The notes below the pieces were generated by a model, which was not told where the DNA came from, made no database searches, and was given only the letters and a program-made list of their open reading frames with translations. Position numbers and translations under genes: made by a program. This document shows positions 1-64,000 of a DNA stretch of 64,000 nucleotides, piece by piece. Numbering within the stretch: the stretch's first letter is position 1; the number at the start of each line of letters is the position of its first letter. Origin of the DNA: Cryptosporangium aurantiacum (GTDB lineage: Bacteria; Actinomycetota; Actinomycetes; Mycobacteriales; Cryptosporangiaceae); contig NZ_FRCS01000001.1 of the NCBI RefSeq assembly GCF_900143005.1, forward strand, positions 372,001-436,000. Direction: 5' to 3'.

Positions 1-572
1 ACGAGTTCCAGAGCCTCGCCGCCGACATCGTGGCGCACGCCGCCGCGGCCAAGGTCGGCGACCTGGAGGCGCTGCTCGCCGAGAAGCTGAAGGACGGCAA
101 GACCGTCGCCGAGAACATCGAGGCCGCCTCGGTGAAGATCGGCGAGAAGCTGGAGCTGCGCCGCGTCGCGCTGCTCGACGGCCAGGTCGCCACCTACATG
201 CACCGCAAGGACCCGTCGCTGCCGCCGCAGGTCGGCGTGCTGGTCGAGTTCACCGGTGACGACGTCGAGGTCGCCCGCGGCGCGGCCATGCAGGTCGCCG
301 CGATGCGTCCGCAGTACGTGACGCGTGACGAGGTGCCGTCCGACGTCGTCGACAACGAGCGCCGCATCGCCGAGGCCACCGCCCGCGAGGAGGGCAAGCC
401 GGAGCAGGCGCTGCCGCGGATCGTCGAGGGCCGGGTGAACGGCTTCTTCAAGGAGAACGTGCTGCTCGAGCAGTCCTCGGTGCAGGACAGCAAGAAGACC
501 GTGAAGGCGCTGCTCGACGGCGCTGGTGTCTCGGTGAGCCGGTTCGTCCGGTTCGAGGTCGGACAGGCCTGA
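1..572 (+). CDS. tsf: Elongation factor Ts, C-terminal part (5' end outside window)
   Basis: EF-Ts is the guanine nucleotide exchange factor that recycles EF-Tu-GDP in the cytoplasm. The reading frame is open from base 3 with no start inside the window, so about 190 C-terminal residues of a protein usually near 270-280 residues are present. Visible are the core and dimerisation region ([17 protein letters not shown]) and the family's typical C-terminal stretch [20 protein letters not shown]. An in-frame GTG at 30 is internal and is not the real start. A strong terminator follows, separating tsf from pyrH. The order tsf-pyrH-frr-cdsA is the usual actinobacterial one, which supports the call. 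Confidence 0.95.
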
Positions 573-618
573 CGGTCGGCCCACCGGGCCGGCCTGTGTG
601 TCCCGACGACGCGCGAAG

Positions 619-654
619 GCCGCCGGTGGCTCACCTGCCACCGGCGGCTTTTTT
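619..654 (+). terminator. Intrinsic terminator after tsf
   Basis: A perfect 12-bp stem (GCCGCCGGTGGC at 619-630 with GCCACCGGCGGC at 637-648) and a 6-nt loop are followed at once by TTTTTT (649-654). It is one of only two hairpins in the window with a true U-run; the other lies upstream of leuS. Confidence 0.93.
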
Positions 655-757
655 GTGCCGCACGTCGGCCGAAGGCTTTGCCACGAAGAGCCCCGCATAG
701 CAAACGAACTCGATCCGGCCGGATGCTTCACCGCCGGCCAGTCCTAGGAGGCCCGCG

Positions 758-1540
758 ATGACCCTGGAGACCCGCCCGGCACCGGATACCAAGCCGGTGG
801 GCCGGGACCGCCCGTGGACTCGGGTGCTGCTCAAGCTGTCCGGCGAGGTGTTCGGCGGCGGCCGCTTCGGCGTCGACCCGGACGTCGTCCAGGCGATTGC
901 CGTACAGATCGCTGACGTCGTTCGGCAGGGACTGCAGGTCGCGATCGTGGTCGGCGGCGGGAACTTCTTCCGCGGGGCCGAGCTGCAGCAGCGCGGCATG
1001 GACCGGGCTCGGTCGGACTACATGGGGATACTGGGCACGGTCATGAACTGCCTGGCGCTCCAGGACTTCCTGGAGAAGCAGGGCATCGACACCCGGGTCC
1101 AGACCGCGATCAACATGGCGCAGGTCGCCGAGCCGTACATCCCTCGGCGCGCGATCCGGCACCTGGAGAAGGGCCGGGTCGTGATCTTCGGCGCCGGCGC
1201 GGGCATGCCGTACTTCACCACCGACACGGTTGCGGCCCAGCGCGCGTTGGAGATCGGCGCCGACGTCCTGCTGAAGGCCACCCAGGTGGACGGCGTGTAC
1301 GACGACGACCCGAAGAAGAACCCCGCAGCGGTCCGCTTCGACCGGATCAGCTACACCGAGGTCCTCACCCGCGGCCTCGGCGTCGCGGACGCGGCCGCGA
1401 TCAGCCTGTGCATGGAGAACGACCTCCCGCTGGTGGTTTTTGACCTCCTGGTCCCCGGCAACATCGCGCGAGCGGTCCGCGGTGACCGGATCGGAACCTT
1501 GGTCACCACGGAGCTGGTCACCACGACTTCCTCGGACTGA
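758..1540 (+). CDS. pyrH: UMP kinase (uridylate kinase)
   Basis: Phosphorylates UMP to UDP in pyrimidine nucleotide synthesis; bacterial UMP kinases are cytoplasmic hexamers of the amino-acid kinase fold. The 260-residue product shows the N-terminal phosphate loop region [12 protein letters not shown] (about residues 23-33), the [10 protein letters not shown] motif, and the UMP/ATP-binding segment [19 protein letters not shown] with [20 protein letters not shown] at 746-750 lies 7 nt before the ATG. The roughly 20-residue N-terminal extension before the kinase fold is common in actinobacteria. frr follows after 45 nt, probably in one transcript. Confidence 0.97.
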
Positions 1541-1585
1541 AATAATCTGCACGCCGGTAAGAGACCGAGCCCAGGAGGCGACACC

Positions 1586-2143
1586 GTGATCGACGAAACT
1601 CTCTTCGAAGCCGAAGAGAAGATGGAGAAAGCCGTCGAGGTCGCCAAGGAGGACTTCGGCTCGGTGCGTACCGGCCGGGCTGCCCCGGCGATGTTCGGGA
1701 AGATCTTCGTCGACTACTACGGTGCGATGACGCCGTTGCCGCAGCTGGCCTCCATCACGATCCCGGAGGCCCGGATGGCGGTGATCAAGCCCTACGACAG
1801 CTCTCAGCTCGGCACGTTGGAGCGGGCCATCCGTGATTCGGACCTCGGCGTCAACCCGAGCAACGACGGCTCGATCATCCGCGTGATCTTCCCGCAGCTG
1901 ACCGAGGAGCGCCGCCGCGAGCTGGTGAAGGTGGCCCGCTCGAAGGGCGAGGACGCCAAGGTCTCGATCCGGAACATCCGGCGTCGGGCCAAGGAAGCGC
2001 TCGACAAGATCGGCAAGGACGGCGAGGCGGGCGAGGACGACGTGCGTCGCGCCGAGAAGGAGCTGGACGACACGACCGGTCGGTACGTCCACCAGGTCGA
2101 CGAGTTGATGAAGCACAAGGAGGCCGAGCTCCTCGAGGTCTAA
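1586..2143 (+). CDS. frr: Ribosome recycling factor
   Basis: Together with EF-G, splits post-termination ribosomes. The 185-residue length is exactly typical. The protein carries the family's [20 protein letters not shown] segment and the helical-bundle stretch [27 protein letters not shown]. The start is GTG, chosen because AGGAGG lies at 1573-1578, 7 nt upstream. It is followed 18 nt later by cdsA, as in many actinobacteria. Confidence 0.97.
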
Positions 2144-2161
2144 AGCCCCCCGAGAAGCTCG

Positions 2162-3256
2162 GTGTCGGAGCTACCGTCCGAGACGCCACCGCCCCGGCCG
2201 GCGAGCCGGGGCGGGCGTCACCGGCCACCCCGCAACCGCGGGGGAGCGCACAACCCAGGCATGAGTGAGGTCGCACCCGTGGACGCGCCGCCGGCCCAGA
2301 GCGGGCCTTCCACCCCGGCTGCCGCCGACGGCGACCCCACGCCGGCTTCGACCGGCTCCGGCGTGCAGCCGGATGCCCCGGAGATCGACGACGCGGACGC
2401 CGTTCAGGTGGGTCCGCCGCTCGGTGCGGCGGTCGCCACCGCGAGCCGCGCAGGCCGGAACCTTCCGGCGGCGATCGGCGTCGGGGCCGGCCTCGCCGCA
2501 CTCGTCCTGGTGACGCTCTTCACGTCGAAGATCGCGTTCGCCGCGGTGATCGCGGGTGCGGTCGGCGTCGGGATCTGGGAGCTGGTGCGGGCGATCCGGC
2601 CGGTGGAGGCGCGTCCTCCGATGGTGCCGCTGATCATCGGCGGCGTCGGCACCACCGTAATGACGTACAACGGCGGCACCGAGTCGCTGCTGCTCGGCCT
2701 GCTGCTGACCGTCGTCGCCGTGGTGATCTGGCGGATCCCGGACGGGCCGGTCGGCTTCCAACGGGACGTCACCGCCGCGGTGCTGGTCGCCGCGTACGTC
2801 CCGTTCCTCGCCGGGTTCGCGGTGCTGCTGGAGGTCGAGGACGACGGCGTGATGCGGATCGTCGCGTTCATCGCGACGGTCGCCTGCAGCGACATCGGGG
2901 GATACGTCGCGGGGGTCCTGGCCGGGCGTCACCCGATGGCGCCGACCGTGAGCCCGAAGAAGTCCTGGGAGGGCATGGCCGGCTCCTTGATCGCCTGCGC
3001 GGTCGCCGGTGCGGCATTCCTGGAGCTGGGCTTCGACAACGGAGCGTGGTGGGAGGGCGTGATCTACGGCCTCGCGATCGCGGTCGCGGCCACCCTCGGG
3101 GATCTCACCGAATCGATGATCAAGCGTGATCTCGGCGTCAAGGACATGAGCTCGCTGCTGCCCGGTCACGGCGGTCTGATGGACCGGCTGGATTCGCTGT
3201 TGTTCGCGGCGCCGGTGGCGTATCTGCTGTTGACGGCGTTCGCGCCCGCGACGTGA
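2162..3256 (+). CDS. cdsA: Phosphatidate cytidylyltransferase (CDP-diglyceride synthase)
   Basis: Makes CDP-diacylglycerol from phosphatidic acid and CTP, the branch point of phospholipid synthesis; integral membrane enzyme. About 100 N-terminal residues are Pro/Ala-rich and probably disordered. They are followed by 7-8 hydrophobic segments and the CTP-transferase signature near the C-terminus (SMIKRDLGVKD...PGHGGLMDRLDS). The start is uncertain. GTG 2162 sits at the edge of a small CCGAG-AAG-CTCGG hairpin and has no good Shine-Dalgarno sequence. ATG 2261 (331 residues) is the alternative and is nearer the usual family length. Both keep the whole catalytic part. Likely co-transcribed with frr. 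Confidence 0.93.
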   Translation: MSELPSETPPPRPASRGGRHRPPRNRGGAHNPGMSEVAPVDAPPAQSGPSTPAAADGDPTPASTGSGVQPDAPEIDDADAVQVGPPLGAAVATASRAGRNLPAAIGVGAGLAALVLVTLFTSKIAFAAVIAGAVGVGIWELVRAIRPVEARPPMVPLIIGGVGTTVMTYNGGTESLLLGLLLTVVAVVIWRIPDGPVGFQRDVTAAVLVAAYVPFLAGFAVLLEVEDDGVMRIVAFIATVACSDIGGYVAGVLAGRHPMAPTVSPKKSWEGMAGSLIACAVAGAAFLELGFDNGAWWEGVIYGLAIAVAATLGDLTESMIKRDLGVKDMSSLLPGHGGLMDRLDSLLFAAPVAYLLLTAFAPAT

Positions 3257-3439
3257 GCGGCGGAGAGGTAACCGCGGAAACGTGATCGCGAAAATGTGCG
3301 AACCAGTAGCTCGCAGCAATCGTGGAACTACTGAGGGCTTCGAAACCGTAGTAAGTCACTGTGAGAGACGCCTTCGTGGCGCATGCCTCTGTCCGAGACC
3401 GGCCGCAGGCCCGCTGCGGCGTGTGACAATGAACAAGCG

Positions 3440-4528
3440 ATGACGACGACACTCCCTCTGGTGCTTGACGCGCCCCGCCGAACCGCCCCGCCCCGCCATC
3501 TGGCGGATCTCGACCCAGCGGAGCGTCGTGAGGCCGTGTCCGCCCTCGGTCGTCCCGCCTATCGGGCCAAGCAGCTGTCCGCCCATTACTTCGGGCGGCT
3601 GACCACCGATCCGGCTGCGATGACCGATCTCCCGGCCGCCGACCGTGAGTCACTCGCCGAGGCGTTCCTGCCCCGGCTGCTGACGTCGGTGCGGTCGGTC
3701 GCGTGCGACGACGGCTCGACCCGCAAATGGCTCTGGCGCACGTTCGACGGAGCGCTGGTCGAGAGCGTGTTGATGCGGTACCCCGACCGGGCGACCGTGT
3801 GCATCTCCAGCCAGGCCGGCTGCGGCATGGCGTGCCCGTTCTGCGCCACCGGCCAGAACGGCCTCACCCGGAACCTCTCGACCGGCGAGATCGTCGAGCA
3901 GGTGATGGTGGCGGCGCGAGAGATGGCGAAGACGGGCGACCGACTGTCCAACGTGGTCTTCATGGGCATGGGCGAGCCGCTGGCGAACTACAAGCGTGTG
4001 CTCGCGGCGTTCCACCGGATCACCGACGCGGCACCGGACGGACTGGGTCTCTCCCAACGTTCGGTCACCATTTCCACGGTAGGCCTGGTGCCTGCGATCA
4101 AGCGGTTGACAGCCGAGGGTATTAACGCCACTCTCGCGGTGTCCCTGCACGCACCTGACGACGAACTACGAGACACGCTGGTGCCGGTGAACTCCCGATG
4201 GAAGGTCGCTGAGGTGCTCGGGGCCGCTTGGGAATACGCCGAGCGAACCGGGCGACGGGTTTCGATCGAGTACGCCATGATCAAAGACGTGAACGACCAG
4301 CCGTGGCGAGCTGACCTCCTGGGCCGGCTGCTGGCAGGACGGCTAGCGCACGTGAACCTGATTCCGCTCAACCCGACGCCGGGCAGTGACTGGGACGCCA
4401 GCCCGAAGGCGGTCGAGCGGGAGTTCGTGCACCGGTTGCGGGCCGCTGGCGTCCCGACGACGGTCCGGGACACACGCGGTCGAGAGATCGACGGCGCATG
4501 TGGCCAGCTCGCGGCAGCGGAGGTATGA
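3440..4528 (+). CDS. rlmN: Dual-specificity 23S rRNA A2503 / tRNA A37 C2-methyltransferase RlmN
   Basis: Radical-SAM enzyme that methylates C2 of A2503 in 23S rRNA, and in characterised enzymes A37 of some tRNAs. The 362-residue protein has the 4Fe-4S motif CxxxCxxC at Cys128, Cys132 and Cys135 (GCGMACPFC), a GEPLANY segment, and the C-terminal Cys (DGACGQL, near residue 354) that carries the methyl intermediate. ATG 3440 is preferred over an in-frame ATG at 3383 because it gives the usual length and matches the start of homologues. 183 nt separate it from cdsA, and no terminator is visible there. Its stop overlaps an ATG (4525) just ahead of the DivIVA-domain gene. Confidence 0.95.
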
Positions 4529-4533
4529 GGACG

Positions 4534-6237
4534 ATGGCGCAGGGCGACAGGTTCCGCCGGAAGGCACTCAAGCGGGGGTACAAGGTCGACGAGGTCGACG
4601 AGTTCCTCGACCGGGCCGAGGCGACGCTGGCGCGACGACCCATTGGCGATCCGCTGACCGCGGCGGACATCCGGGACGTCGTGTTCCGGACGCGCTTCGG
4701 TGGTTACGACGAATGGCAGGTGGACCTCCACCTCGACCGGCTCGAGAAGGAGCTGGACGAGCTCGCGTCCGGCCTGCCGCCGCGCGGCTCCAACGGCTTC
4801 CGGGCGCTGGAAGCGGGTCCGTCGGCGTACCAGGACCGCGAGGAAGTGCCGGCCTACGGCGCGGTCGGGTCCCCGGTGCTCCCGCCGGAGCCCGCGACGT
4901 ACGGCGGCGGCGGTGGGTTCCGCAACGAGCCGTCGGGTGCGTACGGCCGTCCCGGGTTCCGCGAGGAAGCCCCGGGCGTGTACGGCCAGAGCCCGTACCG
5001 CGACGAGCCGGACGACCGCGCGGGCTTCCGTGACGAGCCAGGTGTGTACGGCGGCGGTGGCTACCGCGAGGAGCCGTCCTACGGCGGCGGGTACCGCGGT
5101 GCTGAGCCTGGCTTCGCCGCCGGGTACGACCGCGGCGGGCCCGCTCCGATGCGCGAACCCGCGGAGTACCGCGGCGCGCCGGTGAGCGGCGGTGGCTGGA
5201 ACGAGCAGCCTGAGCCCTACCGTGACGACCGGTACCGCGACAACGCGCCCTACCCGGAGCAGGTGCCGTACGGCGGCGACCGCTACCGGGAGGAGCCGTC
5301 CTACGGCGGTGGCGCCGGGTACCGCGGTGGCGAGCGGTACGACAACGCGCCGCCCTACGTCGAGCAGCCGTCGTACGGCGAGGCTGCGCCCTACGCCGAT
5401 CAGGTCGCCTACGCCGACCGGGGGATGGGCGACCGCGGTGGCGCCGGGCGCTACCAGGAGGGCCCCTCCTACAACGATCAGCCGCAGTACCTCGACCAGA
5501 CCGCGTACGCGGAGGTGCCGCCGTACGGCTCGGCCGGCGGGTACCGCGAGAGCCCCTCGTACTCCGAGGGGACGCCGTACCGCGAGGGCCCGTCCTACTC
5601 CGAGGGCCAGCCGTACTCGGGCGCGCCGTACTCGGGTGCCCCGCAGGGCGGTGGGCGGCCGCGCAGCGGTGGTTACCCCGAGCCGGGGGCCTACCAGGAG
5701 AGCCCGTCCTACGGTGACGTGCCGTACCGCACCGGGGAATACCGCACCGGTGGGCGCTACCCCGAGCCGGAGCCGACCGGCCCGCAGCCCGTGGTCTCCG
5801 GCGTGCCGATCTCCGGGGCCGTACCGCCGCCCCGCGGTGGTCGCCAGTACGGTGGCGAGTCGTCGTTCCGCGAGCTCCCGGCCGGCCGCGGCGCGGCCGA
5901 ACCGGAGTACGCCGGCCGGTACGGCAAGGAGATGACGATGGAGATGGGTGCCGTTCCCGGCCTCGTCTCCCCGTTCACCAACGAGGACAAGGCCGTCGTC
6001 GCCGAGCTGCGGTCGAGCTTCCGTCCGCGTCGCTTCGGCTCCGGGTACGACCCGGGTCAGGTCGAGCGGCTGTTCGACGCGATCCAGGCGATGATGGAGG
6101 GCCGCAGCGGCGGCCAGGTCTCCGACAGCGACCTGATGCCCGGCCAGTTCGGCCTGGTGCAGGGCGGGTACTTCGAAGACGACGTGGACGAGGCGCTGCG
6201 CCAGGTCCGCGGGCTCTACAGCCGCCGCGTCGGCTGA
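4534..6237 (+). CDS. DivIVA-domain repeat protein with long Tyr/Gly/Pro/Glu low-complexity insert
   Basis: 567 residues. Residues about 1-80 form a DivI1A-type domain (FRRKALKRGYKVDEVDEFLDR...), as in DivIVA/Wag31-like polar-growth and division proteins. The last 90 residues hold a second, more diverged DivI1A unit (FRPRRFGSGYDPGQVERLFDAI). Between them lie about 395 residues of imperfect repeats rich in YREEPSYGGG, APYxEQ and GYRE motifs, with almost no hydrophobic residues, so probably disordered. Unlike true DivIVA it has no long coiled coil. GGAGG (4519-4523) lies 10 nt before ATG 4534; ATG 4525, overlapping the rlmN stop, is the alternative. It matches actinobacterial DivIVA-domain repeat proteins. 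A role at poles or septa is inference. Confidence 0.8.
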   Translation: MAQGDRFRRKALKRGYKVDEVDEFLDRAEATLARRPIGDPLTAADIRDVVFRTRFGGYDEWQVDLHLDRLEKELDELASGLPPRGSNGFRALEAGPSAYQDREEVPAYGAVGSPVLPPEPATYGGGGGFRNEPSGAYGRPGFREEAPGVYGQSPYRDEPDDRAGFRDEPGVYGGGGYREEPSYGGGYRGAEPGFAAGYDRGGPAPMREPAEYRGAPVSGGGWNEQPEPYRDDRYRDNAPYPEQVPYGGDRYREEPSYGGGAGYRGGERYDNAPPYVEQPSYGEAAPYADQVAYADRGMGDRGGAGRYQEGPSYNDQPQYLDQTAYAEVPPYGSAGGYRESPSYSEGTPYREGPSYSEGQPYSGAPYSGAPQGGGRPRSGGYPEPGAYQESPSYGDVPYRTGEYRTGGRYPEPEPTGPQPVVSGVPISGAVPPPRGGRQYGGESSFRELPAGRGAAEPEYAGRYGKEMTMEMGAVPGLVSPFTNEDKAVVAELRSSFRPRRFGSGYDPGQVERLFDAIQAMMEGRSGGQVSDSDLMPGQFGLVQGGYFEDDVDEALRQVRGLYSRRVG

Positions 6238-6252
6238 GCAACAGTCCTACGC

Positions 6253-6284
6253 AACGGGCCCCGGGGGTAACCCCGGGGCCCGTT
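6253..6284. terminator. Long perfect hairpin between convergent genes
   Basis: 14-bp perfect inverted repeat (AACGGGCCCCGGGG at 6253-6266 with its complement at 6271-6284) and a GTAA loop. It lies 15 nt after the DivIVA-domain gene stop and 19 nt after the stop of the reverse gene. There is no U-run, as usual for high-GC actinobacteria. Probably a bidirectional terminator. Confidence 0.8.
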
Positions 6285-6302
6285 GGCGTTCGACGCGATC
6301 GA

Positions 6303-6524
6303 TCAGCGCTTGACGCCGTACCGCCGCTGCACTGCGTCCCACACCAGGGCGAGGGCGATAAAGGCCGCGGAGCCGAACAGGAACAGGTCCTCGACGTGCC
6401 CCTCGTGGTTGCCGATCGCCATCAGCAGCAGGGAGACGGCCGAAACGACGGCAAGCCAGCGCCACAGCTTCGGGTGTCCCTCCCTCAGCTGGTCGGGTGC
6501 GATAACCGGCTCGTCCTCAGCCAC
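6303..6524 (-). CDS. Small two-helix membrane protein, DUF2631-like
   Basis: 73 residues. An acidic N-terminus (VAEDEPVIAPDQLREGHPKLW) is followed by two hydrophobic segments (WLAVVSAVSLLLMAIG and LFLFGSAAFIALALVWDAV) and a basic end (QRRYGVKR). This matches the actinobacterial DUF2631 pattern; M. tuberculosis Rv2876, near rlmN/cdsA/frr, is the positional counterpart, from memory. The start is GTG 6524 because AGGAGG lies just upstream (6525-6536 region). A longer open frame to GTG 6602 (99 codons) lacks a Shine-Dalgarno sequence. Function unknown. Confidence 0.7.
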   Translation of the reverse strand: MAEDEPVIAPDQLREGHPKLWRWLAVVSAVSLLLMAIGNHEGHVEDLFLFGSAAFIALALVWDAVQRRYGVKR

Positions 6525-6616
6525 GGTTCCCTCCTCGTCCACGGGCCAGACTGTGGCATCTTCCCACGCGCCGGTGCCCCGGTTTCGCCGGGGCGCCGAC
6601 ACGCCGTAGAAGGGTG

Positions 6617-8011
6617 CTAGATCTTCGTCCAGGCCTCGGTGAGAACGCCGCGGAGGATCTGCTCCATCTCGTCGAAGTGCGCCTGGTCGGCGATCAGCGG
6701 CGGCGACAGCTGGATCACCGGGTCGCCCCGGTCGTCGGCACGGCAGTACAAGCCGGCCTCGAACAGCGCCTTGGAGAGGAACCCGCGCAGGAGCCGCTCG
6801 CTCTCGTCGGCGCTGAACGTCTCCCTGGTGGTCTTGTCCTTGACCATCTCGATGCCGTAGAAGTACCCGTTCCCGCGCACGTCACCGACGATCGGCAGGT
6901 CGTACAGCTTCTCCAGCGTCGACCGGAACGCGTCCTCGTTCGCGAGCACGTGGTCGTTCAGGCCCTCGCGCTCGAACAGGTCGAGGTTGGCCAGCGCGAC
7001 CCGCGCCGAGACCGGGTGGCCGCCGAACGTGTAGCCGTGCGGGAAGTACGTGTCGCCATCGAGGAACGGCTCCATGATCCGGTCCGAGAAGATCGCCGCT
7101 CCGATCGGCGAGTACCCCGAGGTCATGCCCTTCGCGCAGGTGATGATATCCGGCACGTAGTCGAACTTGTCGCACGCGAACATCGTCCCCAGCCGGCCGA
7201 ACGCGCAGATGACCTCGTCGGAGACGAGCAGCACGTCGTGGCGGTCGCAGATCTCGCGAAGACGCTGGAAGTACCCGGGCGGCGGCGGGAAGCACCCGCC
7301 GGAGTTCTGCACCGGCTCGACGAACACCGCCGCGACCGTGTCCGGCCCCTCCATCACGATCGCCTGCTCGACCTGATCGGCGGCCCAGCGTCCGAAGGCC
7401 TCGAGGTCGTGGCCGTACTCCGGCGCGCGGTAGAAGTTCGTGTTCGGCACCTTGTGCGCGCCCGGCACCAGCGGCTCGAAGTACTTCTTCGCGTCCGGGA
7501 TGCCGGTGATCGACAGCGCGCCCTGCGGCGTGCCGTGGTAGGCGATCGAACGGCTGATCACCTTGTGCTTTAACGGCCGGCCGGTCAGCTTGAAGTACTG
7601 CTTGGCGGCCTTCCACGCGGTCTCGACGGCCTCGCCGCCGCCGGTCGTGAAGAACACCCGGTTGAGGTCGCCGGGCGCGTAGTGGGCGAGCCGCTCGGCC
7701 AGCTCGATCGCGCCCGGGTGCGCGTAGGACCAGAGCGGGAAGAACGCGAGCTCCTGCGCCTGCTTGTAGGCCGCCTCGGCGAGCTCCACGCGGCCGTGAC
7801 CGGCCTGGACGACGAACAGACCGGCGAGCCCGTCGAGGTACCTCCGGCCGGTGCTGTCGTAGATGTACACGCCGTCGCCACGGACGATCGTGGGAACGGG
7901 CTCGTCGGCGTACGACGACATCCGGGTGAAGTGCATCCACAGGTGGTCGTACGCGGTACGGGAGAGCTTGTCCCCTCCTGCCCCGGCTGACTCGATCGGG
8001 GTGGTGGTCAT
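6617..8011 (-). CDS. Class III PLP aminotransferase, probable polyamine/omega-amino acid:pyruvate transaminase
   Basis: 464-residue fold-type I aminotransferase. Visible are the substrate-loop start GDGVYIYDSTGRRYLDGLAGLFV, the phosphate-binding TTGGGEAVETAWK, the PLP-ring Asp265 in LLVSDEVICAFGR, and Schiff-base Lys294 in ITCAKGMTSGY. It resembles the 'aspartate aminotransferase family' omega-transaminases of the polyamine gene set of Streptomyces. It is translationally coupled to the upstream Lrp/AsnC gene by a 4-nt overlap (ATGA). With the aldehyde dehydrogenases and ABC transporter nearby, a role in removing amino groups from putrescine-type amines or GABA is likely. The exact substrate cannot be read from sequence. 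Confidence 0.85.
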   Translation of the reverse strand: MTTTPIESAGAGGDKLSRTAYDHLWMHFTRMSSYADEPVPTIVRGDGVYIYDSTGRRYLDGLAGLFVVQAGHGRVELAEAAYKQAQELAFFPLWSYAHPGAIELAERLAHYAPGDLNRVFFTTGGGEAVETAWKAAKQYFKLTGRPLKHKVISRSIAYHGTPQGALSITGIPDAKKYFEPLVPGAHKVPNTNFYRAPEYGHDLEAFGRWAADQVEQAIVMEGPDTVAAVFVEPVQNSGGCFPPPPGYFQRLREICDRHDVLLVSDEVICAFGRLGTMFACDKFDYVPDIITCAKGMTSGYSPIGAAIFSDRIMEPFLDGDTYFPHGYTFGGHPVSARVALANLDLFEREGLNDHVLANEDAFRSTLEKLYDLPIVGDVRGNGYFYGIEMVKDKTTRETFSADESERLLRGFLSKALFEAGLYCRADDRGDPVIQLSPPLIADQAHFDEMEQILRGVLTEAWTKI

Positions 8012-8493
8012 CTGGTCCCCCAGGAGTAGGTCTGCTTCACCAGGCGCAGGTACATGAAGATCTCGGTGCTTCGCACACCCGGTACCTGCCGGATCAGCTC
8101 GTTGACGACGCGCAGCAGATGGTCGTCGTCTTCGGCGACCACCTCGAGCAGGACGTCGTACGAACCGGCGGTCAGTACGACGTAGTCGATCTCGTCCAGC
8201 TTGCCGAGACGCTCGGCCACCTCGCGGAGATCACCCTCCGCGCGGACGCCGACCATCGCCTGACGCCGGAAACCCAGCATCAGCGGATCGGTGACCGCGA
8301 CGATCTGCATCACCCCCGCCTCGAGGAGGCGCTGGATCCGCTGGCGGACGGCCGCCTCGGAAAGTCCGACGTCCTTCGCGATCGCCGCGTAGGAACGCCG
8401 GCCGTCCCGCTGTAGCTGCTCGATGATCCGTTTCGCGATGTCGTCGAGGACGACGGGCGGGCCAGCGGAGCGACCTGAGGAGGTGGGCTGCAC
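8008..8493 (-). CDS. Lrp/AsnC-family transcriptional regulator
   Basis: 161 residues. An N-terminal winged helix-turn-helix (LDDIAKRIIEQLQRDGRRSYAAIAKDVGLSEAAVRQRIQRLLE) is followed by an Lrp effector (RAM) domain (MVGVRAEGDLREVAERLGKL...LLRVVNELIRQVPGV). The reading frame is open to GTG 8622, but GTG 8493 fits the family length (150-160) and the residues upstream look non-coding. It lies divergently from the aldehyde dehydrogenase at 8694 and is coupled to the aminotransferase, so it probably senses an amine or amino acid and controls this cluster. Two direct repeats and a palindrome in the divergent promoter are candidate operators. Confidence 0.9.
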   Translation of the reverse strand: MQPTSSGRSAGPPVVLDDIAKRIIEQLQRDGRRSYAAIAKDVGLSEAAVRQRIQRLLEAGVMQIVAVTDPLMLGFRRQAMVGVRAEGDLREVAERLGKLDEIDYVVLTAGSYDVLLEVVAEDDDHLLRVVNELIRQVPGVRSTEIFMYLRLVKQTYSWGTR

Positions 8494-8531
8494 TCGATCA
8501 TGGTCGCGGAGGATGGCCCGGTTCTGCAAGT

Positions 8532-8571
8532 GATTCCGTTGCTCGGGCTCCAACTTCTTGCGGATTCCGTT
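8532..8571 (+). promoter_or_regulatory. Pair of GATTCCGTT boxes 31 bp apart (candidate operator A)
   Basis: Identical 9-mers at 8532-8540 and 8563-8571, period 31 bp (about three helical turns), ending 122 nt before the ATG at 8694. A matching pair, reading toward the amine oxidase gene, lies at 11746-11785. Helical-phase repeats are typical of Lrp-type regulators. The binding protein is not known. Confidence 0.55.
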
Positions 8572-8642
8572 ACAGATGGCGTGAGATAGGGAGTGCTCCG
8601 CGCGTCCCCCGGGTGTTGCCACGACACTGGTTGCCTTCCGGG

Positions 8643-8658
8643 ACTCCGGACCCGGAGT
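8643..8658. promoter_or_regulatory. Palindrome ACTCCGG-AC-CCGGAGT
   Basis: 7-bp perfect inverted repeat with a 2-bp spacer, 35 nt upstream of the aldehyde dehydrogenase ATG, in the divergent lrp/aldehyde dehydrogenase intergenic region. The position fits a repressor operator overlapping the promoter or 5' UTR. Its binding protein is unknown. Confidence 0.4.
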
Positions 8659-8693
8659 GCTCTGTGCAGGTCAGGCGAGGTTACGGAGAGACG

Positions 8694-10121
8694 ATGACGC
8701 TGCAGAACTTCGTCGGTGGGGCGCACACGGACGCCACCGACGGTCGGACGCTCGATGTGGTGGACCCGAGTACCGGAGACGTGTACACGAGCGCTCCGCT
8801 CTCCGGTGCCGAGGACGTGGATCGGGCGGTGAGGACGGCGCGGGCGGCGTTCGAGTCGTGGCGGGACTCGACGCCGTCGGAGCGGCAGAAGGCGCTGCTG
8901 AAGATCGCCGACGCGATCGAGGCCCGCGCCGAGGAGATCGTGAAGGTTGAGTCGGAGAACACCGGGAAGCCGATCCAGCTGACGCTGGAAGAGGAGATCC
9001 CGCCGATGGTCGACCAGATCCGGTTCTTCGCCGGCGCGGCGCGGGTGCTGGAGGGCAAGTCGGCCGGCGAGTACATGGCCGGGCACACGTCGTTCATCCG
9101 GCGGGAGCCGGTGGGCGTCTGCGGCCAGGTGGCGCCGTGGAACTACCCGATGATGATGGCGGTGTGGAAGTTCGCACCGGCGATCGCGGCGGGGAACTCG
9201 GTGGTGCTCAAGCCGTCGGACACCACGCCGGCTTCCACGCTGCTGCTGGCGGAGATCGCGGCGGAGTTCCTGCCCGAGGGTGTGTTCAACGTGATCACCG
9301 GTGACCGGGACACCGGCCGGGCGCTGGTGGACCACCCGGACGTGGACATGGTGTCGATCACCGGGTCGGTGCGGGCGGGTATGGAGGTCGCCGGTGCGGC
9401 GGCGCGTGACCTGAAGCGTGTGCACCTGGAGCTGGGTGGTAAGGCGCCGGTGATCGTGTTCGACGACGCCGACCTCGAGGCCGCGGCCGAGGCGATCGCG
9501 GTGGCCGGGTACTTCAACGCCGGCCAGGACTGCACCGCCGCGACGCGGGTGCTGGTCGCGCCCGGCCTGCACAACGAGTTCGTGGCGGCGCTGGCCGAGC
9601 AGGCCCGCGGCACCCGCACCGCACCGCCGTCGGACACCGACGCGCTGTACGGGCCGGTGAACTCGGCGGCGCAGCTGGAGAAGGTCACCGGGTTCATCAA
9701 CCGGCTGCCCGACCACGCGTCGCTGGACGCCGGTGGCGCGCGGGTCGGGGACCGCGGGTTCTTCTACGCCCCGACGGTGGTCTCGGGCCTCAACCAGGAC
9801 GACGAGATCGTGCAGAACGAGGTGTTCGGGCCGGTCATCACCGTGCAGAAGTTCTCCGACGAGGCCGAGGCGCTGCGCTGGGCCAACGGGGTGCAGTACG
9901 GGCTGGCGTCGTCGGTGTGGACGAAGGATCACGGCCGGGCGATGCGGATGGCCAAGAAGCTGGACTTCGGGTGCGTGTGGATCAACACCCACATCCCGCT
10001 GGTCGCCGAAATGCCGCACGGTGGCTTCAAGCACTCCGGCTACGGCAAGGACCTGTCGATGTACGGCCTGGAGGACTACACCCGCATCAAGCACGTGATG
10101 TCTTCGTGGGCGGCCAGCTGA
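8694..10121 (+). CDS. NAD(P)-dependent aldehyde dehydrogenase, probably gamma-aminobutyraldehyde dehydrogenase type
   Basis: 475 residues of the ALDH superfamily: Asn150 (PWNYP), the GxxxxG cofactor loop region (SITGSVRAG), general-base Glu246 in LELGGK and nucleophile Cys280 in GQDC. It most resembles the aminobutyraldehyde dehydrogenases that oxidise the aldehyde made from putrescine. ATG 8694 was chosen over an upstream in-frame start at 8613 because GGAGA precedes it and the protein begins as homologues do (TLQNFVGG). It lies divergently from the lrp-aminotransferase pair. It is a clear paralogue of the dehydrogenase at 11931, with Glu246 and Cys280 at the same residue numbers. Confidence 0.88.
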   Translation: MTLQNFVGGAHTDATDGRTLDVVDPSTGDVYTSAPLSGAEDVDRAVRTARAAFESWRDSTPSERQKALLKIADAIEARAEEIVKVESENTGKPIQLTLEEEIPPMVDQIRFFAGAARVLEGKSAGEYMAGHTSFIRREPVGVCGQVAPWNYPMMMAVWKFAPAIAAGNSVVLKPSDTTPASTLLLAEIAAEFLPEGVFNVITGDRDTGRALVDHPDVDMVSITGSVRAGMEVAGAAARDLKRVHLELGGKAPVIVFDDADLEAAAEAIAVAGYFNAGQDCTAATRVLVAPGLHNEFVAALAEQARGTRTAPPSDTDALYGPVNSAAQLEKVTGFINRLPDHASLDAGGARVGDRGFFYAPTVVSGLNQDDEIVQNEVFGPVITVQKFSDEAEALRWANGVQYGLASSVWTKDHGRAMRMAKKLDFGCVWINTHIPLVAEMPHGGFKHSGYGKDLSMYGLEDYTRIKHVMSSWAAS

Positions 10122-10125
10122 GAAC

Positions 10126-10192
10126 GACGCTGACAGACGAGCGCGAGGCCTTGAGTATGACCAATACGAGGCGGCCTCGCGCTCGACTGTCA
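10126..10192. repeat. Dispersed hairpin repeat, copy 1 (also a likely bidirectional terminator)
   Basis: Inverted repeat with 19-bp arms (10132-10150 and 10173-10191, one mismatch) around a 22-nt loop, between the convergent aldehyde dehydrogenase and amine oxidase genes. The 30 nt at 10126-10155 recur with one mismatch, on the opposite strand, at 54675-54704, and the other arm recurs too (54635-54655). The loop differs between copies. The position suggests termination; the conservation suggests a REP-like element. Confidence 0.8.
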
Positions 10193-10242
10193 CCGCCGCC
10201 CTCAGCTGGCTCCAGGTCAGAACTCACGGCGGCTGCGCCGCC

Positions 10243-11622
10243 TTAGCCGCCGAGGAGGCCCTGCATCAGGGACGCGCGGCGGGCGGGGTGGCCGGTGCGG
10301 GCTTCGACGCGATCCGCGCTGGTCATCGCCCAGAGCCCGCCGGACATCCCGATCCACCGCAGCGGCTCGGGCTCCCACCGCGGCGAGCGGTGACCCACCC
10401 ACGGCAGCCGCACCAGCTCGGTGTCCCGCCGCAGCACCAGGTCGGCCAGCGTCCGCCCGGCGAGGTTGGTGGTGGCCACCCCGTCGCCGACGTACCCGCC
10501 GGCCCAGCCGAGGCCGGTGGCAGGGTCGAGCCCGACCGACGCGTGCCAGTCGCGCGGCACCCCCAGCGGACCACCCCACGTGTGCGTCACCGCCGCCCCG
10601 GTCGCACCGGGGAACATCTCCAGCAGCGTCCGGTGCAGGGCGTCGAACACGGCCTGATCGCGTTCGGCCTCCGGACGCAGCTTCGAGCCGTACGGATACG
10701 GCGCGCCCCGGCCGCCCAGCGCGATCCGGTCGTCGGCCGTGCGCTGGGCGTAGATGATCAGGTGACGACCGTCGGTGAGCGTCTCGCGCGCCCCCCACCC
10801 GACGCTGTCGAAGAACCACGCGGGCAGTGGCTCGGTGGCGATCATCAGCGAGTACAGCGGCGCGATCGTGCGCCGATAGCCCGGCAGCGACGGCGTATAT
10901 CCCTCGGTCGCCCGGATCACGACGTCAGCGGTGACGGTGCCGGCCTCGGTGACCGCGCGGCCGGGCTCCAGCCGCACCACCCTGGTCTGCTCGAACAGCC
11001 GCACACCCCGCGCCTCCACCAGGTCGGCCAGGCCACGGGCGAGCTTGGCCGGGTGCAGCGCCGCGCAGTGCGGTGTGTAGAGCGCTCCGCGTACCTCGGT
11101 CGCGACGTCGATGCGGGCGCGCGCCTCGTCGGGGCCGAGCCACCGGTAGTCGTCCTCGCCGAAGCCCCACTGCCGCTCGTCCGCCAGTTCGGCGCGGAGC
11201 CGCTGCTCCTGGGCCGCGCCCGCCGCCAGCGTCAGCGTCCCGCCCTTGGCCCAGTCGACGTCGAGGTCCTCCGCCGCGGCGACGCGGCCCACCTCGTCGA
11301 CGGTGTCGAACAGCGCGCGGCGCAGCGCCAGCGCCGCGTCGCGGCCGTGTTCCTCGGCGATCCGCTCGGTGGACGCCGGGAACAGCGCCGAGCACCACCC
11401 GCCGTTCCGCCCGGACGCGCCGAAGCCGGCGAACTCCGCTTCGAGCACCGCGATGCGTAGCCCGGGGTCGGCGGCCGCGAGGTAGTACGCCGTCCACAGC
11501 CCGGTGAAGCCCGCACCGACGATCGCGACGTCCACCGCGAGGTCGCCGTCCAGACCCGCGCGCCGAGCCTCCGGCGCAGGCGTCCGGCCGTCGAGCCAGA
11601 GGCTGAGAACTGATTCCGGCAT
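10243..11622 (-). CDS. FAD-dependent oxidoreductase (DAO family), gamma-glutamylputrescine oxidase-like
   Basis: 459 residues. The N-terminal dinucleotide motif VAIVGAGFTGLWTAYYLA (GxGxxG at 36-41) is followed by EAEFAGFGASGRNGGWCSALFP, typical of DAO/PuuB-type amine oxidases, and a C-terminal FAD-contact GWAGGYVGDGVATTNLAGR. Such enzymes oxidise amines to aldehydes with O2. In this cluster the likely substrates are polyamines or gamma-glutamyl-polyamines, with the flanking aldehyde dehydrogenases taking the product. No gamma-glutamylpolyamine synthetase is in the window, so the substrate form is uncertain. AGGAG lies 6-7 nt before the ATG. It lies divergently from the second aldehyde dehydrogenase. 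Confidence 0.82.
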   Translation of the reverse strand: MPESVLSLWLDGRTPAPEARRAGLDGDLAVDVAIVGAGFTGLWTAYYLAAADPGLRIAVLEAEFAGFGASGRNGGWCSALFPASTERIAEEHGRDAALALRRALFDTVDEVGRVAAAEDLDVDWAKGGTLTLAAGAAQEQRLRAELADERQWGFGEDDYRWLGPDEARARIDVATEVRGALYTPHCAALHPAKLARGLADLVEARGVRLFEQTRVVRLEPGRAVTEAGTVTADVVIRATEGYTPSLPGYRRTIAPLYSLMIATEPLPAWFFDSVGWGARETLTDGRHLIIYAQRTADDRIALGGRGAPYPYGSKLRPEAERDQAVFDALHRTLLEMFPGATGAAVTHTWGGPLGVPRDWHASVGLDPATGLGWAGGYVGDGVATTNLAGRTLADLVLRRDTELVRLPWVGHRSPRWEPEPLRWIGMSGGLWAMTSADRVEARTGHPARRASLMQGLLGG

Positions 11623-11930
11623 GCGTCACTCCTAGGAACGAATGCAACACCGTCGGCGTCCGAGCGACGGGTCGAAATGCGGGCCGAAGGGATCCATGGG
11701 AAAGCGTCGCGAACCATAGTTACCAATATGTTTCGGATGCTCCACAACGGATTCATCATCTGAGACCTGATTGTTTCACGGATTCCTTGCCCAGCAGCCG
11801 TCTCGCCTGTCATTCTCAGCCCATCCGGCCGGTCCCGGGCCCGGACGGCGGTCCGCAGCGACCGGACGCCGTTCCGGCGCCGACATCGGCATGACGTAAT
11901 CTCGCGGCGCGAACAGAGGACGGACATCGG
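11623..11930. other. Divergent intergenic region, amine oxidase / aldehyde dehydrogenase
   Basis: 308 nt without a convincing gene. It carries the promoters of both flanking genes and the paired boxes at 11746-11785. Around 11720-11790 the sequence is clearly more AT-rich than the rest of the window, which suits a regulatory region. No terminator or RNA gene is seen. Confidence 0.7.
11746..11785 (-). promoter_or_regulatory. Pair of GAATCCGTK boxes 31 bp apart (candidate operator B)
   Basis: On the minus strand GAATCCGTG (11785-11777) and GAATCCGTT (11754-11746) lie 31 bp apart and end 123 nt before the amine oxidase ATG (11622). Core, spacing, orientation and distance match pair A at 8532-8571 upstream of the first aldehyde dehydrogenase. 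Probably the same regulator. Confidence 0.55.
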
Positions 11931-13478
11931 GTGCACCAGTACATCGCCGGGCAGCGGTCGCGTGGCTCCAGCGGGAATCCGTATGACGTGATCGATCCGT
12001 CCACCGGGGAGACCGTCGAGACGGTGGAACTCGCCGACGCGGACGACGTCGATCGGGCCGTCGCCGCGGCGAGCACCGCGTTCGGTGAGTGGTCGCGGGC
12101 CACGCCGGGGGAGCGGTCAGCGGTGCTGACCAAGCTGGCCGGGCTGATCGAGGCCGAAGCCGAGTCGATCGCCGAGCTGGAGAGCAAGCAGACCGGTAAG
12201 CCGATCCGGCTGTCCGGCGAGTTCGACGTCCCGGGGACGATCGACAACACCGCGTTCTTCGCCGGTGCCGCCCGTGAGCTGGCCGGTAAGGCCGCCGCGG
12301 AGTACTCGCCCGACCACACGTCGATGGTGCGGCGCGAGCCGATCGGCGTCGTGGGCTCGATCGCGCCCTGGAACTACCCGCTGCAGATGGCCGCGTGGAA
12401 GGTCCTCCCGGCGATCGCCGCGGGCAACACGATCGTCCTGAAGCCGGCCGAGAACACGCCGCTCACCTCGCTGCGACTGGCCGAGCTGGTCACCGAGGCG
12501 GGCGCGCCGGCCGGCGTCGTCAACGTGATCACCGGTACCGGGCCGGTCGCGGGTGAGGCGCTGATCTCCCACCGGGACGTCGCGATGGTGTCGTTCACCG
12601 GCTCGAGCCCGGTCGGACGCCGGGTGATGGAGCTGGCCAGCGGCGGCCCCAAGCGGATCCACCTCGAGCTGGGTGGCAAGGCGCCGTTCGTCGTTCTCGA
12701 CGACGCCGACCTGGAGGCCGCCGCACACGGCGCGGTCGCCGGCGCCCTGATCAACACCGGCCAGGACTGCACCGCGGCGACCCGCGCGTACGTCCACCGC
12801 TCCCGGTTCTCCGAGTTCGTCGACCGGGTGGCCGAGCTGATGGCCGCCGTCCGGCTCGGTGCGCCGCTCGACCCCGCCACCGACCAGGGACCGCTGATCC
12901 ACCGCGCCCAGCAGGAGCGGGTGGCGGGCTTCGTCGACCGCGCGCGCGGGTACGGCGCACGGGTCGTCGTCGGTGGCGAAATCCCCAAGACGGATGAGCT
13001 GATCAGAGGTTCGTACTATGCGCCGACGCTGATCGTCGACGTTCCGCAGGACGCGGAGATCGTCCAGAGGGAGATTTTCGGTCCGGTGTTGGTTGCGTTG
13101 CCGTTCGGCAGTGGCGCCGCGCACCAGGGTGGGAATGACCCCGACCTGGATGAGGCGATCGCGCTGGCCAACGACACGCCGTTCGGCCTGGCGGCTTCGG
13201 TCTGGACGCGCGACGTCCACCGTGCGATGCACGCGACCCGCGCGATCCGGTCCGGGTGCGTCTGGGTCAACGACCACATCCCGATCATCAGCGAGATGCC
13301 GCACGGTGGCGTCAAGGCATCCGGCTTCGGCAAGGACATGTCGAGCTATTCGTTCGAGGAGTACACCGCGGTCAAGCACGTGATGTACGACTTGACCGCT
13401 ACGGCCGCCAAGCCCTGGCACCGAACTGTGTTCCGTGACGCCCCGCCCAATGAACCTCATCCGTTGGCCGGCGCTTAA
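11931..13478 (+). CDS. Aldehyde dehydrogenase, second paralogue (aminobutyraldehyde/betaine-aldehyde type)
   Basis: 515 residues, with ALDH hallmarks PWNYP (Asn148), catalytic Glu246 (LELGGK) and Cys280 (GQDC). It is close to the 8694 gene over its whole length but has a longer C-terminal tail (about 30 residues) and an insertion before ALANDTPFG. It starts at GTG 11931 with only GAGGA 10 nt upstream, so it may be weakly initiated or nearly leaderless. It precedes the polyamine-type ABC transporter by 112 nt with no terminator between and probably shares its transcript. Likely oxidises the aldehyde produced by the divergent amine oxidase. Confidence 0.87.
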   Translation: MHQYIAGQRSRGSSGNPYDVIDPSTGETVETVELADADDVDRAVAAASTAFGEWSRATPGERSAVLTKLAGLIEAEAESIAELESKQTGKPIRLSGEFDVPGTIDNTAFFAGAARELAGKAAAEYSPDHTSMVRREPIGVVGSIAPWNYPLQMAAWKVLPAIAAGNTIVLKPAENTPLTSLRLAELVTEAGAPAGVVNVITGTGPVAGEALISHRDVAMVSFTGSSPVGRRVMELASGGPKRIHLELGGKAPFVVLDDADLEAAAHGAVAGALINTGQDCTAATRAYVHRSRFSEFVDRVAELMAAVRLGAPLDPATDQGPLIHRAQQERVAGFVDRARGYGARVVVGGEIPKTDELIRGSYYAPTLIVDVPQDAEIVQREIFGPVLVALPFGSGAAHQGGNDPDLDEAIALANDTPFGLAASVWTRDVHRAMHATRAIRSGCVWVNDHIPIISEMPHGGVKASGFGKDMSSYSFEEYTAVKHVMYDLTATAAKPWHRTVFRDAPPNEPHPLAGA

Positions 13479-13590
13479 TTCATTGAACCGTTGGCCTCAG
13501 CCGCACCGTAGCGGAAGTATTACCCCGACACATTCTCACAATCACGGTCCGCTATCGCGGCCCAATCTCAGGTTCGAAGGAGCAGCCCCG

Positions 13591-14796
13591 ATGACGGATG
13601 TCGACCCGGACGTGATCCGGTCGCTGCGCCAGCTGCTGTCGCGTCGGTCGGTGCTCCGAAGCGCCGGTGCGGCGGGCTTACTGGCTGCCGGCGGGCCGCT
13701 GTTGGCGGCGTGTGGGACGGAAGGTGCCTCGAAGACCGAGGCGGAGCAGGCCGCGACTGACCTTTCCGACAAGGACAAGGTCATCAACTTCTCCAACTGG
13801 CCGTTGTACATCGACGTGGACGAGAACGACGAAAAGGTCCACCCGACGCTCGCCGAGTTCACCAAGCAGACCCAGATCAAGGTGAACTACGTCGAGGACA
13901 TCAACGACAACGACCAGTTCTTCGGAAAGGTCCGCGCCGACCTCGCGGCAGGCAACGACATCAAGCGCGACGTCATGGTGCTCACCGACTGGATGGCCGC
14001 CCGGCTGATCCGGCTGAAGTGGGTCCAGAGGCTCGACCCCAAGAACGTGCCCAACAGGAAGAACATCGAGCCCTCGCTGACCGAGGTCGAGTTCGACGCG
14101 AAGCGGGAGTACTCGCTGCCCTGGGCCGGGATCATGGCGGGCATCGCCTACAACGAGGACGTCACCGGCCCGGTCAACTCGATCACCGACCTGCTGACGC
14201 GCAACGAGCTCAGGGGCAAGGTCACCGCGCTGACCGAGATGCGCGACACGATGGGCCTGATCCTGCTGGAGAACGGCAACGACCCGGCGTCGGTGACCGA
14301 CGCCCAGTTCGACGAGGCGCTCGCGACGCTCGAGTCCGCGGTCAAGAGCGGGCAGATCCGCCGCTTCACCGGTAACGACTACACGCAGGACCTGGCCGCC
14401 GGAAACGTCGCCGCCTGCATCGCGTGGTCTGGCGACATCGTCCAGCTGCAGGCCGAGAACAACAAGATCAAGTTCGTGACGCCGGAGGCCGGCGCCACCC
14501 GGGCGAACGACAACATGCTGATCCCGAACAAGGCCGCTCACAAGAAGAACGCCGAGCTGCTGATGAACTACTACTACGAGCCCGCGGTCGCCGCCGAGCT
14601 CGCCGCGTACGTCAACTACATCTGCCCGGTCGTCGGGGCGAAGGAGATCCTCGAGAAGTCGGCGCCGGACGTCGCGAAGAACGAGCTGATCTTCCCCAGC
14701 GACGCCACGCTGGCGAAGCTCCACACGTTCAAGCCGCTGGACGACGCGAGCGAGCGCTCCTACGCGGACAAGTTCGCGAAGGTCATCGGCGCGTGA
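13591..14796 (+). CDS. Spermidine/putrescine-type ABC transporter substrate-binding lipoprotein
   Basis: 401 residues. The N-terminus has a Tat-like SRRSVLR stretch (RR at 18-19), a short hydrophobic region and the lipobox LLAAC with Cys41, so it is predicted to be Tat-exported and lipid-anchored outside the membrane. The mature part is a periplasmic-binding-protein fold of the PotD/PotF group (VINFSNWPLYIDVDEND, LPWAGIMAGIAYN). ATG 13591 with AAGGAG (13577-13582) is chosen over an upstream in-frame start. It is coupled to the ATPase gene by a GTGA overlap. Confidence 0.9.
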   Translation: MTDVDPDVIRSLRQLLSRRSVLRSAGAAGLLAAGGPLLAACGTEGASKTEAEQAATDLSDKDKVINFSNWPLYIDVDENDEKVHPTLAEFTKQTQIKVNYVEDINDNDQFFGKVRADLAAGNDIKRDVMVLTDWMAARLIRLKWVQRLDPKNVPNRKNIEPSLTEVEFDAKREYSLPWAGIMAGIAYNEDVTGPVNSITDLLTRNELRGKVTALTEMRDTMGLILLENGNDPASVTDAQFDEALATLESAVKSGQIRRFTGNDYTQDLAAGNVAACIAWSGDIVQLQAENNKIKFVTPEAGATRANDNMLIPNKAAHKKNAELLMNYYYEPAVAAELAAYVNYICPVVGAKEILEKSAPDVAKNELIFPSDATLAKLHTFKPLDDASERSYADKFAKVIGA

Positions 14797-15953
14797 CCGG
14801 GCCGGGCACGGGGCGGGACCTCCGGCTGATCGAGGTCTCCAAGCGTTTCGGGCCGATGACGGCCGTCGACAACCTGTCGCTCACGATTCCGGAGGGGTCG
14901 TTCTTCGCGCTGCTGGGCCCGTCGGGCTGCGGCAAGACGACGACGCTGCGGATGGTCGGTGGGCTGGAGGAGCCCACCGCGGGTCGGATCCTGCTCGGAC
15001 AGGACGACATCACGACCAAGAAGCCGTACCAGCGGCCGGTCAACACGGTGTTCCAGAGCTACGCGCTCTTCCCGCACCTGACGATCTTCGAGAACGTCGC
15101 GTTCGGCCTCCGCCGCCGGCGTCAGTCGGAGGTCAAGACCAAGGTCCACGAGGCGCTGGAGATGGTGGAGCTGGGCGACCTCGCCCAGCGGAAGCCCGCG
15201 CAGCTCTCGGGCGGTCAGCAGCAGCGGGTCGCGCTGGCCCGCGCGCTGGTCAACCGCCCGCAGGTGCTCCTGCTGGACGAGCCGCTCGGCGCGCTCGACC
15301 TCAAGCTGCGCCGCCAGATGCAGCTGGAGCTCAAGCAGATCCAGACCGGTGTCCGGTCCACGTTCGTGCACGTCACGCACGACCAGGAAGAGGCCATGTC
15401 GATGGCCGACACGATCGCGGTGATGAACCAGGGCCGGGTCGAGCAACTGGGCGGCCCGGTCGAGCTGTACGAGACGCCGGCGACGGTGTTCGTCGCGAAC
15501 TTCCTCGGTCAGTCGAACCTGCTCCCGGGCACGGTGACCGGCCGGTCGGGTGGCGACCTCCTGCTCGACGTCTCGGGGCACCGGGTCGCGCTGCCCGCCT
15601 CGCGGTCGGCGTCCCAGTCGAACCGGCTCTACATCGGCGTCCGACCGGAGAAGCTGCACCTGAGCCCGAACGGGGCACCGGTCCCCGAGCGGCACAACCG
15701 GCTAGACGTGCAGGTCCTCGACTCCAGCTTCATCGGCGTGAGCACGCAGTACCAGGTGCGGACGCGCTGGGGCCAGGTGCTGTCGGTCTTCGCCCAGAAC
15801 CTCTCCTCGGACCTGGGCCCGCGGCCCGGCCACGAGGTGCAGATCCACTGGGATCCGGCTTCCGCGTTCGGGCTGGACGGGAGCCAGGACGCCCACGCCG
15901 GGGAGATCTTCGACCCGGAGCTGGGCGGGGTGCCGGCAGGAACGGTCTCATGA
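14793..15953 (+). CDS. potA: Polyamine-type ABC transporter ATP-binding protein
   Basis: 386 residues. Walker A GPSGCGKTT (42-50), Q-loop VFQSYALFPH, signature LSGGQQQRVALARAL, Walker B VLLLDEPLGALD, switch His in HVTHD, then a C-terminal TOBE-like regulatory region (about residues 250-375). It powers import by the two permeases that follow. GTG 14793 overlaps the stop of the binding-protein gene by 4 nt. A much longer frame open upstream (to 14424) lies inside the previous gene and is rejected. The symbol marks family, not proven substrate. Confidence 0.9.
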   Translation: MTGPGTGRDLRLIEVSKRFGPMTAVDNLSLTIPEGSFFALLGPSGCGKTTTLRMVGGLEEPTAGRILLGQDDITTKKPYQRPVNTVFQSYALFPHLTIFENVAFGLRRRRQSEVKTKVHEALEMVELGDLAQRKPAQLSGGQQQRVALARALVNRPQVLLLDEPLGALDLKLRRQMQLELKQIQTGVRSTFVHVTHDQEEAMSMADTIAVMNQGRVEQLGGPVELYETPATVFVANFLGQSNLLPGTVTGRSGGDLLLDVSGHRVALPASRSASQSNRLYIGVRPEKLHLSPNGAPVPERHNRLDVQVLDSSFIGVSTQYQVRTRWGQVLSVFAQNLSSDLGPRPGHEVQIHWDPASAFGLDGSQDAHAGEIFDPELGGVPAGTVS

Positions 15954-16795
15954 GTGCTCGCAAGTCGACGGCCTACCTGCTGGTCCTGCCGGGCCTCGCG
16001 TGGCTGGCCGTCTTCTTCATCGTCCCGACGATCACGCTGGTCAGCCAGTCGCTGCAGGAAGGCTCGCTGGAGACCGGCTACGTCATGACCTGGAACTTCG
16101 GCATCTACGCCGACGTGTTCCAGGACTACGCGCCGACGATGTTGCGTTCGCTGGTCTACGCCGGTCTGGCCACGCTGGCGGCGCTGATCATCGCGTACCC
16201 GCTCGCGTACACGATCGCGTTCAAGGCCGGCCGGTGGCGGAACGTCCTGCTGATCCTCGTCGTGGCGCCGTTCTTCACCAGCTTCCTGGTGCGGACGCTG
16301 GCCTGGAAGATCATTCTCGCCGACGAGGGGTGGGTCGCGGACGTGCTGCGGGCGGTAGGCCTGCTCTCGTTCACCGACGACCGCCTGCTGGCGACGCCGA
16401 TCGCCGTGGTCTGCGGTCTGACCTACAACTTCCTGCCGTTCATGACGCTGCCGCTCTACACGAGCCTGGAGCGCCTCGACGGCCGGTTGCTGGAGGCCGC
16501 CACCGACCTCTACGCGAGCCCGTTCACGACGTTCCGCAAAGTGACGTTCCCGCTGTCGCTGCCGGGCGTCGTGGGCGGCACGCTGCTGACGTTCATCCCG
16601 GCTGCGGGTGACTACGTCAACGCGGAGTTCCTCGGCACGCCGCAGACCTGGATGATCGGCAACGTCGTCCAGCAGAAGTTCCTGGTCTCACTGGATTACC
16701 CGGGCGCGGCCGCGCTGTCGGTGATCCTGATGGTCGTGATCATCTCGATGGTGCTCGTGTACGTCCGCCGGGCCGGGACGGAGGAACTGGTCTGA
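15950..16795 (+). CDS. potB: Polyamine-type ABC transporter permease 1
   Basis: 281 residues with six predicted transmembrane helices and the binding-protein-dependent transport EAA loop (EAATDLYASPFTTFRKVTFPLSLPG), which contacts the ATPase. It starts in an ATGA overlap with the ATPase gene and ends in a TGATG overlap with the second permease, so the three are translationally coupled. PotB/PotC-type pairs transport putrescine or spermidine in characterised systems. Confidence 0.9.
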   Translation: MSARKSTAYLLVLPGLAWLAVFFIVPTITLVSQSLQEGSLETGYVMTWNFGIYADVFQDYAPTMLRSLVYAGLATLAALIIAYPLAYTIAFKAGRWRNVLLILVVAPFFTSFLVRTLAWKIILADEGWVADVLRAVGLLSFTDDRLLATPIAVVCGLTYNFLPFMTLPLYTSLERLDGRLLEAATDLYASPFTTFRKVTFPLSLPGVVGGTLLTFIPAAGDYVNAEFLGTPQTWMIGNVVQQKFLVSLDYPGAAALSVILMVVIISMVLVYVRRAGTEELV

Positions 16796-17682
16796 TGGCG
16801 ACGGTTACGCAGAATCGTCAGGGTGACTGGACCGGCGGTGGCCACCGGGCCCCGCGGTCCTCGGCGTCCGCGGCGTTGGCCTGGATCCGTGAGCACCTGG
16901 TGACGTTCGCCGGGCTCGCGGCGCTGGGCTACCTGCTGCTCCCGGTCGTGGTCGTCTTCATCTTCTCGTTCAACAAGCCGGTCGGGCGGTTCAACTTCGC
17001 CTGGCACGAGTTCTCGCTCGACGCCTGGACCGACGTCTGCGGTATCGGCGGGATGTGCGAGAGCCTCGGGCTCTCGATCCGGCTGGCGCTGCTGGCGACG
17101 CTGGGCGCCACGGTGCTCGGGACGATGCTGGCGTTCGCGCTGGTCCGACACCGGTTCCGCGGGCGGCAGCCGACGAACCTGCTGGTGTTCCTCCCGATGG
17201 CGACGCCCGAGGTGGTCATGGGGTCGTCGCTGCTGGCGCTGTTCGTTCAGGGCGGCGTCGACCGGGGCTTCACCACGCTGTTCATCTCGCACGTGCTGTT
17301 CTGCATGAGCTTCGTCGTCGTCACGGTGAAGGCGCGGTTGCAGGGCATGGATCCGCGGCTGGAGCAGGCCGCGGCCGACCTCTATGCCACGCCGTACCAG
17401 ACGTTCCGCCGGGTGACGCTGCCGCTCGTGCTGCCGGGCATCGTGGCGGCCGCGCTGCTGTCGTTCTCGCTGAGCTTCGACGACTTCATCGTCACGAACT
17501 TCAACTCGGGCAGCCAGGTGACGTTCCCGATGTTCGTGTTCGGTGCGAACCAGCGGGGAGTTCCGCCACAGATCAACGTCATCGGTTCGATCATGTTCTT
17601 CCTGGCGCTGTTCCTGGTGTTGGCGGCGCAGTACCGCAGCAAGTTCGCCCTCCGCCGGTCCGCCCGCCGCGCGGCGAAGTAG
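16795..17682 (+). CDS. potC: Polyamine-type ABC transporter permease 2
   Basis: 295 residues, six predicted membrane helices after a roughly 40-residue cytoplasmic N-terminus, with the EAA loop EQAAADLYATPYQTFRRVTLPLVLPG. It is the last gene of the transporter operon, ending in a basic tail (RRSARRAAK) before a long hairpin. It shares the TGATG junction with the first permease. Confidence 0.9.
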   Translation: MATVTQNRQGDWTGGGHRAPRSSASAALAWIREHLVTFAGLAALGYLLLPVVVVFIFSFNKPVGRFNFAWHEFSLDAWTDVCGIGGMCESLGLSIRLALLATLGATVLGTMLAFALVRHRFRGRQPTNLLVFLPMATPEVVMGSSLLALFVQGGVDRGFTTLFISHVLFCMSFVVVTVKARLQGMDPRLEQAAADLYATPYQTFRRVTLPLVLPGIVAAALLSFSLSFDDFIVTNFNSGSQVTFPMFVFGANQRGVPPQINVIGSIMFFLALFLVLAAQYRSKFALRRSARRAAK

Positions 17683-17699
17683 GACTGTTCGTTCGTACC

Positions 17700-17733
17700 G
17701 ACGCCCGGCCACCGCGAGCGGTGGCCGGGCGTC
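17700..17733. terminator. 16-bp hairpin ending the transporter operon
   Basis: GACGCCCGGCCACCGC (17700-17715) pairs perfectly with 17718-17733 around a 2-nt centre. It lies between the convergent permease gene and the small reverse gene. No U-run; probably a bidirectional terminator. Confidence 0.8.
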
Positions 17734-17751
17734 GCCGCGTGGTGAGGCAGC

Positions 17752-18015
17752 TCAGAACGCGGTCGGTCCGTAGAGCGGATAGGTGCCGGGATCCGGGACC
17801 GGGAGGCCTGCACGACGCAGGATCTCGCCGGCCCAGCGCCATCGTCGGCACGGCCAGTCCTGCGCGAGCGGCCCGATCGCACACGTCAACGTGGTGCATT
17901 GCCGCAGATGATCAGGCCGATGCTGTTCGAGATACAGCTGGGCCGTTTCGATCTGCTCGGCATCCGGGTTCGCAGGCAGGATGAACCCGCCTTCTGGATG
18001 AGGAGTGTCCGACAC
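17752..18015 (-). CDS. Small Cys-containing protein, WPC family member 1 (unknown function)
   Basis: 87 residues. A hydrophilic N-terminus (SDTPHPEGGFILPANPDAEQ) is followed by a core with two closely spaced Cys (CTTLTC), then WPCRRWRWAGEILRRAG. The related small gene at 19505 has the same layout: an ET-A-x-x-L...HxP helix, one or two Cys, and WPC-x-x-x-R-W-A. GTG 18015 is chosen because GGGAGGA lies 6-7 nt upstream; the frame stays open to 18045. It lies divergently from the GntR gene. I do not recognise a characterised family. Metal binding through Cys is only a guess. Confidence 0.6.
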   Translation of the reverse strand: MSDTPHPEGGFILPANPDAEQIETAQLYLEQHRPDHLRQCTTLTCAIGPLAQDWPCRRWRWAGEILRRAGLPVPDPGTYPLYGPTAF

Positions 18016-18154
18016 GGACTTTCCTCCCATAGCTCGTGAAGCCACGTGAATGGCTGGGAAATGGAGGGGTTGCCCGGCTGCTCTTGAGGTTAGACAGGAT
18101 ATTCCAACGTGTCAACGAGCTATCGTGAGAATGACCCTCTGTAGCCTCCGCCGC

Positions 18155-18907
18155 ATGATCGATCCGCACGGTGACCGGGCTGTTTACCGGCAGCTGGCCG
18201 ACCAACTGCGCGCAGATATCGCTTCGGGTGAGTACGGACCCGGCTCGGCGATTCCGTCCGAGATGACGCTCATGCAGCGCTACGGCGTCGCTCGCAACAC
18301 CGTGCGTCTCGCGATGACGATGCTTCGGGAGGAGGGTCTGGTCGTCACCCACCACGGCCGCGGCACGTTCGTCCGCGACTCGCTGCCGATCCGGCGCATC
18401 GCGTCGAGCCGGTACCGCCAGGCTCTCGACGCCGCCACGACCGGCGGGCCGCTGGACTGGGCGGAGTACCGCGCCGAAGCCTCCTTCCAGGAGGTGCCGG
18501 CCACCGAGCAGATCGCCGGTCTCCTGGGTGTCGAGGCGGGCACCGCGGTGCTGGAGCGGCGCATCCTGTTCTTCGACGGCAGCCTGCCGCAGCAGCTGAG
18601 CATGTCGTACCTGCCGCTCGACCTGGTTGCGGGCACTCCGGTGGCCGAGCCGCGGAACGAGCCGTGGGCCGGCGGCACGGTCGCCGCGCTGGCGAGCATC
18701 GGCGTCGTCGTCACGCGGGTGGACGAGGTCGTGCGGGCGCGCATGCCGCAGCCCGACGAGACCCGTGCGCTCTCGGTCGCGGTCGGCACGCCGATGCTCA
18801 CGATCACTCGGACGATGTTCGCGGGCGACCGTGCGGTCGAGGCGGCTGTCGACATCGTGGTGCCCGGCGACCGGGCCGAGTTGGAGTACCGCATCGACCT
18901 CGCGTGA
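18155..18907 (+). CDS. GntR-family (HutC/UTRA type) transcriptional regulator
   Basis: 250 residues. N-terminal winged helix (YRQLADQLRADIASGEYGPGSAIPSEMTLMQRYGVARNTVRLAMTMLREEGLVVTHHGRGTFV) and C-terminal UTRA effector domain (about residues 95-245) that binds a small ligand. ATG 18155 is preferred because it starts as homologues do; in-frame starts at 18131 and 18050 exist and no Shine-Dalgarno sequence decides. The 139-nt region shared with the divergent small gene is relatively AT-rich (around 18090-18130) and probably holds both promoters. Target unknown; the neighbouring transporter is one possibility. Confidence 0.85.
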   Translation: MIDPHGDRAVYRQLADQLRADIASGEYGPGSAIPSEMTLMQRYGVARNTVRLAMTMLREEGLVVTHHGRGTFVRDSLPIRRIASSRYRQALDAATTGGPLDWAEYRAEASFQEVPATEQIAGLLGVEAGTAVLERRILFFDGSLPQQLSMSYLPLDLVAGTPVAEPRNEPWAGGTVAALASIGVVVTRVDEVVRARMPQPDETRALSVAVGTPMLTITRTMFAGDRAVEAAVDIVVPGDRAELEYRIDLA

Positions 18908-18959
18908 ACGGCACATGGACCAGGATTGAACAGCCGCAGAACCGGGGAACGACCGTGCC

Positions 18960-19490
18960 ATGAGCACCGATGAGCACCCGGTACGAGCGGCGGACTACGG
19001 AGACCACCTGCGGCGCGACGAGACGCCTGCGGAGCGGCTCGACCGCAACATGAGCGAGCTGCTCCAGGAACTCCGCGTCGCGCAGACCGGGGTCCAGATC
19101 CTGTTCGCGTTCTTATTGACGCTGGCGTTCCAGCAGCGCTTCACAGAGGTCGACTCGTTCGGCCGGGCCATGTACATCGGTGCTCTGATCTGTGCCTTGC
19201 TTTCTAGCGGCTTCCTGATCGCGCCGGTCGGGTATCACCGCTTGGTGTTCCGCCGCGCGATGAAGGACGAAGTGGTCAAGACCGCGAACATCTTCGCGCT
19301 GATCGGTCTGGTCTGGCTCTCGCTCGCGCTCGGTGGCGCGCTGACCGTCATCCTCGACGTCATGTTCAGCAAGGACGTCGCGGCGACCGGCGGCCTGATC
19401 GCGCTGGTGTTCCTCGTCGTCCTCTGGTTCCTGATCCCGTGGGTCCGGCTGCGCACCAAGCGGGGCGACTTCGGCGCCGACGAGGAGTAG
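18960..19490 (+). CDS. Four-helix membrane protein, DUF6328-like
   Basis: 176 residues. A charged N-terminus (ERLDRNMSELLQELRVAQTGVQIL) is followed by four hydrophobic segments (about residues 48-62, 75-92, 110-132 and 142-160) and a polar tail. This matches the actinobacterial DUF6328 family as I recall it. It lies 52 nt after the GntR gene and may be co-transcribed. The best ribosome site is GGGGA, 11 nt upstream of ATG. No catalytic motif is visible and function is unknown. Confidence 0.7.
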   Translation: MSTDEHPVRAADYGDHLRRDETPAERLDRNMSELLQELRVAQTGVQILFAFLLTLAFQQRFTEVDSFGRAMYIGALICALLSSGFLIAPVGYHRLVFRRAMKDEVVKTANIFALIGLVWLSLALGGALTVILDVMFSKDVAATGGLIALVFLVVLWFLIPWVRLRTKRGDFGADEE

Positions 19491-19504
19491 GAAGCGCAGG
19501 CGGC

Positions 19505-19723
19505 TCAGCCTTCGTCCGGGTCGTCGATCTCGCCCCGTTCGTCCGCGGCCAGCACCGCGATCGCCCAGCGGTGGCGGGCGCACGGCCAGAGGGCAGGCGT
19601 GTAGTGGGTGGCGCTGGCGCAGTACGACCGGTCCTGGGCGTCCGGGGCCGTGGGCTGGTGCATCGTGAGCAGCCGGTGAGCCGTCTCGACGTCTTCCTGC
19701 ATCAGCGGCCGGTGGTACTGCAC
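19505..19723 (-). CDS. Small Cys-containing protein, WPC family member 2 (unknown function)
   Basis: 72 residues from GTG 19723, which has GAGGGGAG close upstream; ATG 19762 is an in-frame alternative. The core reads DVETAHRLLTMHQP...YCASATHYTPALWPCARHRWAIAVLA, matching the gene at 17752 (ETAQLYLEQHRP...CTTLTC...WPCRRWRWAGEIL). The pair is convergent with and flanks the GntR-DUF6328 genes on both sides. It has an acidic C-terminus (ADERGEIDDPDEG). Function unknown. Confidence 0.55.
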   Translation of the reverse strand: MQYHRPLMQEDVETAHRLLTMHQPTAPDAQDRSYCASATHYTPALWPCARHRWAIAVLAADERGEIDDPDEG

Positions 19724-19909
19724 TGGCTCCCCTCTCGGTCCGCGGACTTCCTGGGTTGTCATCACCCTGTCACCGAACGCGCGGACGATGCCACAGATAC
19801 CCGTATCTGGGAATTGCATTCGCGGGGTCCGTCCTCCCTTTGGGGCCGGGCCCCGCTCCGCTGTGAGCGAACGGACGGCCGCCCGGGAATGGGAGCAACG
19901 CTGTAAGCA

Positions 19910-19928
19910 TTGAGTCGGTCGGACTCAA
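19910..19928. promoter_or_regulatory. HAIR element (HspR operator) upstream of lon
   Basis: TTGAGT (19910-19915), a 7-nt spacer and ACTCAA (19923-19928). The HspR-associated inverted repeat is CTTGAGT-N7-ACTCAAG, so both arms and the spacer match apart from the outermost base of each arm. It ends 25 nt before the lon ATG, placing lon under the heat-shock repressor HspR, as reported for Streptomyces lon. Confidence 0.88.
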
Positions 19929-19953
19929 CTTCCGACTGCTGTGAGGTACGGCG

Positions 19954-22377
19954 ATGGATCGATCCCCCGGCGGGCCGCGCGGGCCCGTCACCACTCTCAC
20001 CCTGCCGGTGCTGCCGCTGACCGACGCAGTCGTGCTGCCCGGAATGGTGATCCCGGTCGAGCTCGACGGCGAAGCGCGGGCTGCAGTCGACTCGGCGAAG
20101 GCCAAGGCCACCAATGACGACGACGCGCAGCTGCTGATCGTCCCCCGCATCGAGGGCAAGTACCACGAGGTCGGCGTCCTGGCCACGATCGACCAGGTCG
20201 GCCGCCTCCCCAACGGCCGCCCGGCCGCCGTGCTGCGTGCCGTGTCCCGGGCCAAGGTGGGCCAGGGCGTGAACGGGCCCGGCGCCGCACTGTGGGTCGA
20301 GGCGACCACCCTGCCCGACCGGATCAGCGCCACCGACCAGGAGAAGGTCGACAAGCTGGCGGCCGAGTACCGCGAGGTCGTGCAGGAGATCCTCGGCCAC
20401 CGCGAGGAGAACGACGGCGGCTGGCAGGTCGTCGAGATGATCCGGCGGATCACCGAGCCCGGTGAGCTGGCCGACATCGCCGGCTGGGCCCCGTACCTGG
20501 AGACCGAGCAGAAGCTTCGGCTGCTGGAGACCGCCGAGGTCGCGGTCCGGCTCGAGCTGGTGCTGGAGTGGGGCAAGCAGCAGCTGGCCGAACTGCAGGT
20601 CGCGGCGACGATCCGGGACGACGTCCGGGAGTCGATGGAGAAGACTCAGCGGGAGTTCTTACTCCGTCAACAGCTGGCCGCGATCCGCAAGGAGCTCGGC
20701 GAGATCTCCGGCGACGACGACAACCCCGAGGCGGACCCGCGGGCCCGCGTCGAGGCCGCCGACCTGCCGGAGAAGGTGCGCACGGCCGCGCTGCGCGAGG
20801 TCGACAAGCTGGAGCGCACCGGCGACCAGTCGCCGGAGGCGTCCTGGATCCGCACCTGGCTCGACACGGTGCTGGAGCTGCCCTGGAACGTCCGCACGGA
20901 CGACCGCACCGATGTCGGCGACGCACGGACGGTGCTGGACGCCGACCACGCGGGCCTCGACGACGTCAAGGACCGGATCGTGGAGTACCTGGCGGTCCGC
21001 AACCGCCGGGCGGCCCGCGGGCTGGAGATCGTCGGCGGCCGGGGGAGCGGCGCGGTGCTCGCGCTCGTCGGTCCTCCCGGCGTCGGCAAGACCTCGCTCG
21101 GCGAGTCGGTCGCGCGGGCGCTCGGACGAAAGTTCGTCCGGGTGGCGCTCGGCGGCGTCCGGGACGAGGCCGAGATCCGCGGTCACCGGCGCACCTACGT
21201 CGGCGCGCAGGCGGGCCGCATCGTCCGGGCGATCAAGGAGGCCGGCGCGATGAACCCGGTCGTCCTGCTCGACGAGGTGGACAAGATCGGTGCCGACTAC
21301 CGGGGTGACCCGGCGGCGGCGCTGCTCGAGGTGCTCGACCCGGCGCAGAACCACACGTTCCGCGACCACTACCTGGAGGTGGAGCTCGACCTGTCGGACG
21401 TGCTCTTCCTCGCCACCGCCAACGTCGCCGAGGCGATCCCGGAGGCGCTGATCGACCGGATGGAGGTCGTCCGGCTGGACGGCTACACCGAGCTCGAGAA
21501 GGTCGCGATCGCGCGCGACCACCTCTGGCGGCGGCAGCTGGAGCGGGCCGGGCTCGAGAGCACCGACGTCACGATCGACGAGGACGCGCTGCGGCTGATC
21601 GCGGGCGAGTACACCCACGAGGCCGGCGTGCGCCAGCTGGAGCGCTCGCTCGCGCGGGTGCTGCGGAAGGTCGCGACGAAGCTGGCCGGGGAGAACCCGC
21701 CGGAGACGCCGATCGACGTCACGGTCGAGACGCTCAAGGACTACCTGGGGCGGCCCCGGTTCACGCCGGAGTCCGCCGAGCGCACGGCGGTGCCGGGCGT
21801 GGCGACCGGCCTGGCCGTCACCGGCGCGGGTGGCGACGTCCTGTTCATCGAGGCGAACGCCGCGCCGGGGGCGCAGGGAAACGGTGAGCCGGAGCTGGTG
21901 CTCACCGGTCAGCTGGGCGACGTCATGAAGGAGTCGGCGCACATCGCCCTCTCCTACCTGCGGAGCCAGGGTGACCGCTTCGGGGCCGACCCCGAGGAGC
22001 TGCGGGGTCGCCGGCTGCACGTGCACGTGCCCGCCGGTGCGGTGCCGAAGGACGGCCCGTCCGCGGGCGTCACGATGGTCACCGCGCTCGCGTCGCTGCT
22101 GACCGGTCGGCTGGTCCGGGCGGAGGTCGGCATGACCGGTGAGGTGTCGCTGACTGGCCGGGTGTTGCCGATCGGTGGCGTCAAGCAGAAGCTGCTCGCC
22201 GCGCACCGCGCCGGGCTGACCGAGGTGCTGCTGCCCGCGCGCAACGCCGCCGACCTGGACGACGTCCCGGCCAGCGTGCGAGAGGCGCTCACCGTCCACC
22301 TGATGGAGGACGTGGCGGACGTCGTCGCGCTCGCGCTGGAGCCGGCCACCACGGCGCAGGTTCAGCACGCAGCCTGA
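19954..22377 (+). CDS. lon: ATP-dependent protease Lon
   Basis: 807 residues, the normal length. Lon N-terminal substrate domain (about 15-205), helical linker, AAA+ module with Walker A GPPGVGKTS (about 373-381) and Walker B VVLLDEVDKIG, then the protease domain with Ser703 (KDGPSAG) and Lys746 (GGVKQK), spaced 43 residues as in E. coli Lon (Ser679/Lys722). It degrades misfolded and some regulatory proteins in the cytoplasm. Regulation by heat shock is indicated by the HAIR element just upstream. Monocistronic, with a strong hairpin 12 nt after the stop. Confidence 0.97.
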   Translation: MDRSPGGPRGPVTTLTLPVLPLTDAVVLPGMVIPVELDGEARAAVDSAKAKATNDDDAQLLIVPRIEGKYHEVGVLATIDQVGRLPNGRPAAVLRAVSRAKVGQGVNGPGAALWVEATTLPDRISATDQEKVDKLAAEYREVVQEILGHREENDGGWQVVEMIRRITEPGELADIAGWAPYLETEQKLRLLETAEVAVRLELVLEWGKQQLAELQVAATIRDDVRESMEKTQREFLLRQQLAAIRKELGEISGDDDNPEADPRARVEAADLPEKVRTAALREVDKLERTGDQSPEASWIRTWLDTVLELPWNVRTDDRTDVGDARTVLDADHAGLDDVKDRIVEYLAVRNRRAARGLEIVGGRGSGAVLALVGPPGVGKTSLGESVARALGRKFVRVALGGVRDEAEIRGHRRTYVGAQAGRIVRAIKEAGAMNPVVLLDEVDKIGADYRGDPAAALLEVLDPAQNHTFRDHYLEVELDLSDVLFLATANVAEAIPEALIDRMEVVRLDGYTELEKVAIARDHLWRRQLERAGLESTDVTIDEDALRLIAGEYTHEAGVRQLERSLARVLRKVATKLAGENPPETPIDVTVETLKDYLGRPRFTPESAERTAVPGVATGLAVTGAGGDVLFIEANAAPGAQGNGEPELVLTGQLGDVMKESAHIALSYLRSQGDRFGADPEELRGRRLHVHVPAGAVPKDGPSAGVTMVTALASLLTGRLVRAEVGMTGEVSLTGRVLPIGGVKQKLLAAHRAGLTEVLLPARNAADLDDVPASVREALTVHLMEDVADVVALALEPATTAQVQHAA

Positions 22378-22389
22378 CGAACGGGCACC

Positions 22390-22421
22390 AGGAGGCGCCG
22401 GGGGAGACCCCGGCGCCTCCT
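22390..22421 (+). terminator. Hairpin after lon
   Basis: 14-bp perfect stem (AGGAGGCGCCGGGG at 22390-22403, complement at 22408-22421) with a GAGA tetraloop. No U-run. Expected to end lon transcription before the GGDEF-EAL genes. Confidence 0.82.
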
Positions 22422-22429
22422 GTCGCTAT

Positions 22430-22457
22430 TTGTAGCTGGGAGTGAACAAGGTATAGC
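22430..22457 (+). promoter_or_regulatory. Candidate promoter for a leaderless GGDEF-EAL transcript
   Basis: TTGTAG (22430-22435), 16-bp spacer, TATAGC (22452-22457). The GTG start codon at 22465 lies 7 nt after the -10 box and has no Shine-Dalgarno sequence, which suggests a leaderless mRNA. The same GTATAGC string recurs at 27291-27297 just after the second GGDEF-EAL gene. Confidence 0.45.
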
Positions 22458-22464
22458 TAAGAGC

Positions 22465-24747
22465 GTGCCGAGAACGCTGGGCGGTCTGGGGCCACCGTTG
22501 CTGGGTGGGTTGCCGCCGCTCTGTGCCCTTCCCCTTCTGCCGACGGCGGCCGCCGTAGCGGTCTACACGGTCACCGTGGTCTGGCTGATCGCCACCGTCG
22601 TCTCCGATCAGGCGCCGCGTCTGCGATACGCCACCCCCGGCGCGCCGATGGTGCTGGTCGGGATCGGGCTGACGCTGGTCAGCGACGGGTTCGTGGCGTC
22701 GCTGCTGGCCGACGGGGAGCGTCCGGACCCGCTGCTGGTGATGGCGGGCCAGGTCGTGGGCCTGCTCGTCGTCAACGCGGGCCTGATCCGGGTGGTCCGG
22801 CGGACGCACGGTGGCACCGGTCGCGGCGGGTTGATCGACGCGACCGTGGTCGTCTTCGGGATCGGCACCAGCATCGCGACGATCGCCGGCTCGCGGGTCG
22901 TCGACTACCCGACCGAAGGCTGGGCGCAGGCCGCGGCCGCGCTGCTCGCCGTGGCGTCACTGCTCGGCTGGGGCCTGATACTGCGCCTGCTGCTGGCCTC
23001 GGAGAGCCGGACCGAGACCGGCCTCCTGGTCGGCGCGGTCGGCCTGCTGCTCCTGTCCGGTCTCGTCTGGTGGGGACCGCTGTTCGGCGGCACCGACCCG
23101 CGGTGGGCGCTGGCCGTCGTGCTGGGCGCGGGGACGATGGCCGCGGCCGCGTCTCGGTGGTGGGCCCTGCACACCGCGGGGCAGCCCACGCCGGCCGCGG
23201 TGGGCTGGAACACCCGGATGCCGCTCTTCCTGCTCGCGGTCGTCGCGCCGCCGACCGCGCTCACGGTCACCGCGCTGCGCGCCGAGGAGCTGGGGCGCTG
23301 GAGCGGGGTCGTCCTGCCGGTGGCCGGAATGGCCGTGCTCTCGATCGCGCTGCTGCTGCGCGTCCATCAACAGGCCAGGGACTCCGAGCGCCGGGCGCTC
23401 CGGGACACGCTGACCGGGCTGGCCAACCGGGCTGCGCTGACCGACGCGCTCGACGCTCTCGCGCCGAGCGGCAGGCCCGCGCTGCTCCTGCTCGACCTCG
23501 ACGGGTTCAAGGCGGTCAACGACGGTTTCGGTCACCCGGCCGGGGACGCGCTGCTCCGGCAGGTCGCAGCCCGGGTGTCGGGCACCGTCGCCGCGGTCAC
23601 CGGGGCCGGGGTCGAGGCGGTCGCGGCCCGGCTCGGCGGCGACGAGTTCGCGGTCCTGCTGCACCCCGCCGACACCGAGACCACCGCGGAACTCGGCCGT
23701 CGGCTCGTCGACGCGGTCGCCGCGCCGTATCCGATCGACGGCCGCGAGCTGTGCGTCACGGTGAGCGTCGGGATCCGGGCGGAGGCCGGGGAGATCGCGG
23801 TCCTGCTCCGCGACGCAGACCTGGCGCTCTACGCCGCCAAACAGAATGGCAAGAACCAGGTGGCGGTCTTCTCCGCGGCGCTGCGGGCGGCGCACGCCGA
23901 GCGCGCCACGCTCGCCGCCGGGCTGCACCAGGCGGTGGCGAGGAACGAGTTCGTGCTGCACTACCAGCCGGTCGTCGACGTGGTCACCGGCCGGGCCGAG
24001 ATGATCGAGGCGCTGATCCGCTGGGCACCACCCGGCGGTGACCTCGTGCTCTCCCGCGACTTCTTCGCGGTGGCCGAGGCGGCCGGGCTGAGCGTCCCGA
24101 TCGGTGCCTGGGTGCTGCCGACTGCGTGCGCCGAGGCGCGGCGGTGGCACGAGCGGTACGGCGTCTCGCTCGCGGTGAACGTCTCCGAGCGGCAGCTGCG
24201 CGACCCGGCCCTGCCCGCGCTCGTCGCCGACGCGCTCGCCGAGAGCGGCCTGCCCGCCGAGGCGCTGATCCTGGAGATGACCGAGTCCACGATGAGCGGG
24301 ATGAGCGGGCGGACGGCCACGCTCGCCGCCCGGGTCGCCGAGCTGCGCGCGTGCGGCGTCCGGGTTGCGGTGGACGACTTCGGGACCGGGCAGTCGTCAC
24401 TGGCGTTGCTCCGGCAGTTGCCGGTCGACGCGCTCAAGCTCGATCCGGCGCTCGGTGGCGCCGCCGACCTCTCCGCCGCGCCCGACGCCGCCGCGCCGGA
24501 CGCCGCCGCGGCCACGCTCGTGGACGCGGCGCTGACCAGGGCCGTGCTGCAGATCTGCTCGACGCTGAACCTGCGGGCCATCGCCGAGCGGGTGGAGTCC
24601 GCTGATCGCGTCGAGTGGCTCCGCGCGCTGGGCTGCCGCTACATGCAGGGCAACTACTTCTCCCCGCCGCTTCCCGCCGAGCGAGTCGACGAGTACCTGG
24701 CCACGCGACCGGCGCGCGTTATGCCAGAAGTCACCCGAACGTCCTAG
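22465..24747 (+). CDS. Membrane GGDEF-EAL protein 1 (c-di-GMP turnover)
   Basis: 760 residues. About 300 N-terminal residues form roughly eight hydrophobic segments (membrane sensor). Then comes a GGDEF domain with intact GGDEF (about 391-395, ARLGGDEFAVLL) and an EAL domain with EAL at 515-517, LEMTEST, VDDFGTGQSS and KLDPAL. The usual AEGVE is AERVE here, and an Ala/Asp-rich insertion (GGAADLSAAPDAAAPDAAAA) interrupts the loop after KLD. No RxxD inhibitory site precedes GGDEF. It may make or cleave c-di-GMP; the canonical metal-binding acidic residues are present, so hydrolysis is plausible. Starts at a probably leaderless GTG. Confidence 0.88.
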   Translation: MPRTLGGLGPPLLGGLPPLCALPLLPTAAAVAVYTVTVVWLIATVVSDQAPRLRYATPGAPMVLVGIGLTLVSDGFVASLLADGERPDPLLVMAGQVVGLLVVNAGLIRVVRRTHGGTGRGGLIDATVVVFGIGTSIATIAGSRVVDYPTEGWAQAAAALLAVASLLGWGLILRLLLASESRTETGLLVGAVGLLLLSGLVWWGPLFGGTDPRWALAVVLGAGTMAAAASRWWALHTAGQPTPAAVGWNTRMPLFLLAVVAPPTALTVTALRAEELGRWSGVVLPVAGMAVLSIALLLRVHQQARDSERRALRDTLTGLANRAALTDALDALAPSGRPALLLLDLDGFKAVNDGFGHPAGDALLRQVAARVSGTVAAVTGAGVEAVAARLGGDEFAVLLHPADTETTAELGRRLVDAVAAPYPIDGRELCVTVSVGIRAEAGEIAVLLRDADLALYAAKQNGKNQVAVFSAALRAAHAERATLAAGLHQAVARNEFVLHYQPVVDVVTGRAEMIEALIRWAPPGGDLVLSRDFFAVAEAAGLSVPIGAWVLPTACAEARRWHERYGVSLAVNVSERQLRDPALPALVADALAESGLPAEALILEMTESTMSGMSGRTATLAARVAELRACGVRVAVDDFGTGQSSLALLRQLPVDALKLDPALGGAADLSAAPDAAAPDAAAATLVDAALTRAVLQICSTLNLRAIAERVESADRVEWLRALGCRYMQGNYFSPPLPAERVDEYLATRPARVMPEVTRTS

Positions 24748-24813
24748 TTATTGGTCCGAGTCAAACCTCAGGTCGGGTGCTCGACGTCCGTACAGACAAC
24801 CGTGCAGACCGAC

Positions 24814-27288
24814 ATGGCCGCGCCGGTACCGGCAGCGGCCGCTCCCTCGACCGACGGCCTGGTGGTGCGCACCAGGTCGGGCGAGGCCACGCCGATGGAC
24901 GGCGGCTCCGCGACCAGTGCGCTGGCGCGCGCCGCCGCTCGTCGTGCCACCCGCGAACGCACGGTCTGGCTGGTCGGTTCCGCCGCGATGCTCCTGGTGC
25001 CGTGGCTGATGTTCGCGCTGCCCGGTCCGCTGTCGCCGCTGTTCTACCTGACGATCATGGTCTGGGCGGTCGGCTGGTTCGTGTACGGCGTCGCCACCCA
25101 TCGGCCGACGCCGATCTGGCCGTGGTGGCTGATCGCCGCCGGCCTCGTCGCCCGGTTCTGCGGGCTGATCGTGGCCGAACTGGACCCCGAGGTACTCCTG
25201 GTTCCCGGCTTTCCGCTGACGCTGGCGCTGGCCATCCGGCTGGTGTCGTTCCCGCTGCTGGTCGCCGGGCTGGTCGGGATCGTGAAGCGCAGCGGCTCGT
25301 ACCGTTCCCAGCGGATCGTCGACGGGCTGGCGGTCACCTACGGCATCGGGATGATCGGGTGGCTGCTGGTGCTGGCCCCCTACCTGCGCAAGCAGACCGG
25401 CGACGACCAGGCGATCGCGTTCGTCTTCGTGATCGGCGACATCACGCTGCTCACGATGGCCGTGATCCTGCTCGTCGTGGGGATCCGGCACACCGCCCAC
25501 GCGCTGACCGGGCTGGCGGCGCTGCTGCTCGTCGCCGGTGATCTCCTCTGGGGTGTGGACGGTGCCCACCCGTCGGGCGGAGTGCCCACGGCCGGGCCCG
25601 GCGTCGTCGTGCTGACCGGTTACCTGTTCCTGGCGATCGCGGCCGGGCACCGGTCGGTCGCCGTCCGCAGGCAGGACGGCGACGGTGACCAGCCGGCCGG
25701 CCGGGCGAAGATCGGCCTGTTCGGGATCGCGACGCTCGCCTACCCGGGCTTCGTCGCGGTCGCGGCGGTCGACCACCGGCCGATCGACCCGCTGATCGAC
25801 GTCGCGTATCCGGCGGCGATGACCACCGGCTTCTGCTTCTACCTCGCGATCCGCAGCGCCGGTCTGGCGCGCGAGGCGTACCGCCGGGAGCAGGAGCAGG
25901 CTGCCCAGGCGGCCGCGCTCGGCGCGGCGCTCGCCGAGCAGCAGGCGTTGCAGGGCCAGCTCACCTACCGGGCGCTGCACGACCCGCTGACCGGTCTGCC
26001 GAACCGCTCGAAGCTGACCGACACGTTGGACCGGATGCTGGCCGACGCGCGGGATCCGGAGCAGGCCGGCCAGCGGTACGGGCTGCTGCTGCTCGACCTG
26101 GACGGGTTCAAGGACGTCAACGACAGCCACGGGCATCCGGTGGGTGACGAGCTGCTGATCCAGGTCGCGGCCCGGTTCACCGCCGCGGTGCCTCCCGGCG
26201 CGCTGCTGGCGCGCCTCGGCGGTGACGAGTTCGCGGTCCTGCTCACCGAGACCGACGACGAGCAGGTGTCGGCGATCGGGCGACGGCTGACCGAGGCGCT
26301 CCGCGGCCCGTTCCGCGTCGCCGCCCACGATCTGTACCTCACGACCAGCCTCGGCCTCTACGTCGGCGCCGGCCCGGCCACCCCGAGCGACGTGCTGCGC
26401 AACGCCGACCTGGCGCTCTACGCGGCCAAGGGCGCGGGCAAGAACCAGATGGTCGCGTACCGGCCGGACCTGCGCACCGCCCACCTGGAGCAGGTCGAAC
26501 TGCTCGCCGGGCTGCGGCGCGCGGTCGCGATGGGAGAGTTCGTCCTCGAGTACCAGCCGGTGGTCGACCTGGTCACCGAGCGGATCAGCTCGGTGGAGGC
26601 ACTGCTGCGCTGGGACGCCCCCGGAGCGGACCGCGTGTCGCCTGCGGACTTCGTACCGATCGCCGAGGAGAGCGGACTGATCGTCCCGATCGGCGCCTGG
26701 GTGCTCGGGCAGGCCTGCGTCGACGCCACCGATTGGTACGCCCGGTTCGGCATCTCGGTGGCGGTCAACGTCGCCACCGCCCAGCTGCACGACCCGGAGT
26801 TCGTGACGACCGTGCTCGGCGCGCTGCGGTTCAGCGGGCTGCCCCCGCAAGCACTCGTCCTGGAGATCACCGAGTCGACGATGATCGCGGCCACGGCCGC
26901 GGAGACCGAGACCGTGGTCGCCCGGCTCCAGCAGCTCCGCGGGCGAGGGATCCGGATCGCGATCGACGATTTCGGGACCGGCTACTCGTCGCTGTCCTAT
27001 CTGCGCCGGCTGCCGGTCGACATCCTCAAGATCGACCGGGCGTTCAGCATGGAGGGCCCGGAGGGTGCGGACAGCGAGGACACCGCGCTGACCAAGGCGA
27101 TCCTCCAGCTGTCGCACTCGCTCGGACTGTCCACGGTGGCCGAGGGGGTCGAGACCAGCGAGCGTGCGGACGTGCTCCGCGAGCTGCGGTGCGACCGGGC
27201 GCAGGGATTCCTGTACTCCAAGCCGGTGAACGCGCGGGCGCTGGACGCGTTGCTCGCCGAGGAGACCAATTCCCTATCTTCTCGATAG
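24814..27288 (+). CDS. Membrane GGDEF-EAL protein 2 (c-di-GMP turnover)
   Basis: 824 residues from ATG 24814. The frame is open back to TTG 24751 and no ribosome site decides. Eight or nine hydrophobic segments (about residues 48-350), a short coiled linker rich in Ala/Glu/Gln, GGDEF intact at about 469-473, and EAL at 595-597 with canonical LEITEST, IDDFGTGYSSLSYLRRLP, LKIDRAF, AEGVET and QGFLYSKP. All catalytic EAL residues are present. It is a tandem paralogue of the previous gene, separated by only 66 nt, so they are probably one operon formed by duplication. The EAL half looks better conserved than in copy 1. Confidence 0.88.
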   Translation: MAAPVPAAAAPSTDGLVVRTRSGEATPMDGGSATSALARAAARRATRERTVWLVGSAAMLLVPWLMFALPGPLSPLFYLTIMVWAVGWFVYGVATHRPTPIWPWWLIAAGLVARFCGLIVAELDPEVLLVPGFPLTLALAIRLVSFPLLVAGLVGIVKRSGSYRSQRIVDGLAVTYGIGMIGWLLVLAPYLRKQTGDDQAIAFVFVIGDITLLTMAVILLVVGIRHTAHALTGLAALLLVAGDLLWGVDGAHPSGGVPTAGPGVVVLTGYLFLAIAAGHRSVAVRRQDGDGDQPAGRAKIGLFGIATLAYPGFVAVAAVDHRPIDPLIDVAYPAAMTTGFCFYLAIRSAGLAREAYRREQEQAAQAAALGAALAEQQALQGQLTYRALHDPLTGLPNRSKLTDTLDRMLADARDPEQAGQRYGLLLLDLDGFKDVNDSHGHPVGDELLIQVAARFTAAVPPGALLARLGGDEFAVLLTETDDEQVSAIGRRLTEALRGPFRVAAHDLYLTTSLGLYVGAGPATPSDVLRNADLALYAAKGAGKNQMVAYRPDLRTAHLEQVELLAGLRRAVAMGEFVLEYQPVVDLVTERISSVEALLRWDAPGADRVSPADFVPIAEESGLIVPIGAWVLGQACVDATDWYARFGISVAVNVATAQLHDPEFVTTVLGALRFSGLPPQALVLEITESTMIAATAAETETVVARLQQLRGRGIRIAIDDFGTGYSSLSYLRRLPVDILKIDRAFSMEGPEGADSEDTALTKAILQLSHSLGLSTVAEGVETSERADVLRELRCDRAQGFLYSKPVNARALDALLAEETNSLSSR

Positions 27289-27290
27289 GG
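27272..27290 (+). other. Hairpin overlapping the stop codon of GGDEF-EAL 2
   Basis: CCCTATC (27272-27278) and GATAGGG (27284-27290) form a perfect 7-bp stem with a TTCTC loop that contains the TAG stop (27286-27288). It is AT-richer than other hairpins here and has no U-run. It could be a weak terminator, an mRNA-stability element or an operator. Confidence 0.4.
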
Positions 27291-27394
27291 TATAGCGAAA
27301 TCAGGGCTCCTGTGCCAGGGTGAAAACGAGCCGGGGGTGGGCTTTCCGCTGCGCCACGCCGGTATTCGCCACGTGCCGCACCGAGGAGACCCCC

Positions 27395-28746
<1,352 letters not shown>

Positions 28747-28747
<1 letters not shown>

Positions 28748-29814
28748 TGCTTTTGGAGTGCGGTGTTGCGCTTCCGGACGTGCATCTCGCGTACGAAACC
28801 TGGGGCACGCCGGCGCCGGACCGCTCCAACGCGGTGCTGATCCTGCACGCGCTCACCGGGGACAGCCACGTCGCGGCCGGACCCGAGCAGCCTACGCCGG
28901 GATGGTGGGACGGGCTGATCGGGCCGGGCCGCGCGGTCGACACCGACCGGTGGTGGGTCGTGGCACCGAATGTCCTCGGCGGGTGCCGCGGCAGCACCGG
29001 ACCGTCGTCACCCGCACCGGACGGGCGCCCCTGGGGGAGCCGCTGGCCGAAGGTGACGATCCGGGACCAGGTCGCGGCCGAGATCGCGCTCGCCGACGCG
29101 CTCGGCGTGCGGTCCTGGGCCGCGGTGCTCGGCGGCTCGATGGGTGGGATGCGCGCGCTGGAGTGGGCGGTGTCGGCGCCCTCCCGGGTCGAGCGTCTGC
29201 TGCTGCTCGCGACGACCGCCGCCGCGTCGGCCGATCAGATCGCGTGGGCGTCGCCCCAGCTGCACGCGATCCGGTCGGACCCGGGGTGGGAGGGCGGCGA
29301 CTACTACCCGGGGCCCGGCCCGGTCGCCGGGCTGGGCATCGCCCGGCGGATCGCCCACGTCACGTACCGGTCGGAGGCCGAGCTGGCCACCCGGTTCGGC
29401 CGCAACAGGCAGGACTCCGACCGCTTCGCGGTCGAGTCCTATCTCGATCATCATGCGGCGAAGCTGGTGCGTCGGTTCGACGCGGGCAGCTACGTGACGC
29501 TGACCGAAGGCATGAATGGCCACGACGTCGGTCGTGGCCGTAACGGCATTGCGGACGCTCTGCGGCGGATCACCGCACGGACGGTGGTGGCGGGGGTGGA
29601 CAGCGATCGGCTGTATCCGCTCGCGCAGCAGCGGGAGCTGGCCACGCACATCGCGGGCGCCGGGGAGCTACGGGTGATCCGGTCGCCGTACGGCCACGAC
29701 GGCTTCCTGATCGAGGTCGACCAGGTCGGAGCGATCGTCGCCGACCTCCTCGCGGATCAGGCGGCGCGGCCGATGTCTAACGACCGGGCCGGGGCCACGC
29801 GCGCGGCGACGTGA
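28747..29814 (+). CDS. metX: Homoserine O-acetyltransferase
   Basis: 355 residues, alpha/beta-hydrolase fold. It acetylates homoserine with acetyl-CoA to give the MetY substrate. Seen: LAYETWGTPAPDRSNAVLILHALTGDSHVAAG, nucleophile elbow GGSMGGMRALEW (Ser131) and catalytic His317 in SPYGHDGFLIE. The start ATG 28747 overlaps the metY stop. The last 58 nt are shared antisense with the end of the convergent GH9 gene, so no terminator fits between them. Confidence 0.93.
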
Positions 29815-31454
29815 CGCGCGACGACCGTGAGCGCCGCGTTCCAGCCGATCGTCACCTCGTTCGTCGCCCACGAGCCGACGTCGTCGATCCAGCACCGCTG
29901 CGGCGGCGCGGTGCTCAGCGCGGCGGCGGCCACCGGGTCGTCGAGGCCGGAGTTCGGACCGCCGACCACGACGCCGGGCGGTGGCTGCGGGTACGACGGG
30001 TCCACCGAGTGCGCGAAGAATCGGTGGTGCGGCCGGGACGCCGCCCGCACGCCGTACCCGGTCACCTGGCTCACCCCGGACGCGTTCCGGCCGAGCAGGT
30101 GATCCAGGCAGGCCAGCTCACCGGCGAAGTACCGGCGGTCGCCGGTGTGGTCGGCGGCCGCACCGAGCGTCAGCGCGTGCGCCAGCACCCGCGAGTTCGA
30201 TCCCCAGCAATACCGGCCGTCCGGCGGCGCGTAGGGCGTCCCGTGGCCCTCGGCGTCGATCGTCGCGAGCAGCGTCTCCGCGGCGGCAGCCAGCGCCGCC
30301 CTGGCCGCGGTGGCCGCCGACGCCGCGACCCACCCGGTGCCCAGCGCCAGCGTCAGCTGCGCGAGCGGCAGCACCGAGCGCCAGTCGAACCCCTCGCGCA
30401 GCGCCGCGAGCGGGTCGAGCCCGGAGTGCACCATCGCGTAGCGGTACTCCTCGGCGCCGGTGAGCACGGCCAGCTCGGCGGCCGCCCAGTACCGCTCGTC
30501 CCGGACGTCCGTGTCGTCGTACGGGCCGCCGCCCTCGGCGACGTCCGCGTACACCACCGGCAGGCTCGACGCGGCGGTCCAGGCCCGGTCGGCGGCCGTC
30601 GTGCACCGGGCCGCGAACACCGGATCGTGGACCTCCCAGACCCGGGCCGCCTGCGCGGCGACGGCCGCGAGCCCGTACGTCGCCGCGGTGCTCGGCGCCC
30701 GGACGGTCCGCGGCTCGGGGTCCTGGTCCGGACGCAGCGGCAGCCCGGTCCAGCGGACGTCGTGCACCGCGTGGAAGACCATGCCCGCCTGCGGGTCGCC
30801 GGTCGGCAACTGCGCGGCGAACAGGAACTCCAGCCCCCAGCGGGCCTCGTCGAGCAGCGCGGGGTCGCCGGACCGGGTGCGCTCCTCGGCGTGCTGCAGC
30901 AGCCAGATCGACACCGCGGTGGTCACCGCGTACTTGCCGTGGTCGCCGGCGTCGTACCAGCCGCCGCGCAGGTCGTGGCCGCGGCAGCCGAACAGCCACC
31001 GGCGCCGCGGGCAGTCCGGCCGCCGGCACGCGACCGCCGAGTCGCCCCGGTTCGGTGGCGCGTCCACGTGCCCGGCCGGGCGTCCGTACTCGGCGTCGTC
31101 GATCGTGGTGCCGCTGCGCTGCAGGTAGAGGAAGCGGGCCGCGTCACCGGCCAGGTCGCGATAGCGGGCAGCGGCGTGGGCGCCGACCGCGAACGGCGGG
31201 CTCTCCACGCCCTCGACGACGAGCGTCCAGCCGTCACCCTCACCGGCGACCGTCGGCACCGTGATCGTGTGCACTGACTCGCCCGCGGCCCGGTCGAGGC
31301 CGTGGACGGTGGTCTCACCGGCGACGGCGGTGCCGCTCGTGGCGTCCCGGAGGTGCCAGCGCAGCGGGGTGGTCGCGTCGGTCGCCACGGTGGCGCGCAG
31401 TGGCCACCCGGCGGGGTAGCCGAGCTGGTTGACGCGCACCGCCCGGACGGTCAT
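29757..31454 (-). CDS. Glycoside hydrolase family 9 protein without signal peptide
   Basis: 565 residues. An N-terminal Ig-like CelD_N domain (residues about 4-85, VRVNQLGYPAGWPLRATV) is followed by a GH9 catalytic domain with GGWYDAGDHGKYAV (Asp168/Asp171), the C-terminal His region RPHHRFFAHSVDPSYP, and the acid/base segment DDVGSWATNEVTIGWNAAL. GH9 enzymes usually cleave beta-1,4-glucans outside the cell. This one has no signal peptide from ATG 31454, and the frame upstream (to 31607) is Arg-rich shadow sequence. It may act on imported oligosaccharides. The start overlaps the SpoU gene stop by 4 nt; the 3' end overlaps metX by 58 nt. Confidence 0.85.
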   Translation of the reverse strand: MTVRAVRVNQLGYPAGWPLRATVATDATTPLRWHLRDATSGTAVAGETTVHGLDRAAGESVHTITVPTVAGEGDGWTLVVEGVESPPFAVGAHAAARYRDLAGDAARFLYLQRSGTTIDDAEYGRPAGHVDAPPNRGDSAVACRRPDCPRRRWLFGCRGHDLRGGWYDAGDHGKYAVTTAVSIWLLQHAEERTRSGDPALLDEARWGLEFLFAAQLPTGDPQAGMVFHAVHDVRWTGLPLRPDQDPEPRTVRAPSTAATYGLAAVAAQAARVWEVHDPVFAARCTTAADRAWTAASSLPVVYADVAEGGGPYDDTDVRDERYWAAAELAVLTGAEEYRYAMVHSGLDPLAALREGFDWRSVLPLAQLTLALGTGWVAASAATAARAALAAAAETLLATIDAEGHGTPYAPPDGRYCWGSNSRVLAHALTLGAAADHTGDRRYFAGELACLDHLLGRNASGVSQVTGYGVRAASRPHHRFFAHSVDPSYPQPPPGVVVGGPNSGLDDPVAAAALSTAPPQRCWIDDVGSWATNEVTIGWNAALTVVARHVAARVAPARSLDIGRAA

Positions 31455-32023
31455 CCGACGTCGTCGCCCTCTTCGTCGGCATAACCGTGGCCGTCGTCGG
31501 CGGCCCAGCCTTGACGCCGCACCTCGTAGCAGGCGATCGCGGCAGCGGTCGCGACGTTGAGCGAGCCGACCCGCCCGATCAGCGGGACGTAACCGATCGT
31601 GTCGCACTCGGTCAGACCGGTCGCGGAGATGCCCCGCTCCTCGTGGCCGAGGACGAGGCAGACGTCCGCGGCCAGGTCGAGATCGGCCAGCGGCACGGCC
31701 GGGTCGGCGAGCTCGACACCCACCACGCGGTACCCGTCGCCGCGGGCGGCCGCGATCGCGTCGGTGATCGTCGGGTGCTCGGACCAGCGCAGGTACCGCT
31801 CGGTGCCGAGCGCGGTCTTGGCCGCCTTCGGCGCCCGCGGTGACACCGACGACCCCGACAGGTAGACGTGGTCGACGCCGAACGCCGCTGCCGACCGGGT
31901 GATCGACCCGACGTTGTACGGGTTGCCGACGTCGTCCAGCAGGAGCGCGAGCCGACTGTCGCTGCGGCGGCGCCAGGTGCGGTGCAGCCGCTTGAGCTCG
32001 GTTCCCCGGAGCTGATGGATCAC
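31451..32023 (-). CDS. SpoU/TrmH-family RNA 2'-O-methyltransferase
   Basis: 190 residues with the three SPOUT motifs: LDDVGNPYNVGSITRSAAAFGV, CLVLGHEERGIS and YVPLIGRVGSLNVATAAAIACYEVRR, which make the knotted SAM site. The short N-terminus lacks the L30-like substrate domain of TsnR/RlmB, so it is nearer the compact TrmH-like group; target RNA unknown. It has an acidic C-terminal tail (DDGHGYADEEGDDVG). It overlaps the upstream methyltransferase gene by 4 nt and the downstream GH9 gene by 4 nt. Confidence 0.88.
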   Translation of the reverse strand: MIHQLRGTELKRLHRTWRRRSDSRLALLLDDVGNPYNVGSITRSAAAFGVDHVYLSGSSVSPRAPKAAKTALGTERYLRWSEHPTITDAIAAARGDGYRVVGVELADPAVPLADLDLAADVCLVLGHEERGISATGLTECDTIGYVPLIGRVGSLNVATAAAIACYEVRRQGWAADDGHGYADEEGDDVG

Positions 32024-32625
32024 GTCGTGTCTTCCGTTCGTACCGCCAGAATTCGATACCCCTTGCGAGAGGCTAGTCGCTCGGTCGGGAAACCCTCGGA
32101 CTCCAGCCAGCGCTGCAGCGAGTCCGCGCCGAGGTGCCGCTGGACGACGAGGTGCGCGACGCCGCCTGGGGCGAGGCGGGGCAGCCAGCGCTGCAGCATG
32201 CCGTGCAGGGTCGCCTTGCCCACCTTGATCGGCGGGTTGGACCAGATCGCCGCGAACCGGACATCGTCCGGGACGTCGTCCGGTGCCTCGATGCGGACGC
32301 CGTCGCAGCCGGCGTTCGCGGCGTTGACCCGGGCCAGCTCGCGGGCCCGCTCGTTGACGTCGACACCCCAGACCGTCGCGCCGGGCGCGCGGCGGGCCAG
32401 CGTGATCGTGATCGGGCCGTAGCCGCAGCCGAGGTCGAGCAGGTCGCCGGTGGCCGGCGGTGGCGGCACGCTCTCGAGCAGGACGAGCGTGCCCGCGTCG
32501 ACGGCGGTGGGGGAGAAGACCCCCGCGTCGGTGGTGAGGCCGACCTGTACGTCACGGAGCGCCAACCGCACCTGCCGCGGCGCGCTGGTCGCCGATGGCC
32601 GGGCGGTGAAGTAGTGGTCGCTCAC
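32020..32625 (-). CDS. RsmC-like class I SAM methyltransferase
   Basis: 201 residues. Motif I LLDLGCGYGPITITLA, acidic motif II GVDVNERARELA and catalytic NPPI (WSNPPIKVGK), as in the N-methyltransferases that modify guanines of 16S rRNA (RsmC, RsmD relatives). It corresponds to the single-domain RsmC form. GTG start at 32625. First gene of a coupled three-gene reverse operon with the SpoU methylase and the GH9 protein, and divergent from the MBL-Rieske gene. Target is inferred, not proven. Confidence 0.85.
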   Translation of the reverse strand: MSDHYFTARPSATSAPRQVRLALRDVQVGLTTDAGVFSPTAVDAGTLVLLESVPPPPATGDLLDLGCGYGPITITLARRAPGATVWGVDVNERARELARVNAANAGCDGVRIEAPDDVPDDVRFAAIWSNPPIKVGKATLHGMLQRWLPRLAPGGVAHLVVQRHLGADSLQRWLESEGFPTERLASRKGYRILAVRTEDTT

Positions 32626-32753
32626 AGTGTGTAAAGGGTACGGGGCGGGCTCGGCCGGGGTTACTTCGGTCGGCCCGCTACGGTAAGAAGCCGAATCGGT
32701 GTAGTGACGTCGTCGGTGGTGGGTGCGGCCCGCCGCGGGAGGGTCGGAGAGCT

Positions 32754-34313
32754 GTGCGAGTGACGGGCCTGGGCCACGCGAGTGCCCTGATCGAGACCGC
32801 TCACGGCAGTGTGCTCTGCGATCCGTGGGTGAACCCGGCGTACTTCGGGTCCTGGTTCCCGTTCCCGGACAACTCCGAGCTCGACTGGGACGAGATCGGC
32901 AAGGTCGACTACCTCTACGTGTCGCACTTGCACCGTGACCACTACGACCCGGAGAACCTGAAGCGGATCTCCAAGTCCGCCACCGTGCTGCTGCCGGAGT
33001 ACCCCACCGACGAGCTGCACGACGCGCTGCGCGACCTCGGCTTCACGAAGATCTTCCGGACGAAGAACGGCGAGGTGCACGACCTCGACGGCCTGAAGGT
33101 GCTGATCCAGGCCCTGATCTCGCCGACCGACGGGCCGATCGGCGACTCGTCGCTCTGGCTGGACGACGGCGTCACCACGCTGCTGAACCAGAACGACGCC
33201 CGGCCGACCGAGCTGTCCGCGTTCGCCGAACTGGGGCACGTGGACATCCACATGCTCCAGTACTCCGGGGCCATCTGGTACCCGATGGTGTACGAGCTCA
33301 CCGACCACGCCAAGCAGGTCTTCGGCGAGCAGAAGCGGGCGCGTCAGTTCGACCGGACGATCCGGTACATCGACGACCTCAAGGCGACCTGGGTCGTACC
33401 GATCGCCGGTCCGCCGTGCTTCCTCGACGACGAGCTCTGGCAGTTCAACGACCTCGGCAACGACCCCGGCAACATCTTCCCCGACCAGCAGGTCTTCCTC
33501 GACCACATGGAGGAGAAGGGCTACGACAACGGGCGGCTGCTGCTGCCCGGGTCGGTCTGCGACTTCGGCGCCGAGGGTGCTCCGGTGACCCACCCGTACG
33601 ACCCGGCGACCGTGTTCGGTGAGAACAAGGAGCCCTACCTGCGGGCCTACGCCGAGCGGAAGAAGGCCGTTCTCGAGGCGGAGAAGGCCGGCTGGGCGCA
33701 CCCGGAGATCGACCTGCTGCCCGCGCTCAAGGAGTGGATCGAGCCGCTGATGCAGCAGGCCGAGCGGATGGCCAGTGGCATCAACGGCCCGGTGCGGCTC
33801 ACCGCGGTCGACGCCGAGCGCGGCGACATCGACATGGTGCTCGACTTCGTGGCGCGGGAGTTCCGTGCCTGGGACGGCGAGCGGGCGCGCTACCGCTTCA
33901 CGGCCCCTCGTGAGCTGCTGGAGCACCTGGTCGCGATCCACGAGATCGACTGGGTGAACAGCCTGTTCCTGTCGTGCCGGTTCTCGGCGGCGCGGGTCGG
34001 TCCGTACAACGAGTTCGTCTACGCGTTCTTCAAGTGCCTCGGCGAGGAGCGGCTGAACTACGCCGAGGGCTGGTACGCCGAGCAGAGCACCGACGACGAG
34101 GACATCGACCTCGAGGGCTGGACCGTGCAGCGGCGGTGCCCGCACCTGAAGGCCGACCTGACGAAGTTCGGCAAGGTGGAGGACGGCGTCCTGACCTGCC
34201 AGATGCACGGGTGGAAGTGGCGGCTGAAGGACGGCTCGTGCCTGACGTCGGTCGGACATCCGCTGCGGAGCAGCCCGGCTAGCTCTAGTCGGAGCGCACT
34301 GGCCGGGTCCTAG
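32754..34313 (+). CDS. Metallo-beta-lactamase-fold protein fused to a C-terminal Rieske 2Fe-2S domain
   Basis: 519 residues. Residues about 1-300 form an UlaG-like MBL hydrolase with SHLHRDHYDP (His58, His60, Asp62, His63). A middle region of about 150 residues is mostly helical. Residues about 455-500 carry Rieske ligands Cys462, His464, Cys482 and His485 (CPH...CQMHGW). This domain combination is reminiscent of CMP-N-acetylneuraminate hydroxylase relatives, in which the two domains are in the opposite order. Starts at GTG with a GGAG upstream. The substrate is unknown; a redox or hydroxylase-like role is inference. Confidence 0.82.
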   Translation: MRVTGLGHASALIETAHGSVLCDPWVNPAYFGSWFPFPDNSELDWDEIGKVDYLYVSHLHRDHYDPENLKRISKSATVLLPEYPTDELHDALRDLGFTKIFRTKNGEVHDLDGLKVLIQALISPTDGPIGDSSLWLDDGVTTLLNQNDARPTELSAFAELGHVDIHMLQYSGAIWYPMVYELTDHAKQVFGEQKRARQFDRTIRYIDDLKATWVVPIAGPPCFLDDELWQFNDLGNDPGNIFPDQQVFLDHMEEKGYDNGRLLLPGSVCDFGAEGAPVTHPYDPATVFGENKEPYLRAYAERKKAVLEAEKAGWAHPEIDLLPALKEWIEPLMQQAERMASGINGPVRLTAVDAERGDIDMVLDFVAREFRAWDGERARYRFTAPRELLEHLVAIHEIDWVNSLFLSCRFSAARVGPYNEFVYAFFKCLGEERLNYAEGWYAEQSTDDEDIDLEGWTVQRRCPHLKADLTKFGKVEDGVLTCQMHGWKWRLKDGSCLTSVGHPLRSSPASSSRSALAGS

Positions 34314-34664
34314 GTGGTGGTCCTTGCCGTCACAGTCCGGCCGGTCCGCCGGGGTGGGCTGGCCGGTCTGTTCCGGCGTAAGCCCGCGGAGCCGTCCGCG
34401 CCCGCTCTGACGCTCGGGCCGGCCTTCTTCGCCGTACTGGCGCGCGTCCCCGAAGGCTGGACCCGGACGCTGGACGCGTTGCCGTCGGCGGACGGCGAGG
34501 TGGTGTTCGGGCCGCTGGAGATCCGGATGGCCGTGACCGAGCTGAGCCGGATCTCGCCGTACGCGGAGAGCGCGGAGGAACAGGCCGAGTTCGGCGCGTT
34601 CCGAACCCTGGTCGGCACCGTACCTCCTGACCATGAGCTCGTCCTCACCCCGGAAATCGTGTGA
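34314..34664 (+). CDS. Conserved-looking hypothetical protein (116 aa)
   Basis: Begins directly after the stop of the MBL-Rieske gene (GTG 34314, 0-nt gap), so it is probably translated by reinitiation. It is basic at the N-terminus (RPVRRGGLAGLFRRKPAEP), then a mixed hydrophobic/acidic region (LGPAFFAVLARVPEGWTRTLDALPSADGEVVFGPLEIRMAVTELSRISPYAES). Its third-position GC bias is like that of its neighbours. I do not recognise the family. No signal peptide, membrane segment or catalytic motif is visible. Confidence 0.55.
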   Translation: MVVLAVTVRPVRRGGLAGLFRRKPAEPSAPALTLGPAFFAVLARVPEGWTRTLDALPSADGEVVFGPLEIRMAVTELSRISPYAESAEEQAEFGAFRTLVGTVPPDHELVLTPEIV

Positions 34665-34728
34665 TTCTCGCGGGTTGACCGCTCAAAAGATGGCGTCGTG
34701 GGCATCTGGCCGTGGTTATCGTGGCGCC

Positions 34729-35943
34729 ATGCGTGTCTTAGTGGTCGGCGCGGGTGGAGTGGGCAGCGCGGTCGCGGTGATCGCCGCCCGCCGGGAGTTC
34801 TTCGAGGCGATCGTCGTCGCCGACTACGACCCGGGGCGGGCCGCGCGTGCGCTCCCGGCCGGTGACCCTCGGTTCGTCGCCGCCGGGGTCGACGCCTCGG
34901 ATCAGCACGCGATCGAGGCGCTGATCACCGAGCACCGGATCACCCACGTGCTCAACGCCGTCGATCCGCGGTTCGTGCTCCCGATCTTCGCCGCGGCCCA
35001 GAGCGCGGGCGTCGACTACCTGGACATGGCGATGTCGCTCTCCGCGCCGCACTCCACCGAGCCGTATCGGCAGGTCGGGGTCCCCCTCGGTGAGGCCCAG
35101 TTCGCCGCAGAACCCGCGTGGAAGGACGCCGGGCGGCTCGCGCTCGTCGGGATGGGAGTCGAACCCGGGCTCTCGGACGTGTTCGCGCGGTACGCCGCCG
35201 ACCACCTGTTCACCGAGATCGACGAGATCGGGATTCGGGACGGCGCGAACCTCGTCGTGACCGGCGACAACGGCGAGCCGATCTTCGCGCCGTCGTTCTC
35301 GATCTGGACGACGATCGAGGAGTGCCTGAACCCGCCGGTGGTCTACGAGGAAGCAAAAGGCTGGTTCACCACCGAGCCGTTCAGCGAGCCGGAGGTCTTC
35401 GACTTCCCGGCCGGCATCGGCCCGGTGGAGTGCGTGAACGTCGAGCACGAAGAGGTCCTGCTGATCCCGCGGTGGGTGCGGGCGAAGCGGGTGACGTTCA
35501 AGTACGGCCTCGGCGCGGAGTTCATCGGCGTCCTGCAGACACTGCACCGGCTCGGGCTCGACCGGACGACGCCGGTGCGCGTCGGCGGCGTCGAGGTCTC
35601 GCCGCGCGACGTGGTCGCGGCCTGCCTGCCCGACCCGGCGACGCTCGGTGACCGGATGAGCGGGAAGACCTGCGCCGGGACGTGGGTGACCGGCACCGGC
35701 GTCGACGGGCGTCCGCGCGAGGTGTACCTGCACCACGTCGTCGACAACGACTGGTCGATGGCCGAGTACGGCGCGCAGGCCGTGGTCTGGCAGACCGCGG
35801 TCAACCCGGTGGTGGCGCTGGAACTGCTGGCGGCGGGTGTCTGGTCCGGCAGCGGCGTCCTCGGGCCCGAGGCGTTCGACGCGGTGCCGTTCCTCGACCT
35901 GCTCACCGCGTACGGGTCGCCGTGGGGAATCCGGGAGGCGTGA
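34729..35943 (+). CDS. Saccharopine dehydrogenase-family protein
   Basis: 404 residues. The N-terminal Rossmann motif VLVVGAGGVGSAVAVIAARR (Gly-x-Gly-Gly-x-Gly, residues 7-12) is followed by ITHVLNAVDPRFVLPIFAAAQSAGVDYLDMAMS and GMGVEPGLSDVFARYAADHL, typical of saccharopine dehydrogenase/lysine 6-dehydrogenase-like or carboxynorspermidine-type reductases. Probably an NAD(P)-linked enzyme acting on an amino-acid or amine adduct; the substrate is open. ATG 34729 is chosen over 34633 because the Rossmann strand begins at the N-terminus. Its 3' end overlaps the convergent EAL-GAF gene by 41 nt. Confidence 0.82.
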   Translation: MRVLVVGAGGVGSAVAVIAARREFFEAIVVADYDPGRAARALPAGDPRFVAAGVDASDQHAIEALITEHRITHVLNAVDPRFVLPIFAAAQSAGVDYLDMAMSLSAPHSTEPYRQVGVPLGEAQFAAEPAWKDAGRLALVGMGVEPGLSDVFARYAADHLFTEIDEIGIRDGANLVVTGDNGEPIFAPSFSIWTTIEECLNPPVVYEEAKGWFTTEPFSEPEVFDFPAGIGPVECVNVEHEEVLLIPRWVRAKRVTFKYGLGAEFIGVLQTLHRLGLDRTTPVRVGGVEVSPRDVVAACLPDPATLGDRMSGKTCAGTWVTGTGVDGRPREVYLHHVVDNDWSMAEYGAQAVVWQTAVNPVVALELLAAGVWSGSGVLGPEAFDAVPFLDLLTAYGSPWGIREA

Positions 35944-37363
35944 GTGCGGCGATGACCGCGCCGGCGGCGGCCGCCACGGTCCGCGCCGGACGCAGCTCCG
36001 CCCGGCTCCACAGGTGCTCGTGACGTCGTCCGCAGACCAGCAGACCCACCGCACGTCCCGCGGACACCAGCGGGAACAGCACCATCGACCGGCTTCCGGT
36101 CGCGGTCAGCCAGGTCCGCTCGACGGTATCCGGCGCGACCGAACCGGCGAGCACCTGACCGACCGACCGTTCGTCCACCACCTGGCGGGCGATCGGTGCT
36201 CGACACAGCGGCCACGGCCACCCCGGCCCACCCGGACGCTCGGCGGCGCCGCCGAGCGCGCCCTCGGGCGTCAGCAGGCGCAACACGGACTGCCCGGCCG
36301 CGGTCGAGGCCTGCTCCACCACCGCCAGCCCGATCGCCTGGCAGCCGAGCAACTCGGTGGAACCCGCGAGGACGGCGGCGGCCGCGTCCAGCGTCCGGAC
36401 CTCGGAGAGGCTCTCCAGCACCTCGGCGAGGTCGTGTAGTTGCCGCGGCCCGATCCCGCCCGGCCGGCTCGGTAGGCCCGGCACCCCCGGGCAGCGGGGT
36501 GCACCCGGCTGACCCGCTTGCCAGGCCTGCCTGGCGACCGGGTCGACCGCGGCGAACTCCGCGGTGGGCCGTCCGATCAGCCAGCCCTGTCCGAGCCCGA
36601 CCGCGAGATCGGTCACCGCGGCCAGGTCCTCGACGGTCTCCAGGCCCTCCGCGCACACCCGCGCGCCGGTCCGCGCCCCGAAGTGCACGATCGCCTCGAC
36701 CAGCGCGACCTTCCGCGGCTCGCGGCTGACCCCGGTGACGAGGGCCCGGTCGAGCTTGAGGACGTCCGGTGCCACCGTGACCAGCCGTTTGAAGCCGGCG
36801 AAGCCCGCGCCGACGTCGTCCACCGCGATTCGCGCACCACGACGGCGCAGGCGCTCCAGCGCGGCGACCAACGCGGCACCGTCGTCGGCCAACTCGTGTT
36901 CGGTGACCTCGAACTGCAGCCCGGTCAGGTCGTGCGGTAGCACGGCCTGCAGTTCGGGTGAGTCGATGACGCTCGGGCTCACGTTCACCGACAGCACGGT
37001 CCCCGCGGGACGCGTCGCTCCCAGTTCGAGTGCCTTGGCGACGGCGTAGGCCTCCAACTGGGCGCCGACGCCGCCCCGGTGGGCGGCCGCGAACCAGTCG
37101 TCCGGTGTCGCCGCCGGGAATCGCCGGAACCGCGCGAGCGCCTCGTAGCCGCTCAGCGTTCCCGACACCAGGTCGAGGATGGGTTGTGCGTAGACCTGGG
37201 GACCTTTGTCGTCGTCGGTGTCACCCGGCGTCAGCAGCCGCCGGACGTCCGCGGGACCGGGCCGCCGACCGCTCCGCCGCCGCGGCGCCGGCGTGTGAGG
37301 CGGGGAGTTCGTTCGGCTGACGGCCGCGTGGCCACGTCCGAGGTCCGTGGCGCGCAGGTTCAC
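35903..37363 (-). CDS. Cytoplasmic EAL-GAF protein (probable c-di-GMP phosphodiesterase)
   Basis: 486 residues with no membrane helix. Arg/Pro-rich N-terminus, EAL domain (about 50-285) with EAL at 74-76, VNVSPS, FEVTEHE, VDDVGAGFAGF, LKLDRAL, CAEGLET and GQGWLIGRP, so all metal-binding residues appear present. A Pro/Gly linker leads to a GAF-type sensory domain (about 310-475, including LAGSTELLGCQAIGLAVVEQ). It would cleave c-di-GMP under control of a small ligand. Unlike the 22-27 kb genes it has no GGDEF domain. Tail-to-tail 41-nt overlap with the saccharopine dehydrogenase-like gene; no terminator between. Confidence 0.85.
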   Translation of the reverse strand: MNLRATDLGRGHAAVSRTNSPPHTPAPRRRSGRRPGPADVRRLLTPGDTDDDKGPQVYAQPILDLVSGTLSGYEALARFRRFPAATPDDWFAAAHRGGVGAQLEAYAVAKALELGATRPAGTVLSVNVSPSVIDSPELQAVLPHDLTGLQFEVTEHELADDGAALVAALERLRRRGARIAVDDVGAGFAGFKRLVTVAPDVLKLDRALVTGVSREPRKVALVEAIVHFGARTGARVCAEGLETVEDLAAVTDLAVGLGQGWLIGRPTAEFAAVDPVARQAWQAGQPGAPRCPGVPGLPSRPGGIGPRQLHDLAEVLESLSEVRTLDAAAAVLAGSTELLGCQAIGLAVVEQASTAAGQSVLRLLTPEGALGGAAERPGGPGWPWPLCRAPIARQVVDERSVGQVLAGSVAPDTVERTWLTATGSRSMVLFPLVSAGRAVGLLVCGRRHEHLWSRAELRPARTVAAAAGAVIAALTPPGFPTATRTR

Positions 37364-37474
37364 CGGTGTGCGCTCCCCTCCGGGCTGGGGCGGCTGAGGG
37401 CAGGACGGCCCGGTGCGGCCCGGTCCGCACCGGCACGCGGGGAGCGTGGACCGTGTCCTGCTGTTGGAAAGGGG

Positions 37475-38299
37475 TCAGTGTAGAGCCGGCTCGACATCGG
37501 TGATGCCCAGCCGCGCCGCGATCTCCGCCAACTCGCCCTCGAAGAACGGCTCCGGGTCGGGCAACGCGAAGCTCATGTGGTTGAACACCTCGAGGCTGAC
37601 CAGCCCATAGAGCCGCATCCAGCAGCCGAACACGACCGCCAGCGCACCGAGCGGAAGCGTGCTGCCCAGCCGCTGACGATAGGCCGCCAGCTGCTCGGTG
37701 AGCCGCTGCGGCAGCTGATCGGCGTCCGGAGTCGGGAAGCGACGTTCCCGCCAGACGTCCGCGAACGCGGACAGGAACAGCCGCCCGAATCGCGCACCAC
37801 CGTTGTCCAGCCGCTCGGCGGCCGGTGTGCTCTCGTCACCGTGCCCGTCCGACCCGACCGAATCGCTCGCAGCCGCCCGGCTGGTCTGCGTCGGCGTCAG
37901 GCCGCTCGGGCCGGCACCGTAGGCCGGGGTGCCGTACCCCGGCGTCGGTGCGCCGAAGATCAGCCCGAACTCGGCCGGGTGACCGACCGACCAGGCGCGG
38001 AACGCCCGGCACACCGCCAGCAGCCGCGCACCGGCGTCGTCCGGCGACGCCAGATCACGGGCGTGCTCGACGGCCGCGCACAGTTCCGTTGACAAATCGG
38101 TCACCAACGACTGCACAAGATGGTCAAAACTTGGGAAGTACCGGTACAAAGCCGGTGCGGTCATTCCCATTTCGCGGGCGATGGCCCGCAGCGAGACCGC
38201 TGATGGCCCCTCGCCGACCAGCTGCCTCCGCGCCACGTCCTTGATTTCCTGGACCGTCGCCGCCCGGACGCGCTCCCGACGGTTCACCATCACAGTCAC
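37475..38299 (-). CDS. TetR-family transcriptional regulator
   Basis: 274 residues. N-terminal DNA-binding domain RERVRAATVQEIKDVARRQLVGEGPSAVSLRAIAREMGMTAPALYRYFPSFDHLV, then a larger C-terminal ligand domain with a roughly 45-residue polar insert (GYGTPAYGAGPSGLTPTQTSRAAASD...) not usual in the family. Starts at GTG 38299, or at ATG 38290. Located 111 nt beyond the EAL-GAF gene on the same strand and divergent from dxr, so it may regulate itself or genes across the 302-nt intergenic region. Ligand and targets unknown. Confidence 0.85.
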   Translation of the reverse strand: MTVMVNRRERVRAATVQEIKDVARRQLVGEGPSAVSLRAIAREMGMTAPALYRYFPSFDHLVQSLVTDLSTELCAAVEHARDLASPDDAGARLLAVCRAFRAWSVGHPAEFGLIFGAPTPGYGTPAYGAGPSGLTPTQTSRAAASDSVGSDGHGDESTPAAERLDNGGARFGRLFLSAFADVWRERRFPTPDADQLPQRLTEQLAAYRQRLGSTLPLGALAVVFGCWMRLYGLVSLEVFNHMSFALPDPEPFFEGELAEIAARLGITDVEPALH

Positions 38300-38601
38300 G
38301 ACTCCAAGACCCCCTCGCGAACTTCCGCTGCGGCGGTCACGCGCTTGTCTGCCGAGAGGCCGCCCGGTGCCTCGTCAGCCGGCGTGACCGCCCTGCCATT
38401 CCGCACAACGAGCCCGACGGCTTTCGGTAACCGCCCGAGTGCGAACTGTTCATCGTTGGTGTCATTGACCGAGATCTGCCTAGCCGTTCGGATGATTTGT
38501 AGTTGGACGTCCTGTCTGTCCGGACGGGTTGGCGCAAATCCCTCAGATGTGGACGAAGCGTGACTGTGTGCTGCTCGTCCCGGTACGGGACAATGGGCGT
38601 C
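38300..38601. other. tetR/dxr divergent intergenic region
   Basis: 302 nt with no convincing gene. The stretch 38440-38520 is AT-richer and holds a TTGACC at 38465-38470 that could be a -35 box for dxr, but no well-spaced -10 follows. No hairpin with a U-run is seen. Confidence 0.6.
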
Positions 38602-39867
38602 ATGAGTTCACGCGAGGTGGTCATCCTCGGTAGCACCGGTTCGGTCGGCACCCAGGCCCTCGACGTGATCCGCCGGAACTCCGACCGGTTCCGGGTGGTC
38701 GGTCTGGCCGGCGGGGGCGCCCAAGTCGAATTGCTCGCCGCCCAGGCACTGGAATTCGGGGTGGACGCCGTCGCGGTCGCGCGGGCGAGCACCGCCCAAG
38801 ACCTGCAGCTCGCGTTCTACGCCGAGGCGCAGCGTCGTGGTTGGAGCGAGGGGCGGTTCTCGCTGCCGAAGATCCTCGCCGGTCCGGACGCCGCGACCGA
38901 CCTCGCGGCGTGGCCGCTCGGCGAGAACGGTCTGGTGCTCAACGCGATCACCGGGTCGATCGGTCTGGCCCCGACGCTCGCGGCGCTGACCGCCGGGCGG
39001 ACGCTCGCGCTGGCCAACAAGGAATCGCTGGTCGCGGGCGGCCCGCTGGTTCGGGCCATCGCCAAGCCCGGGCAGATCGTCCCGGTCGACAGCGAGCATT
39101 CCGCGCTCGCCCAGTGCCTGCGCGGTGGAGCCGCGGCCGAGGTGCGGAAGCTGATCCTGACCGCCAGTGGTGGCCCCTTCCGTGGCCGGAAGCGCGCCGA
39201 CTTGGCGAACGTCACTCCCGAGGACGCGCTGGCGCACCCCACCTGGTCGATGGGGCCGGTCGTCACGATCAACTCCGCGACGATGGTGAACAAGGCGCTC
39301 GAGGTGATCGAGGCGCACGAGCTGTTCGGGCTGCCGTACGACCGGCTGGACGTCGTCGTCCATCCGCAGTCGCTCGTCCACTCGATGGTCGAGTTCTACG
39401 ACGGGTCGACTCTCGCCCAGGTCAGTCCACCCGACATGCGGCTGCCGATCGCGCTCGGCCTCGCCTGGCCGGACCGGGTTCCGGACGCCGCCGCCGCGGT
39501 CGACTGGACGAAGGCCGCCACCTGGACGTTCGAACCACTGGACGACGACGTGTTCCCGGCCGTGCGGCTCGCCCGTGAGGCCGGCGAGGCAGGCGGGTGC
39601 CTGCCCGCGATCTACAACGCTGCCAACGAAGAATGTGTCGCTGCGTTCCTCGCCGGCTCGCTCCCGTTCACGGGGATCGTTGACACTGTACGTTCTGTGG
39701 TCGAATCGGCTGAAACCGCCGACAGCCGACTACTGGACGAGCCAGGTAGCGTCGAGGACGTTCTCTCCGCCGAGCGCTGGGCACGGTCGGAGGCGAATCG
39801 CCGTGCGTTCGGGCTCGGCGCTGGGTCATCCGCGGAAGTGTCTTCAGCTGTAGAAGGGTCGAGGTAA
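38602..39867 (+). CDS. dxr: 1-deoxy-D-xylulose 5-phosphate reductoisomerase
   Basis: Second step of the MEP isoprenoid pathway (DXP to MEP with NADPH). 421 residues with [16 protein letters not shown] (NADPH loop, 10-16), [58 protein letters not shown] and [13 protein letters not shown]: all substrate and metal residues expected of Dxr. ATG 38602 is used; ATG 38593 and 38503 are in frame but add unrelated residues. The site-2 protease gene starts 6 nt after its stop, and ispG, another MEP gene, follows. Confidence 0.95.
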
Positions 39868-39873
39868 GCGCCG

Positions 39874-41121
39874 ATGGCGTACACGGGTGGAATTCTTCTC
39901 TTCGCCCTCGGCATCCTGATTTCGGTCGCGCTCCACGAAGCCGGCCACATGTTCAGTGCCAGGGCGTTCGGGATGAAGGTCACGAGGTTCTTCATCGGCT
40001 TCGGGCCGACGTTGTTCTCGTTCCGCCGCAAGGAGACCGAGTACGGGCTCAAGGCCATCCCGGCCGGCGCGTTCGTCAGCATCGTCGGTATGACCCCGCT
40101 GGACGAGGTCGCCCCGGAGGACGAGTCGCGGGTGTTCTGGAAGCGGCCGGTCTGGAAGCGGACGATCGTCCTGGCGGCCGGTTCGCTGACCCACTTCGTC
40201 CTCGGCGTGGTGCTGCTCTACATCACCGCCGTGTTCGTCGGGCTGCCGAACCCGGAACGGGCCAGCTACGACGCGAGCAAGGAGCCGGCCGTCCTCGGCA
40301 CGGTGAACGAGTGCGTCCCGGCCAACCCCGACTCGGTCAACTGCTCGCTGGCCAACGGTGACCCGAAGTCGCCCGCCGCGGCCGCGGGGCTCGAGCCCGG
40401 CGACCGGATCATCACGTTCGCCGGCCAGAACACGCCGACGTACGGCGAGCTGGTGACGCAGGTGCGCAAGTCGCCCGCAGGCCCGACCGAGGTCACGTAC
40501 GTCCGCGACGGCGTCACCACGACCGCGACGATCACGGTCGTCCGCCGCAACCTGGACATCAGCACGACCGACACGCCGAAGGTGCAGGAGGTCGGATTCC
40601 TCGGCGTCGCGCCCAAGGGTTCGGACGCCCCGCTGACCGTCACCTACGGTCCGGTCGACGGCGTCGGCCAGGCGTTCGACTACACCGGGCAGATCTTCGC
40701 GGGCACGTTCCGGGCCATCGCCAACTTCCCGGAGAAGATCCCGAAGCTCTGGGACGCCCTCATGGGCCAGGAGCGTGACCCGGAGACGCCGGTCAGCGTC
40801 GTCGGGGCGAGCCGGATCGGCGGCGAGGTCGTCGAGCGCGGCATCTGGCCGATCTTCTTCCTGCTGCTGGCGAACCTGAACTTCTTCATCGGTGTGTTCA
40901 ACCTGTTCCCGCTGCTGCCGCTGGACGGCGGGCACATCGCGATCGCCTGGTTCGAGAAGGTCCGGTCGTGGTGGGCGGCCAAGCGCGGAAAGCCCGACCC
41001 GGGACGCGTCGACTACACGAAGCTGCTGCCGATCACCTATGCGGTCGTGCTGATCTTCGGTGGCATCACGCTGCTCACAGTGGCGACCGACATCATCAAC
41101 CCGATCACGCTCACGCGATAA
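39874..41121 (+). CDS. Site-2 intramembrane metalloprotease (RseP/Rip1 family)
   Basis: 415 residues. The HEAGH zinc motif (His21, Glu22, His25) lies in the first membrane helix. A PDZ domain (about 125-220, [32 protein letters not shown]) lies between helices, and the second zinc-site motif [12 protein letters not shown] sits near residue 350, followed by a last helix. M. tuberculosis Rip1 (Rv2869c) lies in the same order dxr-rip1-ispG and cleaves anti-sigma factors. Substrates here are unknown. Spacing of 6 nt from dxr and 11 nt to ispG indicates one operon. Confidence 0.92.
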
Positions 41122-41132
41122 AAGGACCTGCT

Positions 41133-42299
41133 GTGACCGCCGTCTCCCTCGGCCTGCCCCGCCCGCCCGCTCCCAAGCTCACCGAACGCCGGGTCTCCCG
41201 GCAGATCATGGTCGGCAACGTGCCGGTGGGCGGTGACGCGCCGGTCAGCGTCCAGTCGATGACGACCACGCCGACGTCGGACGTCAACCGGACCCTCCAG
41301 CAGATCGCCGAGCTGACCGCGTCCGGGTGTCAGATCGTGCGGGTCGCCGTCCCCAGCCAGGACGACGCGGAAGCGCTGCCGGCGATCGCGAAGAAGAGCC
41401 CGATCCCGGTCATCGCGGACATCCACTTCCAGCCGAAGTACGTCTTCGCGGCGATCGACGCGGGCTGCGCGGCGGTCCGGGTCAACCCCGGCAACATCAA
41501 GCAGTTCGACGACAAGGTCAAGGAGATCGCCAAGGCGGCCTCCGACGCCGGCGTGCCGATCCGGATCGGCGTGAACGCGGGCTCGCTCGACAAGCGGCTC
41601 CTGCAGAAGTACGGCCGCCCGACGCCCGAGGCGCTGGTCGAGAGCGCGCTCTGGGAGTGCTCGCTGTTCGAGGAGCACGGGTTCCGCGACATCAAGATCT
41701 CGGTCAAGCACAACGACCCGGTCGTGATGATCAACGCGTACCGCCAGCTGGCCCGAGCCTGCGACTACCCGCTGCACCTCGGCGTCACCGAGGCAGGCCC
41801 GGCGTTCCAGGGCACGATCAAGTCGGCGGTGGCGTTCGGCGCGCTGCTCGCCGAGGGCATCGGCGACACGATCCGCGTCTCGCTGTCGGCCCCTCCGGTG
41901 GAGGAGGTCAAGGTCGGCAACCAGATCCTGGAGTCGCTGGGCCTGCGCGAGCGCGGCCTGGAGATCGTCTCGTGCCCGTCCTGCGGCCGCGCCCAGGTGG
42001 ACGTCTACACGCTGGCCGAGGAGGTCACGGCCGGCCTCGAGGGGCTGCCGGTGCCGCTCCGCGTCGCGGTGATGGGCTGTGTCGTCAACGGTCCGGGTGA
42101 GGCGCGGGAGGCCGACCTCGGCGTCGCCAGCGGCAACGGCAAGGGCCAGATCTTCGTCAAGGGGCAGGTCATCAAGACCGTGCCGGAGTCGCAGATCGTC
42201 GAGACGCTGATCGAGGAGGCGCTCCGGCTCGCCGAGGAGATGGGCGCGGAGCTCCCCGAGGAGCTGCGCGGCCTGGCTCCCACCGTCGAGGTGCACTAG
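41133..42299 (+). CDS. ispG: 4-hydroxy-3-methylbut-2-enyl diphosphate synthase (flavodoxin)
   Basis: Late MEP-pathway 4Fe-4S enzyme converting ME-cPP to HMBPP. 388 residues: TIM-barrel part with [31 protein letters not shown] and VRVNPGNIK, then the cluster-binding Cys281 and Cys284 (SCPSCGR) and Cys316 ([11 protein letters not shown]). GTG 41133 is preferred because AAAAGGA precedes it; an in-frame GTG at 40968 lies inside the protease gene. Third gene of the dxr operon. Confidence 0.95.
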
Positions 42300-42386
42300 G
42301 TCGCGTCGGCCGACGGGGCAGTGGGCCGGGACCCCCTGTTCATGGCAGGCTGGGGGAGTGAGTTCCGAACGCGGGTGGAGCCCCTC

Positions 42387-43229
42387 GTGTTGACGACCAG
42401 GCCGGTCCGTGTTCTGCGGGACGCCGACCGTGGCGCGGTCGAGGAGCTGTTGGACGCCGATCCGGTCGCCGGTGTGTTCGTCGCCGCCAGAGTCGGGTCG
42501 CACGGCATCTCGCGCTGGCGGCTGGGTGCGCAGCTCTGGGGCTACACGCTGGACGGGGTCGTCTGCGGTCTGTGTTACTCCGGGGCGAACCTGGTGCCGC
42601 TGACCACCGAGCCCGAGGCGGTGCGGGCGTTCGCCGACGTGGCGCGGGAGCAGGGGCGGGTCTGCTCGTCGATCGTCGGGCCGGACAAGGCGGTGCTGCC
42701 GCTCTGGGACGACCTGATGAGGGACTGGGGGCCGCCCCGCGAGGTGCGGGCCTCGCAACCGCTGCTGGCCACCGCGGTGATGCCCGACGTGGCGCCCGAC
42801 CCGTGGGTGCGCCGCGCGGACATGCGTGATTTCGACGCGCTGCTGCCGGCGTGCATCGCGATGTATACCGAGGAGATCGGGGTCTCGCCGGTCGAGTGGG
42901 ACGGGGGCATCGCGTACCGGGCGCGGGTCGCCGAGCTGGTGCGCGCCGGACGGTCGTACCTGCGGATGGAGAACGGCCAGGTCGTCTTCAAGGCGGAGCT
43001 CGGGGCGGTCAGCTCCCGGGTCGCCCAGGTGCAGGGCGTCTGGGTGCACCCGGACCGGCGCGGCACCGGGGTGGCGACGGCGGCGATGGCGGCGGTGGTC
43101 GCGGACACGCTGCGGACGGTGGCGCCGATCGTCAGCCTGTACGTGAACGACTTCAACCACGCCGCCCGCACGGTCTACCAGCGCTGCGGCTTCGCCCAGG
43201 TCGGCACGTTCGCGACGGTCCTGTTCTAG
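42387..43229 (+). CDS. GNAT-family acetyltransferase with N-terminal DUF4081-like domain
   Basis: 280 residues from GTG 42387 (GGTGGAG 6 nt upstream; the frame is open to 42321). The N-terminal half (VRVLRDADRGAVEELLDADPVAGVFVAARV...) resembles DUF4081. The C-terminal half is GNAT with acetyl-CoA motif VQGVWVHPDRRGTGVATAAMAAVV and YVNDFNHAARTVYQRCGF. M. tuberculosis Rv2867c occupies the same place after ispG. The substrate is unknown. The last 4 nt overlap the convergent fasciclin gene, so the two share a 3' end. Confidence 0.87.
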   Translation: MLTTRPVRVLRDADRGAVEELLDADPVAGVFVAARVGSHGISRWRLGAQLWGYTLDGVVCGLCYSGANLVPLTTEPEAVRAFADVAREQGRVCSSIVGPDKAVLPLWDDLMRDWGPPREVRASQPLLATAVMPDVAPDPWVRRADMRDFDALLPACIAMYTEEIGVSPVEWDGGIAYRARVAELVRAGRSYLRMENGQVVFKAELGAVSSRVAQVQGVWVHPDRRGTGVATAAMAAVVADTLRTVAPIVSLYVNDFNHAARTVYQRCGFAQVGTFATVLF

Positions 43230-43873
43230 GTCGGCAGCAGGACCGTGTCGATCAGGTAGATCGTGGCGTTCTTGGTCGGGATGTTTCCGCAGATCACGTG
43301 GGCATTCTGGACGCCGAGCCGGAGGCTCTCGCCGAAGCCGCGGACGCGCAGCTCACTGCCTTCCAGCGTCGTGAACGGGCCGTCCAAGTTCAGCTGCTTC
43401 GGGTTCAGCGGTTTCTCGATGACGTGGTAGGTCAGGATGTCGGTGAGCATCTGCCGGTTCGACAGCGCCAGCTTCAGCTGCCATCCCGGCACCTTGTCGA
43501 ACGCCGCGTCGGTGGGCAGCAGCATGGTCAGCCCGGTGCGGTCGTCGAACGTGCGCAGCATGCCGGCCTTCTCCACGGCGTCGCGCAGCGTGGTGAGCTG
43601 GGGATGATGTTCGACGATCTCCCGGACCGGCCGCCCGCGCATGCCCGCCGGGGCAGCGGGGTCGGACGAGCCGTCCGGGAGCGCGTCGCAGCCGGCGCCG
43701 AACAGCGCCGTCGGATCGGTCGGCACCGAGGTTGACATCGCCTGGGTGGTGACCGGGGCTTCCTCGCCCTGTCCGGCGACGGCCCAGGTCACCCCCAGCC
43801 CGACCGCGACGACGAGGCCGAGGGTCACCAGGAGCCACCGCCGCCGGGGAAGCACTGATCGCAGTGACGGCAC
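43226..43873 (-). CDS. Membrane-anchored fasciclin-domain protein, MPT70/MPT83-like
   Basis: 215 residues. Basic N-terminus, one hydrophobic helix (about 13-34), a Pro/Thr linker, FGAGCDALPDG, then a fasciclin (FAS1) domain (about 80-215) with MLTDILTYHVIEKPLNPKQL and the ending NATIYLIDTVLLPT. Both Cys (GAGC and VICGN) match the disulfide pair of mycobacterial MPT70/MPT83. In M. tuberculosis mpt83/mpt70 are also close to dxr-rip1-ispG. Predicted to be exported and held by an uncleaved signal anchor, since no lipobox is seen. An adhesion-like role is inference. Confidence 0.85.
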   Translation of the reverse strand: MPSLRSVLPRRRWLLVTLGLVVAVGLGVTWAVAGQGEEAPVTTQAMSTSVPTDPTALFGAGCDALPDGSSDPAAPAGMRGRPVREIVEHHPQLTTLRDAVEKAGMLRTFDDRTGLTMLLPTDAAFDKVPGWQLKLALSNRQMLTDILTYHVIEKPLNPKQLNLDGPFTTLEGSELRVRGFGESLRLGVQNAHVICGNIPTKNATIYLIDTVLLPT

Positions 43874-43958
43874 GATCTCTCCCTCCAGCTGGGATGGATG
43901 GGTGAGATGTGACGGTAGCTACTGGCGAGCCGTTCCGTGCCACTTTCCGATGGAATGG

Positions 43959-45338
43959 TTACCCGACGAGTTCGGCGATCGCGGCGTCGAGGACCTCGAG
44001 GTGGGCGTCGACGTCGTCCCGGGTGGTGGCCGGGCACACCAGCGCCATGTTGTGGAACGGGGTCAGCAGCACGCCCCGGTTCGCCGCGTAGACGTGCAGG
44101 TAGTCGTCCAGTTCGGGGTCGCCGGCGGCGTGCGACTCACCACCGTTGCGCGGCGCCGGATCGGCGAACCGGAACTCGGCCCTGGCGCCGAGCTGGGCCA
44201 CCGACCAGGGAACCCCGTGCTTCTGGATCAGTGCGGCGGTGCCGTCGGCCAGGTGCGTCCCGAGCGCGGTCATGCCGGCGAACGCCTCGTCGGTGAGGAC
44301 GTGCTCGAGCGTCGCCTTCGTGGCCGCGACCGAGAGCGCGTTGCCCGCGAGCGTCCCGCCGACCCCGCCCATGTCGATCAGGTCCAGGTCGTCCCGCGCC
44401 TCGACCCGTGCCGTCACCTCGTCGGACAGCCCGTACGCGCCGACCGGTACGCCGCCGCCGATGGCTTTGCCGATCGTCAGGATGTCCGGCTCCAGGCCCC
44501 ACGCCTGCGTGCACCCGCCGGGGCCGGCCGAGAACGTGTGCGTCTCGTCGTTGATCAGCAGGACGCCGTGCTCCCGGGTGAGCCGCCGGACGCCCTCCAG
44601 GTAGCCGGGCTCGGGCAGCACGATGCCGATGTTCGTCAGCGCGGGCTCCATCAGCACCGCGGCGACGTCGCCGTTCGCCAGTTCGGCGGCCAGGCGAGTG
44701 AGGTCGTTGAACTCGGCGACCCGGCTGGTGACCCGGGTGTCGACCGGTGCGCCGACGTTGCCCTCCCGGACCTCCGCCGTCCCGCCCGGGCCCACCACGA
44801 TCAGCGACTCGTCGACGCTGCCGTGGTAGCAGTAGCTGTTGACCAGGATCTTCTGCTTGCCGGTGACCGCGCGGGCCAGCCGGATCGCCCAGCGGTTCGC
44901 GTCGGTGGCGGTCAGCGACAGGCTCCACTGCGGTAGCCCGAACCGGCGGGTCAGCTCCTCGCCGACCCAGGCGGCGTCCTCGGTGGGCATCATCGCGGTG
45001 GCGCCGCCGAGGACGCCGAGGCGCTGGTTGACGGCCTCGACGACCGGCTCGGGTGAGTGGCCTGCCATCGCGCCGGTGTCACCCAGGCAGAGGTCGATGT
45101 ACGTGTGCCCGTCGAGGTCGGTGACCCGCGCCCCGCGGGCGGTCGCGAGGTAGAGCGGGAACCCGCCGGCCTGCTTGGCCATCCAGGTCATCGGGGTGCG
45201 GCCGAACAGGTGGCGGGCGTTCGAATACGCGGACGCCGAACGCGGGTGCTGTTCGGCGTACCGGGCGCGTTCGCGGCTGATCAGATCGGCGAGGCGGCGG
45301 CGGTCCACGTTGTCGGTGCTCCTTGCAATGGTCTTCAT
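43959..45338 (-). CDS. Class III PLP aminotransferase, glutamate-1-semialdehyde-aminotransferase-like
   Basis: 459 residues from ATG 45338. GTG 45308, with AAGGAG about 10 nt upstream, is also possible. Seen: GARVTDLDGHTYIDLCLGDTGAMAGH, LTATDANRWAIRLARAVTGKQKILVN, PLP-ring Asp in LLINDETHTF and the Schiff-base Lys in ILTIGKAIGGGVPVGAYG. It belongs to the GSA-aminotransferase-like subgroup but lacks a hemL context and is probably a catabolic or secondary transaminase. It is not closely similar to the aminotransferase at 6617. It lies divergently from the SOS operon; 413 nt separate its start from the first SOS gene. Confidence 0.82.
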   Translation of the reverse strand: MKTIARSTDNVDRRRLADLISRERARYAEQHPRSASAYSNARHLFGRTPMTWMAKQAGGFPLYLATARGARVTDLDGHTYIDLCLGDTGAMAGHSPEPVVEAVNQRLGVLGGATAMMPTEDAAWVGEELTRRFGLPQWSLSLTATDANRWAIRLARAVTGKQKILVNSYCYHGSVDESLIVVGPGGTAEVREGNVGAPVDTRVTSRVAEFNDLTRLAAELANGDVAAVLMEPALTNIGIVLPEPGYLEGVRRLTREHGVLLINDETHTFSAGPGGCTQAWGLEPDILTIGKAIGGGVPVGAYGLSDEVTARVEARDDLDLIDMGGVGGTLAGNALSVAATKATLEHVLTDEAFAGMTALGTHLADGTAALIQKHGVPWSVAQLGARAEFRFADPAPRNGGESHAAGDPELDDYLHVYAANRGVLLTPFHNMALVCPATTRDDVDAHLEVLDAAIAELVG

Positions 45339-45488
45339 ATTCCGGCTTCGGGTGGCTGGGTGGGGGCGTAGGGGAAGGTGAATCGGTTGCCCACCACTCT
45401 GCCGTCGCAGGAATCCGTGGCGTAGGGGTTTCCCAGGATCGTTATCCGTCGGGTTCAAACATGGCAGCTGAACAGCGCGGTGTCGGCG

Positions 45489-45517
45489 TTGCGCCGGTTC
45501 CGGGGCGGCGTTACTGT
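45489..45517 (+). promoter_or_regulatory. Candidate promoter of the SOS mutasome operon
   Basis: TTGCGC (45489-45494), 17-bp spacer, TACTGT (45512-45517). The LexA box begins 6 nt after the -10 hexamer, so bound LexA would cover the transcription start. No other well-spaced pair is closer to the first gene; a 5' leader of about 220-230 nt is implied. Confidence 0.5.
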
Positions 45518-45523
45518 AGAAGA

Positions 45524-45545
45524 GGTTCGAACACTCGTTCGAACC
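45524..45545. promoter_or_regulatory. LexA/SOS box upstream of the imuA'-imuB-dnaE2 operon
   Basis: Perfect palindrome GGTTCGAAC-ACTC-GTTCGAACC with 9-bp arms. It contains the actinobacterial SOS consensus TCGAAC-N4-GTTCGA exactly. It sits just downstream of the candidate promoter, so the operon should be induced by DNA damage through LexA cleavage. Confidence 0.93.
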
Positions 45546-45751
45546 ATTCCGGGGGCGGGTGTCGCGACCCGCTACCGGATTCCCTCACCGCCGGTTGGTC
45601 CGACCCTACCGACCGGCGGTGGGGGCTGCTGCCGGCTCGGGTAAGGCGAGGGGAAGCGCCTTGCCCGAGCTGGTGGCGCCGCTCTGCCTTCCCCTCGAGC
45701 GGCGCCGGGTGTCCGTCCGGACGCTCGGCAGTACGGCGTGGAGGGGAAACG

Positions 45752-46162
45752 GTGACCGAGGAGACCGAGGTCCGGCGCGGTGGTGGCGCGGACGCTCCGG
45801 TGGAGTTCCGCTGGAACGGTCAGATCCACCGGGTGCGAGAAGTTCTCACGCATCACCGCATCCGCAACTCGCCCAGGTCGGCCCCCTCCACGCGCCCCGA
45901 CCTCCCACCTTCCCCAGCCGTGGTGGACGAGCTCGAAGCACGCCGGGCCGCGCGTGCAGCCGGTCCGGTGGGGCCGGTCGAGCCCGTCGCCGAACCGCCT
46001 GCCGCGACCCGTCCACCCGACGAGGAGATCTGGCGGGTTCGTGCGAGCCCGTCGGCATTGCAGCCGGCCCCCGCACTTGCCGGTGTCTTCGACCTGCGCT
46101 TCGACTGGGCGGTCGGGCGCTGGACCGTCACCAGGATCGACATCCTCGAGGAGGAACTGTGA
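45752..46162 (+). CDS. DUF6504-like small protein in the SOS operon
   Basis: 136 residues from GTG 45752 (GAGGGG a few nt upstream). The N-terminus PVEFRWNGQIHRVREVLTHHR and C-terminal FDLRFDWAVGRWTVTRIDILEEEL look like two halves of a compact beta-rich domain. Pro/Ala-rich sequence (about 50-90) separates them. It fits the actinobacterial DUF6504 family, usually encoded beside dnaE2/imuB, as I recall. First gene after the LexA box, hence presumably damage-induced. Function unknown; possibly an accessory factor of the mutasome. Confidence 0.7.
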   Translation: MTEETEVRRGGGADAPVEFRWNGQIHRVREVLTHHRIRNSPRSAPSTRPDLPPSPAVVDELEARRAARAAGPVGPVEPVAEPPAATRPPDEEIWRVRASPSALQPAPALAGVFDLRFDWAVGRWTVTRIDILEEEL

Positions 46163-46241
46163 CTCCATGCCCCGCTTTGTCCCCTTGCTCCGCTCCTCGC
46201 TCGCTAGCGCTCGCTGCGATGCTCACGGCGGGAGCGGGGCA
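46163..46241. other. Short palindrome-rich spacer
   Basis: 79 nt between the DUF6504-like and HEPN genes with GCTCGCTAGCGCTCGC and related inverted pieces ending in GGGAGCGGGGC. This kind of sequence is common between genes in many actinomycete genomes. No further copy is seen in this window. Confidence 0.4.
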
Positions 46242-46751
46242 ATGACCTATCCGGTCCCCGTTTCGGTCCGGCCGTCCACGGCCGTCGGCGACACGTCCAG
46301 GGGGACGCCGGTCTCGGTGCCCGCCTCGGCGCTGCCGCACCGCACCCCGCGTGAGCTGCTCGCGCTGGCCCGGCACGGGCTCGGGGAGGCCGCGGTCACC
46401 CGGCAGCCCGGTCCGCGTTACGCCACCGCGCACCTGGCCGCGCTGCGGGCCGCTGCGGCGGTGCTGGCGGTCCGGGCGCGCCCGCTCCCGCCGGGCGTCC
46501 GTCGTCCCCGGTCGCGGCCGACCAGCGTCTGGGTGCTGCTCACCCAGGTGGCTCCCGAGATGGGGGAGTGGGCGGCGTTCTTCGCCACCGCCGCGGTGAA
46601 GCGGGCCGCCGCCGAAGCCGGGTTGCCCCGTGCGGTGACCGCGCGCGAGGCCGACGACCTGCTCCGGGACTCCGAGCGGTTCTGCACGTTGATCGAGACC
46701 ACGCTCGGCTTTCCCGCCCAGTTGCCGGAGAGCGCGCCCCGCGCGGGCTGA
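46242..46751 (+). CDS. SAV_6107-type HEPN-domain protein in the SOS operon
   Basis: 169 residues from ATG 46242 (GGGAG upstream). Nearly all-helical: TPRELLALARHGLGEAAVTRQPGPRYATAHLAALRAAAAVLAVRAR, then MGEWAAFFATAAVKRAAAEAG and DDLLRDSERFCTLIE. This matches the SAV_6107 HEPN family found with imuB/dnaE2 in actinomycetes. RYATAH fits the Rx4-6H pattern of HEPN ribonucleases, but the sequence alone does not show activity. It could be a structural partner of the translesion complex or a damage-induced RNase. Confidence 0.78.
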   Translation: MTYPVPVSVRPSTAVGDTSRGTPVSVPASALPHRTPRELLALARHGLGEAAVTRQPGPRYATAHLAALRAAAAVLAVRARPLPPGVRRPRSRPTSVWVLLTQVAPEMGEWAAFFATAAVKRAAAEAGLPRAVTAREADDLLRDSERFCTLIETTLGFPAQLPESAPRAG

Positions 46752-46918
46752 TTCGGTCGCAGTCGTGTGCCGCGGGTCCGCAGACCCGCCGGATGGTCAT
46801 TCGCCGGTTCCGGGCGAAGCAGGGCGGAGAGGTCAGGGGGCGTTCGCGCGATGAATGCGCAACGGGGGAGAGGGCCGGCAGCCGCATGTTGCTGTTTGCC
46901 CGCCGGGGGAACAGCACT

Positions 46919-47722
46919 ATGCGGTTGCGCGGCGGCCGTGGGTGGGTGGTCGCGATGAGCGCCAAGGCGGCCACCCGGGCCGCGCTGGCCGAGAAGATCG
47001 CGGCGGCGTCGACGCTGGCGCAGAAGCACCAGGTCACCGACCTGCTGCCGGTGCCGGAGCCGCTGGCGCCGCTGTTCCCCGCCGGAGGGCTGCAGCGTGG
47101 CTCGTCGCTCGCGGTCGGGGGCTCGACCAGCCTGCTGGTCGCGCTGCTCGCCGCGGTCTCGCAGGCCGGGTCCTGGTGCGCGGTCGTCGGGCTGCCTGCG
47201 CTCGGCGTGGTCGCTGCCGCCGAGGCCGGTGTCTCGGTGGACCGGCTGGCGCTGGTGCGGGATCCGGGTTCGGATCCGGCCGGAGTGGTGGGTGCGCTGC
47301 TCGACGGCGTCGACCTGGTCGCGGTGGGAGATCCCGGCGTGCTCGGGCTCGCGGAGGTCCGCCGGCTGGCGGCCCGCGCGCGGCAACGCGGAGCGGTGCT
47401 GGTCGGGGTCGGGGCGTGGCCCGGTGCCGACCTGCGCCTGTCGCTCACCGACGCGGTCTGGCACGGCGTCGGGCACGGGGACGGACGGCTCCGGCAGCGT
47501 CGGGTCACGGTGGTGGCCGAGGGGCGGGGTAGCGCGGCGCGCCCCCGGCGCGTGAGCGTGCTGCTCCCCACCCCCGACGGCCGAATCGCCCCCTTCGTCA
47601 CTCCCGCCCGCCCGGAGCCCCTCACGCGCACCCCGGCTGTTCGCATTCGGCAGGTTGTGCCCACCCTCGTCCCGGTGTCGTCCGCCGCCGAGCCACTGCG
47701 CGCCGCCGCGGAGGCGGGATGA
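46919..47722 (+). CDS. imuA': ImuA' mutasome protein
   Basis: 267 residues from ATG 46919 (GGGGGA 8 nt upstream). ATG 46955 (MSAKAATRAAL) is an alternative giving 255. The core LPVPEPLAPLFPAGGLQRGSSLAVGGSTSLLVALLAAVSQAGSWCAVVGLPALGVVAAAEAGVSVDRLALV is RecA/SulA-like, but the phosphate loop is degenerate, as in ImuA'. It bridges ImuB and DnaE2 in damage-induced mutagenesis, by analogy with mycobacteria. The C-terminal 60 residues are Pro/Arg-rich. Its stop overlaps an ATG (47719) that starts the chain of mini-ORFs before imuB. Confidence 0.87.
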   Translation: MRLRGGRGWVVAMSAKAATRAALAEKIAAASTLAQKHQVTDLLPVPEPLAPLFPAGGLQRGSSLAVGGSTSLLVALLAAVSQAGSWCAVVGLPALGVVAAAEAGVSVDRLALVRDPGSDPAGVVGALLDGVDLVAVGDPGVLGLAEVRRLAARARQRGAVLVGVGAWPGADLRLSLTDAVWHGVGHGDGRLRQRRVTVVAEGRGSAARPRRVSVLLPTPDGRIAPFVTPARPEPLTRTPAVRIRQVVPTLVPVSSAAEPLRAAAEAG

Positions 47723-47772
47723 GCGGCCCTGTCGTGCTGGTGCGGTCACCGCGGGGGAGGCACGATGGCTAG
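47719..47772 (+). other. Mini-ORF 1 (17 codons) overlapping the imuA' stop
   Basis: ATG 47719 overlaps the imuA' TGA (ATGA). It reads MSGPVVLVRSPRGRHDG and stops at TAG 47770-47772, 5 nt after the next ATG begins (47765). Created or shaped by the 51-nt duplication. It could pass ribosomes from imuA' toward imuB. Confidence 0.4.
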
Positions 47773-47836
47773 CCCTGCGCGACCCGTCGTGCTGGTGCGG
47801 TCACCGCGGGGGAGGCACGATGGCTAGCCCTGCGCG
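47731..47836 (+). repeat. 51-nt tandem duplication over the imuB ribosome-binding site and start
   Basis: 47731-47781 and 47786-47836 are identical over 51 nt, period 55. Each copy contains GGGGGAGGCACG followed by ATGGCTAGCCCTGCGCG. Because 55 is not a multiple of 3, only the second ATG (47820) enters the imuB frame. Confidence 0.95.
47765..47827 (+). other. Mini-ORF 2 (20 codons) overlapping the imuB start
   Basis: Uses the first copy of the duplicated ribosome site and ATG. It begins MASPAR exactly like ImuB, then continues PVVLVRSPRGRHDG and stops at 47825-47827, just inside imuB (ATG 47820). A ribosome ending here could restart on imuB. Confidence 0.45.
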
Positions 47837-49370
47837 CGTTGCTGCGGTGTGGGCGCCGGACTGGCCGGTGGTCGCCGCGGCGGCCGCCGCCGACGTTCCG
47901 CTGCACCTCCCGGTCGCGGTGCTGGCGGCCAACCGGGTGGTGGCCTGCTCCGAGGTGGCCAGGGCCGACGGCGTCCGCCGTGGTCTGCGCCGCCGCGAGG
48001 CGCAGGCGCTCTGCCCCGAGCTGGTCCTGCTCGACGCCGACCCCGACCGCGACGCGCGGGCGTTCGAGCCGGTCGTCGCGGCGGTCGAGGAGCTGGCGCC
48101 GGGCGTCGAGATCGTCCGGCCCGGGCTGTGCGCGTTCCGGGTCCGCGGTCCCGCCCGCTACTTCGGGTCGGAGCCCGCGGTCGCCGAGCGGGTGGTGGAC
48201 GCGGTCGCCGACCGCACCGGCGTCGAGGTGCTGGTCGGCGTCGCCGAGGGGGTGTTCGCGGCCGCGCTGGCCGCCCGCAGCGGCGGGATCGTCCCGCCCG
48301 GGGAGTCCCCGGCCTTCCTGGCCCCGTTCGACCTCGCGGTCGTCGACCACCCCGACCTGGTGAGCCTGATGCGACGGCTGGGCGTCCGCAGCGTGGGTGA
48401 GTTCGCCGCGCTCCCGGCCCCGGACGTCCTGGCCCGCTTCGGCCCCGACGGCGCCGCCGCCCACCGCCTGGCCCGCGGGCTGGAGCCCCGCCCGCTGGTG
48501 GCGCGACTCCCACCGGTGGACCTGTCGGCCCGCCGGGAACTCGACCCGCCTGCTGAGCGCGTCGACACGGTCGCGTTCGTGGCCCGCACGCTCGCCGAGG
48601 AGTTCGCCCAGCGGCTCGCCGACTACGGGCTGGCCTGCACCCGGCTGATCATCGAGGCGGCGACCGCGAACGGTGAGGAACTGAGCCGCACCTGGCGCCA
48701 CGACGGGGTGCTCACCGTCGGCGACATCGCCGATCGTGTCCGCTGGCAGCTCGACGGCTGGCTGACCGGGCGGTCGCGCGAGGACCGGCCGACCGCAGGC
48801 GTCACCGTGGTCCGGCTGGCGCCGGAGGACGTCGTCGAGCACGGCGGCGCGCAGCTGGGGCTCTGGGGCGACACCGGCGCCGACGACGAGCGGGCGCACC
48901 GGGCGCTGACCCGGGTGCAGGGCCTGCTCGGTCCGGACGCCGTGGTGACGCCGGTCCTCGGCGGTGGCCGCGACCCGGAGAGCCGGGTCCGGTACGTCGC
49001 CTGGCGTGACGCCCGGGAACCGGCGTTGCCCCTCGAACCACCGTGGCCGGGGCGACTCCCCCCGCCCGCCCCGGCCACGGTGCCCCCCGGTCCGCCGCCG
49101 GTCAGCGTCCTCGGCGCCGACGGCGAGCCGGTCGGGGTGACCGGCAGACACGTGCTCACCGCCCTGCCCACCCAGGTGCGGCTCGGCAGCGGACCGGGCC
49201 GGGACGTGCTGGCCTGGGCCGGTCCGTGGCCGGCCGACGAGCGCTGGTGGAGCCCGGTGCAGGCCCGTCGGCGCGCCTGGCTCCAGGTGGTGCTGGACGG
49301 GACGGAGCCGTCCGCGTACCTGCTGGCGCTGGAGGGCGGCGCCTGGCAGCTCGCCGGGATCTACGACTGA
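47820..49370 (+). CDS. imuB: ImuB, Y-family polymerase-like mutasome adaptor
   Basis: 516 residues. Y-family layout but without polymerase catalysis: the site that is DMDAFF in DinB reads AAVWAPDWPVVAA, and the SLDEA site reads RPGLCAFRV, so the acidic triad is lost, as in other ImuB proteins. Little-finger-like region about 230-350 and a long C-terminal part rich in Pro (about 400-440). ImuB links DnaE2 and ImuA' to the beta clamp in characterised systems; no clear QLxLF-type clamp motif is evident here. Start at the second ATG of the tandem duplication (GGGGGAGG 4-5 nt upstream). The stop overlaps the dnaE2 ATG (TGATG). Confidence 0.92.
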   Translation: MASPARVAAVWAPDWPVVAAAAAADVPLHLPVAVLAANRVVACSEVARADGVRRGLRRREAQALCPELVLLDADPDRDARAFEPVVAAVEELAPGVEIVRPGLCAFRVRGPARYFGSEPAVAERVVDAVADRTGVEVLVGVAEGVFAAALAARSGGIVPPGESPAFLAPFDLAVVDHPDLVSLMRRLGVRSVGEFAALPAPDVLARFGPDGAAAHRLARGLEPRPLVARLPPVDLSARRELDPPAERVDTVAFVARTLAEEFAQRLADYGLACTRLIIEAATANGEELSRTWRHDGVLTVGDIADRVRWQLDGWLTGRSREDRPTAGVTVVRLAPEDVVEHGGAQLGLWGDTGADDERAHRALTRVQGLLGPDAVVTPVLGGGRDPESRVRYVAWRDAREPALPLEPPWPGRLPPPAPATVPPGPPPVSVLGADGEPVGVTGRHVLTALPTQVRLGSGPGRDVLAWAGPWPADERWWSPVQARRRAWLQVVLDGTEPSAYLLALEGGAWQLAGIYD

Positions 49371-52300
49371 TGGGCTGGGACAATCCACCGCTGCCGTGGA
49401 AGGAGCTGGAGCGGGCGCTCTCCGGCGAGATCCCGGACGGCGGTGACGCGCCCGGCTGGTCCCGCAAACGCGAGGCCTACGTGGCGCCGGCAGCCCCGAA
49501 GCCGCAGCACACGACCCCGTACGCCGAGCTGCACTGCCACTCGAACTTCAGCTTCCTCGACGGTGCCAGCCACCCCGAGGAACTGGTCGAGGAGGCGGTG
49601 CGGCTGGGGCTGACCGGGCTCGCGCTCACCGACCACGACGGGATGTACGGGGTGGTCCGGTTCGCCGAGGCGGCCGCCGCCCACGGCCTGGCCACGGTGT
49701 TCGGTGCCGAGCTGAGCCTGGGGCTGTCCGGGCCGCAGAACGGGGTGGCCGACCCGGAGGGTGAGCACCTGCTCGTGCTCGCCCGCGACCCGGAGGGCTA
49801 CCACCGGCTCTGCTCGGTGATGAGCGAAGCTCATCTGCGCGGGAAGGAGAAGGGCAAGCCGGTCTACCGGCTCGACGAGCTGGCCGACGCCGCCGACGGC
49901 CACTGGCTGATCCTCACCGGCTGCCGCAAGGGGGCGGTACGGCGTGCGCTCGATCCCACCGGCGGCGGCCCGAGCGGCCCGAGCGGCCCGAGCGGCGTTG
50001 ATCAGGCGTTGCGCGGCCTGATCGACCGCTTCGGCCGGGACAACGTCGTCGTCGAGCTCACCGACCACGGCGACCCACTGGACTCCGAGCGCAACGACGT
50101 GTTGTTCGCGCTGGCGGCCGAGCACCGCCTGCGGTGCGTCGCGACGAACAACGTGCACTACGCGGCACCGGCCCGGCGCAAGCTGGCCACCGCGCTGGCC
50201 GCGGTCCGGGCCCGCCGCAGCCTGGACGAGATCGAGGGCTGGCTGCCCGCTGCCGCCACCGCCCACCTGCGGTCCGGTGCCGAGATGGCCCAGAAGTTCG
50301 CCCGCTACCCCGGTGCGGTGGCGACCGCCGCGGCGATAGCGGCCGAGTGCGCGTTCGACCTGCAGCTGATCGCCCCGAACCTGCCCGACTGCGAGGTCGG
50401 TCCTGGTCATACCGAGATGAGCTGGCTGCGTCATCTGACGATGCGAGGCGCCGAAGACCGGTACGGCACTCGGGAGGAACGTCCGGACGCCTACGCCCAG
50501 ATCGACCACGAGCTGGACGTGATCGAGCGACTCGGGTTCCCCGGCTACTTCCTGATCGTCGAGTCGATCACCGCCTGGTGCAAACAGAACGACATCTTCT
50601 GCCAGGGCCGGGGGTCGGCCGCCAACTCCGCGGTCTGTTACGCGCTGGGCATCACGAACGTCGACGCGGTGGGGTACGGGCTGCTGTTCGAACGGTTCCT
50701 GGCGCCGGAGCGCGACGGCCCACCCGACATCGATCTCGACATCGAATCCGGCCGGCGCGAGGAGGTCATCCAGCACGTCTACGAGACGTACGGACGCCGC
50801 CGGGCCGCTCAGGTCGCGAACGTGATCAGCTATCGACCGAAATCGGCCATCCGTGACGTCGCCAAGGCTTTTGGTTTTTCACCGGGTCAGCAGGACGCCT
50901 GGAGCAAGCAGCTGGAGCACTGGGGGAAGATCGGCGAAGCCGAGGTTCCCGCGCCGGTGGCCGAGATGGCCGAGCAGTTGCTGACGTTCCCCCGGCACCT
51001 GGGCATCCACTCCGGCGGCATGGTGCTCTGCGACCGGCCGGTGACCGAGGTGTGCCCGGTCGAGTGGGCCCGGATGGAGAACCGCACGGTCCTGCAGTGG
51101 GACAAGGACGACTGCGCGGCCGCCGGACTGGTCAAGTTCGATCTGCTGGGGCTGGGCATGCTCACCGCGCTGCACTACTGCCGTGACCTGGTGCGCGACC
51201 ACCACGGCCTGCTCGTCGACCTGCACCGGATCCCGCTGGACGACAAGGCGGTCTACGCGATGCTCTGCGAGGCCGACTCGGTCGGGGTGTTCCAGGTCGA
51301 GAGCCGCGCCCAGATGGCGACGCTGCCCCGGCTGCGGCCGCGGAAGTTCTACGACCTGGTCGTCGAGGTCGCGCTGATCCGGCCGGGGCCGATCCAGGGC
51401 GGCTCGGTGCACCCGTACATCCGGCGGCGCAACGGGCTGGAGAAGGCGCGGTACGCGCACCCCCTGCTGGAGAACGCGCTGGAGAAGACGCTCGGCGTCC
51501 CGCTGTTCCAGGAGCAGCTGATGCAGATGGCGGTCGACGTGGCCGGGTTCAGCGCGGCCGAGGCCGATCAACTGCGCCGGGCGATCGGCTCGAAACGCTC
51601 GCCGGAGCGGATGGACGCGCTGAAGGACCGGTTCTACGCGGGGATGGCCGCGAACGGCATCACCGGTGAGCTGGCCGACCAGATCTTCAGCCAGCTCGCC
51701 GCGTTCGCGAACTTCGGGTTTCCGGAGAGCCACGCGATGAGCTTCGCGGCGCTGGTGCTCTACAGCTCGTGGTTCAAGCGGTACTTCCCGGCCGCGTTCT
51801 GCGCCGCGCTGCTGGCGGCCCAGCCGATGGGGTTCTACTCGCCGCAGTCGCTGGTCGCGGACGCCCGGCGGCACGGCGTCACGGTGCGCGGGCCGGACCT
51901 GAACGCGAGCCTGGCGAAGGCCACGCTGGAGCGTGTTTCCGACGGTCCGCACGCATGGCCGCAGCCCGGGGCCGCGCCGCGGCTCGACCACGCCGTGCGG
52001 CTGGGGCTCGCGTCGGTGCGCACGATCAGCGACGACCTGGCCGACCGGCTGGTGGCCGAGCGGGAGGCGAACGGACCGTTCAGCGACATGACGAACCTGA
52101 CCCAGCGGATCGCGCTCACCACCGCGCAGGTCGAGGCGCTGGCCACGGCCGGGGCGTTCGACTGCTTCGGGCTCTCCCGGCGGGCCGCGCTCTGGGCTGC
52201 GGGCGCGGTGGCGCAGGGGCGGCCGGACCGGCTGGCCGGGGTCGTGGTCGGGGTGGAGGCGCCGATGCTGCCCGGGATGTCGGACGTGGAGGAGGCGATC

Positions 52301-52690
52301 GCGGACGTCTGGGCGACCGGCGTCTCGCCGGACAGCTACCCGACGCAGTTCGTCCGTCCGCAGCTGGACGCCCGGGGAGTGGTGCCGATCAGCGGGCTGC
52401 GCGACCTGCCGGACGGGACCCGTGTGCTGGTCGGCGGGGTGGTCACGCACCGGCAGCGGCCGGCGACCGCGGGCGGCGTCACGTTCGTCAACCTGGAGGA
52501 CGAGACCGGCATGCTCAACGTCGTCTGCACGCAGGGGGTCTGGACCCGGTACCGGCGGGTCGCCCGCGGCTCGGCGGCGCTGCTGGTGCGGGGGCGGCTG
52601 CAGAGCGTCGAGGGGGTGATCGGCGTGAACGCGGAGGTGCTGGAGCCGTTGTCGCTGCGGGTAGCGTCCTCGTCCCGGGACTTCCGGTGA
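49370..52690 (+). CDS. dnaE2: Error-prone DNA polymerase III alpha subunit DnaE2
   Basis: 1106 residues, shorter than replicative DnaE1. PHP domain start YAELHCHSNFSFLDGASHPEEL (about 43-64), polymerase motifs FCQGRGSAANSAVCYALGIT and PDIDLDIESGRREEVIQ (near 453, the DnaE2-type variant of PDxDxD), HSGGMVLCDRPV, FQVESRAQM, FPESHAMSFAALVLYSSWFKRYFPAAFCAALLAAQPMGFY, and a C-terminal OB fold (VLVGGVVTHRQRP...VTFVNLEDETGMLNVV). It carries out damage-induced mutagenic synthesis with ImuA'/ImuB. A GPS tripeptide repeat, encoded by three 9-bp units at 49967-49993, sits in the PHP region. Confidence 0.96.
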   Translation: MGWDNPPLPWKELERALSGEIPDGGDAPGWSRKREAYVAPAAPKPQHTTPYAELHCHSNFSFLDGASHPEELVEEAVRLGLTGLALTDHDGMYGVVRFAEAAAAHGLATVFGAELSLGLSGPQNGVADPEGEHLLVLARDPEGYHRLCSVMSEAHLRGKEKGKPVYRLDELADAADGHWLILTGCRKGAVRRALDPTGGGPSGPSGPSGVDQALRGLIDRFGRDNVVVELTDHGDPLDSERNDVLFALAAEHRLRCVATNNVHYAAPARRKLATALAAVRARRSLDEIEGWLPAAATAHLRSGAEMAQKFARYPGAVATAAAIAAECAFDLQLIAPNLPDCEVGPGHTEMSWLRHLTMRGAEDRYGTREERPDAYAQIDHELDVIERLGFPGYFLIVESITAWCKQNDIFCQGRGSAANSAVCYALGITNVDAVGYGLLFERFLAPERDGPPDIDLDIESGRREEVIQHVYETYGRRRAAQVANVISYRPKSAIRDVAKAFGFSPGQQDAWSKQLEHWGKIGEAEVPAPVAEMAEQLLTFPRHLGIHSGGMVLCDRPVTEVCPVEWARMENRTVLQWDKDDCAAAGLVKFDLLGLGMLTALHYCRDLVRDHHGLLVDLHRIPLDDKAVYAMLCEADSVGVFQVESRAQMATLPRLRPRKFYDLVVEVALIRPGPIQGGSVHPYIRRRNGLEKARYAHPLLENALEKTLGVPLFQEQLMQMAVDVAGFSAAEADQLRRAIGSKRSPERMDALKDRFYAGMAANGITGELADQIFSQLAAFANFGFPESHAMSFAALVLYSSWFKRYFPAAFCAALLAAQPMGFYSPQSLVADARRHGVTVRGPDLNASLAKATLERVSDGPHAWPQPGAAPRLDHAVRLGLASVRTISDDLADRLVAEREANGPFSDMTNLTQRIALTTAQVEALATAGAFDCFGLSRRAALWAAGAVAQGRPDRLAGVVVGVEAPMLPGMSDVEEAIADVWATGVSPDSYPTQFVRPQLDARGVVPISGLRDLPDGTRVLVGGVVTHRQRPATAGGVTFVNLEDETGMLNVVCTQGVWTRYRRVARGSAALLVRGRLQSVEGVIGVNAEVLEPLSLRVASSSRDFR

Positions 52691-52731
52691 GCTACTAGGG
52701 TTGCCCCAGAATCACGACGAGAGGTGGACCC

Positions 52732-53442
52732 GTGCCCCGCACCCGCACGCAGGCCAACCCGCGCTACGCCGTGGTCTGGGCCGTGCTGAACGCGGAGCTC
52801 GACGGCCGCACCGGCCCCGCGCACGTCGTCGACGCCGGTGGCGGCACCGGCGGGTTCGCGGTACCGCTGGCGCAGGCCGGTCACCAGGTCACGGTGGTGG
52901 ATCCGAGCCCCGACGCGCTCGCGGCGCTGGCCCGGCGGGCTGCCGAGCGTGGCGTCGCCGACCGGATCATCGCGTACCAGGGTGACGCCGACGACCTGTC
53001 CACGCTGGTCGAGCCCGGCACCGCGGACGTCGTCCTCTGTCACAGCGTCCTGGAGGTCGTCGACGACCCGGACCGGACGCTCACCGCGGTGGCGGCAGCG
53101 CTGCGTCCCGGTGGGTGCGCGAGCGTGCTGGTGGCCAACCGGGTCGCGACCGTGCTCGCGCGGGCGCTGGCCGGCCACTTCCACCAGGCGCAGGACGCAC
53201 TGGCCGGTGACCTGGAGCCCCGCCGCTACGACCTCGACGGGCTGGCCACGCTCGTGACCAAGGCCGGGCTGGTACCGGAACGGTGGCACGGCGTCCGGGT
53301 GCTGGCCGATCTGGTGCCCGGCGCCGTCGTCGACGTCGAACCGGACGCGCTGGAGGCACTCGTCGCGCTGGAGCTGGCGCTGTCCGAGCGTCCGCCGTAC
53401 CGGGACATCGCCACCCAGCTGCACGTGCTGGCCCGTCGGTGA
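52732..53442 (+). CDS. Class I SAM-dependent methyltransferase
   Basis: 236 residues. Motif I VVDAGGGTGGFAVPLAQAG, acidic motif VVDPSPDALAALARRA, post-I region YQGDADDLSTLVEPGTADVVLCHSVLEVVDDPDRTL. The N-terminus PRTRTQANPRYAVVWAVLNAEL is conserved-looking. This resembles the UbiE/small-molecule methyltransferase type; substrate unknown. GTG 52732 with GAGAGG upstream. It starts 41 nt after dnaE2 and overlaps the next gene by 4 nt (GTGA), so it may be read through from the SOS operon, though no direct link to repair is evident. Confidence 0.83.
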   Translation: MPRTRTQANPRYAVVWAVLNAELDGRTGPAHVVDAGGGTGGFAVPLAQAGHQVTVVDPSPDALAALARRAAERGVADRIIAYQGDADDLSTLVEPGTADVVLCHSVLEVVDDPDRTLTAVAAALRPGGCASVLVANRVATVLARALAGHFHQAQDALAGDLEPRRYDLDGLATLVTKAGLVPERWHGVRVLADLVPGAVVDVEPDALEALVALELALSERPPYRDIATQLHVLARR

Positions 53443-54590
53443 AAACCCTGCCGGCCGCTCCGGCCTACGGCCGGCGCTCCGCGGCCGAACTGCTGCCCGC
53501 GGCCGTCCGTGCGCTCGGTGGCCCGTTCGAACAGGCTCCGGACGACGTCCTGCGGCTGCCCGCGGCGAACCGGGTCTGCATCCTGATCCTGGACGGGCTG
53601 GGGGCGGCCCTGCTGCGGCAGCACACCGCGGACGCGCCGTTTCTCGCGTCGCTCGACGGCGAACCACCGCTGACGGTCGGGTTCCCGTCCACGACCGCGA
53701 CCAGCATGGCCGGGTTCGGCACCGGTCTCGCGCCGGGCGAGCACGGCATGCTCGGCTACCAGGTGCGCGACCCCGAGCGAGGGGTGCTGCTCAACCTCCT
53801 GCGCTGGGACCGGACGGCCGTGCCCGAGGTGTGGCAGCCGCAGCCGACGGTGTTCGAGCGGGTGGCCGCGACCGGCCTGCCGGTGTTCCACGTCGGCCCG
53901 GCCGCGTTCGCGCAGTCCCCGCTGACCAGGGCGGTCTGGCGGGGCGCGGAGTACCGGGCGGCCGACAGCCCCGGCTCGCTGGTCGCCCGCACCGCGGCGA
54001 CGGTCGCGGCCGAACCGCGTTCGCTGACCGTCGCGTACTACTCCACGGTCGACGGCACCGGGCACGTCTACGGGTCGCGCTCGGCCGCCTGGCGGCACGA
54101 GCTGGCGATCGTCGACCGGTTGGTGGAGCGCCTGGCCGCTGCGCTGCCCCCGGACGCGCTGCTGGTCGTCACCGGGGACCACGGGATGGTCGACCCGTCC
54201 GAGCGGATCGACCTGGACGCGATCCCGGAGCTGCGCGAGGGTGTGGCGCTGCTGGGCGGCGAGGCGCGGGCCCGGCACGTGTACACCGTCCCCGGCGCCG
54301 CGGAGGACGCCCTCGCGGCCTGGGCGGAGAAGCTCGACGGCTCGGCCTGGGTGCTCTCCAGGGAGGCCGCGGTAGAGGCCGGTTGGTTCGGCCCGGTGGT
54401 GCGGCCCGAGTTGCTCGGACGACTCGGTGACGTGGTCGTCGCGGCCGGGCCGGACACCGCGCTGATCGCGACCGAGCAGGAGCCGCGCGAGTCCCGCCTG
54501 GTCGGCCTCCACGGCTCGATCACCCCCGCAGACCTCGAGGTGCCCGTGCTCCTCGCCCGCGAGGGCGGAAATGTCGTAGCCGAGCCATAG
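53439..54590 (+). CDS. Alkaline phosphatase-superfamily nucleotide pyrophosphatase/phosphodiesterase
   Basis: 383 residues. Metal and nucleophile motifs of the superfamily: CILILDGLGAALL, FPSTTATSMAGFGTG (Thr nucleophile), YYSTVDGTGHVYG, VVTGDHGMVD and GLHGS. No signal peptide is evident, so it is probably cytoplasmic. It hydrolyses phosphodiester or phosphomonoester substrates that cannot be deduced. GTG 53439 overlaps the methyltransferase stop. Its end is followed by the dispersed hairpin repeat, the likely terminator. Confidence 0.85.
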   Translation: MKTLPAAPAYGRRSAAELLPAAVRALGGPFEQAPDDVLRLPAANRVCILILDGLGAALLRQHTADAPFLASLDGEPPLTVGFPSTTATSMAGFGTGLAPGEHGMLGYQVRDPERGVLLNLLRWDRTAVPEVWQPQPTVFERVAATGLPVFHVGPAAFAQSPLTRAVWRGAEYRAADSPGSLVARTAATVAAEPRSLTVAYYSTVDGTGHVYGSRSAAWRHELAIVDRLVERLAAALPPDALLVVTGDHGMVDPSERIDLDAIPELREGVALLGGEARARHVYTVPGAAEDALAAWAEKLDGSAWVLSREAAVEAGWFGPVVRPELLGRLGDVVVAAGPDTALIATEQEPRESRLVGLHGSITPADLEVPVLLAREGGNVVAEP

Positions 54591-54634
54591 GCTCGAAGCC
54601 ATGATTACGGACCTGGAGCCCGCTCAGGGCGGGG

Positions 54635-54704
54635 CTGGCAGTCGAGCGCGAGGCCACCGCGACCTGGCTGTTGTCTCAAGGCCTCGCGCTCGCCTGTCAG
54701 CGTC
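54635..54704. repeat. Dispersed hairpin repeat, copy 2
   Basis: Arms 54635-54655 and 54680-54700 (21 bp, two mismatches) around a 24-nt loop. The right part, 54675-54704, equals the reverse complement of 10126-10155 except for one base. It lies 44 nt after the phosphatase gene and 19 nt before the polymerase IV start, between co-directional genes, so it may act as terminator, 5' UTR structure, or both. Confidence 0.8.
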
Positions 54705-54723
54705 GGCCTGAGCGGGCCGCGCG

Positions 54724-56013
54724 GTGGGCCGGAGTCAGTCGTTGCCTCGTGGGTCGAGCGGCTCCGACGGGCAGGTCGACGACAGTGGGTGTCGCATCCT
54801 GCACGTCGATATGGACGCGTTCTTCGTCTCGGTCGAGGTGCGGCGTGATCCCTCGCTGCGGGGGCGCCCCGTGGTGGTCGGCGGCACCGGGCCGCGCGGC
54901 GTCGTCTCGTCGGCCAGCTACGAGGCTCGGGCGTTCGGGGTCCGCAGCGCGATGCCGACCGCCAGGGCCCGGCGGTTGTGCCCGCAGGCCGTCTACATCC
55001 AGCCGGTGCACGGCGCGTACTCGGAAGTATCCGCCGCCGTGATGAACATTTTCCGCGACGTCACCCCGCTGGTCGAGCCGCTCAGCCTGGACGAGGCGTT
55101 CCTCGACGTCGGCGGCGCCCAGCGGCTGCTCGGCTCGCCGTCCCGGATCGGGCAGCTGATCCGCGAGCGCGTCCGGGACGAGCAGCAGATCACGTGTTCG
55201 GTGGGCGTCGCGACGACGAAGTTCGTGGCCAAGCTCGCGTCGACCCTGTGCAAGCCCGACGGCCTCCAGGTGGTCCCGGCCAACGGCGTGCTCGAGTTCC
55301 TCCACCCGCTGCCGGTCAGCGCGCTCTGGGGGGTCGGCGACCGCACCCAGGAGCAGCTCACCCGGCTCGGGCTGTCGACCGTCGGCGACCTCGCCCGGCT
55401 GCCGCTGGCGGTGCTCCGCCGTTCGGTGGGGGAGGCGCTGTCCGCGCACCTGCACGCGTTGGCCTGGGGCCGCGACCCCCGTGCGGTGGTTCCCGACACC
55501 GCCGACAAGTCGATCGGGGCAGAGGAGACGTTCGACGTCGATCAGACGGATTCGGAGACGATCCATCGGGAACTACTTCGATTGTCGGAGAAGACGGCGG
55601 CCCGTCTGCGGTCGACCGGGCAAATGGGGAGAACGGTCGTGATCAAGGTGCGATTCGCCGATTTCTCCACCGTCAACCGGTCCCGGACGCTGCAGTCTCC
55701 GACGGATGGAACCCAAGAGATCTACGACACAGCGCGGCGATTGTATGTTGGGTTGTCGGCCACCATGCCGATCCGTCTGGTCGGTGTGAGAGTCGAAGGG
55801 ATCGGTCCGGCGTCGGCCGTCGCACGGCAGCCGACGCTCGGCGAGCCCGACCGCGGGTGGGCGGAAGCCGACCGTGCGGTCGACGCAGCGATCCGGAAGT
55901 TCGGCAGCGGCGCAGTTCGTCCCGCGGCGTTGGTGCGGCCGACGGATCGCGGGGAAAGAAATGGTCAGAAGGGCCCTAAAGGGGCCTATGGGGAGGGAAG
56001 CGGACAGTTGTGA
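54724..56013 (+). CDS. dinB: DNA polymerase IV (Y family)
   Basis: 429 residues. HVDMDAFFVSVE with catalytic Asp29 and SLDEAFLD with Asp123/Glu124, so the active site is intact, unlike ImuB. Then ATTKFVAKLASTLCKPDG, the HhH region LWGVGDRTQEQLTRLGL and a little finger (about 270-390). The N-terminus carries about 22 extra residues from GTG 54724; no later in-frame start keeps the first beta strand. RQPTLGE near 370 is a possible degenerate clamp motif. No LexA box is seen upstream, where the hairpin repeat lies instead. Confidence 0.93.
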   Translation: MGRSQSLPRGSSGSDGQVDDSGCRILHVDMDAFFVSVEVRRDPSLRGRPVVVGGTGPRGVVSSASYEARAFGVRSAMPTARARRLCPQAVYIQPVHGAYSEVSAAVMNIFRDVTPLVEPLSLDEAFLDVGGAQRLLGSPSRIGQLIRERVRDEQQITCSVGVATTKFVAKLASTLCKPDGLQVVPANGVLEFLHPLPVSALWGVGDRTQEQLTRLGLSTVGDLARLPLAVLRRSVGEALSAHLHALAWGRDPRAVVPDTADKSIGAEETFDVDQTDSETIHRELLRLSEKTAARLRSTGQMGRTVVIKVRFADFSTVNRSRTLQSPTDGTQEIYDTARRLYVGLSATMPIRLVGVRVEGIGPASAVARQPTLGEPDRGWAEADRAVDAAIRKFGSGAVRPAALVRPTDRGERNGQKGPKGAYGEGSGQL

Positions 56014-56214
56014 TCGGGTATCGGAGTAGTAAACGCCGGCTCGTGACCGTGGCCTGTCCGGTCCCCGACTACGAGCGTGGCCGTCTGTCTTTCCGACATC
56101 GCAGACCGCTCGTAAACTCATGGTCGGAAAGCCGCAACGGCCGTTCCACGGCGGTCGCCCATGTCCGGGCCTCCGGCTCGGGTGGAGCGGCCCTGAAGAG
56201 CGGGGAGGAGTGCC

Positions 56215-56631
56215 GTGCCGCTCTCTGAGAACGAGCAAAGGCTGCTCGAGCAGATCGAGCGCGGCTTGCTCGCGGACGATCCCAAGTTCGCGGACAAAGT
56301 TCGCTCGACTGACCCCCGGCATCGCGCGGTCCGGCGCGGTGCGCTCGCGGTCGCTCTGTTCCTCGCTGGTGTTGCGATCATGGTCTTCGGCCTGGTCAGC
56401 AAGATCGCCCCTGGTGGAGTGCCGCTGCTGGGGATCCTCGGGTTCGTGGTGATGTTCGGTGCCGCGGTGCTGGGAGTCCAGTCCTACCTGTACACCGGTC
56501 GCGGTGAGCAGAGGCCTCTCCACGCCGTCGGTAGTGAGCCCAAGACCCGCGGGCGAAGCCGGGGACACCGGTCGTCGCTTCTCGATCGGCTCGAGGAGCG
56601 CTGGCGCCGGCGGGCCGACGAGGATCGCTGA
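56215..56631 (+). CDS. DUF3040 membrane protein
   Basis: 138 residues. MPLSENEQRLLEQIERGLLADDPKFADKVR is the DUF3040 N-terminal signature, followed by two hydrophobic helices (about 45-63 and 68-90) and a basic tail (RGRSRGHRSSLLDRLEERWRRRADEDR). GTG 56215 has GGGGAGGAG 6 nt upstream. In many actinobacteria a DUF3040 gene lies close to dinB and to the mraZ/ftsZ cluster; dinB is indeed next to it here. Function unknown. Confidence 0.9.
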   Translation: MPLSENEQRLLEQIERGLLADDPKFADKVRSTDPRHRAVRRGALAVALFLAGVAIMVFGLVSKIAPGGVPLLGILGFVVMFGAAVLGVQSYLYTGRGEQRPLHAVGSEPKTRGRSRGHRSSLLDRLEERWRRRADEDR

Positions 56632-56683
56632 CCGCAGCGAGCGGGGGAGCGCCGGCCGACGGCACTCCCCCGGGGGAACCATC

Positions 56684-56710
56684 GCGCTGACCGGATCTGC
56701 CGGTCAGCGC
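56684..56710. terminator. Hairpin 1 after the DUF3040 gene
   Basis: GCGCTGACCGG (56684-56694) pairs perfectly with CCGGTCAGCGC (56700-56710), 5-nt loop. No U-run. The first of two hairpins in tandem between convergent genes. Confidence 0.6.
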
Positions 56711-56744
56711 ACGCGTCTCACCTGACGCTGCCGTTCGTCCGTTT

Positions 56745-56787
56745 CACGATGGCCGCAGCCCTTCCCGGGCCGCGGCCATCGTGTTTC
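56745..56787. terminator. Hairpin 2 after the DUF3040 gene
   Basis: CACGATGGCCGC (56745-56756) pairs perfectly with 56772-56783, the inner bases partly continue the stem, and a short T-rich stretch (GTTTCTG) follows. Good terminator candidate for both strands. Confidence 0.7.
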
Positions 56788-56788
56788 T

Positions 56789-56915
56789 GCTCACGGTCGG
56801 CAGCCCCCGACAGTGCTCACCGTCGGCCGCCGTCGCTCACGGCCGCCGCCGCCGAGGGCGCTCACTGTCGGACGCGGCCGATGGTGCTTACGCGGGACGC
56901 CGCGCCAACCATGAG
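56789..56915. repeat. Degenerate GCTCAC-centred repeats in the intergenic region
   Basis: GCTCAC occurs at 56789, 56815, 56835 and 56860 and as GCTTAC at 56886, mostly 25-26 bp apart, usually followed by NGTCGGNCGC-like sequence. A reversed copy (TGAGCACC) lies at 56912-56919. No coding evidence. The rest of 56632-56938 holds the two hairpins. Confidence 0.45.
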
Positions 56916-56938
56916 CACCCTCGGGCGCGGCCGAGCTC

Positions 56939-59269
56939 CTACGGGCGGTGGCGGAGGGAGCGGACGGCGGAGCCGGCCCGCTCGATCGTCGAGGCCGGAA
57001 CGATCTCGGCCATGATCCGGCGCCGCCGCGGCGTCCGCTGGTGCAGCGCCGCCCGCACCGTCACGACGGCCTCGGCCAAGCCGGGCACCGCCGTCACGCG
57101 CGGCGCGTAGCGCGCCTGCTCCTCGGCCTGAGCGAGCAGCGTCAGCGCGCCCTGCGCCGAACCGTCGAGCCCGTCGGCCCGCAGCCGATGGGACAGCCCT
57201 CGCGGGGTATCTGCTCCGGAGTCGGCGCCGCCGTCCAGGTCGACGAGCGTGTCGATCACCTCGTCCCACGCCGCGTGAGCGGCCGCCGCCGGGTCTCGTC
57301 CCTGGCCGACGGCCGCCAGCCGCTGAGCGCGCACCCTGCGCCGCACCAGCGCAGGCGCGATCAACAGCGCGAGCACCACGAGGACACCGAGCGCCCACCA
57401 CAGGATCGTGCGGACCGTGGACAGTATCGATCGCAGATCCGGGACGCCGGTCGCCTGGTCCGCTGCGCCCGGGTTGATCGACTTGCTCGGCGTCGGCTTG
57501 GGGGCCTCGGGAGACGCCCCGATCGCGGCCCGCTCCTGCTCGGCCGGCGTCCGTTCGGTCACGTCGCCGGCCTCGGTGACCTCGGCATCGACCCAGGCTA
57601 GGTCCTCGCCCGACCCGGCGCCGTCCGACGGCGTCGGGTCGAACGGCACCCAGCCGATGCCGGTGAAGTAGATCTCGACCCAGGCGTGGGCGTCGTGGCT
57701 GGTGATCTTCCTGGAGTTGCCCTCCTGGGTGCCGAACCCGAAGCCGATCGCCACCCGGGCGGGCAGCTTCGCGAGCCGGGCCATGTACGCCATCGCTGAC
57801 GCGTACTGCTCGCAGTAGCCCCGCCGGTTCTCCAGGAACGAGACGATCGCGCTCTCGCTGGTCCCCGCGGCGGTCTTCAGGTCGTACTGGAACCCGTTCT
57901 CCTCGGAGAAGAAACTGTTGAGCGCTACCGCCTTCTCGTACTGCGTCGTCAGGCCCGCGGTGATCTCGTCGACCTGCTGCTGGACGCTCGGCACCGGGTC
58001 GTCGAGCTCGGTGTACCGGCGGAACGTGCTGCTGCCCTCCTGCGGCTCCGGCGCGGAGCGCAGCATCTCGGCGCTGTAGAGCACGCGGCGGGAGTCGAAC
58101 GAGTACTTCAGGCCTTCGGTGGTGTCGACGGTGCTGAAGACGGCTTCCGAACCGCGGTCGAACCGCCAGTCCCCGTCGACGTCGACCGACGAGGGGTTCG
58201 AGTAGAGCGGCAGGTACCGCGACTGGCTTAGCCCACTGATCTCGATCGTCGTCTTCTGCTTGCGGGTCGGGGTCTTCGCGTCGACGCCGGAGACGTTCGG
58301 CACCCCGTTACGGACCCTGGCGTCCTGCTTCGCGGTCATGTCGCGGAGCGTCCAGCCGCTGCCGTTGAATCTTTCCAGCGTGGCCAGCCGCAGGTAGAAC
58401 GGGTCGGCGTCGTCGGTGTTGATCCGGAGCAGCTCGACCGGGCTCTCCTGGGTGAGCTGTCCCCGCAGCTCGGTGACCGGGTTGATCGCGGTGACGGTCC
58501 GGCCGCCCCCAGTGCCCGGCAACCCGCCCTCGAACAGCGAGTGCAGGCCCTCCGCCGAGAGCGCCGGGACGCCGGCGGGCAGCAGCACGGCCAGGATGAT
58601 GCCGAACACCCCGAGCCGGCCGGCGACCAGCGAGCCGGCACCGACTGGACGCACGTCCGAGTCGGCCCCGGTGGACCCGGCCCGGAACGGTCGGCCCCAG
58701 CTGTGCAGCGTCGTGCCGTGCTGTGCGGCGAGCAGCCAGCAGAAGCCGGCGGCGCCGAGCGCGAAGGGGATCCAGCCGATGCCGTCGCGGTCGACCGCGA
58801 CCGGCACCGTGTAGAGGCCGAGCAGCGGCAGACCCGCCAGCGCGGCGCGACCGAGTACGGAGGCGAGGAGGTCGACGACGATCGCGACCAGGCCGACCCC
58901 GCAGACCGTGAGCAGCAGGATGCCGGGCCGGGGCGGGACCGGAGCGGCCAGTTCGGCGATGTCCGCGAACGCGGTCGACACGTCGGTGCGGAGACCGCTG
59001 ATCGTGTTCGGCGTCGGGATGATGCCGAGGAAGCGGTCGTGCCCGAACACCACGGTCGTGTAGAGCAGCACGGCGACGGCGCCGACCACGGGCTGGAGCC
59101 AGGCCGGGGTGCGCAGCGCGCGGGCGCCGACGCCGGCCAGCGTCACGACGATGACGCTGCCGACGACCACCGGCAACCACGACCACCCTTCCAGGACGCC
59201 GGAGAGCGACGTCGTGGAGAGCAGCGTCGCGACACCGGCGACGATCGAGACGTAGGTCCGTCGGTTCAT
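56939..59269 (-). CDS. Transglutaminase-like membrane protein (TgpA/DUF3488 type)
   Basis: 776 residues from ATG 59269. Six or more N-terminal membrane helices (about 5-190 and again near 225), a large extracytoplasmic part with a transglutaminase core (Cys in RRGYCEQYASAMAYMARLAKLPARVAIGFG; His/Asp in SHDAHAWVEIYFTGIGWVPFDPTPS), a further helix (TILWWALGVLVVLALLIAPALV) and a DUF4129-like cytoplasmic tail. The start overlaps the DUF58 gene stop by 4 nt. The MoxR-DUF58-TgpA trio is a conserved operon; the peptide substrate is unknown. A long Arg-rich extension open upstream to 59734 is shadow of the DUF58 gene. Confidence 0.9.
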   Translation of the reverse strand: MNRRTYVSIVAGVATLLSTTSLSGVLEGWSWLPVVVGSVIVVTLAGVGARALRTPAWLQPVVGAVAVLLYTTVVFGHDRFLGIIPTPNTISGLRTDVSTAFADIAELAAPVPPRPGILLLTVCGVGLVAIVVDLLASVLGRAALAGLPLLGLYTVPVAVDRDGIGWIPFALGAAGFCWLLAAQHGTTLHSWGRPFRAGSTGADSDVRPVGAGSLVAGRLGVFGIILAVLLPAGVPALSAEGLHSLFEGGLPGTGGGRTVTAINPVTELRGQLTQESPVELLRINTDDADPFYLRLATLERFNGSGWTLRDMTAKQDARVRNGVPNVSGVDAKTPTRKQKTTIEISGLSQSRYLPLYSNPSSVDVDGDWRFDRGSEAVFSTVDTTEGLKYSFDSRRVLYSAEMLRSAPEPQEGSSTFRRYTELDDPVPSVQQQVDEITAGLTTQYEKAVALNSFFSEENGFQYDLKTAAGTSESAIVSFLENRRGYCEQYASAMAYMARLAKLPARVAIGFGFGTQEGNSRKITSHDAHAWVEIYFTGIGWVPFDPTPSDGAGSGEDLAWVDAEVTEAGDVTERTPAEQERAAIGASPEAPKPTPSKSINPGAADQATGVPDLRSILSTVRTILWWALGVLVVLALLIAPALVRRRVRAQRLAAVGQGRDPAAAAHAAWDEVIDTLVDLDGGADSGADTPRGLSHRLRADGLDGSAQGALTLLAQAEEQARYAPRVTAVPGLAEAVVTVRAALHQRTPRRRRIMAEIVPASTIERAGSAVRSLRHRP

Positions 59270-60756
59270 CGAGGAACTCCTGGGCGTGCGCCGTTGCCGT
59301 TCGTGGAGCCGTAGCCGTTGGTGGTTCCGTAGCCGTTCGTCGAGGCGTGCCCGTTCGTCGCGTCGTACGCGGGGCCGGTGGCCTCGGCGCTCGCCGCGTC
59401 GTACGCGGGGCCGGACGCCGCGGCGCTGGTCGCGTCGTACGTGGGGCCGGCGGGGGTCCCGAGAGGCGCGCCGTACGCGGTTCCGGCGGGCGGGGCGGTC
59501 GGGGCGCCCGCCGCGACGCCGCTGCCGCCTGCCAGCGTCCACAAGCTGCTGATCCGGGCCCCTGGCCGAGCCGGAAGCACTCGCCATCCGGCGGCTGCGA
59601 GCCGGCCGACGCTCTCCTGGTAGCGGCGGTCGGCTTCGGCCTTCGCTCCGGCCGGTAGCGACGCCCAGGCAGTGGAGTCGATCAGAACGGCGATCGAGGT
59701 GCCACCGGTCCGCGCCGCGGCCAGCCGGGTGCACTCCTCCGGCGTGAGCAGGCCGACGATCGCGACCAGCAGCTGGTCACGCTCGTGCCGCAACCGGTCG
59801 AGGGCCACTCCGAGCGACTGGATCCGGCTCGCCTCGACCTCGGCCAGCAGCCCGAGCGCGATGTTCTCGCCGGTGGGTGGGGTGATCGCCTGGTCGGTGC
59901 CCGCGTCGGTGACCAGGTGTAGATCGAACCCGGCGCGCAGCAGGTGGCAGGTGACGCTCGCGGCCGTGCTCACCGCCCACTCCAGGCTTGACGCCGGACC
60001 GGTGCCCCGGTGGGAGCTGAATCGGGTGTCGAGCAGGACGGTGCCGGTGGACTCCCGTGGCTGCTCCTCACGCCGCACCATCAGCTCGCCGGTGCGGGCG
60101 GTGGATCGCCAGTGCACGCGGCGGTAGTCGTCGCCGTGGCGGTACTCGCGGGTGCTGGCAGCGTCCTCCCCGCGCGCCACCGTCGACCGCGGCTGGCTCC
60201 GGGTATTGCCGGACCGGTCACCCTCCAGCGTGATCGGCGCCAGCGGCGCGACCTGCGGCGTGACGACGATCCGCTCGGTGCGGGTGAACGACCGGGTGAG
60301 CTCGCAGAGGCCGAACGGATCGGACAGGCGGACGGTCAGCGGGCCGATCTCGTAGCGGCCCCGGACGTCCACCCGGATGGGGTACTCGACGCTGCCGGAC
60401 TGCCGGCTGGACAGCCGGTCGAGGACGAACCGCGGCGATTCGCCGAGCGCGGCGGGCAACTGCTCCTCGAGTAGCAGGACGCCGGTCGGGACGCGGGACA
60501 GGTTCTCCAGCCGCAGCGTCACGGCAGCGGGGGAGCCGGCCTGGATGCGGCCCGGACGAACCGAGCGCGTGCACGACAGCCGGTAGCGGGTCCGGGCCAC
60601 CGCGATGACGGCCAGCACCGGGAGCGCGGCGAGAAGACCGGAGACCTGGAGCAGTTCACGTTCGCCGAGTACGAAGGCGGAGACCGCTGCTGCCACCGCG
60701 GCCGCGAGGAAGCTGCGGCCGCGGGTCGTCAACCCTCGTAGGGCGGCCCGGATCAC
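59266..60756 (-). CDS. DUF58 / von Willebrand factor A-like protein with repetitive C-terminus
   Basis: 496 residues. Two N-terminal membrane helices (about 12-50), a DUF58 domain with the signature YRHGDDYRRVHWRSTARTGELMVRREEQPRE, and a vWA-like region. The last 85 residues are low-complexity: a PAGTAYGAP/PAGPTYDAT/SGPAYDA/TGPAYDAT series followed by NGYGTTNGYGSTNGNG. The repeats are not part of normal DUF58 proteins and look recently expanded. GTG 60756 overlaps the MoxR stop by 4 nt. It acts with the MoxR ATPase and transglutaminase, in an undefined envelope process. Confidence 0.88.
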   Translation of the reverse strand: MIRAALRGLTTRGRSFLAAAVAAAVSAFVLGERELLQVSGLLAALPVLAVIAVARTRYRLSCTRSVRPGRIQAGSPAAVTLRLENLSRVPTGVLLLEEQLPAALGESPRFVLDRLSSRQSGSVEYPIRVDVRGRYEIGPLTVRLSDPFGLCELTRSFTRTERIVVTPQVAPLAPITLEGDRSGNTRSQPRSTVARGEDAASTREYRHGDDYRRVHWRSTARTGELMVRREEQPRESTGTVLLDTRFSSHRGTGPASSLEWAVSTAASVTCHLLRAGFDLHLVTDAGTDQAITPPTGENIALGLLAEVEASRIQSLGVALDRLRHERDQLLVAIVGLLTPEECTRLAAARTGGTSIAVLIDSTAWASLPAGAKAEADRRYQESVGRLAAAGWRVLPARPGARISSLWTLAGGSGVAAGAPTAPPAGTAYGAPLGTPAGPTYDATSAAASGPAYDAASAEATGPAYDATNGHASTNGYGTTNGYGSTNGNGARPGVPR

Positions 60757-61757
60757 CGGGGACGACGCCCGCCCCTGGCGTCCGGCACCGGGACCCGGGC
60801 GACGAGGTCAGCCAGGATGACGTCGGCGGTCCGCCGGTTGAAGACGGCCTCTTCGGTCGGGATCAGCCGGTGGGTCAGGACCGGAGCCGCGAGCCGCTGG
60901 ATGTCGTCGGGGAGGACGTAGTCGCGGCCCTCGATCGCCGCGAAGGCGCGCGCGGTGCGCAGCAGCTGCAGGCTGGCTCGCGGGCTGGCGCCCAGCCGCA
61001 GGTCCGGGTTGGTCCGGGTGGCGCTGACCAGGTCGATGACGTACCACTTGACCGGCTCGGCCACGTGGACCCGGCGGACCGTGTCGATCAGCATCCGGAT
61101 CTCGTTGCCGTCGCACACCGCCCGCAGCGCGTTGAGCGGGTCCTCCTCGCCGTGGCCGTCGAGCATCGCCAGCTCGGACCGGCGGTCGGGGTAACCCATC
61201 GCCAGCCGGGCGGTGAACCGGTCGCGCTGCGCCTCGGGCAGCGGGTAGGTGCCCGCCATCTGCGTCGGGTTCTGGGTCGCCACGACCATGAACGGGTTCT
61301 GCAGCGGGTAGGTGATGCCGTCGACCGTGACCTGACGCTCCTCCATACACTCCAGCAGCGCCGACTGCGCGTGCGGCGAGGCACGGTTGATCTCGTCGCC
61401 GACGACCAGGTTCGCGAACACCGGGCCCGGCTTGAACTCGAACGAGCGGTTCTCCGGGTTGTAGATGCTCACCCCGGTGACGTCGGAGGGCAGCAGGTCC
61501 GGGGTGAACTGGATCCGGCGGACCGTGCCGTCGATCGACCGCGCGAGTGCTTTCGCCAGCTTCGTCTTACCGACCCCGGGCACGTCCTCGATGAGGAGGT
61601 GACCCTCGGCAAGGAGAACGGCGACCGCGAGCGTGATCGTCGCGGTCTTTCCCTCGATCACCCGCTCGACGTTGGCCACGATCCGGTCGGTGACGAGCCG
61701 GACGCCGCCGAGATCGGCCGGCGGGCCGTAGTTCTCCAGAGTGCCGTGCGTCGTCAC
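60753..61757 (-). CDS. MoxR-family AAA+ ATPase
   Basis: 334 residues. Walker A LIEDVPGVGKTKLAKALA, Walker B NLVVGDEINRASPHAQSALLECMEE, sensor region VVATQNPTQMAGTYPLPEAQRDRF, and a C-terminal lid. MoxR proteins are chaperone-like ATPases that act on vWA partners, here probably the DUF58 protein encoded next. GTG 61757 with GAGGAAGAGGG upstream. It is followed by two genes with 4-nt overlaps and preceded by a possible small coupled ORF. Confidence 0.93.
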   Translation of the reverse strand: MTTHGTLENYGPPADLGGVRLVTDRIVANVERVIEGKTATITLAVAVLLAEGHLLIEDVPGVGKTKLAKALARSIDGTVRRIQFTPDLLPSDVTGVSIYNPENRSFEFKPGPVFANLVVGDEINRASPHAQSALLECMEERQVTVDGITYPLQNPFMVVATQNPTQMAGTYPLPEAQRDRFTARLAMGYPDRRSELAMLDGHGEEDPLNALRAVCDGNEIRMLIDTVRRVHVAEPVKWYVIDLVSATRTNPDLRLGASPRASLQLLRTARAFAAIEGRDYVLPDDIQRLAAPVLTHRLIPTEEAVFNRRTADVILADLVARVPVPDARGGRRPR

Positions 61758-61930
61758 CGACTGCCCTCTTCCTCGGGCCGCTGCGCCGAGCGGCTCGGAC
61801 GGTACTGCGCGCGCGGATCCGCGGTGCGGCGCAGGATCTGCCTGGGGATGACCAGGGCCGTGACGCTTCCTGGTTTCGGTGCGTTCCCGGGGGAGCGCAG
61901 CGGCCAGTAATCGTCCGGACCCGACGCCAT
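61754..61930 (-). CDS. Possible small protein (58 aa) coupled to moxR
   Basis: The frame ends in a GTGA overlap with moxR, the same junction used by the rest of the operon, and shows about 80% GC at third positions. ATG 61930 has GGAAGA immediately before it; GTG 61996 is an upstream alternative (80 residues). The product (ASGPDDYWPLRSPGNAPKPG...) is Pro/Arg-rich with no recognised domain. It could be a real leader gene or only chance reading. Confidence 0.3.
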   Translation of the reverse strand: MASGPDDYWPLRSPGNAPKPGSVTALVIPRQILRRTADPRAQYRPSRSAQRPEEEGSR

Positions 61931-62045
61931 TCTTCCAGGATCCAGCCCGACCGCCAGGCGATCCGCACTCCCCAGCACTTCCGTACCCTTGTGCACTGTT
62001 TTGTCGCTGCGTTTATTGTCGCCGGCGCGCGCAATGGCGGAGCGC

Positions 62046-62051
62046 TATGAT
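62046..62051 (+). promoter_or_regulatory. Candidate -10 box of the leuS leader transcript
   Basis: TATGAT, one base from the TATAAT consensus, 6 nt before ATG 62058. Transcription would then start at or next to the leader-peptide ATG, giving a leaderless leader. No well-spaced -35 is seen (TTGTCG at 62016 is 24 bp away). Confidence 0.45.
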
Positions 62052-62057
62052 GCCTTC

Positions 62058-62132
62058 ATGGTGAGCGCCGAGGTTCGCATCCCCGTGGCAGACACCTCAG
62101 TCGACGGGCTGCTCCTTATCGTGCCGTGCTGA
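62058..62132 (+). CDS. Candidate leuS leader peptide (24 aa, three consecutive Leu codons)
   Basis: ATG 62058 (followed by GTG) reads 24 codons to TGA 62130-62132 and ends VDGLLLIVPC. The three Leu codons CTG CTC CTT at 62109-62117 are consecutive and differ from each other; CTT is rare in this genome. The peptide ends inside the left arm of an 11-bp inverted repeat and 61 nt before a terminator stem. This is the layout of ribosome-mediated attenuation. No Shine-Dalgarno sequence is visible, consistent with a leaderless start. Confidence 0.6.
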   Translation: MVSAEVRIPVADTSVDGLLLIVPC

Positions 62133-62217
62133 CGCGCGGCGCCCCGTCAAATACTGACGGTGGAGCCCCGAACGCGTTCGGTCAGCACGGCTACCCCTCC
62201 TCCGTGAGGGGTTTTTT
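62123..62217 (+). promoter_or_regulatory. Candidate transcription attenuator of leuS
   Basis: GCCGTGCTGAC (62123-62133) pairs with GTCAGCACGGC (62181-62191). Inside lies CCGTCA/TGACGG (62144-62149 with 62155-62160). Then comes an intrinsic terminator, CCCCTC (62194-62199), a 6-nt loop, GAGGGG (62206-62211) and TTTTTT (62212-62217). An alternative pairing of CGGTGGAG (62158-62165) with CTCCTCCG (62197-62204, one mismatch) would break the terminator. leuS starts 51 nt after the U-run. Confidence 0.65.
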
Positions 62218-62268
62218 CGTGTCTCGAGCCCTCCCTTATCCAGTCTTTTCAGTCCAAGGAACCCCACG

Positions 62269-64000
62269 ATGAGCGAGCAGAACACCGGCTCCGGTGCCCC
62301 GAGCGCCGACGCGCCGGCCCACCGCTACACGGCAACGCTGGCCGCAGCGATCGAGAAGCGCTGGCAGGATCGCTGGGAGGCCGAAGGCACGTTCCACTCG
62401 CCGAATCCCTCCGGCCCGCTGGCCGCCCCGACGCCCGGCTGGCACAACGACGGCGGCCGGCCGATGTTCGTGATGGACATGTTCCCGTACCCGTCCGGCG
62501 CCGGGCTGCACGTCGGGCACCCGCTGGGATACATCGGCACCGACGTCTACGCCCGGTTCCACCGGATGCTGGGGTTCAACGTCCTGCACCCGATGGGCTT
62601 CGACGCGTTCGGCCTGCCCGCGGAGCAGTACGCGGTGCAGACCGGGACGCATCCGCGCAAGACCACCGAGGAGAACATCCAGCGGTATCGGGCGCAGCTG
62701 CGTCGGCTGGGCTTCGGCCACGACAGCCGCAGGCAGCTGGCCACGACCGACGTCACCTACTACCGGTGGACGCAGTGGATCTTCCTGCAGATCTACAACT
62801 CCTGGTACGACGTCGAGGCCGGCAAGGCCCGTCCGATCGAGGAGCTGGAGGCCGAGTTCGAGGCCGGAACGCGACCGGCTCCGACGCCGTGGGCGGAAAT
62901 GTCCCGGATCGAGCAGCGCAAGCTGATCGACAGCCACCGGCTGGCCTACCTGTCCGAGGCACCGGTGAACTGGTGCCCCGGCCTGGGCACGGTGCTGGCC
63001 AACGAGGAGGTCACCGCCGACGGCCGCTCGGAGCGCGGGAACTTCCCGGTCTTCAAGCGGCGGCTGCGTCAGTGGATGATGCGCATCACCGCGTACGCCG
63101 ACCGCCTGACCGACGACCTGGACCAGATCGACTGGCCGGAGTCGATCAAGGCCATGCAGCGCAACTGGATCGGACGCTCGACCGGCGCCTACATCGACTT
63201 CCGAGTCGAGAACACCGCTCCGCACAACGGTCGGCACTCCGCCCCGGCCGCGCCGATCCGGGTGTTCACGACCCGTCCCGACACCGTCTTCGGCGCGACC
63301 TACCTGGTGCTGGCTCCGGAGCACCCGCTGCTGGACGCGATCGTTCCCGACGAGTGGCCGGCCGAGATCCCGTCGTCGTGGACCGGCGGTGCCGCCGATC
63401 CGTCCACCGCGATCGCGGCGTACCAGGCCGCGGCGGCCCAGAAGTCCGATATCGAGCGGTCCGCGGACGCGCGGAAGAAGACCGGCGTGTTCACCGGCGC
63501 CTACGCGATCAACCCGGTCAACGGCGAGCGCGTCCCGGTGTTCGTCGCCGACTACGTGCTGACCGGGTACGGCACCGGCGCGATCATGGCGGTGCCCGGC
63601 CAGGACGAGCGCGACTGGGAGTTCGCCGAGGTCTTCGAGCTGCCGATCATCCGTACCGTGCAGCCGACCGAGGGCTTCGAGGGCAAGGCGTTCACCGGCG
63701 AGGGGCCGGCGATCAACTCCGGGTTCCTGGACGGGCTGGGCGTCGCCGACGCCAAGAAGCGGATCATCGACTGGCTGGTCGACAACGGGCACGGCGAGGC
63801 CACCACCACGTACAAGCTGCGTGACTGGCTGTTCAGCAGGCAGCGGTACTGGGGCGAGCCGTTCCCGGTCCTGTACGACGAGGACGGTCTGCCGGTCGCG
63901 CTGCCGGAGTCGATGCTGCCGGTGGAACTGCCGGAGATCGACGACTACTCGCCGCGGACGTTCGACCCGGACGACGCGGACACCGACCCGGAGCCGCCGC
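62269..64000 (+). CDS. leuS: Leucyl-tRNA synthetase (3' end outside window)
   Basis: 577 codons are present of a protein usually about 950 residues in actinobacteria. Class I motif HVGHPLGY (HIGH site, 81-84) after [31 protein letters not shown], zinc-region-like [16 protein letters not shown], and the CP1 editing domain ([40 protein letters not shown]). The KMSKS motif is beyond the window end. ATG 62269 has AAGGA at 62256-62260. It charges tRNA-Leu in the cytoplasm. Expression is probably tuned by the leader attenuator directly upstream. Confidence 0.97.

Follow-up and report, generated by a model that had tools for sequence, protein, structure and literature searches.

The window analysed here, a 64,000-nt stretch of a 9.58 Mb genome, carries upstream of leuS a short RNA element that is very probably a ribosome-mediated transcription attenuator of this gene. 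The original prediction had described it as an attenuator-like leuS leader with a leaderless Leu peptide and a terminator, and the parts of this arrangement proved to be conserved in relatives.

Parts of the leuS leader

All features lie on the forward strand. A −10-like box, TATGAT (62046..62051), precedes the leader ORF MVSAEVRIPVADTSVDGLLLIVPC (62058..62132), whose start codon ATG (62058-62060) is separated from the box by 6 nt and which comprises 24 codons followed by the stop codon TGA (62130-62132). The ORF contains the Leu codon run CTG-CTC-CTT (62109..62117). Its last codons and stop are overlapped by arm A of a long-range helix, GCCGTGCTGAC (62123..62133), which forms a perfect inverted repeat of 11 bp with arm B, GTCAGCACGGC (62181..62191). 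Arm B is 1 nt away from the stem of an intrinsic terminator (62193..62217), in which ACCCCTC (62193-62199) pairs with GAGGGGT (62206-62212) around the loop CTCCGT (62200-62205) and which ends in T6 (62212-62217). The ATG of leuS (62269) follows 51 nt after the end of T6; the 5′ part of the gene (62269..64000), which continues beyond the window, was recognized by NCBIfam TIGR00396 with 571 bits (cut-off: 548.4). The transcript 5′ of the terminator has a length of ~150 nt and consists largely of the leader ORF and the A:B helix. The box, the 24-codon ORF with its three Leu codons, the 11-bp repeat reaching into the ORF end, and the stem with T6 at 51 nt from leuS had all been named in the original prediction, and a check of the sequence found each of them in place. 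MVSAEVRIPVADTSVDGLLLIVPC is a leader ORF with a codon run cognate to the downstream gene, and a terminator with conserved stem and loop lies between ORF and gene, both as in an attenuator.

The segment from arm A to arm B (62121-62191) folded at −42.6 kcal/mol (z −4.92), and none of 200 dinucleotide shuffles was as low. For the terminator the folding energy was −12.0 kcal/mol (z −2.81; 1 of 200 dinucleotide shuffles as low) and for the leader as a whole z was −2.92. A covariance model (R2) built from 33 leuS leaders, all from outside the window's family, scored the element with 68.1 bits (E 1e-15), while the next best site in the 64 kb obtained 13.9 bits.

Leader peptide, promoter box and Leu codons

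Unless stated otherwise, counts refer to 132 elements, those of relatives together with the window's; a reverse-strand shadow in locus L169 was left out, and the element of L161, which is cut at a contig end and read out of register, is among those counted. Also excluded from the rows were seven weakly matching loci whose leaders are rich in Ile, L002 as a duplicate of the window, and identical sequences.

A TANNNT box is common to the relatives' elements. In 131 of the 132 elements it precedes the start codon by 6–8 nt (by 6 or 7 nt in 129 of them); elsewhere in the same stretches a box at 6–7 nt occurs at 1.6% of positions. The start codon was ATG in 83 and GTG in 48 elements. The spacing of the box fits leaderless transcription, and by homology with leuL2 of S. 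lividans we infer a leaderless start for the window's leader as well. The original prediction had regarded a leaderless leader peptide as unusual, which does not hold for actinobacteria: in S. lividans, leuL1, leuL2, trpL1, trpL2, ilvL, metL and thrL are described as leaderless (PMC8079986).

Homologous ORFs were present in the relatives. Their peptides measured 11–13 residues in 111 of 131 cases; peptides of 24–26 residues occurred only in the window and in two of the three other examined species of its genus. At least three Leu codons in a run were found in 111 of 131 peptides, two in 19 and one in 1. The third codon of the run was CTT in 120 of the 132 elements. By comparison, CTT made up 10 of 2560 Leu codons in the leuS coding stretches of 51 named loci that bear the element, and in the first 577 codons of the window's leuS all 36 Leu codons are CTG. 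Leu codons 1 and 2 of the run covary at their third bases; mostly one of them is CTG and the other CTC or CTT. This would let the run sense two tRNA-Leu species, given the anticodon assignment that we take to apply. The endings of the peptides vary (PR in 84 and PC in 29 of 131). In L009 (Amycolatopsis rifamycinica; around position 1347), additional codons separate the Leu run from the end of the leader (MNTARLLLFFKGLGLPR), and a CTT is still found near arm A.

The A:B helix is conserved as RNA

The original prediction had proposed an alignment of the leuS upstream regions of actinobacteria and a helix whose left arm a ribosome could mask. In the alignment the Leu run was conserved and the A:B stem covaried, and the pairing of 62123-62133 with 62181-62191 provides a stem that overlaps the ORF and is open to masking. 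Among 45 aligned sequences, 94.9% of the A:B cells paired, and the whole structure reached 94.2% pairing, compared with 40.7–52.3% when it was slid along the alignment. Both sides had changed in 37 cells, a count that 0 of 500 shuffles reached, and in six pairs, which 6 of 500 shuffles reached. One measure spoke against the structure: further pair types did not exceed shuffles in these 45 sequences (449 of 500 as high).

The strongest covarying pair (25-51) was C-G in 95 and T-A in 36 of 131 distinct sequences, with zero exceptions. On a LeuS tree of 94 sequences it changed eight times on each side and eight times jointly, as expected if each switch was compensated. The first seven A:B pairs were all standard in 128 of the 132 elements. 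The change at 25-51 also swaps the encoded residue, Arg or Cys, and eight leaders (L012, L030, L106, L125, L142, L143, L157 and L165) end before arm A, yet 9 or 10 of 10 A:B pairs are still formed in them. Since pairing is kept through residue changes and early stops, we conclude that it is the RNA that is constrained and not the peptide; where the peptide ends is apparently dictated by the pairing of the RNA and not by the peptide.

A mutual-information scan for a further helix over 131 sequences found no run of stacked pairs beyond the known ones. The top 16 pairs included A:B, its extension 31-45, the terminator and the third positions of the first two Leu codons.

Distribution among actinobacteria

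We searched 80 named leuS loci, the best 80 of 585 confirmed relatives of the query, with a second covariance model (R1) built from 45 leaders including the window's. Among these best 80 of 585, R1 matched upstream of leuS in 51 (E up to 1e-4), 35 of which had also served to build R1. The 51 include Plantactinospora, Actinoplanes, Streptomyces, Kitasatospora, Blastococcus, Geodermatophilus, Intrasporangium, Amycolatopsis and Kibdelosporangium. The remaining 29 of the best 80 had no R1 match, among them 10 of 10 Nocardia loci as well as Frankia gtarii, Tsukamurella, Actinomycetospora and Acidimicrobiia bins. In the window's own family the element was found before leuS in five of five genomes.

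In a survey of the class, 75 of 148 genomes had a model match at E up to 0.01, giving 79 matches overall, and at least 60 of these precede leuS: 50 lie 44–224 nt upstream of a LeuS match, and a further 8 (by tblastn) and 2 are also followed by LeuS. The other class matches are 7 weak ones with Ile-rich leaders and 12 others, some at contig ends. No model match was obtained in 66 of the 125 class genomes that had a LeuS match (E up to 1e-30), a number to be read with the stricter filters of Infernal in mind, which lose weak ones. In a sample of the phylum, 9 of 149 genomes matched, one of them outside the class (G415, with the leader MAAALLLSPPR before leuS).

The element stood before a LeuS close to the window's in 33 of 63 genomes with strong matches, and before a distant, shorter LeuS in 17 of 62. 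It is kept or gained across two kinds of LeuS, a longer and a shorter one.

The weak matches in L167, L168, L170, L171, L172, L174 and L175, all of one family, have short leaders with Leu and Ile codons (e.g. ..GLLIIGRRAG), as do weak matches in further genomes of this family. Three of these seven cases were tested, and the downstream sequence was a fragment resembling citramalate synthase (TIGR00977; E about 1e-32, partial and below the full-length cut-off). The Ile-rich leaders are possibly a relative of the leuS switch that senses Ile; our literature search found nothing on this leader type.

Proposed attenuation and the antiterminator question

In the predicted mechanism, transcription would start at or next to the leader ATG, and a ribosome would load on the 5′ end and translate behind RNA polymerase. 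With ample charged tRNA-Leu, the ribosome would pass the Leu run, stop inside arm A and leave; A:B would then pair, the downstream hairpin would form undisturbed and transcription would end at T6. With charged tRNA-Leu scarce, the ribosome is expected to wait within the Leu run, chiefly at the rare CTT. There it would mask the first 7 nt of arm A, so that arm B is free and may interfere with the terminator, and leuS would be transcribed. Pairing of free B with the terminator loop is a candidate for this interference.

We calculated the reach of the waiting ribosome with a footprint of 26 nt centred on the codon, a value taken from PMC13236596. On Leu codons 1, 2 and 3 it would mask 1, 4 and 7 of the 11 nt of arm A, and all of them from the stop codon. 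By this arithmetic CTT sits where waiting masks most of A and spares B. Two points of this arithmetic count against the attenuator: from Leu codon 1 no more than 1 nt of A would be masked, and from the stop codon A would be masked too, so that termination can resume only through release of the ribosome.

When the RNA downstream of A was folded without arm D (GAGGGG), B paired with the terminator loop (CACGG/CCGTG; the hairpin alone at −5.2 kcal/mol). With A hidden and arm D present, the terminator still formed, so an effect of free B would have to be kinetic. In the 45 sequences, register 1 of a B:loop pairing paired in 85.9% of cells, but 468 of 500 shuffles matched that; register 2 paired in 72.9%, with 19 of 500 shuffles reaching this pairing and 6 of 500 its covariation score. 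On the LeuS tree the changes were not linked (pair 51-69: 8 and 17 changes, 22 joint). For the 111 short loops of 125 usable rows, the mean B:loop energy was −5.83, compared with −5.98 for the same loops shuffled and −3.80 for random letters. Swapping loops among sequences gave −6.16, and 200 of 200 swaps were as low as or lower than the real combinations. A pairing of the Leu codons with arm D (CTCCTT/GAGGGG), judged by eye, was also rejected; the Streptomyces run CTTCTGCTT fits it poorly.

The antiterminator of the original prediction leaves the attenuator as such in place and lets the waiting ribosome free CGGTGGAG (62158-62165) to pair with CTCCTCCG (62197-62204). Both segments exist and are complementary, and GGTGGAG also occurs in the spacer of L003, from the same genus; the pairing itself is not general. 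CGGTGGAG falls within the variable A–B spacer, which ranges from 5 to 67 nt over the 132 elements, and the congener L005, with a spacer of 7 nt, has no comparable segment. The region 62159-62207 folded no better than shuffles (z 0.56), and a longer stretch without arm D paired B with the loop and not CGGTGGAG with CTCCTCCG. We regard this antiterminator as distinctly unlikely. Neither this pairing, nor B:loop, nor the mutual-information scan yielded an antiterminator excluding the terminator with clear comparative support.

The terminator loop and other explanations

Although it is unpaired in the terminator, the loop is conserved (CTGTGC in 33, CTGCGT in 31, CTGCGC in 7 and CTGTGT in 4 of 132), which calls for an explanation. 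In trp and his leaders, the first hairpin acts to pause RNA polymerase. A:B might likewise be mainly a pause hairpin, holding RNA polymerase 11–14 nt downstream at a G-Y-G of the loop until the ribosome catches up. In this proposal, to which we give a modest chance, timing would matter for control no less than the competition between stems, and the conservation of the unpaired loop would be accounted for. Marks of hairpin-stabilised pausing are a duplex 11–12 nt upstream of the paused RNA end and Y-1 G+1 (PMC12288461). A GYG with its Y 11–15 nt past the base of A:B was present in 109 of 132 elements, compared with a mean of 46 and a maximum of 61 for 500 sets of shuffled loops, a count that ignores the relatedness of the elements. 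However, the G-10 of the elemental pause signal is unmatched, with stem Cs at that place, and loops such as CTGAGC, CTGAGT and the long ones of Pseudonocardiaceae fit GYG poorly. The window's loop CTCCGT with the following G gives GYG only with Y at 14 nt.

Two explanations without a waiting ribosome were also weighed. In the first, there is no regulation, and leuS follows a small leaderless gene that encodes a protein and has a terminator of its own; such an arrangement would have the same appearance. We consider it very improbable: the peptide endings vary, eight leaders stop before arm A yet keep A:B, and the Leu run suits a synthetase and so argues against a plain small-protein gene, at least 60 of the 79 class matches preceding leuS. 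Direct sensing of uncharged tRNA-Leu by a T-box or other riboswitch, which the original prediction had already held to be less likely, can practically be dismissed. T-boxes regulate ileS in some actinobacteria (PMC1262725), but a search of 60000-64000 with Rfam 15, T-box model included, gave zero matches at E up to 5, and the leader ORF and A:B take up most of the transcript.

The terminator varies in some relatives. In L003 (reverse strand, 2180-2368) its loop measures 78 nt rather than 6 with the stem arms intact, and this enlarged loop may weaken the terminator. Nine Pseudonocardiaceae loci (L008, L011, L015, L016, L018, L020, L022, L030 and L042) have loops of 13–16 nt, several of them with a small GCC..GGC stem of their own, and their T tract is often poorer.

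Relation to known attenuators and significance

The window's element belongs to an already published type, the leuS attenuators of Streptomyces. For the region before leuS in S. avermitilis and S. coelicolor, classical attenuators had been predicted by Seliverstov et al. in 2005 (PMC1262725). Compared by description, these share a leader ORF with Leu codons and a terminator hairpin with the window, which lies in another actinobacterial family, and they include a predicted antiterminator. In S. lividans TK24, leuL2 before leuS (MRAVRLLLSEPR) was reported to be leaderless by RNA-seq and to have a terminator (PMC8079986); as in the window, a leaderless Leu-Leu-Leu peptide is followed by a hairpin and a U stretch before leuS. 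The peptides of our Streptomyces loci are identical or nearly identical to that of leuL2 and stand in one alignment with the window. The leuL2 leader was reported from RNA-seq and its peptide has 12 residues, whereas the window's predicted leader has 24 codons; compared with most relatives, the window has a longer peptide and a longer A–B spacer.

The ilvB1NC leader of M. tuberculosis likewise codes for a peptide with regulatory codons and has an intrinsic terminator; it is described as ribosome-mediated, and mutation of the codons of the ilvB1 leader abolished induction (PMC13236596). By description it differs in its gene and in sensing Leu, Val and Ile via LVVI codons. Counting against such regulation, codon substitutions that left regulation unaffected are cited for actinobacterial ilvB and leuA (PMC1262725). 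The LEU element before leuA also has a Leu-rich leader peptide, leaderless in S. lividans (PMC1262725, PMC8079986). As far as the description in PMC1262725 goes, it involves the Shine-Dalgarno box in a pseudoknot and lacks a typical terminator; the window's element is set apart from it by its gene, leuS, and by its terminator.

Our analysis adds the breadth of the type, the A:B covariation, the CTT bias and the pause-signal-like terminator loop. In the part of the literature covered, we found no published description of the wider distribution, the A:B covariation or the CTT bias. A comparative study of synthetase attenuators by Lopatovskaya et al. in 2010, cited in PMC4833913, may contain more leuS cases, so we do not claim the wider distribution as unpublished.

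A prediction for two species from 2005 and one RNA-seq entry from 2021 are thereby extended to a bounded RNA element with comparative support, which occurs across many families of actinobacteria and in one case beyond the class, and which is a candidate Rfam entry. Exact mutants of A, B, CTT and the loop would make leaderless ribosome-mediated attenuation testable. We tentatively propose, as a possibility well short of even chances, that this widespread actinobacterial leuS RNA uses the stop-codon helix both to keep the terminator free and as a pause hairpin, 11–14 nt before the conserved YG of the loop, with CTT fixed at a place from which a waiting ribosome would cover most of arm A. If this is true, a single short RNA would set the timing of leaderless translation, pausing and termination, and might manage without a distinct antiterminator stem.
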